The notes beneath the pieces were generated by a model. The model was not told where the DNA came from and made no database searches. It saw only the letters and a program-made list of their open reading frames with translations. DNA of 64,000 nucleotides from Candidatus Altimarinota bacterium (lineage in GTDB: Bacteria > Patescibacteriota > Gracilibacteria > BD1-5 > UBA2023): positions 1-64,000 of the forward strand of contig JABFSX010000003.1 of the NCBI GenBank assembly GCA_013268835.1. Reading direction: 5' to 3'. A program made the position numbers and the translations under genes. Numbering within the stretch: the stretch's first letter is position 1; each line of letters opens with the position of its first letter. This document shows, one piece after another, positions 1 through 64,000 of the stretch.

Positions 1-3000
1 TACCGATAGCATTGATATCTCCATTGACTTCGAGCTTGTAGGAAGGATTTGAGAGTCAGATACCGATAGATCCGCTATTTCCAAATATCCAGTTACCGAT
101 ATTGAGCTGATTAGAACCAGTAGAAGAGGCAAAAGCAGTGTTTGAGCCAAGAGCAATATTGTTGTTTCCAGAAATAAGATTCCCTCAAGCAGCAAAACCA
201 AGAACAGCATTATTAGAACCTGTAGCATTATTAATGAGAGAATAGTATCAAAATGCTGAATTACCAGAACCAGTAGTATTTCCACTCATTGCAAATGCAC
301 CATTTGCAGTATTAAAATCACCAGAAATATTATTCATCAAGGCTCCAACTCCATTTGCCGTATTCTGAATACCTATTGTATTTGCGAATAATGACTCATA
401 TCCATTTGCTGTATTCCAATATCCGGTAGTATTCGCCTGAAGTGCTATGAATCCATTGGCAGTATTCCCTGAACCAGTTGTATTTGCAAAGAGTGCATTT
501 ACACCATTGGCAGTATTATTGTATCCAGTAGTATTGAAGCCCAATGCAGCAAGTCCATTCGCAGAATTATTTGATCCAGTAGTATTAGTAGTAAGGGCTC
601 CAGCACCATTCGCAGTATTTCCTGTTCCAGTTGTATTTGCATAAAGAGCTCCGGCACCATTCGCAGTATTATTATATCCAGTAGTATTAAAGAAAAGAGA
701 CATAAGACCATTCGCTACATTCCTACTTCCTGAAATATTAGAGAAAAGCGCTCCTGCACCATTCGCAGTATTTCCTGTTCCAGTTGTATTTGTATAGAGT
801 GCTTGTAGACCTGCTGCCGTATTCTGAAGACCGGTAGTATTGCTATAGAGAGCTTGATATCCATTGGCAGTATTTGCAACTCCTACTGTATTTGAACGAA
901 GAGCCTGAAGTCCTATCGCTGTATTATTGGCTCCTGTATTATTGTTTAGGAGTGTTTGAAAACCAAATGCCGTATTATTATTTCCCACCGTATTAAGAGC
1001 AAGTGCCTGATAACCATTGGCTGTATTAGAAGAGCCTCAAGTATTGAAATACATACTCTGATATCCATTGGCTGTATTGGCATTTCCAACCGTATTGGAT
1101 TGTAGTGCGCCAGCACCATTGGCAGTATTCCAACTTCATGAAATATTGAAAACAAGTGCTTGAAAACCAACGGCGGTATTATTTGACCCTATCGTATTCA
1201 TCTCTAGAGCATTTACACCATTCGCAGTATTGAAGTTACCAGTCGTATTCATCTCTAGAGAACTCGCACCGACTGCAGTATTATAGGCACCAGTAGTATT
1301 TCCACTCATCGAGTTATCTCCGATAGCGGTATTGTAAAATCATGTTGTATTTGTTATCAACGATCTATGTCCCATAGCAGTATTTGCAAATCCTGAAATA
1401 TTAGACATCAGTGAATAGGCACCCATAGCAGTATTAACATAACCAATAGTATTTGAAAGAAGTGCTTGGTATCCATTGGCAGTATTCCCTGTTCCCGTTG
1501 TATTGAGCGAAAGCGCTCCGCTTCCGATAATCGTATTGGTAACAATATTTCCACCTCCTCGACCGATCATCAATCCATTGATGAGTATATCGGCAACCAC
1601 ATGGAATTTCGCAAGAGGTACAGCTATACCGATACCAATATCCCCTCCTGATCCATAGATCCAATTACCGATATTGAGCTGATTGGAGCCAGTCGAAGAG
1701 GTAAAGTTCGTGTTTGATCCGATAGCGATATTGTTGTCTCATGAGGTGAGATTATTTCCTGCAAAATAACCTAATGCTGTATTGGAAGAACCTGTAGCAT
1801 TACTACCAAGAGCATTTTTTCCATTAGCAGTATTGTAAGAACCTGTAGTATTGAAATATAAAGAAAATATTCAATTAGCTGTATTTCCAGATCCTGCATT
1901 ATTAGAATAAAGAGACTGGAATCAAATTGCTGTATTCCATATACCTATTGTATTGGAGTAAAGTGATGAATTTCCAATAGCTGTATTAGTATTACCTGTA
2001 GTATTTAAATTTAAAGCATTGCCTCCAATGGCTATATTTGTAGATATATTTCCACCTCCTCTTCCTACTCTCACTCCATTAATCGTTGCATCAGCATTGG
2101 TAGAGAGAGTACCGGAGATAGTAAGAGTATCCGTTGGTGCGTTAGTTCAAATTCCGAGTCTTCCTGTAGTATTATCCCAGAAGAGTTGTGATGATTGGAT
2201 GAGTCATCCAAGTGCAGAACCAAATGTAAGATTTCATTGTGTGAATCCTGTGAGTGTTCCTCCTGTGAGAGGAGTAAGTGAGATAGTATTTCCTACTCTT
2301 GAGAGAAGTCATGTGAAGGTAAGAACATTTTCTTTTCCATTGAATGTATTCCAATCAGTAGATGAAATAATTCCTGATGTTGTAGAGCCAGCTGTGAGGA
2401 TACCAAATACACCAGTAAGGTTATTGTATGTGAGTGGTCATACAGCAGAGAGAGCTGTAAGTCCTATCTTAGTAGCTACAGTTCCTGAGAGAGTAGCGAG
2501 TGATCCAGAGAGAGAGGATACGTTTGAGTTGGTTGTAGTGAGGTTACTATTTGTTGTAGCAAGATTGGTAGTAAGGGTAGCAATGTTACCAGTTGCTGTT
2601 GCAAGGTTGGTATTGGTTGTAGCGAGATTACTATTTGTAGTAGCTATACTTCCAGTAATAGCAGCAATAGTTCCAGAGAGTGCATTCTGTGCACGAGTAT
2701 TTGTGAAGTAGAGATTAGTTCCTTCTGTAAGATTTGTAGTGGAGATACTATTCCATGTAGCATTACCAGAAGCATCAGAAGTAAGAACATATCCAGAGGT
2801 TGCACCAGTTGTGAGACGGAATCCTGAGAAAGATCCAGTTCCTGCTACATCGAGGAGATATGCTCCAGTATTGGTACCGATACCAACATTACCCGTTGAT
2901 CCTACATTGATTCGTCGGTTTCCACTACCATCTGCAATGATGATGTTATTCGAGAGATTTGATGCAAGACCTGTGACATTGGCACCAAGGATAGTATTGT

Positions 3001-6000
3001 TTGATCCTGTCGTGATTCCACGAGCTGTATTATGTCCAAGAGCTGTATTAAAATCACCATCAATATTTTGAAAAAGAGCATTTACTCAAATGGCAATATT
3101 AGAATTTCCATTAGTATTACTACCTAAAGCCGAGGATCCATTCGCCACATTCTCATAACCAGTAGTATTAGAGTAAAGGGAACGGGCTCAATTCGCCGTA
3201 TTATCTCGTCCTAATGTATTATAATACAAAGCATCTCTTCAAATGGCCATATTGTAAGTTCCTGTAGTATTATTTTTTAGAGTTCAACTTCATATAGCTG
3301 TATTACTATCAATATCACCACTTCCCCTTCCTACTGTAATTCCATTGATTATTGCATCAGCTGTAGTTACCAGATTACCAGACGCACCAGAGAGACGGAA
3401 TGATTCGATATTATTTCGTTTGAATACAAGATCAGCATTATCTTTTGTTCCAATATAATCATTCAAAGGATTAATACCTGTATTACCTGAAAGCCCCCAT
3501 CCACCAAGTGTAGACCAATCGCTTACACAGCTTCCACCGATACAATATCCACTTGAAGTATTGATATATCCTCCAAATACATCGAGCTTGTAGTTTGGAG
3601 AAGATGTTCAGATACCAACATTACCTGTTGAAAGTGTTGTATTGGTTCCATCTACATTGGTACCAAAGAGAAGGTTTCAGATATTGAGAGTATTGGTACT
3701 TGTTGGAGTTGGTGTATCTATGTCATATCCGAGTACAATATTTTTTGTTCCAGTAGTGAGTGTATACCCAGCCTGATATCCAAGGAGGATATTATTCGAA
3801 CCAGTTGTAAGTCCGTAACCAGCATATGAACCAAATAAAGAATTATTAGAAAAAGAAGTATTGAATATACCATATCCTGCTTGATATCCAAGTGCAGTAT
3901 TAAAGTTTCCATCTTTATTATTATATAGTGATTGATATCCATTGGCAGTATTATACCATCCAATTGTATTAGCAGTAAGTGCAAATCATCCATTTGCTAC
4001 ATTATACCATCAATTTGTATTAGAATAGAGTGCTCCATATCCATTTGCTGTATTATTTCGCCCACCTGCATTAGAATAAAGTGCTTGAGCTCCAACTGCA
4101 GTATTGACAGACTGATTACCACTTCCTCTTCCTACTGTCACCCCATTGATTGTCGCATCTGTATTCGAAGTGATAGCACCAGAAACAGTGAGAGCACTTG
4201 TTGGAGAATTCGTTCCAATCCCAAGTCTTCCAGTAGCATTATCCCAGAAGAGTTGTGAAGATTGGATGAGTCATCCGAGTGCATCACCGAATGTGAGATT
4301 TCAAGTAGTAAATCCTGTGAGAGTTCCTCATGTGAGAGGAGCAAGAGAGATAGTATTTCCTACTCTTGAGAGAAGTCATGTGAAGGTAAGAAGATCTGAG
4401 AATTCTCCTGTGAGGTTATTATAAGATACTCCTCCAGTTCCTGAGAGTGAAGTGAGATTTATTTTATTATTGAATGTATTCCAATCAGTAGATGAGAGAG
4501 CACCTGTGGTTGTAGAGTTAGCTGTGAGGATACCAAATACACCAGTAAGGTTATTGTATGTGAGTGGTCATACAGCAGAGAGAGCTGTAAGTCCTATCTT
4601 AGTAGCTACAGTAGATGAGAGAGTAGCGAGTGATCCAGAGAGAGTATTTACTCGTCCTGAGAGAGTAGATACATTAGTATTTGTTGTGGTGAGGTTAGTA
4701 TTTGTTGTAGCAAGGTTACCAGAGAGAGTAGCAATGTTACCAGTTGCTGTGGCAAGGTTGGTATTGGTAGTAGCGAGACCCGTAGTAAGAGTACTAATAG
4801 AAGTAGTATGACCAGCTACCGTTCCAGAAAGAGTAGTTACTGTTGAGTTAGCTGTAGCAAGGTTACCAGAAAGAGTAGTTACATTAGTATTTGTTGTGGT
4901 GAGGTTAGAGTTGGTAGTATCGAGTGAACCTGAAAGAGTATTTACTCGTCCTGAGAGAGTAGATACATTAGAGTTTGTTGTAGCGAGATTGGTAGTGAGA
5001 GTTGCAATGTTACCAGTTGCTGTTGCAAGGTTGGTATTGGTTGTAGCAAGATTACTATTTGTAGTAGCTATACTTCCAGTAATAGCAGCAATAGTTCCAG
5101 AAAGTGCATTCTGTGCACGAGTATTTGTGAAGTAGAGATTAGTTCCTTCTGTTACTTGTGTAGTAGTATAGTCACCTGCTTGTCCTGTAATATCTCCTGT
5201 TCTTCAGAATACGGTAGTGACTGGTGCAGTAACAGCACCAGGTGTCATCCATGTTGGTATTCCACCTGACATAGAGAGAACTTCTCCATTGGCTCCAAGA
5301 GTAAGTCCAATAGTATTTCCTACTCGTGTTACTCCTGACATAAAGGTAAGAACATTTTCTTTTCCATTGAATGTATTCCAATCAGTAGATGAGAGAGCAC
5401 CTGTAGTAGTACTATTTGCAAGACCAAGATTAATAGAAGAACCTACAGTATAGAGTCCATTAGCTATTCCAATTGATCCGAGTTTATTATTGAATGTATT
5501 CCAATCAGTAGATGAGAGAGCACCTGTAGTTGTAGAGTTAGCTGTGAGGATACCAAATACACCAGTAAGGTTATTGTATGTGAGTGGTCATACAGCAGAG
5601 AGAGCTGTAAGTCCTATCTTAGTAGCTACAGTAGATGAGAGAGTAGCGAGTGATCCAGATAAGCTTGTTACATTGCTATTTGTAGTAGCGAGATTAGAGT
5701 TAGTTGTAGCGAGATTACCAGAGAGTGAAGCTATATTTGCAGTATGGGTTGCAATAGTAGATTCAGCTGTTGTTACTCGTCCTGAGAGAGTAGCAATACT
5801 CGCATTCGTTGTAGTATTATTTGTTGCTACCGTTCCAGAAAGAGTAGTTACATTAGTATTTGTTGTAGCGAGATTGGTAGTGAGAGTTGCAATGTTACCA
5901 GTTGCTGTGGCGAGGTTAGTATTAGTTGTAGCAAGACCCGTAGTAAGAGTACTAATAGAAGTAGTATGACCAGATACTGTTCCTGAAAGAGTAGTTACTG

Positions 6001-7183
6001 TTGAGTTAGCTGTAGCAAGGTTACCAGAAAGAGTAGTTACATTAGTATTTGTTGTAGCAAGGTTAGAGTTGGTAGTATCGAGTGAACCTGAAAGAGTATT
6101 TACTCGTCCTGAGAGAGTAGATACATTAGAGTTTGTTGTAGCGAGATTGGTAGTAAGGGTAGCAATGTTACCAGTTGCTGTGGCGAGGTTAGTATTAGTT
6201 GTAGCTATACTTCCAGTAATAGCAGCAATAGTTCCAGAGAGTGCATTCTGTGCACGAGTATTTGTGAAGTAGAGATTAGTTCCTTCTGTTACTTGTGTAG
6301 TAGTATAGTCACCTGCTTGTGCAGAGATAGCACCAAGACGACCAAATACTGTTGTAACTGGTGCTGTGGCTGCTCCGGGAATTACCCATGTTGGTACTCA
6401 TCCTGACATGGAGAGGATTTCACCATTGGCTCAAGGAGTAAGACTTACATTATTTCCTACTCTTGTGAATTCAGGAGAAAAAGTAAGAGGATTGGTAACA
6501 TAGTATGTAGCCCCACCTCCTCCTCCAATAGCAGAAAGACGTAAGTTAGTATCTACAAGAATACCAGAAAGAGTACTTATACTCTTCTCATTGGTATTTA
6601 CTCTTCCTGAGAGAGCTTCTACAGATGTATTGATGGTATTAAGAGTAGTATTAGTTCTTCCAAGACTATTTGAGAGAATATTGATATTCGTTTCATCAGT
6701 AGTGAGACGACCAAATATAGTATTGAAGATATCTGAGAAAGCATTTTGCATACTTTCTAGGAGAGGAGCAGAATTGAATTCAGTATCTGATGATGATCCA
6801 TTGATCATGCTGATAGAATTTTTCCAGTCCTCTGTCCATTGAGTATTGGTAGTATGTATAATATTTGTAGTATTGAGTACTGTTGTTTGTGTAGAACCCG
6901 TAAGAACTGTTATTATGGGAAGTTTTTTTGTGAAGTTTACGAGGGTTCAAATCCAGGAATCATCAATAATAGGACTCGTACGTACATAGATATAGGTTTG
7001 TGGTGCTTTAGGTATTTTTGGGATTACCGAGAGAGCAGAGACTTTACCAGATACAAAGAATTGCTGACAAAAAAGAGCTAGCAAAAGAAGAAGAAAGAGA
7101 GAACGAAAATGGATTGAAGATTCATTGAGGCCTCCAGAAGAGAGAATTCTGGAACGAAATCTCTGGAATATTTGTTTAAACAT
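1..7183 (-). CDS. Giant repeat adhesin / tail-fibre-like surface protein (C-terminus outside window)
   Basis: A single minus-strand frame stays open from the ATG at 7183 to the left edge when TGA is glycine, giving at least 2,394 residues. The start is followed by a basic N-terminus and a Leu-rich segment (about residues 30-48), a signal peptide or anchor. Next comes a low-complexity heptad-like region (LATTNSN / LTTNLA pattern, 6800-4200 and 2700-2100) suggestive of a trimeric coiled coil. This alternates with blocks of about 14-15 residue repeats of the form NTANGYQALYSNTTG, similar to YadA/Hep_Hag head repeats. Segments reading YKLDV-G or YKLEVNGD (near 3580 and 45) are typical of phage-tail-fibre/S74-type proteins. 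Likely an exported surface fibre for attachment. The ligand and C-terminal anchor are not visible. No Shine-Dalgarno sequence is evident. Confidence 0.85.
120..2060 (-). repeat. Block of NTANG-type head repeats in the adhesin
   Basis: This stretch encodes dozens of tandem 14-15 residue units with the consensus N-T-A-N-G-x-x-A-L-x-x-N-T-T-G and a DNA period of about 42-45 bases. Shorter blocks of the same unit lie at about 3000-3330 and 3700-4110. Asparagine, threonine and glycine dominate. The units resemble left-handed beta-roll head repeats of trimeric autotransporters. The unit is diverged at DNA level, so selection appears to act on the protein pattern. Confidence 0.85.
2100..6300 (-). 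repeat. Long near-identical DNA repeats inside the adhesin stalk
   Basis: Several segments of about 60-100 bases recur almost unchanged. One starting near 2390 recurs near 4513 and 5533. Another beginning near 2644 recurs near 5070 and 6203. A third near 4929 recurs near 6088. They encode the coiled-coil-like LATTNSN stalk and linkers. Unlike the head repeats they are nearly identical at DNA level, which points to recent duplication or gene conversion and to possible length variation by recombination. Confidence 0.8.
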
Positions 7184-7370
7184 ACATATATATTTATATA
7201 TATTCAAAATAACATAAGAAAGTGTCTAGGGCAAAAAAGGGCAAGTTTGGAAATAAAAAATGTATTGACGAGGTACAAATATTAATGTACAGATATATAA
7301 CCATATTTGTATACTATTTTACAAATAAAAATATTATTTTGTCATCAATTGGTTACTTTGGAATAAATAT

Positions 7371-7396
7371 AAAATCCCATCGTTTGATGGGATTTT
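7371..7396 (-). terminator. Hairpin terminator after the VirD4-like gene
   Basis: An 11-bp perfect stem (AAAATCCCATC with its complement) with a 4-nt loop lies 5 bases beyond the TAA of the minus-strand gene ending at 7401. The following U-tract is short and AT-rich. Confidence 0.7.
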
Positions 7397-7400
7397 ATAT

Positions 7401-9815
7401 TTATTTATTTTCTTGAGTTTTTGAATCCTCCATTTTCTTTTTGCGTTCGGCATCCTTTTCTCATTTTATCTTTTCTTTGTACTCTTCTTGTTCTTTTTTA
7501 TACTTCTTTTCATCGTCTGTTATCTTAGCTGCATATTCAAATATTTTTTTCTCTACGAAGTCTTTTTTCTTCGTATATTTTTCACGAGATACCTTGAGGA
7601 GAACATCTCGAGCCTGTTGAGGAGGGATATCCATCCTCTCGTGAAGCGGAGCATAGGTTGTTGCAGAAAAAACAGGAGACGGCATACCATTGATGAGAAG
7701 CTTCGTATAAATATCATACTTTCTGAGATTCGTCAGATCCTGAGAAGTGATCACATCTTCCCCTCCGAATATCTCAGAGAGAACCGTTGCATCATGATAC
7801 CCAACCTGAAACGAAACCAGTGTTCCCACATTTCCGAAAACCGCACCCTGAACAGTCTCAGGCATCTGAGAAATATACTGATTTGCCATCGTGAGAGAGA
7901 GCTTATACTTACGAGCCTCGGAGAGTATCGTAGCAAATGAATCCGTAGCAAAATTCTGAAACTCATCCACATAGAGTCCAAAATCTCGACGATTCGCTTC
8001 AGGAGTATCAGCTCGGGTCATCGCCTCAATCTGGAACTTGGTTACCATCATGGCACCAAGCAGTGCTGAAGCATCTTCTCCAATTTTTCCCTTCGAGAGA
8101 TTTACAATAAAAATCTTCCCATTATCCATAATCCATCGGAGTGAGAATGGATTCTTTGGTTGACCTAGAATATTTCGAAGAATGGGTGAAGAGAGAAACT
8201 GTCACACTTTGTTCAGAATCGGATTGATCGCTTCACTCATCTGTGCTGGTGCCATTTTTTCGAATTCTTGTGTCCAGAATTGGATCAAAATAGGATCCGT
8301 AATCTTCGATACCACTCGCCTTCGATACGACTCATGTGTGAGCATCAAAGGGATAGAAATGAGTGTTGTATCAGGAATCAGAAGAAGTGTGAGGATTGTA
8401 TTACGAAGGATATACTCCAGACGTGGACCCCAGCTCTCGGCAAACATTTTCTTAAAAATAGACACAAGACCAGAAGCCACAATCGGACGAAGTTCTGGAT
8501 TCGGATTATCGAGCATATTGAACGCAATCGGATATTCCGTATCTGATGGATCAAAGAGAACAATATCATTCGTTCGAGACTTTGGGATATTCGCCAGGAT
8601 CGTATCAGCAAGATCTCCATGAGGATCAATCAGGGCAATTCCTCGACCACTCAATATATCAGAATAGAGCATATTTTCGAGAAGTGTCGACTTTCCCATA
8701 CCCGTCTTTCCAATAATATAGACATGACGAGCTCGATCAATCGGCTGGATCGCAAAAGCCTCGGTAGAACCACGAAAATTCGAAAGACCGATAGGAGTAT
8801 TAGGTTCAACCGCATCAGGAAGATTGTATGGTGGTTCAAATCGACGAGTCGTTACCCAATTGACTCCAGGAGATTTTACATAGAGTGTGGGCATATGGAC
8901 AAGTCCAGCAAGTTCTGTAACTGAAAGAATACTTCGATATTTGGAATATTTTCTCAGCGTATCTATATAGGTACAATTCACTGGTCGCTTCACTACCAAT
9001 CGAGCACCACTCGGATTGGCGAATATATTGAGACTCGATGAGAGTTCTCGAGTAGTTGGGGTAGTCTCACCGAGATTTGCGAGGATAATCTGAACTGAAT
9101 ATCCATACGTTTCGAATTTGTTTTCCTGTTTTTCACGATTTTCTGTCATGTGATGCTCTTCTTCAGGATGATTTCCTCCAACAAGAAATGACACAATATG
9201 ACCCAAGAGCTTGAATGGAACGATAAAAATACGAATCCACCACCAATTCACAAGAAGAAATACCTTCAGAAAATCTGGAAGACGAGTATCTTCTATGATA
9301 GATCGCTCCGTATGCCCTCGCCAATCATGATCTGAAATTGGTGAAAAATCTACTCGAAAAAAAGCAGTTTCGTCTTTTGCTGATTTTGCCAAAATAGAAG
9401 TAATACTCGAAAGTGGATCAATGCTCTCTTTCTCGGTGCGATCCTTGAGGTTAGCATAGAGCTTGATAGTATTGCCCGAGATATGATCGAGACGAGCCTC
9501 TTGAACTGAAACTCTTGCAGTAGAATCAAATGGTAGAACTGCCTCTGTGATCTCAATACTACTATAATGAGCATACAATTGACTCTCCAGAAACTGTCGA
9601 TGTTTTGCAGAAGTCTCAAGAAAAAACCTGATTCGACCGAGATGATGCAGTACAAAAAAACGAAATTGGGGACGTGAATGCGGAAATATATGCCACTTCG
9701 ATGCATGAGAGTCATGAATTGTGTCATGAAGTGTTGAGAGCATCTCACGGGCCACAAAAACTCACTTTTCATTGGCCCTGTCCACTGCGATTTCCAGTAT
9801 CACTGTATTATTCAT
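7401..9815 (-). CDS. VirD4/TraG-like type IV secretion coupling ATPase
   Basis: An 804-residue protein read through several TGA glycines. The C-terminal half is a FtsK/VirD4-type motor: Walker A GKTGMGKS near residue 370, DPHGDLA just after it, and Walker B YVDEFQ near residue 613, followed by a TraM-recognition-like region (SEARKYKLSLTMANQY). The N-terminal 330 residues carry a hydrophobic stretch (about 190-220) and are otherwise unassigned. Such proteins couple DNA or protein substrates to a type IV secretion channel or pilus. The C-terminal tail is highly charged (Lys/Glu coiled coil). ATG at 9815 was chosen over the internal GTG at 9755 because the reading continues through a TGA glycine. 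A paralogue lies at 40497-42935. Confidence 0.85.
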
Positions 9816-9851
9816 ACGGCTTATTTTATATAAAAGATCAAAAAAAGCCAA

Positions 9852-9879
9852 TTGCATTTTTATCTATTATTTCTATACT
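9852..9879 (+). promoter_or_regulatory. Promoter giving a nearly leaderless sufD-like mRNA
   Basis: TTGCAT at 9852-9857 and TATACT at 9874-9879 are separated by 16 bases. The ATG of the next gene follows at 9886, where transcription would be expected to start, so the mRNA would be leaderless. Confidence 0.55.
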
Positions 9880-9885
9880 TCTCGT

Positions 9886-10527
9886 ATGAAAGACATTAAA
9901 ATCAACTCCGAAAAAATCCAAATCACTGAAAATTGTTATATATATGATGATGGAAGTATTACATCTGTCGATATCGATATTGCTATCTGAATCGAAGTGA
10001 ATTATTGCTTTATTGCGAAAAAAACTGAAAAATCAGTTTCTTATCGTCGTCATATCACGATAGCAAAAGATTCAATTTTCCACGGAACGAGCATTGTTAT
10101 CGATAGTTTGGATCTCCAGATTATCTCAGAAATAATATGAGATAATACAAGATCAAATCTTGATATCCTGACACTTGCAACCGATAATATACAGATATCT
10201 GTCGAAGGAGTGGCGAAGGTGGCGAGTCCATATCGCCAAGTTTTCACTCGTGTCGATCAGACCAATATCCTTATCTGAAAAGGATCTCGTGTGCGTTGAG
10301 TGCCAAAACTTGAGATCAATACAGATGACATAGAAGGTGGACACTCTTGTCGAATTCATAGGCTCGGTGGCGAATCACTCTTTTATCTTACTTCTCGTGG
10401 CCTCACGGAACAACATGCTGAAACCCTTCTTCTCAATAGTGAAATCTTGAGACATATAAAAACTATTGAACCAAGTATAAGAGAATCAACATGCAGAGAA
10501 ATCCATACAAGACTTTTAAAAGAATAA
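9886..10527 (+). CDS. sufD: SufD-like Fe-S cluster scaffold subunit
   Basis: A 213-residue protein with three TGA glycines, shorter than typical SufD (over 400 residues). The C-terminal part carries the SufB/SufD core signature: PKLEINTDDIEGGHSCRI, then LFYLTSRGLTEQHAETLLL, matching the beta-helix end and the conserved helix of SufBD proteins. The N-terminal half is a diverged beta-helix. In the SUF system SufD pairs with SufB, and SufC powers cluster assembly. Here sufC and sufB lie about 37 kb away at 47663-49793. Only one base separates the stop from the next start, so it is probably cotranscribed with the pseudouridine synthase. A second SufB-like role cannot be excluded. Confidence 0.75.
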
Positions 10528-10528
10528 A

Positions 10529-11476
10529 ATGAATATAAATGTCCAATTCTCTGTATATATCGAACCACAAGATAAAAGAAGAATTGATCTCTATCTCTCG
10601 CATATATTCCCATATTTTTCTCGCTTGTATATCAACCAGCTTTTAGGAAATGGGAGCATTCAAGTGAATAATAAACCTGTCGAAATAGAGAAACGTCTCA
10701 GGCTCAGAGATATTATTGATATACAATTCGCCACTGAGAAATATTATCTGGATGGCGAAAATATGCCCCTCGAGATTATTTTTAATACTCTTGATTTTGT
10801 TGTCATCAGCAAAGATCCTGGGATCAACACCCATTCATTTCCAGGGCAATATGGAAAAACTGGAACACTTTTGAATGCGATCCTCTACCACTACGGCGAA
10901 GAGTGCAATATTAGTGGTATCGAGCGTCCAGGGATCATTCACCGGCTCGACAAGGACACGAGTGGGCTGATTATCATCGCCAAGAATAGCAGAGCTATGC
11001 AACCCCTCCAAGCGAAAATAGCAAAAAAAGAAATACGCAAACTCTACTACGCTGTTGTAGTAGGAATTATATGAGAAACTGAAGGGATAATCGAATCATA
11101 TATTGGATATGATGCAAATGATCATACAAGGATGACTACCAAGAATCCAATAGAACCTAAGCTCGCCAAAACAAAATATAAACTTCTCCAACATATCGAT
11201 AATAAGTATTCTCTTCTTGAGATTGAGCTCTTCACGGGACGTACTCATCAGATCAGAGTCCACCTCGCTGATATGGGATATCCGATTCTTGGTGACAAGG
11301 TCTATGGAAATCCTGAGATAAATATAGAAGTTGCGAGTAGATATGGGATCACCAGACAATGGCTCCATGCGAGACAATTGATGTTTGAGCTCTTTTGAGT
11401 GGATTATGATTTTGTGGCACCGCTGAAGACTGATTTGAAGAGTATATTGGAGGAAAATTGAATACCAATCAATTAA
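10529..11476 (+). CDS. RluA-family 23S rRNA pseudouridine synthase
   Basis: A 315-residue protein. An S4-like N-terminal RNA-binding segment (about residues 15-70) precedes the catalytic domain. [16 protein letters not shown] holds the catalytic aspartate of the HRLDxxTSG motif, and [12 protein letters not shown] is the conserved second motif of RluA-type enzymes. It isomerises uridines in rRNA; which subfamily (RluC or RluD) cannot be told by eye. Three TGA codons are read as glycine, one near the C-terminus. The start overlaps closely with the upstream sufD stop (TAA-A-ATG). A strong hairpin terminator follows. Confidence 0.88.
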
Positions 11477-11480
11477 AAAA

Positions 11481-11503
11481 AATCTCCCAATTTTTGGGAG
11501 ATT
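11481..11503. terminator. Bidirectional terminator between the rluA-type gene and pyrG
   Basis: A 10-bp perfect stem (AATCTCCCAA with its complement) and a 3-nt loop, flanked by A- and T-runs. It serves the plus gene ending at 11476 and the minus gene ending at 11510. Confidence 0.85.
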
Positions 11504-11509
11504 TTTTCT

Positions 11510-13096
11510 TTACTTTACCATCGCTTTCACAAATCCCATAAAAAGCGGATGAGGCCGAGTCGGACGACTTGCAAACTCAGGATGTGCTTGAGTGGCGATC
11601 ATATATGGATGATTGCGGAGTTCTACGATCTCCGCAAGAGTCCCATCTGGTGAAGTTGCTGACACAACGAACCCTGCCTTTTCCATCTCTTCCCGATACA
11701 GAGGATTGAACTCGAATCGGTGACGATGTCTCTCAGTGATAGTATTCGTTCCATAGAGTTTTTTGGCAAGTGTGCCATCTCTGATAATACACGGATAGCT
11801 TCCGAGTCTCATATTTCCTCATTTTGAAGTGAGCCCCTTCTGATGCTCCATAATATGAATGATGTTATGCTCTCCATTTGGAGTGAATTCTTCACTTGAG
11901 GCATCTGCAATACCGAGTATATTTCGAGCGAATTCTATTGCCATAATCTGGGAACCGAGACAGATTCCAAGATATGGAATCTTCATCTCTCGTGCATACT
12001 TCGCAGCGAGTATCATCCCTTCGATACCTCTGTTTCCAAAACCTCATGGGATACAGATACCATCGAGTCATTCGAGAACTTTTTTTCACTTGATTTCTAT
12101 ATCTTCCGCTTCGATAAATCTCAATTTTACCCGTTTTTTATGAGCAAACCCTGCCGATTTAAGTCATTCATTCACAGAAAAGTAGGCATCTTCGAGTCAT
12201 ACATATTTCCCTATCATACCGATACAGAGGATATCCATAGAGGTATCTATATTCTCCATAAGAGTTTTCCAACTTGAAAGATCAGAAACAGATTCTTTCA
12301 TTCAGAGGCTTCGGACTATCTTCTGTCCAACCCCCATATCATCATACGTAAGTGGCACCCGATAGATCGAATCAAGTGTTGGCGAGGATATCACATGACC
12401 CTCTCTGAGGCCCGTAGCACGAGCAATCTTCCCCATCATATCAGCTGGAATATCGGTATCAGCACGAACAATCAGAAAATCTGGATTAATTCCATATCAC
12501 ATGAGTGTTCGAATCGAATGTTGAATCGGTTTACTCTTGAGTTCTTTTGATGCCATAAGAAATGGAAGGAGAGCTACATGAACGAATATAACATCCTGTG
12601 GATCAAGATCATGCTGTACCTGACGAGCCGTCTCAAGAATATACTCGTTTTCCATATCACCGATAGTTCCACCTATTTCTATGATTGAGATATCCGCTCC
12701 CGAGGTCTCAAACCCTGTACGGATTTTTTCTTTTACCAGATCCGTGAGATGTGGAACAATCTGAACTGTTCCTCCAAGATAATCTCATCGACGTTCTTTC
12801 ATAATCATCTCTTCGTAGAGTTTCCCACTCGTAAAAGAAGAGAGTCTGGATAGATTCGTATCAAGAAATCGTTCATAATGACCAAGATCAAGATCTGTTT
12901 CTGCTCCATCTTCCGTAACAAAAACCTCTCCATGCTGAGTTGGATTCATAGTTCCAGGATCTACATTAAGATATCCGTCGAATTTTTGACAAAATACCTT
13001 ATATCACATTCCTTTTAGGATAGTTCCGATAGAAGCAGCTGCGATCCCTTTCCCGATTCCTGAGAGGACTCAGCCAGTGACGAAGATAATTTTCAT
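11510..13096 (-). CDS. pyrG: CTP synthase
   Basis: A 528-residue protein, the usual length for PyrG. The N-terminal synthetase domain opens [20 protein letters not shown], with the P-loop-like motif, then [13 protein letters not shown] and GGTIGDMEN. The C-terminal class I glutamine amidotransferase domain has GICLGSQ with the nucleophilic cysteine and THAHPE-like TQAHPEF. It makes CTP from UTP, ATP and glutamine. About eleven TGA codons fall at glycine positions, including invariant ones (TGGV near the start, IPGGFG), which makes this one of the best proofs of the recoding. Divergent from dps, with 541 bases between. Confidence 0.95.
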
Positions 13097-13160
13097 GATT
13101 TTAATGTTAGGATGTAATGGTAATGTGGAAGATGTAATTCAAGATTTTTTTCTTCTTTGT

Positions 13161-13320
13161 CTTCTTCCTTATATGAATTTTGATTATCTGTTGACTTGAT
13201 TTTCGAGAAAATTGCAATGTTTCTGAATTTTGCAATTTTAGAAAATGAGTCAAATACGGATAACAAAATGAAACATGGAAGATTTGGAAGAATTTTTGTT
13301 ACTTTTTATCCAAAAAGTAA
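13161..13320 (+). repeat. Dispersed 160-bp hairpin repeat, copy 1
   Basis: This segment is 151/160 identical, without indels, to 34542-34701. It holds a long imperfect hairpin (13184-13263, about 28 pairs around a 12-14 nt loop) and then a perfect 9-bp hairpin (13299-13320, TTACTTTTT and its complement). It lies in the divergent pyrG/dps gap. A reading frame containing MKHGRFGRIFVTFYPKSK also runs through both copies when TGA is glycine, but no convincing start is seen. The nature of the element is unknown: transcribed structured RNA, a small peptide gene or a miniature mobile element are all possible. Confidence 0.75.
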
Positions 13321-13401
13321 GAGCAAATCCATCAGAGACAAAGGAACTTATCACAAGGGCACCACTCCCTTCGGTCAAAAATCTAAGAGATGAAAAAAAA
13401 T

Positions 13402-13431
13402 AAAAAAGAAGGCCATAAAAGACCTTCTTTT
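13402..13431. terminator. Hairpin terminator downstream of the repeat
   Basis: AAAAGAAGG pairs with CCTTCTTTT around a 10-nt loop. No recognised gene ends here. The pyrG and dps genes flanking it both point away, so it suggests that the repeat region at 13161-13320 is itself transcribed. Confidence 0.6.
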
Positions 13432-13510
13432 CTAGAAATCGCAAACGTTGTAGCTACACAGGAATAACATATCGGTATTATAGTAAAAATATGAGAATTG
13501 CAAATACATT

Positions 13511-13564
13511 ATTATGAGAATTATTCTCATAATCTTTTGATCTTTATAGGATGATACATATACT
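13511..13564 (+). promoter_or_regulatory. Fur-type operator and promoter of dps
   Basis: A 23-nt perfect palindrome at 13511-13533 has the core TGAGAATTATTCTCA, the 7-1-7 layout of Fur/PerR boxes. Seven bases after the core comes TTGATC (13537-13542), then 16 bases, then TATACT (13559-13564). The operator centre lies near position -49. The same arrangement occurs in front of ahpC. Confidence 0.75.
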
Positions 13565-13637
13565 GTCTTGGTTTTTTCTTTGATACTCTTCTCAGAAAAA
13601 ACATACTATATATCCTATCCTTTTACCCAAAATACCT

Positions 13638-14078
13638 ATGAATACAATTCACCCATCCATCGATGCAATGAATCAACTCATCGCGGCATATACTGTAGCT
13701 TCGCAAAATGCGAGATTCTGCCATTGGAATGTGGTTGGCCCCCACTTTGAAGATGATCACGAATTATTTGGAGAGCTCTATACTGAACTCTCTGACGAGA
13801 TTGACCTATTCGCAGAGAGAATTCGTGCGCTCAGAGGATTCCCTATGTCTCGTCTTTCCGAGCTACTCGCAGCAACAACACTCCAAGAATATACTCTACC
13901 GATGACCGCTCGTAATATGCAAAAAAATATCCTCGCTGATTATGAATATATCTCTGAAGAAATGAATACAATGATCGAGACAACCGCAGATGATGCTGTC
14001 ACTCAAGATATCATCGTAGGATCAAAACGTCAGATAGATAAAAGATCTTGGATGTTGAGATCATTATTATGAGAATAA
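13638..14078 (+). CDS. dps: Dps / ferritin-like DNA-protection protein
   Basis: A 146-residue protein of the four-helix Dps family. Its conserved ferroxidase motif starts HWNVVGPHF and continues through DDHELFGELY and ELSDEIDLFAERI, supplying the His, Asp and Glu that bind iron at the dimer interface. Dps oxidises Fe(II) with peroxide and stores it as mineral, protecting DNA. The second-to-last codon pair is TGA-GAA before TAA, so the protein ends Gly-Glu, two residues beyond the standard-code stop. Both terminal codons lie inside the ahpC operator. It is about 70 bases downstream of its predicted promoter and probably cotranscribed or coregulated with ahpC. Confidence 0.9.
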
Positions 14079-14119
14079 TTCTCATTTTAACTTGATTTAA
14101 AAATCAATTTTCATATACT
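14070..14119 (+). promoter_or_regulatory. Fur-type operator and promoter of ahpC
   Basis: The core TGAGAATAATTCTCA (14070-14084) overlaps the dps stop codon. Seven bases later comes TTGATT (14092-14097), then 16 bases, then TATACT (14114-14119). Core, spacing and promoter match those before dps, implying one common regulator of the Fur/PerR superfamily. Confidence 0.75.
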
Positions 14120-14170
14120 CAGGAAAGAGTTTTTTAAAAACTCATATTTATACTCTATTAATTTTCAACT

Positions 14171-14788
14171 ATGTCTTGTTGCGATACAGAATACTCTTTT
14201 GAGCAGGTAAAGATCGATACTCTAGCTCCAGGTTTTGATCTTCCAGCCTACGATCCAATTAAGGATGATACTACGGATGTATCCTCTCATGATCTCCATG
14301 GAAAATGGACAGTTCTTTTCTATTACCCTGCTGATTTTACCTTTGTATGTCCAACAGAACTCAAAGATATGGCAGGTGCAAAGGCAAAATTCGATGAACT
14401 CGGAGTCACCGTTCTCGCAGCATCTACTGATACTGTATTCTCTCATAGAGCATGGGTAAAACATGAAGGTCTGATGAAGAATTTTCCATACCTGATGCTG
14501 GCTGATCACAATACTGAGATTGCGAGCGCCTACAATATTCTCGATGAAAAATCAGGAATTGCAGGTCGTGGAACATTTATCATTGATCCAGAGGGAATCT
14601 GTCGAGGTATCGAGGTAACGAGCGGACCGCTCGGACGCAACTCTGATGAACTTATCCGAAAGATTGAAGCACTCCAGTTTATGGCAGCCAATCCTGGTAC
14701 TGCTTGTCCAGCAAAATGGGCTCTTGGAGATAAAACACTCACTCCATCTATCAAGATTGCCGGTGAGGTAGAAGCACAACTTCAATAG
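14171..14788 (+). CDS. ahpC: AhpC-type 2-Cys peroxiredoxin
   Basis: A 205-residue protein with the peroxidatic cysteine in DFTFVCPTEL (near residue 60) and the resolving cysteine in GTACPAKW (near residue 178), the typical AhpC/Prx1 layout. It reduces H2O2 and organic peroxides in the cytoplasm; no AhpF is seen in the window. No TGA is used. Extra cysteines follow the start (MSCC). It is placed after dps behind an identical Fur-type operator, so the pair forms a peroxide or iron stress unit. A strong terminator follows. Confidence 0.95.
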   Translation: MSCCDTEYSFEQVKIDTLAPGFDLPAYDPIKDDTTDVSSHDLHGKWTVLFYYPADFTFVCPTELKDMAGAKAKFDELGVTVLAASTDTVFSHRAWVKHEGLMKNFPYLMLADHNTEIASAYNILDEKSGIAGRGTFIIDPEGICRGIEVTSGPLGRNSDELIRKIEALQFMAANPGTACPAKWALGDKTLTPSIKIAGEVEAQLQ

Positions 14789-14803
14789 TATAATTTTTCT
14801 ATT

Positions 14804-14832
14804 AAAAAATCCCCAGAAATTGGGGATTTTTT
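14804..14832 (+). terminator. Terminator after ahpC
   Basis: AAAAAATCCCC pairs with GGGGATTTTTT around a 7-nt loop, directly after the ahpC stop. Confidence 0.85.
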
Positions 14833-14924
14833 AGTATTCTCACTGAGAATAAAATTCATATTTTTGACAAATTATATTTATTATATTATAATTAATATGA
14901 AGTATAACTTTAACTGGAAAAAAT

Positions 14925-15575
14925 ATGTCACTAGAGAAATCCCCAAAATGGGTTCAAGAACAAGTACGTACTTGACTCGATATCGATAAAAAACTTGATA
15001 TTAAAAAAGCAATTGATGAACTCTCAATTGAAGCACTTATCACATTTTTTGAAAAAAATGCAACTGCAAAATTCTCAAAAGAGGATCCTGAAACACCAAA
15101 AAATAGTGCTGCTCATATTATTGCATACCAAAAAGCTCTCAATCTACTTGGGATTTCGGTAGGTACTGATGGAATATATGGAACAAAAACCCGAGATGCT
15201 CTTATAAAATTCCAAACAGAACAAAAACTTGCAAAACCGAATGGTATCCCAGGAGAAAAAACAGTAGAAAAACTCATAGAAGCACTCAAATGAAAAATTC
15301 CAAAACCAGCAGAAAAACCTGCTGTAAAAGTTGCTGAAGCTGTTTCAGTAAAAGAAACTCCTGAGCAAAAAATCGACACATTCTTAAGAAGAGAATGATA
15401 CGACAGAGATGAATCTGGAAACTATGTAAATCCAGATAAAGATCTCACTATAACTATACGAGATAAAGATGTTGATTATAATAGAACTTTTGGTAGAAGA
15501 CTCCGTATGTGAGAACTCAATATTACTGAAAGGCGAATTTTAGCAGAAGTCTCAGAAATTCTGAAAAGTAAATAA
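14925..15575 (+). CDS. Peptidoglycan-binding domain protein
   Basis: A 216-residue protein with several TGA glycines. Residues about 65-120 form a PG_binding_1 domain: YQKALNLLGISVGTDGIYG, then TRDALIKFQTEQKL and GEKTVEKLIEAL, the three-helix repeat found in cell-wall enzymes. No signal peptide or catalytic domain is visible. The N-terminal 60 residues and the C-terminal tail (after a Pro/Lys-rich linker near 125-145) are unassigned. The next gene, a FimV-like membrane protein, begins 20 bases later, so the two may form an envelope-associated operon. The PG-binding unit resembles those in the protein at 28652-29896. Confidence 0.75.
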
Positions 15576-15595
15576 TTATTGTTTAATATAAATAT

Positions 15596-17101
15596 ATGTC
15601 ATCAAAATCCTTTTCACTCTGAGCTTTGGCGCTTACTGCAGTGCTCAATACCACTCCTACTCTCGCTCAACAGAGCAGTGTAGGAATGACTCAAGATCAA
15701 ATACATGACCGTGTATTGGAATTATGCAAGACTCCAAATTTCGGAAAAAATATTGTTAATTGAACCTGAGAAATCTGTGATGAATACTCTACCGATGGTG
15801 GGAAAACTTGGCTCAAAGTAGGAGGATGAGCAAGTATACTTGCCCTAAGCCTTGTGGCGCTTGTTCAGATAAGAAAAAGAAAAATTGAAAAAGAGAAGAT
15901 TGCTGATGCTGAATTGGGGGATAGTGAATTTTTATGAGTTCAATTTGAAGAAAATCCAGAGATAGATTGAGATGGAGAGACTCTACCGCCAGATGATGAA
16001 GAAATTAAAAATGAATCTAATACAATAGATCTTGTTGCCGAAGCCGATGTATATGCCGCCTATAAACGTTATGAACAAGCTATCGAATTGCTCCAAAAAG
16101 AGATGAGGGAAAATCCAGAGAATACAAATGCATATCTCAAATTAGCAGAAGTATATACTCTTCTGAAAGAAGATGCTGCCATAAATTGACTCTCAAGGGA
16201 AATACTTTCAAAATTTGAATCATCTCTTTCAGAATCTGAACTCAAAAAGCTAATAGAAACCGCTGATACTGGAAATATACCTAAAGATGAAGTGATAATA
16301 GAGGAATGGCGTACAGATCTACTACAGGAAGGATTTGAACTTAATGCTGCTTGGGGTGAAGATTTTCGAGATACTGAGAAATTTATGAAGATAGTTGAAT
16401 TTATGTATAAACGAGGATCAAAAAAACATTTCAATGGGTTCTATGAAACGACCCAAAAAATGGAAAAAGCTGGTTTTTTCAAATTATCTGAGTTAGAATT
16501 ATCACAAATTAAAGCATGGTGACATGAGCTAGATCCAGAAAATCCAATATATACAGAACTTAGTACCCCAACAGAAAAGGTTATTCTTATAGAAGAAGCT
16601 CCTGCGGTACAAGAAAGTATAGATCTTGGATCTGATCCAATTGTTCCAGAAATAACAGAACCAACTACAGAGATAGCTCCTCCCGTTGAAGATATAGTAA
16701 TAGCTCATGAAGAGTTCAATCCTAATGCTATAATTCAATCAGAAAATATATTTCCAGTTCAACCAACAGAATCTAGTGATATATTGAAAAAACCAAAAAT
16801 AATGCCAGGTATCGATCCACCACTTATTAGGCAACTTGAAAGACGTGGATTTGAGGTGATAAGAAGTGAAGAGTTATGAGAAATACAAGTTAAGATAATA
16901 AGAGAATGAAGTGAACTAAATGTCTTAAATGAAAAAGGAGAATCAGTAAAACAATATGTTCATAATGAAACTTATACTATTTCCGATCCAGTAATAAATG
17001 CATATTTATCATATGCTCCATGAAAAAACCGCATACGCTTAGTATTAAAAAATTGAAAAGAGCAATATATTGAAATAATTGGTAATGTGATAATCAAATA
17101 A
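15596..17101 (+). CDS. FimV-like TPR membrane protein
   Basis: A 501-residue protein. An N-terminal signal-like segment (about residues 4-22, ending LAQQ) and a transmembrane segment near residue 80 (GASILALSLVALVQI) precede a basic stretch and an acidic cytoplasmic part. DLVAEADVYAAYKRYEQAIEL, continuing into a TPR-like helix pair, closely resembles the C-terminal FimV motif of type IV pilus and peptidoglycan-associated proteins. The remaining region is Pro/Glu-rich and ends in an unassigned beta-rich domain. Many TGA glycines. Role inferred: envelope scaffold, perhaps linked to pili. A terminator follows immediately. Confidence 0.6.
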
Positions 17102-17104
17102 TAT

Positions 17105-17130
17105 AAAAAAGAACCTTCGGGTTCTTTTTT
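17105..17130 (+). terminator. Terminator after the FimV-like gene
   Basis: AAAAAAGAACC, loop TTCG, GGTTCTTTTTT: a stable UUCG tetraloop hairpin followed by a T-run, 3 bases after the stop. Confidence 0.9.
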
Positions 17131-17239
17131 TTGATATTTTCTCATAAGAATACATACTTTTCTGGAAAATTATATCCCAATTTTTGTTCCAATTTGGAAA
17201 AATATCATATATCTGCTATAGTAAAATATATTATTACTA

Positions 17240-18631
17240 ATGCTCACTATGGATTATATTATTTTCTGGAATTTTATCCTCGCTACTGCACTCGGTGCTC
17301 TTATAGGAACCGAACGAGAGATGCCACGAACAGGAGTGAAAATGGGTTGAGCTGCTGGATTTGGTGGGATCAGATCATATGCTCTTCTTTCTCTTCTTGG
17401 TGCCATTGCCACCTGGATGGATATCTCTATGAATACGAATATCTGGAAAATAAGTGGACTTATTATATCAGGACTTTTTGTGGCTATTGCCTATACCTAC
17501 TCCTCTTTTTCAAAAGATCGAATGGGTGTCACCAGTGAATACTCTGCACTTCTTACCTATTTTATAGGAGTTATTGCTATGAGTGGTCAAGCAACTATTG
17601 CTGTGATGCTCGCTATCCTCATACTCATTGTCCTCTCTTCCAAAGACTATCTTAGTAAACTCAAGGAACGATTCTCTCGTGAGGAACTTGGGGATTCGCT
17701 GAAATTTGCTGTTATTGCACTTGTGATCCTCCCCCTTCTTCCGGATGCCAAGTTCTCAATTATGGATATGGCTCACTGGTTTTATCATCAACCGCTCGGT
17801 TGGACCAATACTATTGTAACAGCTCCGTTTTTTAATCCATATGGAATCTGGTTCTTCGTAGTGATTATGGCGGGTGTAGAATATGCCGGCTTTATCCTCT
17901 CTCGTGTGATCGGTTCCAAATGAGGAATTATGGCTTCTGGTGCGATCGGTGGACTCATCTCATCAACCGCCACCACAGTTGCAATGACCAAAAAAAGTAC
18001 TGAACACCCTGAAAATCGAAATTCATATATTGTGGGTACACTTGTTGCCTCTTGTATTATGTTTATTCGTGTGATTGTGGTTGCGGGGATTATCTATCCA
18101 ACCATCCTCACAAGTATATGGATTCCTGCTACGGTGATGTTTGTTGGGCTTTCTGGTACGGCACTCTACTATTATCTACAATCTCGAAAAGAGCCAACCG
18201 CTCCAGTAGATGAAAATGAAGAAAAAGAATATGAAAGCCCATTTCAACTCTGGCCCGCTATACAGTTTGCGGGACTCATCGTGATTATCAAGTTCCTCTC
18301 TATTGTTGGTAAAGCCATGGAAAATATCATCCCACCCGAGGTGTCAAATTATGGACTTGCTATCATTTCGGGGCTTGCCGATGTAGACGCTATCAATATG
18401 ACCTATTCAGGAAATGCCAAGGCAGGACTCATCTCTACAGTTATCGCTGCAACAACCATCCTCATCGCAGTAATGTCGAACAATGTTGTAAAAGCTTCTA
18501 TTGCATACCGATTTGGAGAAAAAGAGTACGGAAAACGAGTATTTATGGGATTCTGAATCTCAATACTTTTAGGAATTATTGCAATTATTGCTCTGAATTT
18601 TGTGAGTATTGTGGAGGCATTTGGAAAATAA
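17240..18631 (+). CDS. MgtC/SapB - DUF4010 family membrane protein
   Basis: A 463-residue polytopic membrane protein. The N-terminus (ATALGALIGTERE, then GIRSYALLSLLGA) matches the MgtC/SapB first domain. The remainder has about ten hydrophobic segments and DUF4010-like motifs (GGLISSTATTVAM and SGLADVDAINMTYS). Family members are linked to magnesium or other ion homeostasis, but the substrate is not established from sequence. Four TGA glycines, one in the conserved loop before GIRSY. Two in-frame ATGs (17240, 17249) are possible starts. Stands alone between terminators. Confidence 0.75.
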
Positions 18632-18734
18632 AAATTAAAAAACTTGCCAGAGATTAGAAAATAAATATCATTGTTTTACAGTGATATTTTTATTTTTCAC
18701 TGTGTACTTTTTACTTATATTAACCCTTCATCAC

Positions 18735-19190
18735 ATGAGCAATTCACTCAACAAAGTACAGATCATCGGAAATCTCACCGCAGAACCAGAAGTTCGCGAG
18801 ACACCAAATGGTCAAAAAGTCGCAACATTCTCAGTCGCTACCAACCGCAAATGGAAAGATGCCTCTGGCATGCTCCAAGAAGAAGTCGAATACCATAATT
18901 GTGTCGCATGGCGAGGACTCGCTGATATCGCAGAACAATATATGCACAAAGGAAAAAAGGTCTATGTAGAAGGATATCTCAAGACTCGTAGCTGGGATGA
19001 TACTGCCGGAGTAAAAAGATATAAAACAGAAATTGTATCAGATAATGTTATTCTCCTCTCAACAGCAGGTGGATCAAATGGCGGAGAATCATACAACCAA
19101 GCTGATGCAGCCCCAGCAGAACAAACTGCTCCTCGAAAGAGCAAAGCAAAAGCAGAAGAATCAATCTCAATCGAAGATATTCCGTTCTAA
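18735..19190 (+). CDS. ssb: Single-stranded DNA-binding protein
   Basis: A 151-residue protein with an OB fold: NKVQIIGNLTAEPEVRETPN, KVATFSVATNRKWKD, VEYHNCVAWRGLADI and GKKVYVEGYLKTRSW. A flexible linker leads to the C-terminal acidic tip ending DIPF that recruits repair and replication partners. ATG at 18735 is preferred because it begins directly before the OB fold (MSNSLNKVQ); an in-frame upstream start would add a hydrophobic, unlikely tail. No TGA is used. Ends inside a 40-nt perfect palindrome that serves as terminator. Confidence 0.95.
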   Translation: MSNSLNKVQIIGNLTAEPEVRETPNGQKVATFSVATNRKWKDASGMLQEEVEYHNCVAWRGLADIAEQYMHKGKKVYVEGYLKTRSWDDTAGVKRYKTEIVSDNVILLSTAGGSNGGESYNQADAAPAEQTAPRKSKAKAEESISIEDIPF

Positions 19191-19230
19191 AAAACAACAA
19201 TCCCTCCAAATTTGGAGGGATTGTTGTTTT
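19191..19230. terminator. 40-nt perfect palindromic bidirectional terminator
   Basis: The 20 bases starting AAAACAACAATCCC are followed directly by their exact reverse complement. The hairpin ends in a T-run in both directions, and lies between the convergent ssb and the gene ending at 19240. Confidence 0.9.
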
Positions 19231-19239
19231 TTAGAGTAT

Positions 19240-21357
19240 CTATAATGTAGCTCAAGCTCCTTTTATGAGTGCTTCGGCTCATTCTTTTTCTGTTAACTTT
19301 GTTCCACTTGGAAGAGTATATTTTCCATCGGATCCTGGTGAACCAAATTTCGAAAAAATATCAGAAACAATCATAACTAAAGATGCCATAGCTATTCCTT
19401 GTCAGACCCATGCTATTCTCTTTCAATAGGTTAGATATGCTGCCAATACTGCTCAAACTGCGGCAATATGATACCATTTCATTGCACCATATATTTCTCA
19501 TGCAATTCATTTCATTTTTTCAAAAGTAGCAGAAGCAGCAACAGAAATTAAGCTTCCTATTACTCTTTTTATTCCAGGAGGAATAATCGGGCTATCTTTT
19601 TCGGAAATTGCTCGTAACATTGGTTGATCAAAATATTCTCATCTAAATTCAGTATTTCATAAAAAATGCCAAGTTCTCTGATAGCAATAAAGTTGTTCAG
19701 GTTCACTCATGGTAGAAAAATCTGTTTTTCAGCCAAGTGTAATATACATCTTCGTTATATCTTCAAGTGTCGGAGATATTTTTCCAAATTCTGCCTCATA
19801 CTTGGACTTTTCTCCAAGTGAACAATTTGCAGTAAGAACTGGAATGATATCTTTTCCAAATTTTAATATTTCTTTTAATTTTCCTTTTCCTTTATCATCA
19901 ATTGATTGAAGCTTATCGATAGAATCAGTTGTATTAAATTTTCAAATTGGCATTTTTGCTGCTTCTATGAATACAAATGACATGAGTTTTGGATCAGTGA
20001 TTCACAATTTTTCAGCCTTTATTTTTAATCATTCTTCATTTATTTTTCAATTATTAAATGAAATATTCATTTTATCTCCTATTTTTCCCATAAATCCTGT
20101 AATATCCTGTATTCCATTGATTTCAATGTCATGAATATTCTCAGCAATATCAAAAGTATCTTTTATTCCTGCTATAATATCTCTAATTGTCATATTCTGG
20201 ATAGTCTCTCCATATCGTTTTTTTAGGAATTTTGATCCATCCCCACTAACGAATAATGCTAATACAGCAAATGCTGATCAGGCATTTGTAATACCCTTAA
20301 ATTCTGATTCTTCTAAGAGTCATTTTAAATCTTTCCCCTTATATTTTTCAAAAAGAACACTGGCTCATGAAAATGTCATTGATTGAAATGGTGCATATAG
20401 AAATGGTGCATCAAGATCGGATACCTTTAATCATTTTTGAGTATCCTCAAGAGATCAATAATACATACGAACAAATCCTTTGTATCATGATTTATAAGAT
20501 ATATCCTCTTTTAAGTTTTCAATCCTTCATCCTGTCTGTGGTTCTACTGGATTTTGAGATACAGCTGGACCCTTGAGTCCTGCGAGCTTGAGTTCTTCTG
20601 GAGTCCAGTCATCCGTCATTCCAAGAAAGTCAAATCGATTCAAAAATGAAAAAATCATCAATCTAATAGTTGCACCAAATCCTATACTTTCTCATTTTGC
20701 CTTCTTTGCCATATCTTCAATCATGGTTTTCTTATCGAAACCAAGCTGTTCGGCAATCCATCACTTAATTCATTTTTTTAAATCTTTTGTTCATTCTGAT
20801 GCGAGATCTTTTGCTTCAGCACTTGATATCAGTGAGAGACCTCCTGCAGTAGTAGTTGCTGCAAGGACAGCTCGTGGTATGGCTTTCTCTGCGGCTATAG
20901 CGACCTCTGCTTGTTTTTTATCTTCTTCATTACCTGTTATATCTGCTTTGAAACGTGAAAGATCAGCAGTAGTCTTTGCAAGAATAATATTGATTGCTTT
21001 ATTTTTCTCTTCGGGCTTGATTTCTTTAAGATGATCCGTAAGAGCCTTTAGGGTAGATTCAACAGTTACAAGTACTTGAGTATTAGCCTTTAATTCAGCA
21101 TCATTATGGATAGTTGCGAGCATTGCCTTAGCTTGATCAAAAGCATTTTTTGCATTAATAAAATTAGCATCAGCATCCCTAAGTGACTGAGCTCAAATTT
21201 TTCCAAATGGATTTTGCTGGATAGCTTCTTGTAGGGTAGCTCGATCAAATTCGTTCCAACGCTGCTCGAGTGTTGCTCGAAAATTCTTCAGAAGATTATC
21301 TGGAGCTTTCGCTGGAGTTCAAGACAGTGTATCTCGTTGGATTTCTGGATTAGCCAT
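19240..21357 (-). CDS. Large membrane-associated protein of unknown function (705 aa)
   Basis: I do not recognise this family. A soluble helical N-terminus (residues 1-170, rich in Lys, Glu and Ala, coiled-coil-like) is followed by a small hydrophobic segment near residue 185 (ATTTAGGLSLISS). After a long middle region there is a clear transmembrane helix about 50 residues from the end (IAWVGQGIAMASLVMIVSDI). Numerous TGA glycines. It is the last gene of a four-gene minus-strand run (28525 to 19240) of similarly built proteins behind a cell-wall 3D-domain gene, suggesting one envelope complex. A terminator palindrome follows. Confidence 0.7.
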
Positions 21358-21458
21358 AAATATGCATTAATTGTATATAATAATAAGTATTTTACTGTAT
21401 TACACAAGAGTAAAATACATCATATTAATACTAGCATATCGGCATTAAAAAGGCAAAA

Positions 21459-21486
21459 GAAAATCCCTCAAGTTTGAGGGATTTTC
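21459..21486 (-). terminator. Terminator between large-protein genes
   Basis: A 13-bp perfect stem (GAAAATCCCTCAA and complement) with a 2-nt loop, 24 bases downstream of the minus-strand stop at 21510. It separates this gene from the promoterless-looking gap before the gene starting at 21357. Confidence 0.85.
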
Positions 21487-21509
21487 AGTATACTTAGTGA
21501 ATATATTTT

Positions 21510-23765
21510 TTATTTCACTTTTGCTTTTATCCATTCATTCTCTTCCCAATATCCTCCATTTTCATTTCATGGAATCTGAGACAATCGTTTCATAGAATCT
21601 CTTCGAACAACATGATCACTCATAATATCCAGAAGATTAGCAAAAACTTTTCCTATTTCAACTTGTTTTTTTTCTGGTCACCAAGGCAATGTGTTTTTAT
21701 TTTTTAAAAGAGAATTAAATAATTTATGTTCTCAGGATTGCTTGATATATACCCGATCACTAAATGGATTTGAATCAACCTCATCGGCCTCAAATATTCT
21801 CTCACCATTTTGCATACGAGTAAAAATTGTTTGAAAATATTTCTTCTCATTTGGATTCTGAATATATTGTTCAAATTCAGCGATTTTTCATTCAATACTC
21901 ATCTTTTCTCCTTCTTGACGAAAACGCTCATTGGAAAAAGTCATTTCATCCATATATAGAGATGAAAGATAGTTATCTACAACATCAGTAATAAATTGTG
22001 GACTTTTTTCTTTTTTCCATTTTCACATCTCCGAAATAACTGCTACAGCTATCTGTCATCGTTCTAATTGATAAAAATTGGCTCAAATACCACTTAGTAC
22101 ATGTGTTTCAAGAATTTGACTAAACAATTCAAAGCTTTTTTCTTTGGAATCATCTGCAAAAAATGGTGGTTGATTTTTCTGATACTGTTCTATAAGAATA
22201 AAAATTGCCCTTAATAGTTCATTTCTATATCGTTGTACCTCAATATTCCACTGATTCTTGTTTCTATTATTCACACTTCATCCCATCCATTCTGATGGAT
22301 CAACGCCAAGATGGACTCGAGACTGAATAAAAGTAATATCTGGAGTTACTCCAGTACCTCCGGTGAGTGGCATTTTTCTCCCTAACTTACCAAACCATTC
22401 AGTCCAATTAAATCTTGGAATTGCTGCATTAATACTGGATTCTCGAGATTTATTAATTTGATCCAATGCCTCTGGTGCTCCAAGATTGAGTCCATGTAAG
22501 ATGACGCTTTTTTTGTAGTCATACATATCCGTTCCATTGAAGTGTTCCCACTTTATCTGAGATCCACCAAGATGATCAAATCCAATATGTCCGAGTCAAG
22601 CAGCAGCTCATCAAATGACAAGAGGAGCAAGTACTTTCCCAACTATTCCACCGATTTTTCAAACCTTATTTCCCACTTTTACTCCCACAGTAAAAAGTCA
22701 CCATTCTGCCATTCAAGCAGCAAGATTTGCACTAGTTTGTCGCTTTGTAAAAGTCGAAAAGAAAACAGGCCACATAATAGCATGCATTACATTCTGAGAA
22801 AGCATTCCCATGAGTGATTGGCGAGTATAGTATTTCCAGTTAATATTTTTTCCAGCTGCTTGCAGTGCCTTACGAGTTTCGATAAGTTTTGCTTCTGTGG
22901 CAGTAGTAAGACCGAATCGGTCTCGAAGTTCTTGTAAGCTCAACTTTTGTATAAGTTCACTTGCGGCTATAAATACCTGTCTATCAATATGAGTAAATGT
23001 TTTTTTAATAGGATCAAACGCATACCCAAGATTTTCTAAAATCTTAAGAGTACGTCATTTTAGTATATTTCTGTCTCATTCTATCTGATTTTTACTAAAC
23101 AACTTTTTCATCATCTCATCTCATTCAAGATTGATACGCTCAAAGGTTCCTTCTGGAGTACGAAGTAATATTTCACTAATTCGTTGAAATCAATTATATA
23201 TTCTTGATTGTCCATTTAATCATGCCGCAACTGTATTGATTGCTGAGTTGGCCCCAAGAGCAATAGCCCCCGTTACTGCTGCATATTTGACGATAACAGA
23301 ACCACCAAACATTGATTCTGTCATAACTGACTCTCGAAGAACCTCTGTTTCACGGCGTGTTTTTTCTTCTATTTTCTGTATTTCTGGTGTTCATTTTAGG
23401 ACATTATCCCAAAGAGTTATAGCGTTTGTTGAATATAAGATGCTTCCATCTTTACTATACAATTGCAGTATACCATGCTCAAAAGTTAGAGAAAAAACGG
23501 AATCAAATTTTCCAATTTTTGATTCTATATAATTAGTAAATATATCCAATTTTTTTTCTATATGCTCAGCACTAAATGGTGTTCATGATCTTTTTTTATA
23601 TTCAGTCTCATAAAACTTCTTTACAAGACCCTTAAAAAAAAGTTTTTTTACAATAGGATCTTCTATGGTGCCAATAGCATCAATAGGACCATTTGTTCGT
23701 AAGAGAAAATTTCTTCCCTGAATTACATCTCAAGTATGTGTATTTGTATTAGGGGTTTCCGACAT
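21510..23765 (-). CDS. Large membrane protein of unknown function (751 aa)
   Basis: No family recognised. Begins MSETPNTNTHTGDVIQG without a signal peptide. Hydrophobic segments occur near residues 150-175 (VIVKYAAVTGAIALGANSA), 320-340 (LMGMLSQNVMHAIMWPVFF) and 355-405 (LFTVGVKVGNKVG, VLAPLVIGGAAAGLG). The C-terminal 300 residues are hydrophilic and Trp/Gln-rich. Uses many TGA glycines, including a pair of adjacent Gly codons after SEWMG. Starts 17 bases after the stop of the 977-residue gene, so it is very likely cotranscribed with it. Probably an envelope protein; molecular role unknown. Confidence 0.72.
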
Positions 23766-23782
23766 AATAATTATGTATTATC

Positions 23783-26716
23783 TTATCGTTTGGTGAGTTT
23801 TTCTAGTAACTTGGCAGCTTCAGCTGGTTTACTTGGATCAAGAGTTCATTTTGGAAGACCAGCAGAATCTTTTACTACTAACTTTCCATCACGAATTTCT
23901 GTTGTATATCCTGCTGGAAGTCGAGCCTTCATTGCATCAAATGATCCTTGTGTATCAGTAGCTTTTGCTACAATAGCATCAAGTACTTTTTGTCACTCTG
24001 CATCAAGGTTTCCATCAGATTTTGGTTTAAGTTTTCTGGCATCATCCTCAGAAACTCCTGTACGAACTACTTTTTTTATTCGACTTTCTTCTAGTGCAGG
24101 CACTTTTGCACTTTTCTCTCATTTTGCTGCCAATTTCGCTTTCATTTCAGCAAGTTTAGCTTTTTCTGCATCAAGCTCAGCTTGAGTTTTTAGAGTAAAC
24201 GTTTTCTTTCCTGTTGCATCTACACTCTTAGGATTAGTCAAGACATCTCTCATGATTGGATCAGCTTTAACAACTGCCTTTTTTCCATCTTTAGCAACTT
24301 CCATTCTCGTTTGATTTTCTTTAGCTTTTGTCAATACAGACTCCGCTGTTCTCAATTCTGCGGCCTTTGTTTCAACTATAGCCTTTAATGCACGACCATC
24401 TGTATTGGGTTTTGGTGGAGTACTTCCTGTATCCCAAAGCCCTTCACTGGTCATATCTGCAATTTTTTCATTCAAAACAGCTTTTGCAGACTTCTCTGCA
24501 GTACTGGCTGCCTTAAGTTCTCATTCTGCCATATCAACAACCGTAAGATCACTATTTACTCCTCCAAAAATAGACTCAGGAGTAAGTTTATCCACATCCA
24601 TTCTATTAGGTTCTGCATTATAGGTTGTGACTCTTGTACTAAGATCCCTTATATGATCCTTTGCTAAAGATGTAAAATTAGCATCCGTGATTGATTGAGA
24701 AAAAGCACTAAACTGTATAGATTTACTTCCAAGGGTTGATTCAAGTGTATTAATTGATCGAAGGATTTTCTCTCGAGCAACAGTCACTTTACCTTCTGCT
24801 GTATTCTTTTTTATTTCTTCATCGGCATAAGCTGTTTTTGCCTTACCATATTCATTGTACAGTTCAAGATTTGATTGAGCTTTTTCTAATGCAAGCTTAG
24901 CTTCTTCCTTACTTCGTTCTGCCACATCTACAGCTTCTTTTGATTGAGTATGGAGATTTCGTCTGTTTTCAAGTTCACTATTAAGTGCGGTATACTTTCC
25001 TAAGTCACGTTTTGCAATATCGAGTTGTTCTTCTAGTGTTGCAAGTCCTGCATCCGTACTTGGAATTCATTGAGCCTTTCGTTGTTTAATTTCTTCCTCA
25101 AGAGTATGAATTTCTTTAATAAGACTAGCCTCCTTGTAAAGAGATTCTGCTGCAACCTGGGCATCAACATGTTGCATTACCTCTTTTATCATTTTTGCTT
25201 CTGCACGAGGCACCATGATTTTATCGCCATTTGGGAATTCGATTTCTACTCGATCAATTTTGGATGATAAACTTCCTACTACATTTGATACTTTATCTGT
25301 ATATGCTCAGCTATTTGTACGATCTGAGAGTCGAACATACTTGTTCTGAAAAACAAGATTAGAAACTGCTCATTTTTCAAAAAGAAATCGATACATAGTA
25401 TTTTTCATACGTCACCATACCCCAAGAGGCATATCGAGACCAATTTGTCTCAGTTTCATCTCTAGTTCCCATCCATCCATAAGAGATACATCTACCGGAA
25501 GATGTTTGCTAATAGTGGTATTTAGAGAAGACATTTCCTGACGAGCCTGACGAATCTGAGAAGATGAAGCAACTCATCCTGAATCAAGATCCTTAATGAA
25601 GGCATCATAGTTAGAATAGGTACTACCATATTTTTCAAAAAGAAACTCCTTCACTACCTCTTTTGCTCATTCTGTTTGAACTTTTTTGAGTTCTTTTTGA
25701 GAGTCACTGAGTTCTTTGTCTCAGGCTCATTCTGCTTTTTTAGCAAGAAGTCGATCTTTTACTGATTGTGCGAGAGATTTTCCACTTCACCCGACCCCCT
25801 TTGCTGCTCTTTCGATTTTTTCATACATTTCTTCCGTGAGGGCAACTGCTGGTTTTCATACAAATGGCACCTTTCCAATTCACCACTTCATAATTGGTAC
25901 TGTTACTTTTGCTGTAATATAGAGTCCAATTGGGAGTCCGATAGCAAGACCGAGCCATCCATCCTCATCAAGCAGTCACTCATTGATTTCTTGAAGTTTT
26001 GCAAGAATCTCTTGATCTTTTTCAGCTGCAGAATTAAATGGTTTTTTCTGGAAACCACGTTGAAATTGAAGTTCTTTTGATCCGTTTCCATATTGAGACA
26101 CAAGACTATCTATAAGTTCTGATGCTCCCGTATTACTATAATTTACAACATTATCACCCGTTCCTTTATCTGCATCTATGGTAAATCCAGGAGTACCTAT
26201 CTGAGCAAGTCAATTGGTAAGAACACGTCCATAGTGCTCATATTCATCCCGAAAACTTACCACAGAACCAAGAAGGGCATCGTCAAAATGACGGATATAA
26301 TTGGTACGTACTCGCGTTTGCAATAGAGTAATATTTTTCTTGATTGTTTCGCCCATTTTTTGAGCAGCCTCATTTCCTGTAAGCTTTTCCAAGTCATTCT
26401 CTGGGTTTTGTACTTGCTTGAGAGGGCCTCTTGTATACCCCGAAGACGGCACTACAGATGCTACTGTTGCCACTTGAGAAACTCCAGGATTTTTTGCTGC
26501 TTCTTCAAGAAGTGATTGGAGTCAAGTCCGCGTTGAATCTGTAATTTTTATCTGTGAAATTTCTTTTGCAAGAGTGTCACGAGATACTTGTGATGCAACT
26601 CTCAATTTTTTTATATCAAGGGTATTATTACCACTAGCAAGGTCTGCGATTTCATTATGACCAGCATTGCTGAGTTGTAGTATTTCTGAGTCAGATAATT
26701 TAACTTCTGGGTTCAT
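23783..26716 (-). CDS. Very large coiled-coil membrane protein of unknown function (977 aa)
   Basis: No family recognised. Residues 1-260 are soluble and helical. One transmembrane segment near residue 255-275 (LGLAIGLPIGLYITAKVTV) is followed by Lys/Ala-rich helices (ERAAKGVGGSGKSLAQSVKD). From about residue 480 to 900 the protein is a long coiled coil rich in Ala, Glu and Lys (EEAKLALEKAQSNLELYNEY). The end is a small repeated-looking domain (DGKLVVKDSAGLPKGTLD). Several TGA glycines. The architecture resembles a membrane-anchored tether or spacer. It lies 18 bases from the upstream 596-residue gene, in the same transcription unit. Confidence 0.72.
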
Positions 26717-26734
26717 ACTAATTAAAGGTTAGAA

Positions 26735-28525
26735 TTATTTATATATATTTGGGAGAATATCCTGAATTGATTTACTCTTTTCATTTATCGAAAGAGCATA
26801 TTTTTTTTCGAAAGCACTTCGTTCTTTATCACCTTCTTGAGATCATTCTGGTGCCGTGTCTAATAGATATGATCCTGTTAAATATTGACGGAGAATTTTC
26901 TTGAGAATTACTGGATCCATATTTCCAGGAATACGAATAGTAAGATCCCAATTTTTTTCATTTTGAAAAATAGATGCCTTCGCATTTTGCGAATACAGAA
27001 TATTATCAAGTTTTTGGTTTTGAAAACCAGATGACTGAAGAAACTTGATATAGTCGTCAAGAGATGCATTTTGATTTGGAACAGCCTTTATATGAGACTG
27101 AATCATTGTGCCAAATTTTGATGACTCTTTCATTACTTCTTTTTGTGCTGATTGTTGTGCTGGAGTAAGAACAGGTTCTGTTTCATTAGCCTTTACTGGC
27201 TTCGCTGCTTCCGCTACGGCTGCAGTTCCACTTGCTACAGCTGCAGCTCATCCATCAATCGCCTCTTCGGCAGCCTCTCCTGCTGCTTTAAATCATTTAC
27301 CAAGTCCATCTTTTATCTGTCTTCCGAGACCTGTTTCAGTTCCGATTTCATTGAGAGCTTTGATTCCAATCATTCCGACAAGCAACCCTCCAATAGTCTT
27401 CATAAATCCAAATTGCCAAATAGATCCAATAAGAAGTGTAAGAGAAGCCCACGGATACTTGGCAATAGCTACTGTTGGATTATCCATAAATGTCTCAAGG
27501 GTGAGCTCTTGAGCTTTTCATTCTTGCTTCATTGCAGATTTTTCTCTTTTTAGTCATCCTGCACTTGCTGTGGCAACAGCTTTTTCTGCTGCTACATATA
27601 CCGTACTACTACGAAGTTCGATATCTTGTTTTTTGAGTTCTACTTTTCGCTGTACATCTGGAACAGCATTATATCCAGCATATCCACCTGATATATAGGA
27701 TATAAGAAAGGCTTTTTCTTCAGCTGTTGCGGTAGGATGATTTTGAATTAATTTGATATTTTCATTAGGATTCTTTGATAATGAAATCCCGAGTGTTTCA
27801 GTAAGAAACCCTACATATCCAGTCAAAGATGCTTTTGTAAGATCTGCTGATTGAGTTTCCACATAAGAACCAAATCTCCCTGTTCCAGTCATAATAGCGC
27901 TCTGCATTTCTGCAAGTTGCAATTTTCCGGCACTGAGGTGATTATTGAGGGTAGCCTCAAGTGCTACGGCATTTTCTTTATTTGTTGGATTTTCCAAAAC
28001 TATCTTTCCATCCTGGATGGTCATTGTATATTTTTGTGAAGCAAGACGAGACCAAGCAAGATTAATAACGATAGCTCGACTCTCTGGAGATTTTTCTGTA
28101 TCAAGTGACTTGAGAAGTTTTGAGAGTGATTCAACTGTCATGGGAGAATTATTTTCTTGCTCAAGTTTTGCCTTAAGTTCTTTGAGATTCTTTGATACTA
28201 CCGGAGATTCGACTCCTGCCACGGGAGCTACCGCAGGAAGTACAGGGCCAGTCTCACTTCGAAGGGTGCTCAGTTTTGCTCCTGGTGTTTTTGCATAATA
28301 TTCAGACAAAAGCTGTTCAAATTCAGAAATCTCCGTTGGAAGATATTTTCATTTATTTTCTTCTACAACTTTTTTTGCATCAGCAATAAGTTGATTGAAT
28401 TCTTCTTGTGTTCGAGGCAAATTTGTAGGCCACTCTGATGTACGCTGATTTGGTTTTCCGAGTCTATCACGTAAAACCCAGTTTGCGTTCTCAAGATCAG
28501 CCTTATTTGGTCAAAAAAATGACAT
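26735..28525 (-). CDS. Membrane-associated protein of unknown function (596 aa)
   Basis: No family recognised. A soluble N-terminal region of about 350 residues, with Pro/Val-rich linker VLPAVAPVAGVESPVV near residue 98, precedes a transmembrane hairpin near 365-405 (YPWASLTLLIGSIWQFGFM, TIGGLLVGMIGIKAL). An Ala/Glu-rich segment and a C-terminal domain of about 130 residues follow (DDYIKFLQSSGFQNQKLDN). Lacks a signal peptide. First of the four large genes in transcription order. The preceding gene (3D domain, 28652-29896) is separated by a terminator, so the promoter should lie in 28526-28606. Confidence 0.72.
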
Positions 28526-28606
28526 AAAAATAACTATTAAAAGTAAATATACTACCACATTATCATAATATATTTACTTTTGCAAGTTTTGTTGTAAATA
28601 ATATTT

Positions 28607-28637
28607 AAAAAATCCCACATTTTCGGTGGGATTTTTT
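28607..28637 (-). terminator. Terminator after the 3D-domain gene
   Basis: AAAAAATCCCAC pairs with GTGGGATTTTTT around a 7-nt loop, 14 bases beyond the minus-strand stop at 28652. Confidence 0.85.
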
Positions 28638-28651
28638 GTATCGAGGATTTT

Positions 28652-29896
28652 TTAGAGGGTTCGAGCAATATCATCAATCATAGCAATTCGCGTATTTTCA
28701 TCGAGCTTTCCAGTAGCTTTGATATTTTTTGATTTCTGATACTTACGAATAGCAACGAGAGTACGAGGAGTCATCTGTCCATCAGGATTTCCAACATAAT
28801 GTTTTCCATCAGAAAGGAATGATTGAAGTAGTTTGATTCCATCTCCTTTTTCCTTGAGTTGTGGCTGACCAAATGCTGTCACGGTTGTTTCAGCTTGTTT
28901 ATACTGTTTTTCCCAAGCAGCATGATCCGTTAAGAGGAGATTTCGGGCTTGTTCTGCGGCACTGAGTTCAGCATTACGCTTCGCAAGAAGTGTAGCAAGT
29001 GTTGCTCGGGTTTTTGGTCCATAGACACCAGCTCCTTCATCATCTTTTGATACAATTACCTTTTGTTCGAGCTGAAACTCTGTAATCATTGCTTTGGTAT
29101 CATTTCCTGATACTGGATATCCAAGATCAGAAAATGCAGAGAGCACATCACTCGAAAGTCCTCCAATCGAAGGAGTTCCCCCTGGACGGGGATACTGAGC
29201 CAGATTCACTGATCCATTGAGAATTCCTTCTATATTGATAGGATCTCTTGTATCATTGGTTACGATAGTTCCCTTTACTTCACGACGTCCCCATGCTCGA
29301 GCACGGCGGAGTCACTCATCACCATATCCAACCCAGAGGTCAATTCGATCATAGGCTTGTCCACGTACGAGTGCCTCTACGATAGCTCCCCCACGATCTT
29401 CAACTCTACCGAGTCAGAGTCATTCAAAAAAAATCTGCGTTCCAAAAGCATATGTTTTTGGAGCCGCAATCATACCTGTAAATACAGGGGTGCCACTTGC
29501 ACCATTTGTACCTCTACCATTGAGACGGATATCCGCCTCGTAGCTTCACCGATAATACTCAGCTTGTCATAGAAGTGGCGAATAATACGCCGTGACGATA
29601 AAAGTCTGTTGTTGAGAAGGTTCAGGAATCTCACTGGCGAATGATGTCTCACTCGGAGATATCATCAATGTCGTAAAACAAATTGCAAGATATGTGAGAG
29701 GTTTTCGATATGCATATTTCTCGATACGATCGAATGCTCGATGGAGTGATTGAGAAAAAAAGAATCGAAGGGAAAAAGAGAATTCTACTGTTTCTGAGGA
29801 AAAGGACGTCTTACCGGAGTTACCAAGAAGAGAAAATATATCACTTCGGATAGTTGAGGCAAGATTTGAACTCGTACTGTGGAAAGAAGAATACAT
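28652..29896 (-). CDS. Cell-wall protein with 3D domain and two peptidoglycan-binding units
   Basis: A 414-residue protein. A membrane segment near residue 70-90 (PLTYLAICFTTLMIS) follows a basic N-terminus. Then comes a 3D (Asp-Asp-Asp, MltA C-terminal/RpfB-type) domain with FIVTAYYSPL, YAFGTQIFFEGLGLG, VEDRGGAIV and RIDLWVG. Two PG_binding_1-like units follow (GAGVYGPKTRATLATLL; NPDGQMTPRTLVAIRKYQ). This layout is typical of lytic-transglycosylase-like cell-wall remodelling enzymes or their non-catalytic relatives; whether it cleaves glycan is not certain. Several TGA glycines, one inside VEDRGG. It precedes the cluster of four large membrane proteins. Confidence 0.8.
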
Positions 29897-30327
29897 GGAG
29901 TATTTTTAGGAATAAAACTCGACTGGAATACAGAGAATTATTAATATCTCAGTTATTCGAGGAGTATTGCGGGAGCCGTTATGCTATAAGCATTCGAGAG
30001 CAATGAAATCAATTTTTTCAAAGGATATCATTACGTCACGAGGAACATTATATCATATGTCATTATCATTTGTCGAGCAAATTCTATTGACGAGTATATA
30101 TTATTTGTTCATAAAAACAAAAAAACTGAGAATTCTATATATATTTATAGGATATATTTTTGTAGTAAAAACCTTATTGAAAGAGGATCTACTAGTAAAT
30201 ATTTCCTAAGAAAATTTTCATACAGAGGCGATATCCTATCTAAAAAACAAAAAAAGACAAAATAAAATTGCAAAATCAATCCGATTTCATATACTTGGCT
30301 TGCTTTTTCAACAAAAGCTCAATATAT
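29897..30327 (+). other. Intergenic region upstream of tRNA-His, possible small ORF
   Basis: Besides the tRNA promoter (30268-30295) it contains a short hydrophobic reading frame (ATG at 30003, stop at 30209, 68 residues, with a likely membrane segment LRILYIFIGYIFVVKTLL). It has no recognisable relative or clear translation signal. I do not call it a gene. Confidence 0.4.
30268..30295 (+). promoter_or_regulatory. Promoter of tRNA-His
   Basis: TTGCAA (30268-30273), 16-base spacer, TATACT (30290-30295), about 33 bases before the mature tRNA. Same pattern as other promoters in the window. Confidence 0.6.
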
Positions 30328-30405
30328 GGCGGCCATAGCTCAGTTGGTTAGAGCGTCGGACTGTGAATCCGAAGGTCGTGGGTTCGAACCCCATTGGCCG
30401 CCCCA
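30328..30405 (+). tRNA. tRNA-His (GTG)
   Basis: A full cloverleaf with anticodon GTG in the loop CTGTGAA. The diagnostic extra G-1 is encoded at 30328 and pairs with C73; the CCA end is encoded (30403-30405). rpsA follows 38 bases later on the same strand and may be cotranscribed. Confidence 0.96.
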
Positions 30406-30443
30406 TTCCTTTTTTATCCCTATTTTTTAACCTTTTATTTCTT

Positions 30444-31568
30444 ATGTCAGATTTCGCAAAGGCACTCGCAAATGCGACTCCAATCCAATCCTATAAAGTA
30501 GGTGAGGTTGTTGGTGGTACCGTAGTGGTATCAAACCAAAAAATGATCCTCGTAGATCTTGAGGGTCAATTTACTGGTATTATTACTGGTAATCATATGA
30601 GTTCTTCAACTGAAGATACTTCTACTATAGTTCCAGGAAGCCGTATTGAGTCAATCATCATTGGTGATGATGCTCATTCTGGTCTTATCCACCTTTCTCT
30701 CCGCAAGGCGAGCCAGGCAAAACTTATCGAAAAACTCCACTCTAATTTTGATACGAAAGAGATCATCACTGTTATCCCTAATGAGGCTAACAAAGGGGGT
30801 CTTCTTATTGATCTTGATGGAATCAAAGGATTTATCCCAGTTTCTCAACTCACTCCAGCTCACTACCCACGTGTTGAGAATGCCAATCCAGAAAAGATTC
30901 TTGAACAACTCAACAAGCTTATCGGAAAACCATTCCAAGTTCGTGTACTCAATGTTGATCCATCTGGAAAGAAGATCATCTTCTCTGAGAAGGCAGCAAT
31001 CGAAGAGCAACGAGTTCAATCACTCCAGACTATCAAGGTTGGTGATGTGGTAGAAGGTGTTGTTTCTGGTATTCTTACTTATGGACTCTTCGTATCATTC
31101 CAAGGAATCGAAGGTCTCGTACACGTATCAGAAATCGATTGGGGACATGTGAACAATCCACACAAGCACGCAAAACTCGGTGACAAAGTGACTATCCAAA
31201 TTATCGGTATCGAAGGAGAGAAGATCTCTCTCTCTATCAAGAGACTCAAGGCAAATCCTTGGCAAGTTCTCTCTGATAAATACCAAGTTGGTGATATCGT
31301 AGAGGCTCCAGTTCTCCGTCTTTCTCAATTCGGTATATTCCTCGAGCTTGATGGTGGAGTTTCAGGACTCATCCATCTCTCTGAGATTACTGCTGAGATG
31401 ATGGAAGGTATCGAAGAAAAAGTTCACGCAGGTGAAATGATGAAGGCTCGAATCATAACTTTCGATTCTGTAGGAAAACGTATCGGACTCTCTCTCAAGG
31501 CACTTGATCCAAACTATGTACCAAGTGAGACTCCTATTGATATCCCTGCTGAAGCTCTCGAAGCATAA
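30444..31568 (+). CDS. rpsA: 30S ribosomal protein S1
   Basis: A 374-residue protein with four S1 RNA-binding motifs. The clearest are VGDVVEGVVSGILTYGLFVS with GLVHVSEIDWGHV, and VGDIVEAPVLRLSQFGIFLE with GLIHLSEI; each ends in a KRIGLSLKAL-type strand. S1 helps the 30S subunit bind mRNA, which matters where Shine-Dalgarno sequences are weak, as here. Not a single TGA glycine occurs despite many glycines (GGN codons only). The start at 30444 begins the first domain; in-frame upstream codons run into the tRNA. A terminator follows. Confidence 0.93.
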   Translation: MSDFAKALANATPIQSYKVGEVVGGTVVVSNQKMILVDLEGQFTGIITGNHMSSSTEDTSTIVPGSRIESIIIGDDAHSGLIHLSLRKASQAKLIEKLHSNFDTKEIITVIPNEANKGGLLIDLDGIKGFIPVSQLTPAHYPRVENANPEKILEQLNKLIGKPFQVRVLNVDPSGKKIIFSEKAAIEEQRVQSLQTIKVGDVVEGVVSGILTYGLFVSFQGIEGLVHVSEIDWGHVNNPHKHAKLGDKVTIQIIGIEGEKISLSIKRLKANPWQVLSDKYQVGDIVEAPVLRLSQFGIFLELDGGVSGLIHLSEITAEMMEGIEEKVHAGEMMKARIITFDSVGKRIGLSLKALDPNYVPSETPIDIPAEALEA

Positions 31569-31571
31569 TTC

Positions 31572-31603
31572 AAAAATCCCTCCAAATATTTGGAGGGATT
31601 TTT
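31572..31603 (+). terminator. Terminator after rpsA
   Basis: A 15-bp stem (AAAAATCCCTCCAAA and complement) with a 2-nt centre and a long T-run, 4 bases after the stop. Confidence 0.9.
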
Positions 31604-31625
31604 TATTTTTTATACATATATAAGT

Positions 31626-32012
31626 ATGGAAAAAATTATTCGTGATAATGTTCATCTCATTCCTCATCCTGATTATCAGGATATGAAGATAAGAAAAGTT
31701 GCAAGTATAATTGAGCACATAGGGTTTCTCGTTGCAAAAATACAAGAAGAAAATCAAGAGATTCAAAAAGCTCAATGAGAAGAGAAAGCTAACGAAATAT
31801 GTGATCTCTTAGAGGTATATGATACTCTTATTTATCTTTATGGAGAGATTAATGATATAGGAATGCAAGGAAGAATAAGTTTTTATCGAGATAAATTATT
31901 AGAAATAATCCCTGATTTCAATTTCTCGTTGGAAAAAATTTGAAAAATTCAAGAAGATAAAAGAAAGAAAAAATGATGATTCAGAAAATGAATCATATGG
32001 ACTTACAATTAA
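31626..32012 (+). CDS. MazG/PRA-PH-like nucleotide pyrophosphohydrolase (putative)
   Basis: A 128-residue, mainly helical protein. Its layout, IRDNVHLIPHPDYQDMKIRK, then a helix with KIQEENQEIQKAQ and then NEICDLLEVYDTLIYLYG, resembles phosphoribosyl-ATP pyrophosphohydrolase/MazG-like folds, where EExxE and ExxD helices bind magnesium. Here the acidic residues EEN-E and E-CD-LE are compatible. These enzymes hydrolyse NTPs, but substrate and family are uncertain. Four TGA codons are read as Gly, two adjacent (KKKGGFRKG) near the C-terminus. The ORF would otherwise stop after 50 residues. Ends inside a terminator. Confidence 0.55.
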
Positions 32013-32042
32013 AAACTCCCATTCTTTCGAATGAGAGTTTTA
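32012..32042 (+). terminator. Terminator after the MazG-like gene
   Basis: AAAACTC/GAGTTTT enclosing CATTC/GAATG with a TTTC loop, then T-rich sequence. Confidence 0.75.
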
Positions 32043-32051
32043 TTTTTCAAA

Positions 32052-32135
32052 TGGTGCCCAAGAAGGGACTTGAACCCTTACACCTTTCGGCATACGCACC
32101 TCAAGCGTACATGTCTACCATTCCATCACCTGGGC
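32052..32135 (-). tRNA. tRNA-Leu (GAG)
   Basis: Class II tRNA with a long variable arm; the anticodon loop TTGAGGT reads GAG for CUC/CUU. The acceptor GCCCAGG pairs with CTTGGGC (one G-T), and CCA is encoded. Confidence 0.93.
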
Positions 32136-32176
32136 ATTTTTTCTGGACCGATTATCCTTTAGTCGAACAAGATCAA

Positions 32177-32252
32177 TGGTGCACCCAGTAGGGTTCGAAC
32201 CTACAACCAACGGTTTCGAAGACCGCTACTCTTCCAATTGAGCTATGGATGC
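32177..32252 (-). tRNA. tRNA-Arg (TCG)
   Basis: A standard cloverleaf; the anticodon loop CTTCGAA gives TCG for CGA. The acceptor GCATCCA pairs with TGGGTGC and CCA is encoded. Lies upstream of tRNA-Leu on the same strand, 41 bases apart, so the two are probably processed from one transcript. Confidence 0.93.
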
Positions 32253-32370
32253 ATGTTCCCTTATTTGGATAAGTAGGCGGATTATAGACAAGTCTGGAAA
32301 AAAGGCAAATTTTTTTTAAATTTTAGGGATTCTTTTTGCCAAATCCCAAGTTTTCCCTATACTCCAACCT

Positions 32371-32646
32371 ATGCAAGCAACCAATGTAAAAATCTGTACT
32401 GGAAGATCCTGTGGTGAACGCCATAGTGAATATATCATCAAACGGCTCGAAGCAGACAAGGAATTCTACCAATATCAAGAAGACGAAGTAGTAATCGAAA
32501 CCTGTCTCTGTCAAGGAAGATGCAAGGAGGGACCAACAGTGGTCTATAATAATGATATACAGATCTACCAAAATCCCGTCAAAGCATCTGAGCTCCTTCA
32601 TAAGAAGGTTATTGAAGCTCGCAAACGCATTAATACTAAAAAATAG
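32371..32646 (+). CDS. Thioredoxin-like [2Fe-2S] ferredoxin
   Basis: A 91-residue protein. ICTGRSCG (Cys-x4-Cys) near the start and ETCLCQGRCKEGPTVVYN later supply the four cysteines of the thioredoxin-fold [2Fe-2S] family, as in NuoE and Shethna-type ferredoxins. It probably carries electrons in the cytoplasm; the partner is unknown. It heads a tight operon: the next ORF starts 2 bases after the stop, followed by era and a methyltransferase. No TGA is used in this gene. Confidence 0.82.
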   Translation: MQATNVKICTGRSCGERHSEYIIKRLEADKEFYQYQEDEVVIETCLCQGRCKEGPTVVYNNDIQIYQNPVKASELLHKKVIEARKRINTKK

Positions 32647-32648
32647 TC

Positions 32649-32846
32649 ATGCAACATACTCAACAAATACTCAAATGAGGTTTTGAACGTGCAATGCCAA
32701 TTATTTCAGCATACTGGGTAATGTTAATTGCAAAATCAGAACGAATCCCTGTGAATGCAAGTGTTGCAAAAATACTTGCAGATAATCCCAACTATGTATT
32801 GGATCGAACTGAACATAGAAAACATCGTAACTCTAAAATTATATAA
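32649..32846 (+). CDS. Small hypothetical protein (65 aa)
   Basis: Not recognised. The 65-residue sequence (start MQHTQQILKGGFERAMP) has one TGA glycine at position 10 and would be truncated in the standard code. A short hydrophobic stretch, AMPIISAYWVMLIA, lies near residues 15-28, followed by a basic C-terminus (RTEHRKHRNSKII). The stop TAA overlaps the ATG of era by one base (TAATG), which implies translational coupling, so it is likely a real gene of the era operon. Confidence 0.65.
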
Positions 32847-33799
32847 TGCCTAAAGTCTGATACGTCGCTATCGTTGGTCGTCCCAATGCCGGAAAGTCTA
32901 CTCTTATCAATGCACTCATCTGAGAGCGAGTAAGTGCGATATCCTCACGCCCCCAGACCACTCAGAGAACCATTCCTGGGATTTATACTAATGAAGAAAA
33001 ATGACTTCAAATCATATTCCTTGATACTCCTGGCATTCATCATGATGCCAAGGAACAATTCGGAAGTCAAAAATCTGGTGAAATCCATACCCTTATCAAT
33101 GCTCAGGCCTTTGCAGGTCTTCGTGATGCTGATATCATCCTTCGTCTTATTGATCCAACTCGTCCACAATGAGCAGAAGATGAACGAATCGATGAGGCTC
33201 TTTCATTTAGCAATAAGCCGATTTTTCGTATTGAAACCAAGCAAGATCTCGAAAAATGATACCTTGGCAAGAATATCGACTATAAAATTGACTCCACCAA
33301 TCAAGTTGGATTTGAGGAACTCCTTGATGCCATTGCAGAGAAGCTCCCTGAATGAGAGTATCTCTATGAAGCTGATCAGTATACGGACCAGACCATGGAG
33401 CTCCGTATCTCAGAAGTGATCCGTGAACAGCTTTTCAAGGCGCTTGGGGAAGAGATCCCATATGCGTGTTATGTAGAGGTTGGAAGTATCGAGAATGGGA
33501 CCGATGAACTCATTATTCCTACGATGAGTGAATTTACCCCAGAGAGCTTTGCACCAAAGAATAAAAAAGGAAAACTCCCAATGCTCTCAGTACAAGCGTA
33601 TATCAATACAGAGACTGATTCTCAGAAAACAATCCTCATCGGAAAACAAGGGAAAAAAATCCAAGATATCGGAACCGCTTCTCGTCTGATTCTCGAGGAA
33701 ATATTCGGGAAAAAGGTATTTCTTGCACTCCGAGTCAAGGTAGATAAAAACTGGAGAAAAAACCAAAAAACACTGGAAAGATTGTTTCCTAAAAAATAA
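32846..33799 (+). CDS. era: GTPase Era
   Basis: A 317-residue protein, close to the usual length. The GTPase domain shows G1 GRPNAGKST, G3 DTPGIH and a degenerate G4 (ETKQDL rather than NKxD). Switch motif SSRPQTTQRTIPGI is typical of Era. The C-terminal KH domain contains ILIGKQGKKIQDIGTASR. Era assists 16S rRNA maturation and 30S assembly. About seven TGA codons sit at glycines; the fifth residue and others in LIGERVSAIS are invariant positions. The atypical G4 (ETKQDL) is worth noting. Coupled to the upstream ORF through TAATG; a methyltransferase follows 2 bases later. Confidence 0.93.
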
Positions 33800-33801
33800 G
33801 C

Positions 33802-34422
33802 ATGTCCTACGATGCTTTTGCTACAACATTTTCCAATAGTCGAAAAAATCTCCACTGGCCAGAACTGGAGTATATTATAGAGAACATCAAGAATAATGAA
33901 TATAGAAGTATCCTTGATGTTGGTTGTGGAAATGGAAGATTCCTCGAGGAATCAGAAAAACTCTGATACATTCCAGATCAATATCTCGGAGTTGATAATT
34001 CAGAAGGGATGATTCTGGAGGCTAGAAAATTGCACTCAGAGACTCATTTTGAGGTAATTTGAATGCAAGATATCAAGCAAATAGAAACAACATATGATGC
34101 TATTGTTTTTCTTGCTTCTTTTCATCATCTTGAAACTCAAGAAGAAAGAATGCAGGTACTAAAAGATATAAAAAAACTCCTCCATCCAAATGGTCGAATC
34201 TATATGACCAATTGGAATCTCCGAGAACAGTCAAAATATGAGAAATCTCATCGTGAAAATGGGGATTTTGATATCAAGATTGGGGAATTTTTCAGATATT
34301 ATCACTGATTTACTCTTATAGAGCTAGAGGGATTATTCAAAGAAACTGAATATGAGATTATCGAGAATAGGATTTTTGAAGGTGGAAGGAATCTTATTTC
34401 GATGATTGGATTAGGCATATAA
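33802..34422 (+). CDS. Class I SAM methyltransferase (Trm9-like?)
   Basis: A 206-residue protein. The SAM-binding motif I is SILDVGCGNGRFLEES, followed by an acidic strand end (YLGVDNSEGM) and motif FHHLETQEERMQVLKDIKKL, then LLHPNGRIYMTNW. The N-terminal YDAFATTFSNSRKNLHWPEL resembles the Trm9/ALKBH8-type tRNA wobble-uridine methyltransferases, but this is by eye only and the substrate is unproven. Last gene of the ferredoxin-era operon, 2 bases after era. Three TGA glycines. The 160-bp repeat follows about 120 bases downstream. Confidence 0.75.
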
Positions 34423-34541
34423 TTTTTCTTCCTTATCTTAATCTTGATATCTGTGAATAGGAATTCTGGTTTTCAGGAGTTTGAAAACAATGAACTCAGT
34501 GGGGTTTGGGGAGAAAAATTATTTTACAATTCTTCCTCTAT

Positions 34542-34701
34542 CTTCTTCCTTATGTAAATTTTGATTATCTGTCGACGAGATTTTCGAGAAAATTGCAATG
34601 TTTCTGAATTTTGCAATTTTAGAAAATGAGTCGAATACAGATAACAAAATGAAACATGGAAGATTTGGAAGGCTTTTTGTTACTTTTTATCCAAAAAGTA
34701 A
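34542..34701 (+). repeat. Dispersed 160-bp hairpin repeat, copy 2
   Basis: Ungapped match to 13161-13320 with nine substitutions. The long hairpin is at 34565-34644 and the perfect 9-bp hairpin at the end. Compared with copy 1, the stem pair TTGAC/GTCAA is TCGAC/GTCGA here, a compensatory change, and a G-T wobble pair in copy 1 is an A-T pair here. It lies between the methyltransferase gene and the terminator at 34787. The rest of this gap (34423-34541 and 34702-34786) shows nothing else. Confidence 0.75.
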
Positions 34702-34786
34702 GGGGAATATATCTGAAAGAGTAAGTATATTTTCTCATAAGATCATATTGAAAGGGATCCTTACAGGATGACAAAAAATATATAAT

Positions 34787-34816
34787 AAAAAATCCCTGAT
34801 TTCTCAGGGATTTTTT
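34787..34816. terminator. Bidirectional terminator between the repeat region and efp
   Basis: AAAAAATCCCTGA pairs with TCAGGGATTTTTT around TTTC. It serves efp (minus) and any plus-strand transcript of the repeat or the era operon. Confidence 0.85.
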
Positions 34817-34829
34817 ATTAAAAATAGCT

Positions 34830-35393
34830 CTATTTTGCTCGTTCAAGATATTCACCAGTTTCAGTATTGATAATGATTGATTCATCTTGATTTACAAATC
34901 CAGGAACTCGGAGTTCAAGACCAGTCTCAAGTTTTACATTCTTTTCGATCTTACCATCGGCCGTATTACCAGCTACAGATGGTTCAGCTTCAACTACCTT
35001 GAGAGTAACTCGGAGTGGGAGCATAATACCGATAAATTTCCCTTCAAATGTCTGAAGATCAACGATGAGCCCCTCAGTGAGGTACATAGCAGCATCTCCT
35101 ACATCATCCGCATGAAGTTCAACCGTCTCATACGTATCTTGATTCATAAACGCAAAATCATCACCAGATTGATAGAGGAATTCTGCCTTAGATCTTTCGA
35201 GGGTAACATCCTCGAATTTCTCTTCTGAATCCATAACACGATCAGAAGTATTTCCTTGAATAAGATTCTTGAGACGCATTGCAACGTTAGTTGCCCCGCG
35301 ACCACCTCGTTTCATCTCATGCTTTACTACCATAAGGAGTTCTCCATTGAGTCTGATTACTGTACCTGGACGAGCTTGCATAGCTGTTTTCAT
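34830..35393 (-). CDS. efp: Translation elongation factor P
   Basis: A 187-residue protein with the three OB-like domains of EF-P. It relieves ribosome stalling at polyproline. The start MKTAMQARPGTVIRLNGE at 35393 is preferred over an in-frame upstream codon because EF-P normally begins here. The tip loop of domain I reads KRGGRGATNVAMRLKNL, so the residue modified in lysine-type EF-Ps (PGKG) is arginine (GGRG), as in EarP-dependent EF-Ps. A lysine-modification pathway would therefore not act here. No TGA codons. Ends beside a bidirectional terminator. Confidence 0.93.
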   Translation of the reverse strand: MKTAMQARPGTVIRLNGELLMVVKHEMKRGGRGATNVAMRLKNLIQGNTSDRVMDSEEKFEDVTLERSKAEFLYQSGDDFAFMNQDTYETVELHADDVGDAAMYLTEGLIVDLQTFEGKFIGIMLPLRVTLKVVEAEPSVAGNTADGKIEKNVKLETGLELRVPGFVNQDESIIINTETGEYLERAK

Positions 35394-35468
35394 AATTTTA
35401 AAGAAAAAGGAATAAAAAATGTGCCCCAAGTATAGGCACAAATAAGGAAAAAGCAAAAGAAAAACGCT

Positions 35469-35768
35469 CTATGAATGGAATGCTGCCTTAAGCACTGCCT
35501 GTTCAATTTCTTTTTCAAGTTCTGTTTGAATATCTTTCATTAAGATAAGATCACCAAGTGTTTTCTTTTTTCTTGCAAGGGCCCCACCAAGATAATAGCT
35601 CATTGTTGAGAGTGAAATAAAACGAATAAAATAAAATAATCATACCATGAGAATAACCCCTCATACAATAGTTCCAACAAATATTATCCAATCGAGTTGG
35701 GTTGATTGAAATTGATAGATATCAACATTATCGTAAATATAACGGAATTGATTAATAGTATTGTTCAT
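35469..35768 (-). CDS. Small membrane protein of unknown function (99 aa)
   Basis: Not recognised. Visible once TGA is glycine (two TGA glycines inside the membrane segment, one in IVGGVILMVG). An N-terminal soluble part (residues 1-30) precedes one membrane helix (about 32-55, IIFVGTIVGGVILMVGLFYF), followed by a basic stretch (ARKKKTLGDL) and a C-terminal amphipathic helix. It lies 12 bases after the sortase gene stop, on the same strand, and so is probably in its operon. A role with the sortase or S-layer is only inferred from context. Confidence 0.65.
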
Positions 35769-35780
35769 AACAAAATTTTA

Positions 35781-36659
35781 TTAGTTTTTTTCAACAAGTT
35801 CTCCAAAAATGATATATCGTTCTAGTGCTGTTCCAACTGGCCAACAAGTCATCAATGAAATTTCTTTCTTTTCTGGATCACGAGCAGCAAGTACCTCTGT
35901 ATCTCCAGGTTCAACTATTGCTCGATCAGTAATACGATATACATATTTTTGTTGATTATAGTAGACAATTACTTCATCACCATTTTCGAGAGTATCAATA
36001 AGGGCAAAAACATCATTATATTCGCTTGGAATCCAAGGATAATTCGATGAATGTCCAAAAATAAATGCATTACCAACTTCCCCAGGACGAGCTGTTCCTG
36101 GATATCTTACTACTCATTTTTTTAGCTCCTCCATGAATACATTGTGCATTTCACTGTATTTTGCATCAGAGTCATGTTCCACATCAACAAGTGGAATATT
36201 TTTTCCAAGTCTAGGAATAATGATTCTATTTTCATACGGAGTTACTTCAAAATTTGCGGAAAGTGATGTTCGAGGAACTCCACTCAAAAGACGATCTGAT
36301 TCATATGAACGAGCATATACGATATCCGGATCAGTAAGTGCCACCTTCTGAGTTACAGCCTCAAGAGAGTCTCGAGAATCGATTGTTTCAGCAGCATGTA
36401 CTGCCATATTTGAACTTGTAAGGGCTCATTCGATATCACTCTGTTGATTAAGAAGAAGGTCTGGATTTACCCAATTCGTCACCACAGCACTATAGGCACT
36501 AAAATTAAGAAGCCCCATAAGAATGGTAAAAATTGTTCCTGTAAGCGCAAAATAAATAGTAAGTATTTTAAGAAGACGGAAAATCTGTGTTTTTAAAGAT
36601 TTCTTATTTATATGTGTATGTTTTATTTGTTCGTATTGGAGGAGCGGATCGTGTATCAT
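35781..36659 (-). CDS. Sortase family transpeptidase
   Basis: A 292-residue protein. A cytoplasmic N-terminus and one transmembrane helix (about residues 28-50, LLKILTIYFALTGTIFTIL) precede an extracellular sortase domain. Catalytic residues appear in order: His in NAFIFGHSSN (near residue 200), Cys in SLMTCWPVGT (near 272) and Arg in ALERYIIF. Sortases cleave a C-terminal sorting motif and join surface proteins to the cell envelope. Candidate substrates such as the giant adhesin at 1-7183 lack a visible C-terminus here. Two TGA glycines. A 99-residue membrane protein follows in the same direction. Confidence 0.88.
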
Positions 36660-36822
36660 AAGTATCGATATTTATGTGTATATATAATATTTGTGTAGTA
36701 ACGATAGCATATTTTTTATAGGAGTGCAAAAATATGAACACTTTCCTTGTGAAAAAAGTTTGACAAATGTGTATATATCTATAATATCCCGAGGAAATTT
36801 TTATCCTTATTCCCCCTGCAAC

Positions 36823-37014
36823 ATGATCTGTTATTCTATCAAAAAAGACGGTGAGACAAATGAAAAGCTTATTCTTCGCTATAAGAAGGCATTTTTCCAA
36901 ACTCGTACTGCCAACCAACTTCGAAATAGCCAGAATCATACTCGCAAACTTTCATATCGAAAAATTCGAGAAAAAGCAATTATTCGAGAATACTATCGTT
37001 CTGTTTCAAAATAA
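36823..37014 (+). CDS. rpsU: 30S ribosomal protein S21 (S21-like)
   Basis: A 63-residue basic protein. GETNEKLILRYKKAFFQT matches the conserved S21 opening (E-x2-ALRRFKR), and the rest is an Arg/Lys-rich helical tail (RKLSYRKIREKAIIREYYR), as in bS21. Starts at MICYSIKKD. No TGA codons. It stands alone between the divergent sortase promoter region and a perfect palindromic terminator, like rpsU in other CPR genomes. Assigned by pattern rather than alignment, so confidence is moderate. Confidence 0.72.
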   Translation: MICYSIKKDGETNEKLILRYKKAFFQTRTANQLRNSQNHTRKLSYRKIREKAIIREYYRSVSK

Positions 37015-37020
37015 TTTAAA

Positions 37021-37050
37021 TAAAAAATCCCCAATATTGGGGATTTTTTA
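37021..37050. terminator. 30-nt perfect palindromic terminator
   Basis: TAAAAAATCCCCAAT is followed directly by its exact reverse complement. It lies between the convergent rpsU-like gene and the ABC-2-type permease. Confidence 0.85.
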
Positions 37051-37064
37051 TTTGTGTCATTTTT

Positions 37065-37829
37065 TTAAACAGAATCAAATGATTTTCTCTCAAATGCCCA
37101 AGCAGCAAAAAATAATACTACAGACGTATATACAATTGATAGTATGAATGCAATAAGATATGTTTCGATATGAATCGTTGCTGTTGTAGCAACAAGATTT
37201 TTGAGATTCAGTGATTCTAAATTTGGAAAAAATATCAATAAGCCTTTTGCAAAATATATATACGGCATATCACCTGCCCTAATAGCATATTCAAGTACTG
37301 CATATCCACCATGTCAGATAACTGCACTTGCAATCGTCATAAACATAGCAAGACCTGGCGATACAATCGTAGAGAAAAATAGAGAGAGTGCTAAAAGCGA
37401 AAATAACTTAAGAAGGATTCAAAGAATAGCTAGAAAAAAAATACTATCTATCTGTAGTCCTTGCATAAACATAATTCAGATGAGAATTATAAGCTCAATA
37501 ACTATAACCAAGCAGAGCACCACAGAAAATCCAGCAAATTTTCATAAAATTATCACCCCCCTTCGAATTGGCTTAGAAAGAATAAGATAGATGGTTCGTC
37601 ATTCAATCTCACGAGCAATAAGTCATCAAGCAAGAAAAAGCATGACTGCAAGTCATGACAACTCAAGAAACGAGAGTCAGAAATCAACTATCACTCGTTT
37701 ATTCTCACCGAGAGCGAGCGAATCTAACATAAAAGAAAGACTAATAAGTATCACCGAAAGAAATATAATTAGTGAAAAAAAACGATTTCGGACCATTTCT
37801 CGAAATGTATTGAGTGCTATATTGAACAT
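37065..37829 (-). CDS. ABC-2-type transporter permease-like membrane protein
   Basis: A 254-residue protein with six hydrophobic segments. The N-terminal pattern (MFNIALNTFREMVRNRFF, then GGLIAREIEGRTIYLILSKP) matches ABC-2 permease subunits of the NosY/CcmB-like group, where the conserved RE-x2-GT loop follows TM2. No ATP-binding partner is found next to it. Substrate unknown. Downstream of fmt, the 69-residue ORF and the HIT gene on the same strand; gaps are 4-18 bases, consistent with one operon. Six TGA codons are read as glycine. Confidence 0.7.
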
Positions 37830-37847
37830 AGGAATATGTATAATTAT

Positions 37848-38240
37848 TTATTGTAAGTACGTTAGGATTTTTTCTTGTATCTTCTTTAGTTCTTCCATAT
37901 CCGCTTGGGGTTTTTGTATAAAATTCACATCAGCAATAGTATTAGTTGGAACAAGATGGTAGTGACAATGTGGAACTTCATATCATACAAAGAGCGTACA
38001 GACTCGATTGCAATCTGTTGCTTTTTTGAGTGCTACTGAAATCTTCTTTGCTGCTTGAAAAATCGCTGAATAATATGGTTCTGGAACCTCTGAAAAATGA
38101 TCCACTTCAGTCTTCGGTACAATAAGAGTATGTCCTAATTGTTGAGGAAATATATCAAGAAATGCATATACATACTCATCTTCATAAATCTTGAATGATG
38201 GAATCTCTCAGGCAATGATACGAGAAAATATTGTAGACAT
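37848..38240 (-). CDS. HIT-family nucleotide hydrolase (HinT-like)
   Basis: A 130-residue protein. MSTIFSRIIAGEIPSFKIYE, DEYVYAFLDIFPQQLGHTLI and the catalytic HIT triad in HCHYHLVPTN mark a histidine-triad protein of the HinT type, which removes AMP and related groups from phosphoramidates and adenylates in the cytoplasm. Length agrees with the family. Two or three TGA glycines, one before YEVPHCHYH. Lies between the 69-residue ORF (3 bases away) and the ABC-2-like permease. Confidence 0.9.
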
Positions 38241-38243
38241 ATG

Positions 38244-38453
38244 TTATTGGATTATATATGCAAAATGAATGATATTTCGAACAGTATCCCCTATCCCCTG
38301 AGAGAGTTCTCAGGATCCTAGAAATACTTCAGGAAAATATGCTATTCTTCCTATTTCATCAGATGGAATAGGCTGTTTTGCCTGTAGACCTATTATTGAT
38401 TGAGTGATTCTTGGGTCTATTTCATTCGTTAAGTCTCCATATGATTCTAGCAT
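38244..38453 (-). CDS. Small hypothetical protein (69 aa)
   Basis: Not recognised. The sequence runs MLESYGDLTNEIDPRITQS through IGLQAKQPIPSDEIGRIAY and ends FAYIIQ. It contains one TGA glycine (GSGELSQG) and is otherwise hydrophilic. The start lies 4 bases after the fmt stop and the stop 3 bases before the HIT start, so position and coupling support a real gene. Function unknown. Confidence 0.55.
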
Positions 38454-38457
38454 ATTT

Positions 38458-39393
38458 TTATAGAGTTATTCAGATAAATTTCTGATTTCCATTCACAAAA
38501 TCTCGAATATTTTGTGATTTTTTTCATTCTAATTTCACTTGATCCAAAGTCAAGATTCCATCACCGCAAATAACTCCCACTTTCCCATTTTCAAGTTTTA
38601 TAACAGTTCATATTATATCACCTTTCAATCAAGTTTCTATATAGTTAACCTTCTCAAGTAAAAGACGTTTCCCTTCATATGTTGTATATATTCCAGGCCA
38701 AGGAGTGTATGCTTGCCACATATGATATATTTTTTTTGCGGATTCATTCCAATCTATAAGTCCATCTTCCTTTTCTATTTTTTTACAATAGGTTGCCCGA
38801 ATTTCATCTTGTGGAAGTGATGTTATTCCGCCAAGTTCAAGCTCTCGAAGAGTTTGAATCAAAATTGATCCTGATATTTCAGAGAATTTCTCAAAAAGGG
38901 TTTCAGAAGTTTCTGTAGGATCGATTGAAATAGTATGAATCTTTAATATATCCCCCTCATCCATCCCTTCGCTCATCTCCATAATTGTGACTCCTGTTTC
39001 TTTTTCTCCATGAAGCAATGCCGATTGGATAGGAGAAGCTCATCGATATAGAGGAAGTATCGATCAATGAATATTGATACATTTTTTCTTTGGTATTTTG
39101 AGAATCGCATTTGGTAAAATTCTTCCAAATGCTACCACAATAAAATAATCACACTGAAATTCTCTGAGTGCATCAAAAAACTCCTGATTCTCACGAATTT
39201 TTGTTGGAGTAAAAACAGGAATATTATGAATTAAAGCCAAAGATTTTACAGGAGTTGGTTGCAACTCTCCTGATCTCCCTACTGACTTATCAGGATTTGT
39301 AACAATAAAACATACTTCAATGTTTGAAGTATTCAAAATATCCCTAAGAACTGAAGCTGAAAGACTCGGGGTACCAAAAAATCAAATACGCAT
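38458..39393 (-). CDS. fmt: Methionyl-tRNA formyltransferase
   Basis: A 311-residue protein of usual length. The N-terminal Rossmann domain opens MRIGFFGTPSLSAS. The catalytic motif CINIHGSILPLYRGASPIQ provides the Asn and His, and EGMDEGDIL the Asp. The C-terminal domain (ATYCKKIEKEDGLIDWN) is typical. It formylates the initiator Met-tRNA using 10-formyl-THF. Several TGA glycines, including residue 4 and in the LYRGASP-containing motif. Heads an operon with the 69-residue ORF, the HIT gene and a permease-like gene; divergent from the pilin gene. Confidence 0.93.
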
Positions 39394-39443
39394 AAGAAAA
39401 GTATAAAAAAACATCCCTGAAAAGCAAACTGAAACGAGAATGT

Positions 39444-39472
39444 TTGCATTTTTTGCATCGTTTCGATATACT
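39444..39472 (+). promoter_or_regulatory. Promoter of the pilin / VirD4-like operon
   Basis: TTGCAT (39444-39449), 17-base spacer, TATACT (39467-39472), 25 bases before the start codon at 39498. Confidence 0.6.
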
Positions 39473-39497
39473 GGAGAAAATCATTTTCTATTGACCT

Positions 39498-40454
39498 ATG
39501 TTTACTCGAATACTACTCATTCTGATTTCTATATTTTTTTCAGTACAACTCTCATTTTCAGCAGGAAGTGCTGATATAAATATTCGGGAGATAAATATTG
39601 GGGATACTGGAAACTACAATAGTAGTCTCGCAGAATTCGTAAATCCACTCAAAGCATTCTTTTTTAGTCCTGATGACTATGGAGATGTTGGAATTATTGG
39701 TGCATTTACTTCTATCGCATTCAATATTAAAAATTTCTTTATTGCTATTGCAGCAGTATTTTTGATGTATGCGGTATTAAAACTTATTTTTTCATCTAAT
39801 GATGAGGAAAGCGTCAAAAAATGGCGGTCAAGCATTATTTGGACTTCCGTTGGAATCTTTATTATGCAGATAACCTTCTCAGTTTGGAATACACTTATCC
39901 TCAAAAATGCTTCTGATCGGGTAGGAAGCTCTCTCGGTTGGGAATTTTGGGTAAACGTATTTGCTCCAATTGTAAATGTACTTCAGATGCTTGCATCATT
40001 TGCGTTCCTCGCTATGGCAATATGGGCATTTTTCATCTTGGCAAGCTCTGGTGGCGATGAAGAACAATCAAAAAAAGCAAAAAATACAATTCTATATGCT
40101 GTCCTTGGATATGTTCTTATAAAAATACCTTATGAAATCGTTAAGGCATTCTATGGAAAACCTGGATGCGAATGAACTTCTAGCTGATTTGCATCGATGG
40201 GAACTTGTGATATCAAGGCAGTTGATCTCGAAAAATGAATTGGAATTATTTGAAAATTGTTTACTTTTTTCAATACGTTTCTTTCTGTTATTTGTGTTAT
40301 ATTAATTGTATATGCAGGATGGCTTGTATTTATCTCTGGGGGAGATGAGGAGAAGCTCAAAAAGGCAAAATCAACCATTCTCTATATTGCACTTGGATTT
40401 ATTCTTCTTGTAGCAAGCCATGCAATATTCCGATTCTTTATCCTCAAAGGATAA
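39498..40454 (+). CDS. Tandem VirB2/TrbC-like pilin protein
   Basis: A 318-residue protein that looks like two VirB2/TrbC-type pilin units joined. A signal peptide (residues 1-22, ending SFSA) is followed by hydrophobic helices in pairs. Two parallel motifs, GGDEEQSKKAKNTILYAVLGY and GGDEEKLKKAKSTILYIALGF, end the first and second halves and match the signature of short CPR pilin-like proteins. A Cys-containing loop lies between. Four TGA glycines fall in the linker. Promoter directly upstream. Probably forms the pilus or channel lining served by the VirD4-like ATPase gene that starts 42 bases later. Confidence 0.72.
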
Positions 40455-40496
40455 TAAGATTGACTCTGAATTCTAATTCCTAAGTCCTTCTTTTCC

Positions 40497-42935
40497 TTGT
40501 CTCAAATTCTTTTTATATTCATCGCGACGTTCATACTCCTCACCATACTCTATCTCTATGTTCGACGCCAGATCGCCATGGAGCGTTCTCTTGGGATGGT
40601 TTTTTTACGTGTCATCATCGCACGAAAGGATAGTGATATGGATGACAAAAAAGATACCGTGAAAGATTTTCGTGAGCAAATATCTATTATGGAGCAACTC
40701 TTTGCGAGTCTCAAATCACTCCATTCCAGTGCATTTAAAAGTTGGTTTTTTGGTCAAGAATACCTCTCTCTAGAGTATATTGCTCATCAGAATGAACTCT
40801 ACTTCTATATCGTAGTACCAAAAAAATCAAAACTCCTTGTCGAAAAACAGATTATTGGTTTTTATCCTGATTGTCTCATTGAGGAAACTCCTGAGATCAA
40901 TATTTTCGAATGACGAAATATCGTCCGTGGAGATATTATGATGATGAAAAAATGACAAGAATTCCCAATCAGAACCTATACCAAGCTTGAATCAGATAGT
41001 ATGAATGGTCTCCTCTCAGCACTTGGAAGTCTTGATTTTGATGAGTCGGCCTGTATTCAAGTACTTCTACGTCCTGTTGACGATGATTGGCAAGAAAAGA
41101 TAAAAAAAATGATTCGAAAAATTGAAAAAAAATCTGGACATTCCAGTCATTTTTCATGGAATCCACTCGAATGGATTGGGGCTTTTATAGAGATTATTGC
41201 TCGTGATCCTGAGGATTCTATGAAGCATAATGAGGGTGCTAATGAAAATAATGAGGATGATCCAGTTGATGAAGAGGGACTCATGAAGGAAAAAGTGAAA
41301 AAAACTGGATACGCAACAACCATCCGAATCCTGGTTACTGGTAATGATGAGAACAATATTGAGGCAGAGCTCAAGAGTATTATTTCTGCCTTTTCTCAGT
41401 TTGCTTCCCCTGCCTATAACAGGTTCAAGCCGATGAAACGAAAGAGTCTCTCTCTGCTTGTAGAACACTATATTTTCAGGCAATTTGCTTGGTGGCAAAA
41501 GGCTCCAGTGCTCAATAGTGAAGAACTTGCCACTCTCTATCATTTTCCTCATAGCAAATATAACAAGCAACCAGAGATTCGTTGGCAACGATTCAAGGTC
41601 GTCAAAGCTCCAGTAAATATCGCCAAGGAGTGACTCTATATTGGCGATAACGTGTTTCGTGGCGAAACCAAGCGAATCTATGTAAAAAATGAAGACCGTT
41701 TTCGTCACTTCTACGTCATTGGACAGACTGGTACAGGTAAATCATCTATTCTTCAAGTGATGGCACGCCAGGACCTCAGAAACAAGCGAGGAATCGCTGT
41801 TATGGATCCCCATGGGGACCTTGCTCGTGATCTGCTTAATTTCATCCCCCGAGAACGTGCTGATGATCTTATCTACTTCGATCCGGGTGACCTCTCTCGT
41901 CCAATGGGACTCAATCTTCTGGAGGCAAATAGTGAAGATGAGAAACAGATGGTAGTAGCTGATGCGACGAATATCATGATCAAACTTTTTGGTGGAGAGA
42001 TATTTGGCCCTCGTATTCAGGATTATTTCCGCAACGGATGTCTCACACTGATGGATTGTCCAACAGGTGGAGCTATCACGGATCTTATTCGACTCTTTAC
42101 GGATGATAACTTTCAGAGAGAACGTCGTACCACCCTCAAAAATCCAATCGTAAGAACCTGGTGGGATCATACCTATGCGAAGATGGGAGATCGAGAAAAA
42201 TGAGAAATTATCCCATATTTTGCTGCGAAATTCGGGCAATTCATCACGAATACCTTGATGAGAAATATTGTCGGTCAAACACGAAGTGCTTTCGATATTG
42301 CTGATATTATGAACAATGAGAAGATCCTCTTTGCAAGTCTCTCAAAGGGTATCCTTGGAGATCTGAATTCGAATCTTCTTGGTCTCATATTGGTTTCAAA
42401 GATTCAGATTGCGGCAATGAAACGACAACAGATGGCGGCCGCAGATCGTCGTGATTTCTTTCTCTATATCGATGAATTCCAGAACTACGTAACCGACTCT
42501 ATCGAATCTATCCTCTCCGAAGCTCGAAAATATCGACTCGGACTCGTGATTGCTCATCAGTACCTTGGACAACTCCAAAAATCCGATGCCCTCACCAAAT
42601 CCAATCTCAATCTCAAAGACGCCATCTTTGGTAACGTCGGAACGATGATGACCTATAAAATTGGTCCAGAAGATGCTGAGATGATGGGAAAACAATTTGC
42701 TCCCATTTATACCGACCAGGACTTCGTCAATATGGACAAATTCAAAGCCGCTATCAAGCTCTCCGTTGATGGACAGCCAACTCCAGGATTTTCTCTCAAT
42801 GTTCCATTTCCATGGCTCGAAAAATGAGATGCCGTAACAGGAAATGCTCTTCGAGAACTCTCCAGGCTCAAGTACGGACGAGAACGAGAATTTGTCGAAA
42901 AAGAAATTATCTATAGAATTGGTTCATCATCATAA
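40497..42935 (+). CDS. VirD4/TraG-like coupling ATPase (paralogue 2)
   Basis: An 812-residue protein. A membrane segment at residues 3-22 is followed by a long N-terminal domain. The motor has Walker A GQTGTGKSS (near residue 412), MDPHGDLARDLL, Walker B YIDEFQNYV (near 657) and the SEARKYRLGLVIAHQY helix. Only TTG is available as start (40497); the first ATG would remove the membrane segment. Four TGA glycines. It resembles the gene at 7401-9815 in the motor but differs in the N-terminal half. With the pilin it may form a DNA or protein export machine; other T4SS parts such as VirB4, VirB6 or VirB8 are not seen. Confidence 0.87.
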
Positions 42936-42938
42936 ATT

Positions 42939-43910
42939 ATGTCACTCCGAATTTTCGCATCTCTACTTCTTTTATTTCTTTTTATTGAAGGAAATATTGT
43001 TCTATGAGCAAGTACATCAAATGAAGCAAAAGCGCAATATGAAGCATATAAAAAAGAAGCAGAAAGCTATTGTGATAGCAATGATAGATCATGGAAATGA
43101 TGGAATACACTTATACCAAAAATTGATTACCCTGAACTAGAAGCTAGTGCCATAAATAAAGCTATGGCAACGTGGAAAGCTGATACACGAGTTATTGGTG
43201 ATGAAAAAGCAAGACTAGAAGCCGATTTAAATCCATCACTTATAGGAGAGTACACCGGATTTAAGGCCCTTGAGGTAGCTCGAATTGGATATCGTAGTCG
43301 TATGAACTCACTCTTTGCGTGTGCTGTTGTTGCATCAAGAATTGATACTCTCACGGATCTGCAGAAGAATATAGAAAAAAAAGTGAAAAGTAAAAACTCT
43401 GAGGTTCTACAAAAACTGAAAAATGATGCACAAAAACTCAATCAAACCTACAATACTCTCAAGTGTAATGTTCCAAAAGGAAGTGATGGGAGTAAAGAAG
43501 AGATGATAACTGGGCTTACAAATACCTCAGCACGACAATATTGTCATTATCGCCACTATCTTGGATATCTCGAAACTCGGATAAATACCAATCTCACTGA
43601 AATTCAAAATATAGAAAAAGCAGTCGGTCAATGAAGTGGAACGAGTATATCTCAAACTACTGGACAATGGAATGCTTCTTTTATGAAATATAAAATTGAT
43701 CTTGAAAAAGAAATTATTCGAGCCGATACAACTCTACCGAAAGCCCTTACAAGCTTTGGCGAAATGGATCAAACTTATGGTGTACATATTATGCTCACTA
43801 TTATTTATGATGACTATACTCGTCTCAGAAGTGCTCTTTCTGAGTATATGAACCTTAATTCACAAATCTATCAAAAGGCACATAATGCTCAAAACCCAAA
43901 TAAATCATAA
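42939..43910 (+). CDS. Secreted coiled-coil protein of unknown function (323 aa)
   Basis: No family recognised. A signal peptide (residues 3-24, LRIFASLLLLFLFIEGNIVL, then GAS) precedes a helical mature protein with heptad-like segments (KNIEKKVKSKNSEVLQKLKN; LTEIQNIEKAVGQ) and three scattered cysteines. Three TGA glycines (one in the signal peptide end, VLGAS) break the frame in the standard code. It starts 3 bases after the VirD4-like gene, so it is probably part of the pilin/ATPase operon and may be an exported or periplasmic partner. A terminator follows directly. Confidence 0.72.
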
Positions 43911-43911
43911 T

Positions 43912-43947
43912 AAAAAAATCTCTCTTCATTCGAAGAGAGATTTTTTT
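43912..43947. terminator. Bidirectional terminator between the pilin operon and rpmE
   Basis: A 16-bp perfect stem (AAAAAAATCTCTCTTC and complement) with a 4-nt loop, flanked by A/T-runs on both sides. Confidence 0.9.
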
Positions 43948-43957
43948 AGAGTTGATA

Positions 43958-44176
43958 TTATTTTGATATAACTTCAGTTTTTTTCTGGCGAGCGTAGAAC
44001 TTGTCCATAGAACTCGTTTTGAGAAGTGTTTTTTTACCAGTGTAGAATGGATGACATTTTGAACAGGTTTCTACACGGATCTCTTGATCTTTTGTAGCAC
44101 TTCCTGCTGTATATGTATGTCCACAAGAACATGTAACTGGAACTTGCTTATAATTCGGGTGAATATTTGCTTTCAT
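43958..44176 (-). CDS. rpmE: 50S ribosomal protein L31
   Basis: A 72-residue protein, [20 protein letters not shown], with a C-x-C pair and then [11 protein letters not shown]: the zinc-binding four-cysteine form of L31 (C16, C18, C38, C41). No TGA used. Length and motif are typical. Preceded on the same strand by tRNA-Tyr and tRNA-Thr, all possibly one transcript, and followed by the bidirectional terminator at 43912. Confidence 0.94.
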
Positions 44177-44279
44177 AAAAAAATGGTTAAGAGTTGGTTG
44201 CGAATCGCTCAATCTCAATATTTGGGAAAGGTACGAATGCCTCTTTGTATTTTTTATGGTGAAATACAGAAACCAATAA

Positions 44280-44364
44280 TGGTGGGCCGGGTAGGGATCG
44301 AACCTACGAAGGCGAAGCCAAAGGATTTACAGTCCTCCCCATTTGACCACTCTGGAACCGACCC
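44280..44364 (-). tRNA. tRNA-Tyr (GTA)
   Basis: Class II tRNA with a variable arm and anticodon loop CTGTAAA (GTA). The acceptor GGGTCGG pairs with CCGGCCC (one T-G), and CCA is encoded. Confidence 0.95.
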
Positions 44365-44365
44365 G

Positions 44366-44441
44366 TGGAGCCACCTATCAGACTTGAACTGATGACCGCC
44401 GGTTTACAAAACCGATGCTCTACCAACTGAGCTAAGGTGGC
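44366..44441 (-). tRNA. tRNA-Thr (TGT)
   Basis: A standard cloverleaf with anticodon loop TTTGTAA (TGT, reads ACA and others). The acceptor GCCACCT pairs with AGGTGGC and CCA is encoded. Separated by a single base from tRNA-Tyr, so the two are excised from one precursor. Confidence 0.95.
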
Positions 44442-44503
44442 ACGTGAGGCAGATTGTATAAAAAATGATTGTCTTGTCAAAATTTTTTTATACAATATCA
44501 CTT

Positions 44504-44962
44504 ATGATTCACCTAATTCACATTTCTGATGGCGAGAAACACTTTGGTGAAGCGGTTACTGAGTATACGAAACGACTCGGGAAAAATATAGAAATCCATA
44601 CCATAAAACCTGTCAAGCATACTGAAATCTCCTATATCAAACGTGAGGAGACAAAGAAATTGATTGAGAAAATACAAAAACTCAAATGAACCGTTATTCT
44701 CTGTGATGAGAGATGAGAAGTCCTTGATACCATAGAATTTTCAGAACTTCTTAGGAAATGACGTAATGAAAGTGAAAATATAATATTCATTATTGGATGA
44801 AGTTATGGGGTAGATATAGATAATCTGAGATTAAATGCCCCTGTACGACTCATTCAGCTATCATCTCTCGTTATGCCCCATGGACTCGCCTATCTCGTGC
44901 TCATCGAGCAAATATATCGAGCTATGGAGATCATCAAATGAAGTGGATATCATCATATTTAA
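44504..44962 (+). CDS. rlmH: 23S rRNA (pseudouridine1915-N3)-methyltransferase RlmH
   Basis: A 152-residue SPOUT-type protein. Its C-terminal SAM-binding knot shows IIFIIGGSYGVD, LSSLVMPHGLAYLVLIEQIYRA and the terminal GSGYHH, typical of RlmH. It methylates m3-pseudouridine 1915 in helix 69 of 23S rRNA. Five TGA glycines, one in the invariant FIIGGSYG. The start ATG at 44504 begins directly with the fold (MIHLIHIS). A small membrane-protein gene starts 14 bases later. Confidence 0.92.
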
Positions 44963-44976
44963 TATATTTTTATTCA

Positions 44977-45435
44977 ATGAATATGACTATTCTTCTTACT
45001 ATTCTTTTAATTTTATTTATTTCGCTGTCAGGATTTCTTTTAAAGGAACTCTTTAAAAAATTTTGATTCTGGAAATCTTTCCAGAAAAAATATAAAAATC
45101 AAACATCTTGGATCTATAATTGAGATAAAAAACCTGGAATGTATACCATTAAAATGGAATGAAACAAAGCATTTAATACAATTATTGGTTTTGATTTCTC
45201 ACTTGGTCCCATAAAGAATATAGGATACGATATTTTTTGATATATGGAATCATCAGATGATTGAATTTTATATTTTTCAACCTATTTAGGAAAATGATGA
45301 GTAGAATTCATATTCTTAATAGAGAGTGGTTATTCTGTTGAAAAAATAGATATATTTCTTATAGAAGATGATTCCTCGATTAAACCAAGCTATCTATTTT
45401 ATCCTCATTGGTGGCAAAAATTGAATCTATTTTAA
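44977..45435 (+). CDS. Small membrane protein of unknown function (152 aa)
   Basis: Not recognised. Seven TGA codons are read as glycine, and the frame is broken in the standard code. An N-terminal membrane helix (residues 3-24, TILLTILLILFISLSGFLL) is followed by a Lys-rich segment and a beta-rich C-terminal domain of about 110 residues (GMYTIKMEGNKAFNTIIGFD; FLIESGYSVEKIDIFLIED). Located just after rlmH, possibly cotranscribed. It is likely an envelope protein but I cannot give a function. Confidence 0.6.
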
Positions 45436-45451
45436 TAAAATTTTTATCTAC

Positions 45452-45481
45452 AAAAAATCCCCAATTCTTGGTAGAATGGGG
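45452..45481 (-). terminator. Terminator of the candidate minus-strand RNA
   Basis: Read on the minus strand, CCCC and ATTCT pair with AGAAT and GGGG around a small loop, followed by ATTTTTTG. It ends no known gene, because the gene to its left runs in the opposite direction. Confidence 0.7.
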
Positions 45482-45877
45482 AAATAATAGGGGAAGATGA
45501 TTGTGCGGCACCTCGAGGACAGCTAGGGTACACTCATATGAGGGCAATCAACACATATCATGTGATTGGTGAGTTCTCACACTCGTCACGATTAAACGTG
45601 AACCTAACTGCCCTTTTGATGGTTTGTTTTGAAAGGACACTCAGTCCTTTTATTTTGGTGGGGACCCATATCCTACCTCTGAATAATTCAGAAAAAAGAT
45701 ATGGGTCCTCATCCGTGTTTTTTGTTTTTGTATGTATGCCGCTACTATTTGTTCTTTTTGTATTGGAATATTTGTAAAACTGTGTTTTTGGATTTGCAAA
45801 CAGGAAGGTCTCTTGAGGAGAGTTTCCTATGATCGGGAAGTCAGGATTTTTTAAGGATCATTCTCTTTCGAGAAGAC
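45456..45877 (-). ncRNA. Candidate structured non-coding RNA (about 420 nt)
   Basis: No convincing protein gene lies here, but inverted repeats do. GGACCCATATC (45662-45672) pairs with 45698-45708 and encloses CTGAAT/ATTCAG. AAAGGAC (45632-45638) pairs with 45644-45650. AGGGCA (45541-45546) pairs with TGCCCT (45609-45614) and encloses three smaller hairpins. AGGAA (45802-45806) pairs with 45824-45828. A GAAA-capped TTCTC stem is near 45861-45874. On the minus strand it is bounded by a promoter (45884-45912) and a terminator (45452-45481). It matches none of tmRNA, RNase P RNA, SRP RNA or 6S RNA by eye. A plus-strand 79-codon frame across it looks spurious. Confidence 0.5.
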
Positions 45878-45883
45878 ATAAGC

Positions 45884-45912
45884 AGTATATCAGTATTTCT
45901 TAAAACTTGCGA
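45884..45912 (-). promoter_or_regulatory. Putative promoter of the candidate RNA
   Basis: On the minus strand, TCGCAA (45912-45907), a 17-base spacer and TATACT (45889-45884). The -10 equals that of other promoters in the window. Confidence 0.45.
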
Positions 45913-46226
45913 GAATATTAGTATTGCAATTTATGTATCGTATTGGTTTATAAGTCTTCTTTCCCTTGTTTTTGGCTCTATATAGCCATCTTTATTAAAT
46001 ATATTAATCGTACAGTTATAAAACCATTTCTGTATACATATTGTATATGTGTACATCTATTGTGCACATAGTATCAGCATCTGGATCTACATACTTAATC
46101 TATTTTTATAAAAAAAATCATATAGCGCTACTGCTCCGCTCAAGAAATAGAAAAGTACCACTATATATAGTGGTACTTTGTATTTATGCTGTACTCTATA
46201 AGAAAACTGGGGAATCCATAGGCTAT
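45913..46226. other. Gene-free stretch with a perfect 28-nt palindrome
   Basis: I see no gene here. The only clear structure is the palindrome at 46152-46179: AAAGTACCACTATA followed by its exact reverse complement, ending TTT. It lies about 50 bases after the rsmE stop (minus strand) and so could be its terminator. The T-run after it is short. Confidence 0.55.
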
Positions 46227-46934
46227 TTATCAGTTAATAAAGCCAAAACCTATGACAATACCTGCTGTTTCTGTTCTGAGTACTCGCTCACCAAATCGAG
46301 CAAATATAAAACCATTATCTAGCATTTTTCATCTTTCTTGTTCTGACCATCCTCATTCTGGTCATACCCAAAGACTCATATATTGGACATCATTCCACTC
46401 TGATAAACGAACTGTCTCTCAGAGGGTATCAAGAACAATAGAGGAACAATCCTGATCTATGGTCTCTCAGATATTATCTGGTAATTTTTCGAGCCAACGT
46501 ATCTCTGGCATAACCATTCCTCCACATTGTTCCAGGGCTTCTCGTGCAATATTCTCAAATCTTTCTATTTTTGCAGGAGTTACTAGGAGCTTTTGGGAAC
46601 GATCTGAACGAAAAAATACAAACTTTGTTATACCAATTTCAACGCCTTTTTGGAGGATATACTCGATTTTCTCATATTTATTCGGCATTGCCTGGTAGAT
46701 ATGTATTTTCTTTTTTGGTTCTGTATTGGGGAATTTTTGTGATTGCCCTCGAAGCTGGATTGATTTTTTATCAATTCAAATAATAGTATACTCTGTTTCC
46801 GAGCCATCTCATGAAAACATGATAATATTCTCGCCAACCTGTACACGCAACACACGTGTAAGTTGGTGAACCATATCAGCATCAGTGATACTCATATCTA
46901 TCTGAAGTGGAAATGTTACAAAAAAACGTTGCAT
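46227..46934 (-). CDS. rsmE: 16S rRNA (uracil1498-N3)-methyltransferase RsmE
   Basis: A 235-residue SPOUT-family protein. MQRFFVTF and HQLTRVLRVQVGENI form the PUA-like N-terminal domain; KKIHIYQAMPNKYEKIEYIL, GITKFVFFRSDRSQ and MSLWVGPEGG with GERVLRTETAGIV form the SAM-binding knot typical of RsmE. It methylates U1498 of 16S rRNA. Several TGA glycines, including the C-terminal one before TAA (FING). Starts 4 bases after a small membrane-protein gene on the same strand. Confidence 0.93.
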
Positions 46935-46938
46935 ATAC

Positions 46939-47457
46939 TTATTGAGTAATTTTCTTATAGATATCTCTCGGAAGAAATAGGAGATCTGTGAGGATCTTCC
47001 ATGCGATTATAACGAGCACAGCACTTCCCTGAATCAGAAATCCGTACAAAAATCAAATCATATCAGATCATATATTTTCTCCAAGGGGTTGATTTTCCAA
47101 GTATTTTGCAAGTTTATTCTGTGAGAATGGGAATAAATTCGGATCAATAAATCCATTCTCTTCTTCTCATTTTTTATCTCATAATTCGATAGATGCAATA
47201 ACACGATCATAGGTATCGAGTGAGATGGTTCCTTCATTTAGGGCATTTTTTATCTCTGATTTGAGTCATTCTAGTGAGTTTCCTGTTTCAATATGTCTTT
47301 TTAACTCTCCAACATCAAGTGTTTTCTTTTTTCTGAGTATTGATTTAGATTTTTCGAAATCTTCTTTTTTGGATTCAATAATATTCTCTTCTTTTTCTTT
47401 TTTTTCACGGATGCGATCTCGAGCCTCATTGTAGACTCCTGGATTTTCATTGGACAT
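46939..47457 (-). CDS. C-terminally anchored coiled-coil protein (172 aa)
   Basis: Not recognised. The N-terminal half is a highly charged helix (RDRIREKKEKEENIIES) of coiled-coil type. Near the C-terminus there is one hydrophobic segment (about residues 130-152, FLYGFLIQGSAVLVIIAWKI) followed by a short basic tail. Six TGA glycines. Charged, helical, membrane-anchored proteins like this occur several times in the window. It is followed 4 bases later by rsmE. About 205 bases separate it from the sufB stop, without evident structure. Confidence 0.62.
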
Positions 47458-47662
47458 AGTGATAGTATAGGAGAATCATCCTATGAATCAAGATTCAATG
47501 AAAAAATCTTCAAAAACAAGAAGCTCGAGAAAGAAAAAATTATCGAAGTGAATTTATGTACAATAATTATATCTCAAGGGTATTTCCATTGTGCCAAAGT
47601 TGCAAAGGGGCAGAAAAAAAATTTTTCTCTGCCGATGAGATTCGCCGTTTTTCAAGTTTTTT

Positions 47663-49060
47663 CTACATTCCTTCCATCTCCATCCCGATGAGCACATTCA
47701 TCTCTGCAGCATACTCGAGTGGAAGCTCCTTGAGAAGTGGAGATACAAATCCTCTCACGATCATCGTCTTTGCTTCTGTCTCGAGAATTCCACGAGACAT
47801 CAGATAAAAAAGCGTATCCTCATTGATTTTTCCGACACTTGCCTCATGTGCTACAATAGCATCATCAGTCTGAACCCGAATATCAGGAATAGTGTCTGAT
47901 CGCGACCTGGAATCCAGAATAAGACCATCACAATCAATCTTTGATACTGCACCCGTAGCAGATTTTTTTATATCGATTAACCCCCGATAGATAGAAGCCC
48001 CACCATTCTTTGAGAGTGACTTCGATACTACCTCAGATGAGGTATTTTTCCCAATATGAATCACTTTAGCTCCTGTATCAGTCTCTTGTCATTCGTTCGC
48101 AAATGCAATACCAAAATGCATTGCCCGTGAATCATCCCCCTTGAGTATAGAACAAGGATAGAGCATAGTCACTCATGAGCCAAGATTCCCACCTACCCAT
48201 TCGATAGATCCACCCTTTTCCACAATGGCTCGCTTGGTATTGAGGTTGTATGTATCTACTGACCAATTCTCAACCGATGAATATCGCATTCGAGCATTGT
48301 TTCCCACATAGATCTCAACACAACCAGCATGGAGGCTCGCTGTTCCATATTTTGGAGCACTACATCACTCGATATAATGAGCTGATGCTCCATCCTCGAT
48401 AACAATGAGCGTATGTTCGAATTGCCCTCCGGACTTCATATTCATACGGAAATAAGCCTGGAGCGGAGCATCAATCTGAACTCAAGCAGGAATATAGAGA
48501 AATGTTCCACCAGACCACACTGCTCCATGGAGGGCCGCAAATATATGATCACTTGGTGGTACCGCTCGCATAAAATGAGACCTGACCAAATCTGAATGAC
48601 TATGGATTGCCACAGACATATCCTCGAATATCACTCCCTGATCCTGGAGCTCCTGACGAAGTGAATGATATACTACCTCGCTATCATACTGAGCTCACAC
48701 TCCTGCAAGCATAGCTCGTTCTGCCTCAGGGATACCTAATCGATCAAACGTAGACTTGATCGCATCAGGAACATCATCCCAAGACTTATTATCCCCTGAG
48801 CCTTCAGGTTTACCAAAATAGTATATGGAATTCAGATCAAGTTTCTCCAGTGATGGTCACCAAGTTGGCATCTTTGATTTTTGGAAGATATCTAGGGACT
48901 TGAGACGCACATCGAGCATCCAATCAGGTTCCTTATTGGAAAGCCAAATCTGTCTCACTACCTTCTCTGATATTCCCATCTCTAGAGCTGTAGAATAGGT
49001 GATATCATCACTCCGATCGAGTGTCTCTCGTGATATGTCTCCGAACGGTTGTGTAGTCAT
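47663..49060 (-). CDS. sufB: Fe-S cluster assembly scaffold SufB
   Basis: A 465-residue protein, normal SufB length. Conserved features include YDSEVVYHSLRQELQDQGVI, PPSDHIFAALHGAVWSGGTF, the SAPKYGTASLHAGCVEI beta-helix, NTKRAIVEKGGSIEWVGGN, DTGAKVIHIGKNTSS and the C-terminal NEDTLFYLMSRGILETEA. SufB assembles Fe-S clusters with SufC and SufD. About eight TGA glycines. It begins 1 base after the sufC stop, so translation is coupled. No SufS or SufU was found in the window; sufD-like lies far away at 9886. Confidence 0.94.
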
Positions 49061-49061
49061 A

Positions 49062-49793
49062 TTACTTGAATCATTGGGTACGAATATCTGCCACTAGAGA
49101 ACGATCTCCCTGTCTCTCGATTTGTCCATCTCGCAAAATCACAATACGATCTACATCGATGCTGTCGAGGAGATGAAAATTATGAGTAATGAGAATTACT
49201 GTTTTTTTCTGTTCTCGAAAGTGTTGTATCTGTTCTCTGAGAATCTCTATAGCATCGATATCAAGACCGGAATCAACCTCATCAAGGATAATAACAGAAG
49301 GGTCAAGCAGTGCCACCTGAAGAAGCTCTATTCGACGTTTTTCTCCTCCAGAAAACCCAACAAAAAGATCACGGTCAAGAAAAGTAGAATCAAGTCCAAG
49401 TGGGGGGAGCATCTTCTCGATCATCCGACGAAATACAAATGGAGATGGTGACTTCGTGTCGATATGATGTCGAGCAAAGTGTGCATTGTAGATGGTTCTG
49501 AGGTACTCAGATACCTTTATACCTGGGATCTCTGGGATATTCTGGAATGACAAAAATAGTCCAGCAATATGTCGATCTGTTGGCGAATATGATGAGATAT
49601 CAACACCATCAAGTAGGATAGATCCACTCACTTGATAGCGTGGATGCCCCATAATAGAGAGTGCAAGCGATGACTTTCCTGAGCCATTATGACCGAGGAT
49701 GGCTATAGTTTCACCATTTTGAAAGGTATATTCAAGGGAATGAATAATGGGAGTATCCTGAATAGATACTGATAGATTGTTGAGTGTAAGCAT
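49062..49793 (-). CDS. sufC: Fe-S cluster assembly ATPase SufC
   Basis: A 243-residue ABC-type ATPase. Walker A GHNGSGKSS, Q-loop in FLSFQNIPEIPGIKV, signature FSGGEKRRIELLQ, Walker B VIILDEVDSGLD and H-loop VILITHNF match SufC. The FQxPxEIPG segment is the hallmark of SufC, which binds SufB and SufD. A TGA near the C-terminus (RTQGFK, then TAA) adds three residues over the standard reading. Followed immediately by sufB. The upstream flank contains the shared terminator with the S-layer gene. Confidence 0.94.
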
Positions 49794-49833
49794 ATCGAAA
49801 GTATAGAAAAAAATCCCATAAAATCAACACCAA

Positions 49834-49865
49834 AAAAAATCCCCCCGGTAAAGGGGGGATTTTTT
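49834..49865 (-). terminator. Terminator after the S-layer gene
   Basis: AAAAAATCCCCCC pairs with GGGGGGATTTTTT around a 6-nt loop. It lies between the S-layer gene stop (49893) and the sufC start (49793), so it separates the two minus-strand units. Confidence 0.88.
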
Positions 49866-49892
49866 ATAACCGATCTTCCGAAGAAGAAAAGA

Positions 49893-52787
49893 TTATTTAG
49901 TGAAACTTGCGCTAGCACCAGTAGTACCAACGTATGTCTCAGAATCAGCAGCACCAGCAACAGTATATTGAAGCTGAGTAAGAGCTACTTGAAGCTGTCC
50001 ACCTGTAGGAAGGAGGTTAGCAGAAGTAACATATACTTCGAATTCAACATATCCACCATTCTTATCAGCAGTCTTATTTGTTGTAAGACCAGATACAGAA
50101 AGAAGTTCACCAAGCTTAGGAACAGCACCAGAACCAGAAGTTCCAAGACCTCCACAAGTTTCAGTATTACCAAGATCTCGAAGACAAGCTTGAGCTTGGT
50201 AAGTAGTGTTACCAGGAAGAGCCGTCTTGAAGTCAAACTTAGCTCCAGAAAGAGTAATTCCAGTGTTTGTATCAGGGTTAGTTACACGAACCTTGAATGT
50301 ATTCTCATTGATCGCTGTTACGAGAACAGTTGGAGCAACAGTACCTACAGTGTAAGTCTTAGTGTTAGCGTTTCCAGATGCAATGATAGTATTTGAATTA
50401 GAATCACGAACAACTGAAACAGCATTAGAACCAAGTGTACCAAGAGATACAGTCATACCGTAGTATGTATCAACTGAAGATACTCCGAGCATAACCTTAT
50501 AGTTCTTTGTAACATCCTTACCAATATTATCATTCATACTAGCGAATGTAATAGTATTGTTAGAGATAGTCACAGTAGAAGAAACCTCAAGACCAGTAGC
50601 AACATCTACGAGCTTAGCGCTTGATGTAGAGTTAGCAATAGCCTGAATAGTTCCACCTACAACTGTTCCAGTAAGAACAACTGATTGAAGACGAGCGACC
50701 TCATTTCGAGAAGTGAGAGCAAATCGACCAATTTCTTGCTCTGCAGAAGAGTAGATACGAGAAGTAGAAGGAGCAGCTATAGTAGCAGTCTTGATTTCAA
50801 CCTCAGAAGTATTGATAGTAGTCTTATCACCGATAAGATTCTTACCAGCACCAAGATTAGTGATAGAGTTATTTGAAGAATCACGAACCTCAGTAAGAGT
50901 TACAGTAAACTGGAACGCTGAAGAAGAGATATTAACATTGTTCTTTGTAGAACCTTCGATAGTGATAACTGCAGGATTAGCAGAATCAACTACGAATGAA
51001 ACAGTAAGAGTTTGTACACCTGCAAGTGAAGTAAGAGTACCGATCTCAGAACCGTTAAGTTTAACAGTAAGTTGATCATTTACAAATGCTGTAATACCAG
51101 TACCTACAAAAGGAGTAGAAACTGTAAGTTTTCGTACAGAAACTGGAGTTGTAGATGAGAGTTTACCATCAAAGAATTTAACATTGTTTGTACCTGGAGC
51201 AAGAGTTACATTACCAGTACTAGACTTAGTAAATGTAAATTCTACAGCACCAAAGTCAATATTAACAAATCGACCTACAGTATTATCAGCAGGAACTGAA
51301 ACTTGAGTAGAATACCCAGTAGCAACTTCAACTGCATTAACATCAGTACTAGAATCGATTTTCATACCAAGAGTAGTACTTGTAGCATCAACGAGGATAT
51401 CACCTCGGAGCTCATAAGTCTGAGTATTTCCAGAAGAAAGAACATCAGCAAGACCAGTTACTGAGAGCTTCTCAGAAGTAAGAGTAACAGTTCCTACAGA
51501 AACACCATTCTTATATACCTTAACATTAGTAAGTCTCTTAGTAAAGTCAGTTGAACCAGAACGAGTAAGAGTAAAACCAGTTACCTTAGTTTCACGATCA
51601 CCAGCTGAGATCTCAACCTTACTAAAGAGTTGGTTTGCTTTACCAGTAGTAATAGTACTTCCACCAACTGCTAGATTAGCATTAGTAGTAGCAGTCTTAT
51701 ACGAAGTTGTATTAACAAGACCAAGAGTTACAGGAGCACCAGTTACAGTTGTATTTGAAGCATTAACTGCATCAAGAGTAAATTGGTGTTGGCTATTCTC
51801 AGAACCAGAGAGGTTAACAAGAACATCTACTGAAGCAGATGAACCAGCCTTAACCACAAGGGCAGGAGAGAAGTAGATAGTAGCTTTCTGAGAAGTAGCG
51901 TTGTAATAATCAGCAGTACTAGAAATAACAACACCATTCTGAGCAGCACGGATTGCATTTGAATCTGCAAATCCCTTAGCATCACCAAGACCTGAACGAG
52001 ATACGATAAGTGATTGAACAGTTACATCTGATTTACCAGCTGTAAGTTTAACTGCACCAACCTTAACACTTGAAGCATTCTTAGGAACATACTGTGCAAC
52101 AGCAGTACCATCGAGTGCAACAGTAAGAGCACCAGCTACAGTTGGAGTAGTAACTCCTGAACCGTTAACTGGAGGAACTACTGGAGTAGTTGTATCAACC
52201 TCAAGACCAGCTACACATGCAGCGATCTTGAATGCTTCACCACGAGATGATGTAGCATTAGGGCGGAAGAATGTAGCGTCAGCAGCACATCCGAGTTCGT
52301 TTGCACGATTCACGTATGCAGCAAGATCACCAAGGTTAGCAAGATCTGTATAACCAGCATCTTCAGCAGAACCAGTTTCACCTACAGCTCCGAGAAGCAT
52401 TTTAACAGCCTCAGCACGAGTTACAGATGCATTTGGACGGAAGTTAGCGTTGGCAGTAGAGACAACACCAGCTTCAGCGAGAGACTCGATGTAACCACAA
52501 AGATCACCAAGACTAGCACCTACGTCACCGTAAGTTGTCCCAGCACATTCTGTAGCTGTATATCCACCGAGGTTTGCAGTAATCTTAGCGAGTTCTGCAC
52601 GAGTTACAGTATCACCAAGGCGATATCCTGACTCGTTTGATTGTACACCGATAACTGAGTTATCAGCAAGGAGTTCTGCATAAGGAAGGAACTCTGAAGC
52701 AGCAGATACGAGTGAAGCACTCATAGCTGTAGCAACGAGAGCTACTACACTTGCTGTAGAAGCGATCTTCGTAGAGAAGTTACTCAT
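49893..52787 (-). CDS. S-layer protein with SLH domains
   Basis: A 964-residue protein. A signal peptide (residues 1-29, ending SAAS) is followed by three SLH domains (about 30-215): FLPYAELLADNSVIGVQSNE, a second with NFRPNASVTRAEAVKMLLGA, and a third with TFFRPNATSSRGEAFKIA. They anchor the protein to secondary cell-wall polymers. The rest is a Thr/Ser/Asn-rich beta-sandwich-like array, as in S-layer proteins. No TGA codons at all in 964 residues. A near-consensus promoter lies upstream with a structured leader, consistent with very high expression. A strong terminator follows. Probably the main surface layer of the cell. Confidence 0.9.
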   Translation of the reverse strand: MSNFSTKIASTASVVALVATAMSASLVSAASEFLPYAELLADNSVIGVQSNESGYRLGDTVTRAELAKITANLGGYTATECAGTTYGDVGASLGDLCGYIESLAEAGVVSTANANFRPNASVTRAEAVKMLLGAVGETGSAEDAGYTDLANLGDLAAYVNRANELGCAADATFFRPNATSSRGEAFKIAACVAGLEVDTTTPVVPPVNGSGVTTPTVAGALTVALDGTAVAQYVPKNASSVKVGAVKLTAGKSDVTVQSLIVSRSGLGDAKGFADSNAIRAAQNGVVISSTADYYNATSQKATIYFSPALVVKAGSSASVDVLVNLSGSENSQHQFTLDAVNASNTTVTGAPVTLGLVNTTSYKTATTNANLAVGGSTITTGKANQLFSKVEISAGDRETKVTGFTLTRSGSTDFTKRLTNVKVYKNGVSVGTVTLTSEKLSVTGLADVLSSGNTQTYELRGDILVDATSTTLGMKIDSSTDVNAVEVATGYSTQVSVPADNTVGRFVNIDFGAVEFTFTKSSTGNVTLAPGTNNVKFFDGKLSSTTPVSVRKLTVSTPFVGTGITAFVNDQLTVKLNGSEIGTLTSLAGVQTLTVSFVVDSANPAVITIEGSTKNNVNISSSAFQFTVTLTEVRDSSNNSITNLGAGKNLIGDKTTINTSEVEIKTATIAAPSTSRIYSSAEQEIGRFALTSRNEVARLQSVVLTGTVVGGTIQAIANSTSSAKLVDVATGLEVSSTVTISNNTITFASMNDNIGKDVTKNYKVMLGVSSVDTYYGMTVSLGTLGSNAVSVVRDSNSNTIIASGNANTKTYTVGTVAPTVLVTAINENTFKVRVTNPDTNTGITLSGAKFDFKTALPGNTTYQAQACLRDLGNTETCGGLGTSGSGAVPKLGELLSVSGLTTNKTADKNGGYVEFEVYVTSANLLPTGGQLQVALTQLQYTVAGAADSETYVGTTGASASFTK

Positions 52788-53096
52788 AATATAATATGGG
52801 TAAAAAAATAAATAAAGGAACCAAGCGGGAACAATTGTGATACTCTTGGTCAGAGAATACCGGTTTTTCTCTTCTGGTCAGGAAGAGACAACCATCTGTC
52901 GTTGACCGACAGGGAGGTTAAAGCTTTAACCTCAAGTTATTTGCATAACGAGAGGACCTGTATGAGTATGAATAATACTAAAACAAGTCCTCTCCTTATG
53001 TAGTGATACTCGAGGTTTCAACCAAGCTATTTATGGAAAGAGATGTTAAAGGGCTCTTCCAGGGATCCAATATAAAGACCAAGATCCGAAGATTAC
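52788..53096 (-). promoter_or_regulatory. Structured long 5' leader of the S-layer mRNA
   Basis: The predicted transcript start near 53096 leaves a leader of about 309 nt. It contains GAGAGGAC (52950-52957) paired to 52987-52994, a perfect 20-nt palindrome at 52914-52933, CTGTCG/CGACAG just upstream of that on the plus map, and TCTCTTC/GAAGAGA near 52867-52888. Long stable leaders are known to prolong S-layer mRNA life in other bacteria; that role here is inferred. Confidence 0.55.
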
Positions 53097-53102
53097 ACGC
53101 AA

Positions 53103-53130
53103 ATATTATGAAAGAGCGAGGCAAAGTCAA
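53103..53130 (-). promoter_or_regulatory. Strong promoter of the S-layer gene
   Basis: On the minus strand, TTGACT (53130-53125), 16-base spacer, TAATAT (53108-53103): one mismatch from consensus at each hexamer. The gap 53131-53431 contains no further gene that I can support. Confidence 0.6.
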
Positions 53131-53431
53131 ATCAAAGTAGAGGCTCTTCACACTCTTTTCACACCAGAAAAATATCACACAATAAAAAGAAATATTTTCA
53201 ATATACTTCTATAGGCTTGTAGGAGAGAACCTGAGCTGAAAAATAGAAAAAAATTCGCAATTTTCATTTTTTCTCATATAGTGTGAAGAGAAGTACAGAA
53301 TATATGTGTGAGAGTGACACAAGCTATGCAAAAAAGATGCCTCCTAAGAAAAATTGAAACTAAAAAAATCAGAAAAACTCCCCCATATGTAATCGATACT
53401 TTTCGTTTTTACAATTCACAACTTATTTATC

Positions 53432-54946
53432 ATGGATATATTTATAATCCTCTCACTCCTGGTTGGGGGTATTTGAGGTGGTATCGGTTCTTATTTTTAT
53501 ATAACGACTCGGAATAAAAAAAATGCCGACAAGGTTCTCATGGATGCAGAAAACAAATCCAAAGATATCATTATCCGAGCTGAGGCAATAGCTACCAATC
53601 TCCGAAAAGAGATCGACGATGCTCGGAATGACATCCGCGAACGCAAACAAGGCGCCGTCGAACAAGAGAATCGACTCTCTGAAAAAGAACAAAAAATCGA
53701 TAAAAAATATGAAGAACTTGAAGGAAAGCAGAATGCACTCCGACAAAAAGAATCATCCATCGATGATCGGATAGCAGCACTCGACCACAAACAAATGGAG
53801 ATGGGAACAAAGCTCGAGTCTATTGCCAAGCTCTCAACTGAGGAAGCAAAGACGCTTCTCCTCGAACATACCGAAGAACGATACGAGAAAGATATCCTCT
53901 CGCTTATAGAGAAGAAAAAGAAAGAACTCAAGAACCGTGAAGGAGATATGGCTCGTGAGATCCTCATCAAGAGTCTTCAGCAATACGCTGGAGAAGTTAC
54001 TGGTGAGACTACTCAAACCATGGTTCAACTCGAAAGTGATGATCTCAAGTGAAAAATTATCGGAAAAGAAGGACGCAATATTATTGCTTTTGAAAAGGCT
54101 ACTGGAGTGTCACTTATTATTGATGATGCTCCTGATACGGTATTTCTTTCGAGTTTTGATCTCTTTCGACGATATATCGCCAAAAAATCTCTCGAAGACC
54201 TCATCCTCGATAAACGTATCCAACCAGCTCGTATCGAGGAAATCGTAGAAAAAAATCAAAAAGATGCTGACAAGCTCATCTATGATTTGGGTCGAAAAAC
54301 CATCGATGAAATGGGAGTAATTGGTATTCCTGAAGAGATTATCCCACTCATTGGTAAATTCCGATTCCGTACGAGCTATGGACAGAATATCCTGATGCAT
54401 AGCAAAGAAGTTGCCTATATCGCTGAGGGTATTGCAAAACTCATCGGTGCAGATCCCGTACTCGCACTCAAGTGAGGACTCCTTCATGACCTTGGAAAAG
54501 CGATGGATCACGATATCGAAGGAACTCATCCAGAGATCGGGGGTCGTATTGCTCGCAAATATGGTCTCGATGAAAAAACTATCAATATTATCGAGGGGCA
54601 CCATGATGATGTTCCACAGATTTGTATAGAGACGAAGATTGTACAGATTGCTGATGCTATATCAGCCGTACGACCAGGAGCAAGACGGATGAATGTCGAA
54701 GACTATGTGAAGCGTATTCAAGAGATGGAGAATATCGCTATGAGTTTCCCTGGGGTCAATAAGGCATATGCGCTCTCTGCTGGACGTGAAGTACGAGTAT
54801 TTGTTGATGCTGATACCATCTCGGATCTTGATGCAGAGAAACGAGCACGAGAGATCGCTACTCAAATCGAAGCAAACTGTAACTATCCTGGTGAAGTGAA
54901 GATCAATCTGATTCGTGAAAAACGAGTAATTGAATATGCAAAATAA
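53432..54946 (+). CDS. rny: Ribonuclease Y
   Basis: A 504-residue protein. An N-terminal membrane anchor (MDIFIILSLLVGGIGGGIGS) includes a TGA glycine and is followed by a coiled coil (about 35-185). A KH domain reads LKGKIIGKEGRNIIAFEKAT (near residue 207) and the HD hydrolase motif is LLHDLGKAMDHDIEGTHPEI (near 350). RNase Y starts mRNA decay at the membrane in many bacteria. Three TGA glycines, one in the KH domain (LKGKIIG), one in ALKGGLLHD. Length and order of domains are as usual. lgt begins 37 bases later. Confidence 0.95.
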
Positions 54947-54983
54947 TTATCCACTTATATAGTTATTTACTATAAATTATCTT

Positions 54984-55778
54984 ATGTATCCACTTATAAA
55001 CATCGGCCCTTGGATTTCTATATATACTTTTGGACTCTGTATGATAATTGCATGGGGAGTATTTTTTACACTTCTACATTATTTTTCAATTCGAAGGGGA
55101 ATATCAAAACATATTTTTTCATCCATTATAGATTTTACTCTATCGATATTCTTTTTTGGGAGAATTTTCTATATTTTTTCTGATTGGCGTACTGAAAAAT
55201 TCATTTTTATGGATCTTTTTGAAACTGGGGATATTTTTGGATTTTTAAAACAATTTTTTATTACTGATAACTACAGCCTTTCCTTTGCTGGTGGTGTAAT
55301 TGGATTTTTGATAATATTTTTCTGGAAAACTCGGCAGAATAAAAAAGATCGTCTAAAATATTGGGATAGCGTTGTTCCAGCATTTTTGATTGCCGCTAGT
55401 ATCGGATATATTGGAACACTTCTCTGAGGGCAGATTTATGGTATTGTTATGAACACTTTCTTTTCTATTACGTATACCAACCCTGATAGTATTGTTCCAT
55501 TTCAAAATCCAACATTTCCACTTCCAATTATATATTCAATCCTTACACTTCTTATTGCTTTTTTTCTCTACAGAATAGATCGAAAAATTTCGATACCAGA
55601 AGGATTTCTAGGATATATGTGAATGGGATTATTTGCAGGAGTACTCTTTCTTGGTGAATTCATGAATGGAGCCAGTGACCTCTTTAGTTCAAGAATATAT
55701 CTCAATATCACTCAGATTATTGCTCTTGGTCTTATCTCTTATGTAATCATATGACTTCTCAAAATGATGAAATCATAG
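54984..55778 (+). CDS. lgt: Prolipoprotein diacylglyceryl transferase (Lgt-like)
   Basis: A 264-residue protein with seven hydrophobic segments. Lgt-like motifs are MYPLINIGPWISIYTFGLCM at the start, NYSLSFAGGVIGF (in place of H-G-G-L-x-G) and IGTLLGGQIYG (compare the G-N-x-x-N-G-E signature). It would add diacylglycerol to lipoprotein cysteines. The conserved histidine of the HGG motif is alanine here (FAGG), so activity is uncertain and a diverged role is possible. Three TGA glycines. The 3' end overlaps comEC by 28 bases. Confidence 0.72.
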
Positions 55779-57268
55779 AGCATCCTCGGATGCTCTTTTT
55801 TCTGAGCTTTTTTTGTTTTACGATTGGTATTATGTGTGGAATTATTCCTGATATTTCACTCGGAATTGAAGTCTCACTCTTCCTTGGTCTTCTGATGGTC
55901 TTATTGGGCTGATGGAAACGCTGGTATATAGTATTTCTTGTTATCACTATTTCCTTCTTAGGCTGGTATCTATGACGCTCCGACTACCAATCTCGGGAAA
56001 TAGAATGGACTCTCCTCAATAGAGAAACCAGCGGATTCTCTGGAAGCTATGCTATTACTGGAAAAGTAGAAAAACTCCTCTACACAACAGATCTCAGTAG
56101 TACATACCGACTTCATATCGACAAGATCGCCAATATATCGACAAAAAATATCACAAATATAGAAGATAAAAATATAGGAATACTCTTTGAAGTGCCAAAA
56201 AATCTCCATATCAGTATTGGAGATACTATAGAATATAGTGGAAAAATAACCAGTATAATCAAGTATCCACTAAAATGATTCTCGAGCTATTCTTGGTATC
56301 ATAGAGCCTACTGAAAAAGTAGCGTTCCAATGTTTCAGAGAATTACAAAAAATAATCCAAATATACTAGACCGAGTTCAACTCTGGTCAAAATGAGTTAT
56401 ATTTCGATGATTTCCTGAGAATGTCGCTGGAATCATTCTCTGAATGACTATCTGAAATATAGAACTCCTTTCGAGTGAGACAAAAAAATATTTTACCAAT
56501 TCAGGAATAACTCACATTCTTGTTGTAAGTGGTTCAAATATTGCCTTTGTGATTGTTATTCTCACGGGTATTCTGCGATATATCCCCATAGGACGGTGGA
56601 CTCGAGCAAGTGTAGTGATTCTATTTGTACTTCTCTATGGGAGCCTCGTAGGCTGGGATATGCCAGTGATTCGAGCGGTTGCTATGGGGCTCATTACTTA
56701 TATAGCCATAGAGGGTGGGAAAAAATCTTCCAGCATTGCTATATTGTTCGCTGTGGGATTCTGAATTCTTATCTATTCCCCACTCGCACTGATCTACGAT
56801 GCCTGATTTTGACTCTCTTTTTCTGGAACGCTTGGAATCCTTCTATTCCATTCACCAATACAATCACTCATCACAAAAAAATATATTCCAAAATTCTTCA
56901 TTGATATTATCAGTGTCACCATTGCGGCAAGTATCGGAAGCATGATTGCAATCATTTATCACTTTGGTGTTATTCCTATCTACACTCTCTTTTCTAATAT
57001 TCTTATCAGTGGTGTACTGGGTTGGATACTGTTTTCTAGTATTCTCTATCTCTTATTTGCTCTTATTGGGTGATGGGTACTCTATATTTGGTGATGGACA
57101 ATATATATCCCTACGGCCTATATTATGTGGGTGGGGAGTTTTTTTGGAAATAACTATACCTATACACTTGATGAAAAATTGACAGAACCAATTTCATTGT
57201 TTTGTATAGGAATAATGATTTCTATTGTGCTCATAATGGAAAAATCGAAACTCCTACAATCCAAATAA
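55751..57268 (+). CDS. comEC: ComEC/Rec2-type DNA uptake channel
   Basis: A 505-residue protein. Four or more N-terminal membrane segments precede a soluble beta domain (ITGKVEKLLYTTDLSS), then the competence domain with THILVVSGSNIAFVI, the signature of ComEC, followed by about seven more helices. ComEC moves single-stranded DNA across the inner membrane. The beta-lactamase-like C-terminal domain of longer homologues is missing. About ten TGA glycines. Starts at 55751 or 55790; the hairpin at 55778-55801 lies near the second. The 3' end overlaps the convergent gene by 15 bases. Confidence 0.85.
55778..55801 (+). terminator. Terminator-like hairpin inside the comEC 5' end
   Basis: GAGCATCC and GGATGCTC pair around a 2-base centre and are followed by TTTTTT. 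It starts on the last base of the lgt stop codon, within the first codons of comEC. It may terminate part of the rny-lgt transcripts or act as an attenuator. Confidence 0.55.
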
Positions 57269-57988
57269 TACTGAATCTGTTATATCTTCCCTATTCAAGA
57301 TATCAATATCTGGATGTTGTGAGAGTGATTTTTGGAGATTTTCTTGAATATTTTTAAGTATAAATCTTGCATATGACTCTGTAGTTGAAATGGAAATAAT
57401 AATATTTCGGGATTGAAAGAAAAAGTATACAAAATCTGTAATTCCTCCTAGGATAATTATTTCTGAATTACTAATCATACTTAAGAATTTTTTTTGCATA
57501 ATTACTGATGATCATGCTGTAGAAATATACTTATCAAAGCTTTCTATCCATATTGACATCCATTGTCGAATGGACTCATCAAGTTCTGATTCATTAAAAT
57601 TCCATGGAATCTCATATCTATACAATAATTGAAGTGACTTCATACGGTCTCATTGATCAATACTATGAAATACGTGATATGCAGCATCAGGATAAACCAA
57701 AGCAAGAATACCAATAATTGGACGAGAAGGAAGTGCTATAGATAGCAATTCTGTAAGTCTTGGAATGAGTGATTCATAAAATGGATTCTGTATAAACCGT
57801 GTAAGAATATGAAATAATTCATTATTATCCCCTTTGGCTTTTTTTTCATCTTTTTGAGCTCGTTGAATCTGAGCCTGTGCTTTTTTGTAGGACTCTTTTT
57901 GTTTTTCGCTCTTTTCACGAACTGCTTCTGGCGAAGTAGAAATACTTGAAGATTCTCAGAGAGATGTAGATTCAGATTCAAATTCCAT
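57254..57988 (-). CDS. Hypothetical protein with charged N-terminus (244 aa)
   Basis: Not recognised. Residues 1-55 are Ser/Glu-rich and disordered-looking, with a Lys/Gln helix (EKQKESYKKAQAQIQRAQKD). The rest is helical: LLSIALPSRPIIGILALVYP, then a hydrophobic segment near 190-215 (IIILGGITDFVYFFFQ) and a C-terminal domain with KNIQENLQKSLSQHPD. Three TGA glycines. It starts 6 bases after the glyA stop on the same strand; its 3' end overlaps comEC. No function proposed. Confidence 0.62.
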
Positions 57989-57994
57989 AATATA

Positions 57995-59251
57995 CTAATG
58001 AATTCCTGGTATTGGATAAGTAATACAAAGATCTCGAACTTGTGACTTTAGTTCTATTTGAAGAGCTTCATTCGTATGTTCCTTGAGTGCTCGCACCATA
58101 ATATGAGCCAATTTTTCTGTTGCAGCCTCATCAAATCCCCGAGTAGTAATTGCTGGAGTTCCGATACGGATTCCTGATGGATCAAGTGGCTTACGAGTAT
58201 CATATGGGATCATATTTTTATTGGTCGACACGCCAATATGTTCAAGTATTTTCTCTGCTTCTTTTCCTGTAAGACCCAGTGATCCATATGCATCAATGAG
58301 TATAATATGATTGTCTGTTCCTCATGAGATAACACGAATTCATTCTTCGCCAAATACCTTTGCCATCTGGCGAGCATTGGCGATAACTTGGCGAGTATAT
58401 GTCGAGAATTCTGGAGAAAGCGCCTCTCCAAAAGCAATAGCCTTGGCGAAAATAGTATGATCATGTGGTCATCATTGAATACCTGGAAACACCGATCGAG
58501 CGATATCTGGGCCATATTTTTCTTTTGCCATAATCATAGCTCCACGAGGTCAACGAAGTGTCTTGTGCGTTGTAGTAGTAACAATATCACAATATGGAAC
58601 TGGATTTTCCAGTACTCATCCAGCAATAAGTCCAGCAATATGAGCAATATCAGCCATAAGAATTGCGCCCGTATCATCGGCTATTTGCCGAAAGCGTTTC
58701 CAATCAAGAGAGCGAGAATAGGCAGAAAAACCTGCAATAATCAACTTTGGCTTATGTTCTTTCGCCAACTGTTCGACAATATCCATATCAATAAGTTCTG
58801 TTGTTTTATCAACACCATATGGAATAATATGAAACATTTTCCCTGAATAATTCAATGGATGTCAATGAGAAAGATGCCCTCCATGATCCAGATTCATACC
58901 AAGGATAGTATCCCCTGGTTGAAGAAGAGCAAAGAATACGGCCAAATTTGCTGGTGATCCAGAATGGGGTTGTACATTAATATACTCTGCTCCAAAAAGT
59001 TTTCGAGCTCGTTCGATAGCAAGAGTCTCTACTTTATCAACAAATTCTTGCCCAGCATAATATCGTTTTCCTGGATATCCTTCTGAATATTTATTTGTAA
59101 AAATAGATCCATTCGCTTCTAAAACTGCCTCAGAAACATAATTTTCACTGGCAATGAGTTCAAGTTCATAACACTGGCGATTTTGCTCTCCAACAAGATA
59201 ACTATGTGCTTCTGGATCAATATCCAGAATATTTTGTGCTGTTTGATTCAT
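57995..59251 (-). CDS. glyA: Serine hydroxymethyltransferase
   Basis: A 418-residue protein of typical length. Conserved PLP-enzyme motifs include [57 protein letters not shown]-like ([11 protein letters not shown]) and the lysine-bearing [13 protein letters not shown] (near residue 230). It interconverts serine and glycine, supplying one-carbon units and glycine. Around eight TGA codons all fall at glycine positions, including invariant ones such as HLSHGHPLN and VISGGTDNH. The gene to its 3' side begins 6 bases away. Confidence 0.96.
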
Positions 59252-59333
59252 AATAAAATAATTAAAAAAATAATAAAATATATTATTTTTAGACTATGTA
59301 ATTGAACAATTGGGATTGGAGAGATAGTACATA

Positions 59334-60665
59334 TTATTCTTTTGTTAGAGTATTAAAAGTATTTATTTTATATTTTTCTTTCATCTGTTCTACTGAACCC
59401 GATGATACAATTTGATCTTTTATAATGATTTCTGCTGCTTTAAGTTGTCGATCAAATATATTTTCATAATCTTTCGCTGTTAATATAAGTCATATATCTG
59501 GAGTAATCCCCTTTTCATCAATACTGGTATCTTTTGGTGTATACCAACGAGCTGTAGTAATTTTAATAATACTACCATCTCCAAGATCAAATGGTTCTTG
59601 AACTGAGCCCTTTCCATAGGATTTATCACCTAATATTAAAGCTCTTCCATGATCCTTTAATGCACCGGCAAATATTTCACTTGCTGAAGCACTAAATTCA
59701 TTAATAAGAACAACAATAGGAATACTTACATTACTTTTAGATCTTGCTCGAGTTAAAAGTACTTCATTTTTCTTACTATCATTTTGTTTTATTATCACTA
59801 CTGGTGAATTCTGTGGAAGAACTATTGAAGCAAGATCAACTGCAGTATCAAGATATCCTCCACCATTATTACGAAAATCAAGAATTATTCATTCTGCCCC
59901 AGTTGAAACAAGTATGTTCCATGATTTAATAAATTCATTGGTAGTGTGTTCACCAAATGTTGCTACTTCAATATATCAAATATTATTAGGAAGCATTTTT
60001 TCTGCCACTGATGGAACATTTACCTTATCACGTATCACTGTAACATGAAGATCTGTATTATCTTCTCATCGTTTATATGTGATTTCTGCTTTTGATCATT
60101 TTGGTCAACGAATTACCTTTACAGCCTCTTCTGTAGATTTACCAACAATACTCATATCTCCTACTCTTGTCATAATATCTCCCGCCTTAAGTCAGGCTTT
60201 TTCAGCAGGAGAATTAATAATTATTTTCATAATTTTTATTCCTTTTGGGTTTTCATTAATAACGGCTCCAATTCATTCAAAGTCACCACGAAGAGCCTCT
60301 TGAAATTCAGTAGTTTCTTTCTTGGTAAAATATGTACTATGTTTATCTCCAAGTCAGTTTACAATAGATTTTAACATTGCATCTTCAATGTCGATATTTG
60401 TTTTTTTATCAAAGCCGAAAGAATTATTTCTAATAATATTCATTGTTTTTTGTACCTTTTTTGATGCAAAAATATCCTCATTGGAAAGATTTTCTTTTTT
60501 ATCCTGTATTACTGAAGTATTCAGAGTATCTACTACTTTATATTGATTTGCTATATATCCTAACAATAGTCATCCTATAAAAAAAATAATAACAATGAAT
60601 TTATATATTTTTACATGAGAGGTTACTATTTTTTCTTCTGTTGATTGATTTTGTGAAAAAGTCAT
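59334..60665 (-). CDS. ctpA: S41 C-terminal processing protease (CtpA-like)
   Basis: A 443-residue protein. An N-terminal membrane anchor (about 20-40, IYKFIVIIFFIGGLLLGYIA) leads to a helical region, a PDZ domain (IGAVINENPKGIKIMKI, SPAEKAGLKAGDIMTRV) and the S41 catalytic domain. The Ser is in NEFSASASEIFAG and the Lys in GDKSYGKGSVQEPF (25 residues later), the Ser-Lys dyad of the family. It trims the C-termini of exported proteins. Several TGA glycines, including GLGDKHSTYF and FGEHTTNEF. Encoded just upstream of glyA; no terminator is seen in between. Confidence 0.92.
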
Positions 60666-60976
60666 ATATTTTTAACTTGATATTTTTATGTAGAGTTAGT
60701 GTAGGAATTTTTATGTAAAAAACAAATCAATATTAATAAGTTTTTTACAAAACAATCTCTGTAAAAAACTCTAAGATTTAGTTTTAAAATAAAGGATTCT
60801 TTGCTGTAAGTTACATACAAGATGTATATAAATATATATGTAAAAAATCTATTTAGAAAAGAAATATTTTTTACTATGAGTAACTAATAAAAGAATTAAA
60901 TATAAAAAATATAAAAACTTTTATCTAATTCAGAAAAAATGTATTGTAAAATTCTTATTTTTCATATACTTTTAGT
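60666..60976. other. AT-rich intergenic region with promoter for the next gene
   Basis: About 310 bases of very AT-rich sequence between divergent genes with no gene I can support. TTGTAA (60944-60949) and TATACT (60965-60970) are 15 bases apart, and the ATG of the plus gene follows at 60977, another nearly leaderless start. Confidence 0.55.
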
Positions 60977-61213
60977 ATGAATTTTTTTTGAATAACTCTC
61001 GAAGGTCGAGATGAAAAAACGGAAGTACTTAAGAAAATCATTCAGTCTTTAGCTATTTGACCTGAAGAAAAGTCTTTATACATACTTTCTTTAGATGTTT
61101 TATCTGACTCTGATTTTACAGTATTTTTCAATCGAATTACATCCCAATTTGGTAATTCTAAAGTAGTTACTAAAGAATATAGTATTGAACCACTTACTTC
61201 ACAGTTTATCTAA
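60977..61213 (+). CDS. Small hypothetical protein (78 aa)
   Basis: Not recognised. Sequence starts MNFFGITLEGRDEKTEVLKK and contains SLYILSLDVLSDSDFTVFFN; two TGA glycines (one at position 5, one in AIGPEE) truncate it in the standard code. It is a small alpha/beta-type soluble protein. It starts 7 bases after a TATACT and is followed 6 bases after its stop by the GspF-like gene, so it is probably cotranscribed. Confidence 0.6.
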
Positions 61214-61219
61214 GATAGT

Positions 61220-62569
61220 ATGCAATTTCAAGCAACATGTTCTAAATGAAATAAAAAACTTACCCTCACTCTTAATGCGGATACTCTTGATAGTGCTCGA
61301 AATATACTTCATGCACAAGGGTATTCTATTATAGAAATCAATGAAAATACTGATGAAAATATATTAAGTGGTAACTTTTTTTATTTTGATGCTAAAGTTA
61401 ATTGAATTTTACAATCTGGAAAGATTCAATCCAATGATATTTTTAAATCTTATAAAAAGCTTATTGAAGACTTAAAATATGATGTAATATATATTTATAG
61501 TAATGAGGGAATGCCTGAAGAATCAAAAAAACTGATTACGGCAAAAGTAAAGGATGGATATAGACTCTATAAAGAATCTATTGGGGAAGATATGGATGAA
61601 GAAGAAGAATTAAAATTACAAACAGCTGATCAGCAGGAGATGTGAGAAATTTCATGAGATGTTCTTAAAGAGATAGCAAAATATGGAACTGTTATAGATT
61701 CTAGTATAGAAAAAATCCAAAATCTTTTTTTGAAGTATCATGAAACAATAACTCATGAACAAAAGATATGATTAGAGAATCTAGAAAATCTTCTCGTACA
61801 AACAAAAGGAACAAAAAATCTTTGAAAAATTAGTTCCACAGTAGAAAATTGATTAAGAATAATTGGAGAAACAGAACTTGCCCTTCTGAAAACAGGAATG
61901 ACGGAAGAAAAACAAAAATTTCTTGATGAAACGAATGCATTATTAAAACAAGTAGGTTCAAAAAATAGAATGGAAAGTGAAGAAGAGAAAAAAAATTCAA
62001 TTACCTATAAAATAAATAATTTTTTTGCCTCAAAGGTAAAAGAAAAAGCAGCTCCAGAAAAAGAAAAAAAAGATGTAAATTCTTTTATTTATTTTAAAAA
62101 TAAAAGAGAACTTGATACATATAAGAAAAAACTAGGTATTACCGATATGGATATTGTAAAGGCTATTTTTACACTTCAATTTTCTCAATTTAAAAAACTT
62201 TTTCTTAAAAGAAAACTCATCTCTCAAAATATAGAAATTATTAATAATCGACTTAATAATCGGGTAGTTTCTTATACGAAGATGATTCACGGATTTGAAT
62301 ATTATGTTAATAATTTTGTTAAGACAATAGAGCTTATAGTAAGTGTGCTTACATATGCAATATTCTTTTATACTATCGCACTTATTATTCTTCATACACT
62401 TAATAATTTGAATATATTTTCAAGTCAAATTAATGATAAAACGATTCTTTTTGTTACCATAACAAGCATTATTGCCTTTTTATTAACATATATACGAGGG
62501 GTTATAAGTGCTATTATTCTTATTCCATCGATTGCAATAATCATATTCTTTATTTCTATCAATTTTTAA
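61220..62569 (+). CDS. Membrane protein with GspF/PilC-like N-terminal segment (449 aa)
   Basis: The first 40 residues, LTLTLNADTLDSARNILHAQ followed by GYSIIEI, match the small N-terminal domain of type II secretion/type IV pilus platform proteins (pattern of ADS-x2-EA-x2-L-x-AQG). The middle is helical and Lys/Glu-rich with coiled-coil stretches (EKIQNLFLKYHETIT, EKQKFLDETNALLKQ). The C-terminus has at least three or four membrane helices (about residues 370-449). The rest does not look like GspF. Seven TGA glycines. Perhaps a secretion or pilus accessory; function otherwise unknown. Confidence 0.6.
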
Positions 62570-62572
62570 TCC

Positions 62573-63751
62573 ATGTATCTCTTACTCATAGGAGTTCATG
62601 CTGTATTTTTTTTTATTGCTTACCTCCTCTCTAGTGTAGTATTACAATGAGTTTTTGTATTATTTCTTATTTTTTTTCTCCTATATTTTTCTCCTATATT
62701 TTTCTCAAAAGGAGAAACGCTAAAAAAAACAGATCAAAAGATTCTTGATATAAATATTTCTCCAAAAAAATCAATTATTATACCACTTATTCTTACGTAT
62801 GCGGGTATTTATATTCTTGCTTTTACGGTAACACGGGATTTTTGAGATAATTTTAATCTCCATCTCTATATTCTTTTGTTTATATTTTTTATTTTTGCAG
62901 GATATATACTTACATTTGATTGGAATACATTATTTTTTCGTGACGCATTTCGATTTCATCTTATCTGTAGTTATATTACTATATTTATTCAATTAGTGTA
63001 TTTCTTTGTTTTTTCATGAGAAATTAACTATATTCATATCATATTTTCATTGGTTACGCTTGGCTTTTCAACATTCTTTTTTACATATTTTATAGATGAA
63101 AATGTAAATATATTTCTCGCTTTTGTATTATCAATACTTATAACTACTGATACCTGTATTGTATTTTTATTTTGAAATCTTCATATTTTTACACTTTTAG
63201 GACTTACTAGTCTTGTGAGTATTTTTTTGTTTGAGTATACTCCAAAGATATCACTGTTTTTAAAATTTTTAGAGCCAACTCGAGTGCTTTTACTTACTAT
63301 TTTACTATGAATTGCAATTGTATTTATGTTTTCTCCATTGATTTCATATTTTCAATTCGTTTGGTTTCTTCCTATTATTACAGGATTTTTATTTTCTATT
63401 CATATTCGATATTCGAATTATATATCCTATTCAATAGGAATTATTACACTTTTTTTCTTATATAGTTATTTATTTTTCCCGTTATTGATTTCTCCAGATT
63501 TGATATCAAGCTTACTTTTTATATTCTTTTTTTCTCTTTGTATTATTGGAAATACATATTTTTGGGAGGAACGATATCCATATGATTTTTCTATACTTCA
63601 TTATTCAAGTATAGGATTTAGTGCCTTCACTCTTTTTTATTCATTGATTTTTATTGCCTGGTGAGCTGGATTAACTTTATTTCTTGCTTGTTCATTATTC
63701 CTTTTTGCGATTTTATTTCTTCTTTCTTATTTCAGATTTCAATATCGATAA
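62573..63751 (+). CDS. Polytopic membrane protein of unknown function (392 aa)
   Basis: Not recognised. Almost wholly hydrophobic, with about eleven membrane helices, aromatic-rich (Phe, Tyr, Ile), and only short polar loops (SPKKSIIIP; EERYPYDFS). Six TGA glycines at helix positions. It starts 3 bases after the GspF-like gene, so it belongs to the same unit. Transporter-like or polymer-export-like topology is possible, but no motif can be named. Confidence 0.68.
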
Positions 63752-63778
63752 TAAGTTCTTAACTTATACTTCCCCTCA

Positions 63779-64000
63779 ATGCATACCGAAGAAAAATTCT
63801 TGAGTAATTATATTCCTCCTTCTTATTCCATTCAATCTTGTTATCTTATATTTGCACTCTGAGAAGAATTTACTCAAGTTGAAAACTTTTTAACATTTCA
63901 AAAAAATACAGATTCCAATGCCGAGCTTATGCTCGATGGGGTTGATTTGGAACTTTTGAACATTTCACTCGATGGTAAAAAACTTGAGAGTAGTGAATAT
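63779..64000 (+). CDS. pepN: M1 family aminopeptidase N (partial, N-terminus only)
   Basis: The first 74 residues only; the gene continues beyond the window. YIPPSYSIQSCYLIFALGEE, then VENFLTFQKNTDSNAELMLD and GVDLELLNISLDGKKLESSE match the start of the N-terminal beta-domain of PepN-type M1 metalloaminopeptidases. The zinc motif HExxH would lie outside the window. Starts 27 bases after the polytopic membrane protein gene. One TGA glycine (FALGEEFTQ). Confidence 0.82.

What the first reader, a model, noticed from the sequence alone, without database searches (positions are those of the whole stretch)
19240..29896. Four-gene run of giant unknown membrane proteins behind a cell-wall 3D-domain protein
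The minus-strand genes of 596, 977, 751 and 705 residues share the same style: no classical signal peptide, large soluble helical domains, one to three short hydrophobic segments, Ala/Lys/Glu coiled coils and Gly-rich linkers. No known family is recognised. The gene ahead of them encodes a 3D domain plus two peptidoglycan-binding units. About 3,000 residues of unassigned protein in a streamlined genome suggests a dedicated envelope or contact apparatus, perhaps for attachment to a host cell.
Basis: inference. Interest (0 to 1): 0.75.

Follow-up and report, generated by a model that had tools for sequence, protein, structure and literature searches.

The report
Fast-evolving giant envelope-protein island
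A tiny, probably host-dependent bacterium carries a run of large proteins that match no known family; its relatives keep similar runs, often together with cell-wall-binding or wall-cutting parts, which suggests a rapidly changing cell-surface machine that nobody has described.

Summary
Under code 25 (TGA=Gly) four minus-strand genes of 596, 977, 751 and 705 codons (A, B, C, D) lie behind a 3D/peptidoglycan-binding gene, and none matches Pfam, PHROGs, NCBIfam or PDB. A and D are the recognisable core. A-B-D order recurs in six relatives of the same order, with A and B fused in two of them. D was found in 18 of 77 genomes of the order and in no sampled genome outside it. The middle position is variable (at least three unrelated subfamilies); P0003 and P0004 are orphans. 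In another family of the order, 13 of 19 genomes sampled at queA hold 2-5 giant signal-peptide-less genes between ftsX/tuf and queA. Wall-related domains recur in or beside these islands: PG_binding_1, SH3_3, a weak LysM, glucosaminidase. The 3D gene itself is class-wide, has its own terminator, and pairs with rpsA in genomes that lack the module there, so its adjacency is probably incidental. I read the run as an order-specific, fast-evolving, wall-linked membrane apparatus. Host contact or delivery is the likeliest use but is not shown. Main rivals: substrates of the order-wide type IV secretion machine; an internal envelope scaffold. AlphaFold failed (pLDDT 38-39).

The parts
28652..29896 (-). 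P0001, 414 aa: N-terminal extension, signal-like segment, 3D domain (about 95-215), PG_binding_1 (351-406); class-wide wall protein, probably a neighbour rather than part of the module
   Evidence: own terminator
28607..28637 (-). intrinsic-terminator-like hairpin separating the 3D gene from gene A
   Evidence: 12-pair stem, T run
26735..28525 (-). Gene A (P0002, 596 aa): N-terminal MSFFGPNK motif, alpha-beta-beta-alpha domain about 147-233, central hydrophobic segment about 373-391, conserved C-terminal domain
23783..26716 (-). Gene B (P0003, 977 aa): hydrophobic segment 255-273, long Ala/Lys/Glu coiled-coil-rich part; orphan in the variable position
21510..23765 (-). Gene C (P0004, 751 aa): hydrophobic segments about 152-170 and 371-389 (Gly-rich); orphan in the variable position
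21459..21486 (-). intrinsic-terminator-like hairpin between C and D; an AT-rich promoter-like stretch follows (read by eye)
19240..21357 (-). Gene D (P0005, 705 aa): helical N-terminal part, conserved 'LGFDKK..GF...FLNR..FLGMTDDW' element, 'YITLGGKTDFSTMS' motif, C-terminal hydrophobic segment 651-669; most widely detected family of the module
19191..19230 (-). hairpin terminator after D, shared with the converging ssb gene
   Evidence: sequence
14925..15575 (+). P0006, 216 aa, PG_binding_1 domain without signal peptide; possible wall partner of the module (by analogy with G322), not shown
15596..17101 (+). P0007, 501 aa, signal-like N-terminus, TM 72-90, TPR; same AT-rich, TGA-rich composition as C and D; relation unproven

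Best explanation
The run is a local version of an order-specific, fast-evolving 'giant protein island' that builds a wall-linked membrane apparatus. Shown: gene families A and D, their order, a variable middle gene, restriction to one order in the samples, repeated association with wall-binding or wall-cutting domains, absence of signal peptides, few hydrophobic segments. Inferred: the proteins insert in the cytoplasmic membrane by internal or C-terminal hydrophobic helices; A and D are the constant core; the middle protein (with a Gly-rich hairpin resembling the pre-toxin PT-TG domain in some genomes) is the variable, partner-facing or membrane-inserting part; wall-binding domains and a wall hydrolase position the complex in the peptidoglycan. 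The most likely use is contact with, or delivery into, the host or prey cell, which would explain divergence within one genus. That last step is the least certain.
For: Conserved order: A-B-D in G459 (A 25%, D 33% identical), G391, G422, G308 (A/B fused), G322, G351. A-domain in 18 of 77 genomes at E<=0.01 (15 strongly), one per genome; D in 18 of 77, 0 of 286 other genomes in a phylum sample. Island position: 13 of 19 genomes of the second family sampled at queA have 2-5 giant genes there; A-position proteins share an N-terminal M-S-[FL]-[FL]-G-x-N-K motif across families, with one other match among 790 proteins (post hoc). Wall theme: 26 island giants scanned at E<=0.01 gave six proteins with hits, five of them wall-binding (PG_binding_1 in G375 8.5e-5, G249 1.1e-3, G210 3.1e-3; SH3_3 in G231 1e-3, G447 1.9e-3); about 0.26 proteins with chance hits expected. 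Glucosaminidase PF01832 (6e-33 to 6e-36) without signal peptide directly ahead of A in G218, G329, G481. Flanking genes stay much more similar in the same genus pair: MgtC-like 61%, 3D 67%.
Against: None of the four window proteins has a wall-binding domain. No signal peptides, so it is unexplained how large domains would reach the wall. No adhesin domain. AlphaFold models failed (mean pLDDT 39.2 and 37.6). A and D are on different contigs in G456. Several same-genus genomes (G441, G274, G467) gave no A or D match, so the module is not universal or diverges beyond detection. The chance estimate for wall domains ignores that coiled-coil proteins give biased scores.
Confidence: 0.45

Rival explanations
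1. The island encodes substrates (effectors or translocators) of the patescibacterial type IV secretion machine: signal-peptide-less, variable, membrane-active proteins and wall hydrolases sent into the host.
For: A VirB4-like ATPase (PF19044 3e-23) is found in 74/77 order genomes, nearly always once, own copy at contig C4:81000-82937 beside a VirD4-like ATPase. No signal peptides, even in the glucosaminidase. PT-TG-like region in B of G459 (4.6e-4) and G218 (1.1e-4). The T4SS of Patescibacteria is essential in one strain and proposed to export proteins (PMC10633639, PMC12102498).
Against: PT-TG scores are just below Pfam's cut-off; no toxin domain except one weak Ntox33 hit (0.0045); no immunity genes seen; B tails are not charged like classic T4SS signals; module not linked to virB4.
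Confidence: 0.2
2. An internal membrane scaffold for the cell's own wall growth or division, working with FtsX-controlled hydrolases.
For: In the second family the island lies beside an FtsX-like gene (4 TM; named by eye) and carries wall-binding domains or a glucosaminidase. With no signal peptide the large domains would by default stay inside.
Against: Very fast divergence and domain turnover are unusual for division proteins; in the window's family the module sits elsewhere (secY/ssb/rpsA neighbourhood).
Confidence: 0.2
3. Domesticated phage ejection or tape-measure-like proteins.
For: Long helical proteins with few hydrophobic segments and a lysin nearby resemble such cassettes in outline (inference).
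Against: No PHROG match, no relative among viral contigs for P0002, P0005 or a second D (limited sensitivity), housekeeping neighbours, no other phage genes.
Confidence: 0.06
4. Unrelated fast-evolving genes that happen to lie together.
For: P0003 and P0004 are orphans; gaps with terminators split the run.
Against: Repeated A-B-D order in several genera and repeated islands at the queA locus.
Confidence: 0.05

Closest known systems
Polymorphic toxins with pre-toxin TG domain (PF14449)
   Same: B of G459 and G218 have a PT-TG-like Gly-rich region; middle position is polymorphic; no signal peptide
   Different: scores below the curated cut-off; no C-terminal toxin domain or immunity gene; window proteins do not match
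Giant surface proteins of Vampirococcus lugosii (PMC8080830)
   Same: large membrane-associated proteins in a related host-dependent lineage
   Different: those are 1392-4163 aa with adhesion domains (PKD, integrin, fibronectin); ours are helical, without signal peptide or adhesin domain
Patescibacterial type IV secretion system (PMC12102498)
   Same: contact-dependent envelope machine; wall hydrolase (VirB1) partners; the order carries VirB4/VirD4-like ATPases
   Different: A-D match no VirB family; only a weak TrbC/VirB2 hit (0.0097) in one A homologue; not linked to virB4
3D-domain wall enzymes (PF06725 / MltA-like)
   Same: P0001
   Different: class-wide and independent of the giant genes

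Membership tests
PT-TG polymorphic toxin (PF14449) | PT-TG domain above curated cut-off | tested here: not met
   20.5 and 22.5 bits against 23.5 in P0010 and G218 B; none in P0002-P0005
PT-TG polymorphic toxin (PF14449) | C-terminal toxin domain and immunity gene | tested here: not met
   no toxin family above cut-off in 26 island giants; one weak Ntox33; immunity families were not searched for separately, no small partner gene noted next to B
Type IV secretion component | VirB2/3/4/6/8 or coupling-protein homology | tested here: not met
   no hit for P0002-P0005; TrbC 0.0097 in P0009, below cut-off
Type IV secretion substrate | transfer through the T4SS | not testable with these tools
   machine present order-wide; no assay
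Surface adhesin / giant surface protein | signal peptide and adhesion repeats | tested here: not met
   no N-terminal hydrophobic signal, no adhesin family
Phage ejection / tape-measure proteins | PHROG similarity or phage context | tested here: not met
3D-domain wall protein (P0001 only) | 3D domain with conserved Asp residues plus wall-binding unit | tested here: met
   PG_binding_1 9e-12; 3D below Pfam cut-off but residues present and 246/288 class relatives

The most novel reading that the evidence does not exclude
A new kind of wall-spanning contact machine, peculiar to code-25 Gracilibacteria, with a constant A/D core, interchangeable middle proteins and interchangeable wall-binding or wall-cutting parts, kept in a genomic island whose proteins diversify so fast that synteny outlasts sequence similarity.
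Probability: 0.3. Interest if true: 0.85.

Novelty: categorically new. Interest (0 to 1): 0.6.

Why it matters
Host-dependent bacteria of this order have about 1-1.5 Mb genomes yet spend up to 15 kb on these islands. How Gracilibacteria hold or feed on other cells is unknown. An order-specific, single-copy, wall-linked and rapidly diversifying gene set is a concrete candidate that can be tested by proteomics and deep-alignment structure prediction.

Tried and rejected
Relatives from the fetch from genomes were not handed to the predictor because its stated rule does not list them. Direct BLAST of P0003 or P0004 against P0010 or P0012 found nothing. A shared small domain between A and P0006 was suspected by eye and rejected. 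A charged C-terminal secretion tail in B was tested and not found; D tails are more positive than background (p=0.0006), which fits a membrane-anchored tail as well. Viral-contig scans with P0005, a second D and P0002 were empty; the profile could not be used there. Early all-ORF gene calling gave wrong-strand calls in code-25 loci and was replaced by a composition-scored caller. The iterative A profile drifted (it pulled in a 143-aa protein), so A membership rests on pairwise hits, the 90-aa domain profile and hhalign.

Full report
WHAT IS THERE. The window is part of contig C4 of a 1.36 Mb genome of a code-25 bacterium; the same-genus contig JACMPX010000035.1 is titled Candidatus Gracilibacteria. 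Under table 11 none is open. I call them 3D, A (P0002), B (P0003), C (P0004), D (P0005). Pfam, PHROGs and NCBIfam give nothing for A-D. PDB gives nothing for P0005 or for the D and A family profiles.

TRANSCRIPTION UNITS. A strong hairpin terminator lies between 3D and A (28637-28607), another between C and D (21486-21459), another after D; A-B-C have gaps of 18 and 17 nt. So the run is 3D | A-B-C | D.

THE 3D GENE IS A NEIGHBOUR, NOT A MARKER. A search of 288 class genomes found the 3D protein in 246, including standard-code genomes. In G441, G391 and G243 it lies next to rpsA without the giant genes beside it. In G391 the A-B-D module is on another contig, without a 3D gene beside it. Adjacency in the window, G459 and G308 may be inherited position. 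A functional link cannot be excluded.

A AND D ARE REAL FAMILIES, B AND C ARE ORPHANS. In the same-genus genome G459 the order is 3D - A (637 aa) - B (828 aa) - D (714 aa) - ssb - MgtC. Identity is 67% for 3D, 61% for MgtC, 33% for D and 25% for A. The middle gene is not alignable to P0003 or P0004. G391, G422, G308, G322 and G351 have the same order, with A and the middle gene fused in G308 and G422. A D profile built stepwise found D in 10 of 288 class genomes, all in the window's order, then in 18 of 77 order genomes, and only in the window's own genome among 287 of a phylum sample. A 90-residue domain of A is single-copy in 18 of 77, 15 of them strongly. P0003 and P0004 match nothing in the material searched beyond themselves. 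The middle position holds at least three subfamilies: PT-TG-like (G459, G391, G322, G218, G262), a second (G379, G326, G329, G422, G351, G456), a third (G308, G336, G296, G469). A fifth family, E, accompanies D in part of the second family.

THE ISLAND OUTLASTS SEQUENCE SIMILARITY. In several genomes of the second family (f98) the module lies between ftsX/tuf and queA (gene names of neighbours by eye, queA confirmed by PF02547). I located queA in the order and fetched that side in 19 f98 genomes, nearly all negative for D. In 13 of 19 the gap holds 2-5 giant genes (about 600-1520 aa) without signal peptides, invisible to the A/B/D/E profiles; five have queA elsewhere; one contig ends early. 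Remote D matches appear in two of them (G210, probability 93.5; G249, 79). The A-position proteins of G403, G469, G479, G225, G302, G447 and G435 start like P0002 (MSFFGPNK, MGILGVNK, MTLLGVNK, MSLFGINK, and so on); the pattern hits one unrelated protein among 790 (noticed after the fact). A second-position family, F, links f98 with G262 of the window's own family.

WALL THEME. In G218, G329 and G481 the gene ahead of A is a glucosaminidase (PF01832, 6e-33 to 6e-36) without signal peptide. Among 26 island giants scanned at E<=0.01 six had hits; five of these are wall-binding domains (PG_binding_1 x3, one just above its cut-off; SH3_3 x2), one a weak Ntox33. About 0.26 such proteins are expected by chance. 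G322 has a weak PG_binding_1 protein ahead of A (0.014) and G329 a weak LysM protein in the run (0.016). The window's own giants have none; P0006 (PG_binding_1, no signal peptide) lies 3.7 kb beyond D.

LOCATION. No A, B, D or E protein has a clear signal-like N-terminus (the exceptions with a hydrophobic stretch near the start, such as G351 A, have uncertain start codons). D usually has one hydrophobic helix near its C-terminus and a positive tail; A has one or two central helices; E one at about 320. With so few and such moderate segments the topology cannot be settled. The wall domains argue for an outer side, the missing signal peptides for an inner side or an unusual export route.

FUNCTION. 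Shown: the anatomy, the families, the association. Inferred: a membrane-anchored, wall-linked complex. Host contact is suggested by lineage biology (host dependence, PMC11452946 and PMC8080830) and by divergence rate, not by a domain. The order-wide T4SS-like ATPases (PMC12102498) offer an export route and make the 'substrate' rival serious. Structure prediction failed for lack of permitted relatives.

VERDICT. Real, conserved in position, lineage-specific and undescribed in the papers I could search. I rate it categorically new at the level of families and gene set, with open function.

Noticed in passing
window 14925-17101: P0006 (PG_binding_1, no signal peptide) and P0007 (TM + TPR) form a two-gene unit with the same low GC (0.34) and high TGA-glycine share (0.33-0.39) as genes C and D, unlike ssb/rpsA (0).
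   Followed up: partly
window 19240-31568: Share of glycine coded by TGA rises from 0 in ssb and rpsA through 0.13 (3D) to 0.42 (D); recoded glycine seems to track fast-evolving genes.
   Followed up: partly
L140 12790-18946 (G000:C4:76790-82946): VirD4-like 984 aa, PP2C-like 402 aa and VirB4-like 648 aa ATPase cluster; the VirB4-like gene is nearly always single-copy and order-wide.
   Followed up: partly
L097 2139-3059, L098 4969-5919, L133 2541-3467: Signal-peptide-less glucosaminidases with an internal hydrophobic segment, directly ahead of gene A.
   Followed up: partly
L059 4994-8392 (G422): A-B fusion contains MORN-like repeats by eye (GNLLTGEFLKNN...).
   Followed up: no
window 17240-18631: MgtC/DUF4010 membrane protein conserved beside ssb in the same genus.
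   Followed up: no
L035 7972-13170 (G441): 1732-aa protein with an N-terminal hydrophobic segment near the 3D gene in a same-genus genome that gave no A or D match.
   Followed up: no

What the first reader, a model, noticed from the sequence alone, without database searches (positions are those of the whole stretch)
45452..45912. Candidate structured non-coding RNA on the minus strand
A gene-free stretch carries an 11-bp stem (45662-45708) with a nested CTGAAT stem, a 7-bp hairpin (45632-45650), a multi-branch unit closed by AGGGCA/TGCCCT (45541-45614), two further hairpins near 45800-45875, an own promoter (45884-45912) and a terminator (45452-45481) ending no known gene. The estimated RNA length is about 420 nt. 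I could not match it to tmRNA, RNase P, SRP or 6S RNA.
Basis: inference. Interest (0 to 1): 0.7.

Follow-up and report, generated by a model that had tools for sequence, protein, structure and literature searches.

The report
New structured RNA in Gracilibacteria
A stretch without protein genes encodes a folded, stand-alone RNA of about 426 nucleotides that matches no RNA family in Rfam and is kept, with compensating base changes, in at least nine Gracilibacteria genomes, although what it does is still unknown.

Summary
On the minus strand, about 45877 to 45452, lies a stand-alone structured RNA gene downstream of rsmE, with its own promoter and intrinsic terminator. Rfam 15 has no family for it; the genome's tmRNA and RNase P RNA lie elsewhere. 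Homologues of 410-480 nt occur in nine genomes of five genera of one family, all downstream of rsmE, and in none of the other 344 class genomes searched. Nine sequences support a 10-pair long-range helix P2 (CCUGACU-U-CCC / GGG-C-AGUUAGG; five positions changed on both sides), hairpin P3 (six of nine pairs with double changes) and P6 (stem sequence replaced, pairing kept). P3 and P7 end in invariant complementary loops CUCA and UGAG, a probable kissing contact. Protein coding is rejected. A 43-bp DNA box lies 122-124 bp before the -10 in eight genomes although the DNA between has diverged. Correction: the AGGGCA/TGCCCT stem is not conserved; its GGGCA belongs to P2. The most likely role is a trans-acting, protein-binding RNA; function and expression are not shown. 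Hfq-sponge and SRP-replacement readings are disfavoured.

The parts
46013..46055 (-). Upstream conserved element (UCE): TGTACACATATACAATATGTATACAGAAATGGTTTTATAACTG, dyad-rich, 123 bp before the -10
   Evidence: Matches in 8 of 77 order genomes, all of them RNA-bearing; one per genome except a 3-mismatch second hit in G009; spacing to -10 is 122-124 bp in all eight with diverged spacer; local identity 0.68-0.77 against about 0.4 on both sides
45884..45913 (-). Promoter: conserved CTCGCAA block (-35 region, 45913-45907) and extended -10 TGATATACT (45892-45884)
   Evidence: TATACT conserved in eight homologues; coordinates; not found by the generic scan; no transcription start data
45452..45877 (-). 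Stand-alone structured ncRNA gene, about 426 nt
   Evidence: Homologues in nine genomes, covariation, fold z-scores, no coding signal
45858..45877 (-). P1: 5'-terminal hairpin, GAAA loop
   Evidence: RNAalifold; C-G to U-A change in G009
45835..45845 (-). P2 5' strand CCUGACUUCCC of the long-range helix
   Evidence: Pairs with 45603-45613; five positions with double changes
45802..45828 (-). P3 hairpin with invariant CUCA loop (45817-45814)
   Evidence: Six of nine pairs with changes on both sides
45713..45800 (-). A-rich, mostly unpaired linker with conserved motif AAUACAAAAAGAACAAAU (45764-45747)
   Evidence: Motif AUACAAAAAGARCAAAU in 8 of 9 homologues; local identity 0.84
45662..45708 (-). 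P4 long hairpin with nested CUGAAU stem
   Evidence: consensus structure
45632..45650 (-). P5 hairpin
   Evidence: weakly conserved in sequence (identity 0.41)
45603..45613 (-). P2 3' strand GGGCAGUUAGG
45586..45601 (-). P6 hairpin; stem sequence replaced between genomes, pairing kept in all nine
   Evidence: strands chosen by hand
45571..45584 (-). P7 hairpin with invariant UGAG (45579-45576), complementary to the P3 loop CUCA
   Evidence: 4 of 4 loop-loop pairs in 9 of 9 sequences
45497..45561 (-). Variable 3' domain (P8 and inner hairpins)
   Evidence: RNAalifold consensus; not tested pair by pair
45451..45481 (-). Intrinsic terminator; apical stem with conserved loop ACC(A/C), then U-run
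   Evidence: Apical stem and loop present in all nine homologues
46227..46934 (-). rsmE, upstream neighbour on the same strand
   Evidence: Pfam PF04452 and PF20260; rsmE lies beside the RNA in every RNA-bearing genome
44465..44962 (+). rlmH, convergent neighbour (next to the RNA also in several relatives, not in G008 or G009)
   Evidence: Pfam PF02590

Best explanation
The locus is a real, stand-alone, single-copy structured non-coding RNA gene (shown by comparative data; expression not shown). An extended -10 promoter starts a transcript of about 426 nt at the base of hairpin P1, and an intrinsic terminator ends it (inferred from conserved sequence). The RNA folds into a core closed by the long-range helix P2; P3 follows the 5' strand of P2, P6 and P7 follow the 3' strand, and P3 and P7 probably touch through the loops CUCA and UGAG (inferred). 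This core presents a long, A-rich, mostly unpaired linker with an almost invariant motif AUACAAAAAGARCAAAU. The most likely way of working is in trans, as the scaffold of a ribonucleoprotein in which one or more lineage-specific proteins read the linker and the invariant loops (inferred). Expression may be controlled by a factor that binds the upstream 43-bp box (inferred). I put the RNA-gene part at about 0.95 and the protein-scaffold mechanism at about 0.4; the confidence below is for the statement as a whole.
For: Homologues in nine genomes of five genera, each beside rsmE. RNAalifold finds P2 unaided from nine sequences. Pair count on P2, P3 and the loop contact: 94.4% of cells paired against 84.2% in shuffles, 11 pairs and 27 cells with double changes against 4.7 and 8.3, 0 of 500 shuffles reach them, and slid structures drop to 23-55%. 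P2 register check 92 of 99 against at most 56 of 90 for slid registers. P6 stem sequence changes between most genomes, pairing kept in nine of nine. Fold z-scores -5.8 to -11.4. Non-coding: indels mostly not multiples of three, substitutions even over codon positions, no Pfam match. The downstream neighbour varies and is convergent in the window, so a cis-regulatory leader is unlikely. Large bacterial RNAs of this general kind (OLE, ROOL, GOLLD) use kissing loops and A-minor contacts (PMC12286853).
Against: No transcript, protein partner or phenotype is known. The RNA is detected in only 5 of 13 genera of the family, so it is either recent, lost in others, or too diverged to see; that argues against a universal housekeeping role. 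The kissing loops do not vary and the A-rich motif hardly does, so neither is tested by covariation. With nine sequences, some of them close, the covariation test is not a formal phylogenetic one.
Confidence: 0.6

Rival explanations
1. A base-pairing regulatory RNA: conserved unpaired segments (A-rich motif, ACC(A/C) terminator loop) pair with target mRNAs.
For: The A-rich motif is more conserved than most of the stems, and the terminator loop is kept in all nine.
Against: 410-480 nt with a conserved long-range helix is elaborate for a base-pairing sRNA; no Hfq was found in the family. Targets were not searched genome-wide.
Confidence: 0.2
2. A protein sponge: A-rich AAN repeats titrate an RNA-binding protein, as CrcZ does with Hfq/Crc.
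For: Repeated A-rich stretches; sub-threshold Rfam matches to CrcZ over this segment in the window and three homologues (20.9, 21.6, 22.1 and 16.3 bits against a gathering score of 95).
Against: CrcZ scores are far below threshold and plausibly reflect A-rich sequence only; no Hfq over cut-off in 27 family genomes; a simple sponge would not need the conserved folded core.
Confidence: 0.12
3. A highly diverged form of a known housekeeping RNA (SRP RNA, 6S RNA, tmRNA, RNase P RNA).
For: No small SRP RNA is recognised anywhere in the family, so one housekeeping RNA is unaccounted for.
Against: tmRNA and RNase P RNA are found elsewhere in the genome. No SRP or 6S match to the locus even at permissive threshold. 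Family members without this RNA also lack a recognised SRP RNA, so this RNA does not fill that gap.
Confidence: 0.05
4. A small protein-coding gene or chance fold, not an RNA gene.
For: With TGA read as Gly a 142-codon frame is open in the window, and a similar one in G001.
Against: No ATG, GTG or TTG in the first part of that frame, frame broken by 1-2 nt indels in other homologues, substitutions even over codon positions, no Pfam match; strong covariation.
Confidence: 0.03

Closest known systems
Large structured bacterial ncRNAs of unknown or partly known function (OLE, ROOL, GOLLD; PMC12286853)
   Same: Large, intricate, with long-range pairing and probable kissing loops; function unknown
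   Different: No covariance match; shorter (about 426 nt against about 600 to over 800); chromosomal beside rsmE rather than near phage tRNA islands (ROOL, GOLLD)
CrcZ (RF01675)
   Same: A-rich unpaired repeats
   Different: Scores 16-22 bits against a gathering score of 95; no Hfq in the family; conserved folded core
tmRNA (RF00023) and RNase P RNA (RF00010)
   Same: Similar length, stand-alone, single copy
   Different: Both found at other places of this genome (C9 and C13)

Membership tests
Any Rfam 15 family | Covariance-model score above gathering threshold | tested here: not met
   Only tRNAs in the window and in eight homologue loci; permissive scans give nothing above a curated cut-off at the RNA
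Stand-alone structured bacterial ncRNA (general kind) | Secondary structure supported by covariation | tested here: met
Stand-alone structured bacterial ncRNA (general kind) | Own promoter and terminator, no coding signal | tested here: met
   By conserved sequence only; transcription not measured
Stand-alone structured bacterial ncRNA (general kind) | Expressed as a discrete transcript | not testable with these tools
   No RNA-seq available
SRP RNA | Domain IV recognised by RF00169 | tested here: not met
   No match at the locus nor anywhere in the genome
tmRNA / RNase P RNA | Covariance match at the locus | tested here: not met
   Matches above cut-off lie at C9:10141-10582 and C13:36970-37325
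Hfq-dependent sRNA or CrcZ-type sponge | Host encodes Hfq | tested here: not met
   No PF17209 match over cut-off in 27 family genomes
6S RNA | Covariance match at the locus | tested here: not met
   Not in permissive cmscan; the rest of the genome was not searched for 6S

The most novel reading that the evidence does not exclude
A previously undescribed ribonucleoprotein or ribozyme-like RNA particular to one Gracilibacteria lineage, with a core closed by P2 and locked by a P3-P7 kissing contact, expressed from a promoter that works with a DNA box held at a fixed distance of about 123 bp.
Probability: 0.2. Interest if true: 0.8.

Novelty: new member of a known kind. Interest (0 to 1): 0.55.

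Why it matters
Few structured RNAs seem to have been described for Gracilibacteria or the Candidate Phyla Radiation (the paper searches here found none). A roughly 426-nt single-copy RNA kept in small genomes, with a well-supported core and a conserved, probably accessible linker, is a concrete target for RNA-seq and pull-down experiments and could lead to a lineage-specific ribonucleoprotein.

Tried and rejected
Known housekeeping RNAs: tmRNA and RNase P RNA lie elsewhere; small SRP RNA is not recognised in the whole family, so the locus is not explained as its replacement in one subclade. Hfq sponge: no Hfq. Coding: open 142-codon frame without start codon in its first part, not conserved. 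A look downstream of rsmE in other genera showed no candidate (the script failed to orient some loci). Replication origin: no clear GC-skew switch in the window at the locus. The UCE core as a genome-wide operator: no other copy with fewer than two mismatches in the genome, and the looser matches only modestly exceed the control (12 against 5). Papers: nothing found on structured RNAs of Gracilibacteria.

Full report
Observation. The RNA is on the minus strand. The predicted start is G45877, six bases after the extended -10 TGATATACT (45892-45884), and the end is the U-run after the terminator hairpin 45481-45459, giving about 426 nt. The strand folds at -125 kcal/mol for 431 nt against -86.3 +/- 4.8 in shuffles, z -8.0; the opposite strand has z -4.8. 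All nine homologues have z between -5.8 and -11.4 on the RNA strand. In eight of the nine the RNA strand has the lower z; in G002 the two strands are about equal (-7.2 and -7.3).

Known families. Rfam 15 gives only tRNAs in the window and in eight homologue loci at gathering threshold. Permissive scans give nothing near a curated cut-off at the RNA; the recurring CrcZ match (16-22 bits against 95) covers the A-rich linker. tmRNA is at C9 and RNase P RNA at C13 of the same genome.

Distribution. blastn finds strong matches in four same-genus genomes and in G012, G009 and G017. Covariance models add G008 (44.7 bits with R1; 66.2 bits with R2, which includes it) and nothing else among 353 class genomes. 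The G008 hit is supported independently of the model by its place directly downstream of rsmE. Weak hits in other family members lack the other features. A pattern scan of genome contigs gives six contigs labelled Candidatus Gracilibacteria, whose lengths match six of these genomes. In all nine the RNA lies beside rsmE; the other neighbour varies: rlmH in several, a prephenate-dehydratase-like gene in G008 (named by eye from the translation), a tRNA in G009.

Structure. RNAalifold on nine full-length sequences finds the long-range helix P2 without being told. Position by position, P2 shows U-A, U-G and C-G at pair 3; A-U and G-C at pair 5; U-A and C-G at pair 7; C-G, G-C, A-U and G-U at pair 9; C-G and U-A at pair 10; and a U.C mismatch at position 8 that becomes G-C in two genomes. 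In three genomes one extra A is bulged in the 3' strand; I removed it by hand, whereas keeps the automatic alignment and so counts three broken cells. On P2, P3 and the loop contact together 94.4% of cells are paired, 11 pairs have double changes, and no shuffle of 500 reaches the observed values for cells paired, double changes or covariation score; the number of further pair types is not exceptional (128 of 500). P6 changes its stem sequence between most genomes and stays paired in all nine (strands chosen by hand). The loops CUCA of P3 and UGAG of P7 are invariant and complementary in all nine; since they never vary this is an inference, not a test. The terminator's apical loop ACCA or ACCC is kept in all nine.

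Not coding. With TGA as Gly (code 25) the window has an open 142-codon frame, but it has no ATG, GTG or TTG in its first part, frames are broken by short indels in other homologues, substitutions are even over codon positions in seven comparisons (p 0.12 to 0.96), and nothing matches Pfam.

Upstream box. The pattern drawn from a 43-bp element (46055-46013) matches in eight RNA-bearing genomes (all but G008) and in none of the genomes without the RNA among 77 of the order, allowing three mismatches; G009 has a second match with three mismatches. The pattern was made from these eight sequences, so their exact match is by construction; the absence elsewhere and the fixed distance are the informative parts. 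The distance from the box to the -10 is 122-124 bp in all eight, while most of the DNA between is at background identity. A binding site for a regulator at a fixed distance is the simplest reading; it is untested.

Mechanism. Shown: a conserved, covarying, non-coding structure at a fixed genomic place. Inferred: transcription, the kissing contact, and the protein-scaffold role. The family has no recognised Hfq, which weakens Hfq-sponge and Hfq-dependent sRNA readings. The whole family also lacks a recognised small SRP RNA, including members without this RNA, so the RNA is not simply the missing SRP RNA.

Judgement. A new RNA family of a known general kind. Confidence in the RNA gene is about 0.95, in the protein-scaffold mechanism about 0.4. 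Related large bacterial RNAs with kissing loops are described in PMC12286853; no paper found here treats structured RNAs of Gracilibacteria.

Noticed in passing
whole family of the window's genome (27 genomes): No small bacterial SRP RNA (RF00169) is recognised in any of 27 genomes, 16 of them near complete, while 12-13 of 14 control genomes ring. Whether Ffh is present was not checked.
   Followed up: partly
46013-46055 (-): 43-bp box 122-124 bp before the -10 of the RNA gene in eight genomes, although the intervening DNA has diverged.
   Followed up: partly
44938-45435 (+): 165-aa open frame between rlmH and the RNA in the window genome, without Pfam match; not seen in the compared relatives, where the RNA lies next to rlmH or another gene.
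   Followed up: partly
L009 (G000:C9:10141-10582): The genome's tmRNA scores 75.9 bits with Rfam but ARAGORN, run with the bacterial code, does not report it.
   Followed up: no
L007 1250-2300: Further copies of an AATTATT-type palindrome around the upstream box in G009.
   Followed up: no
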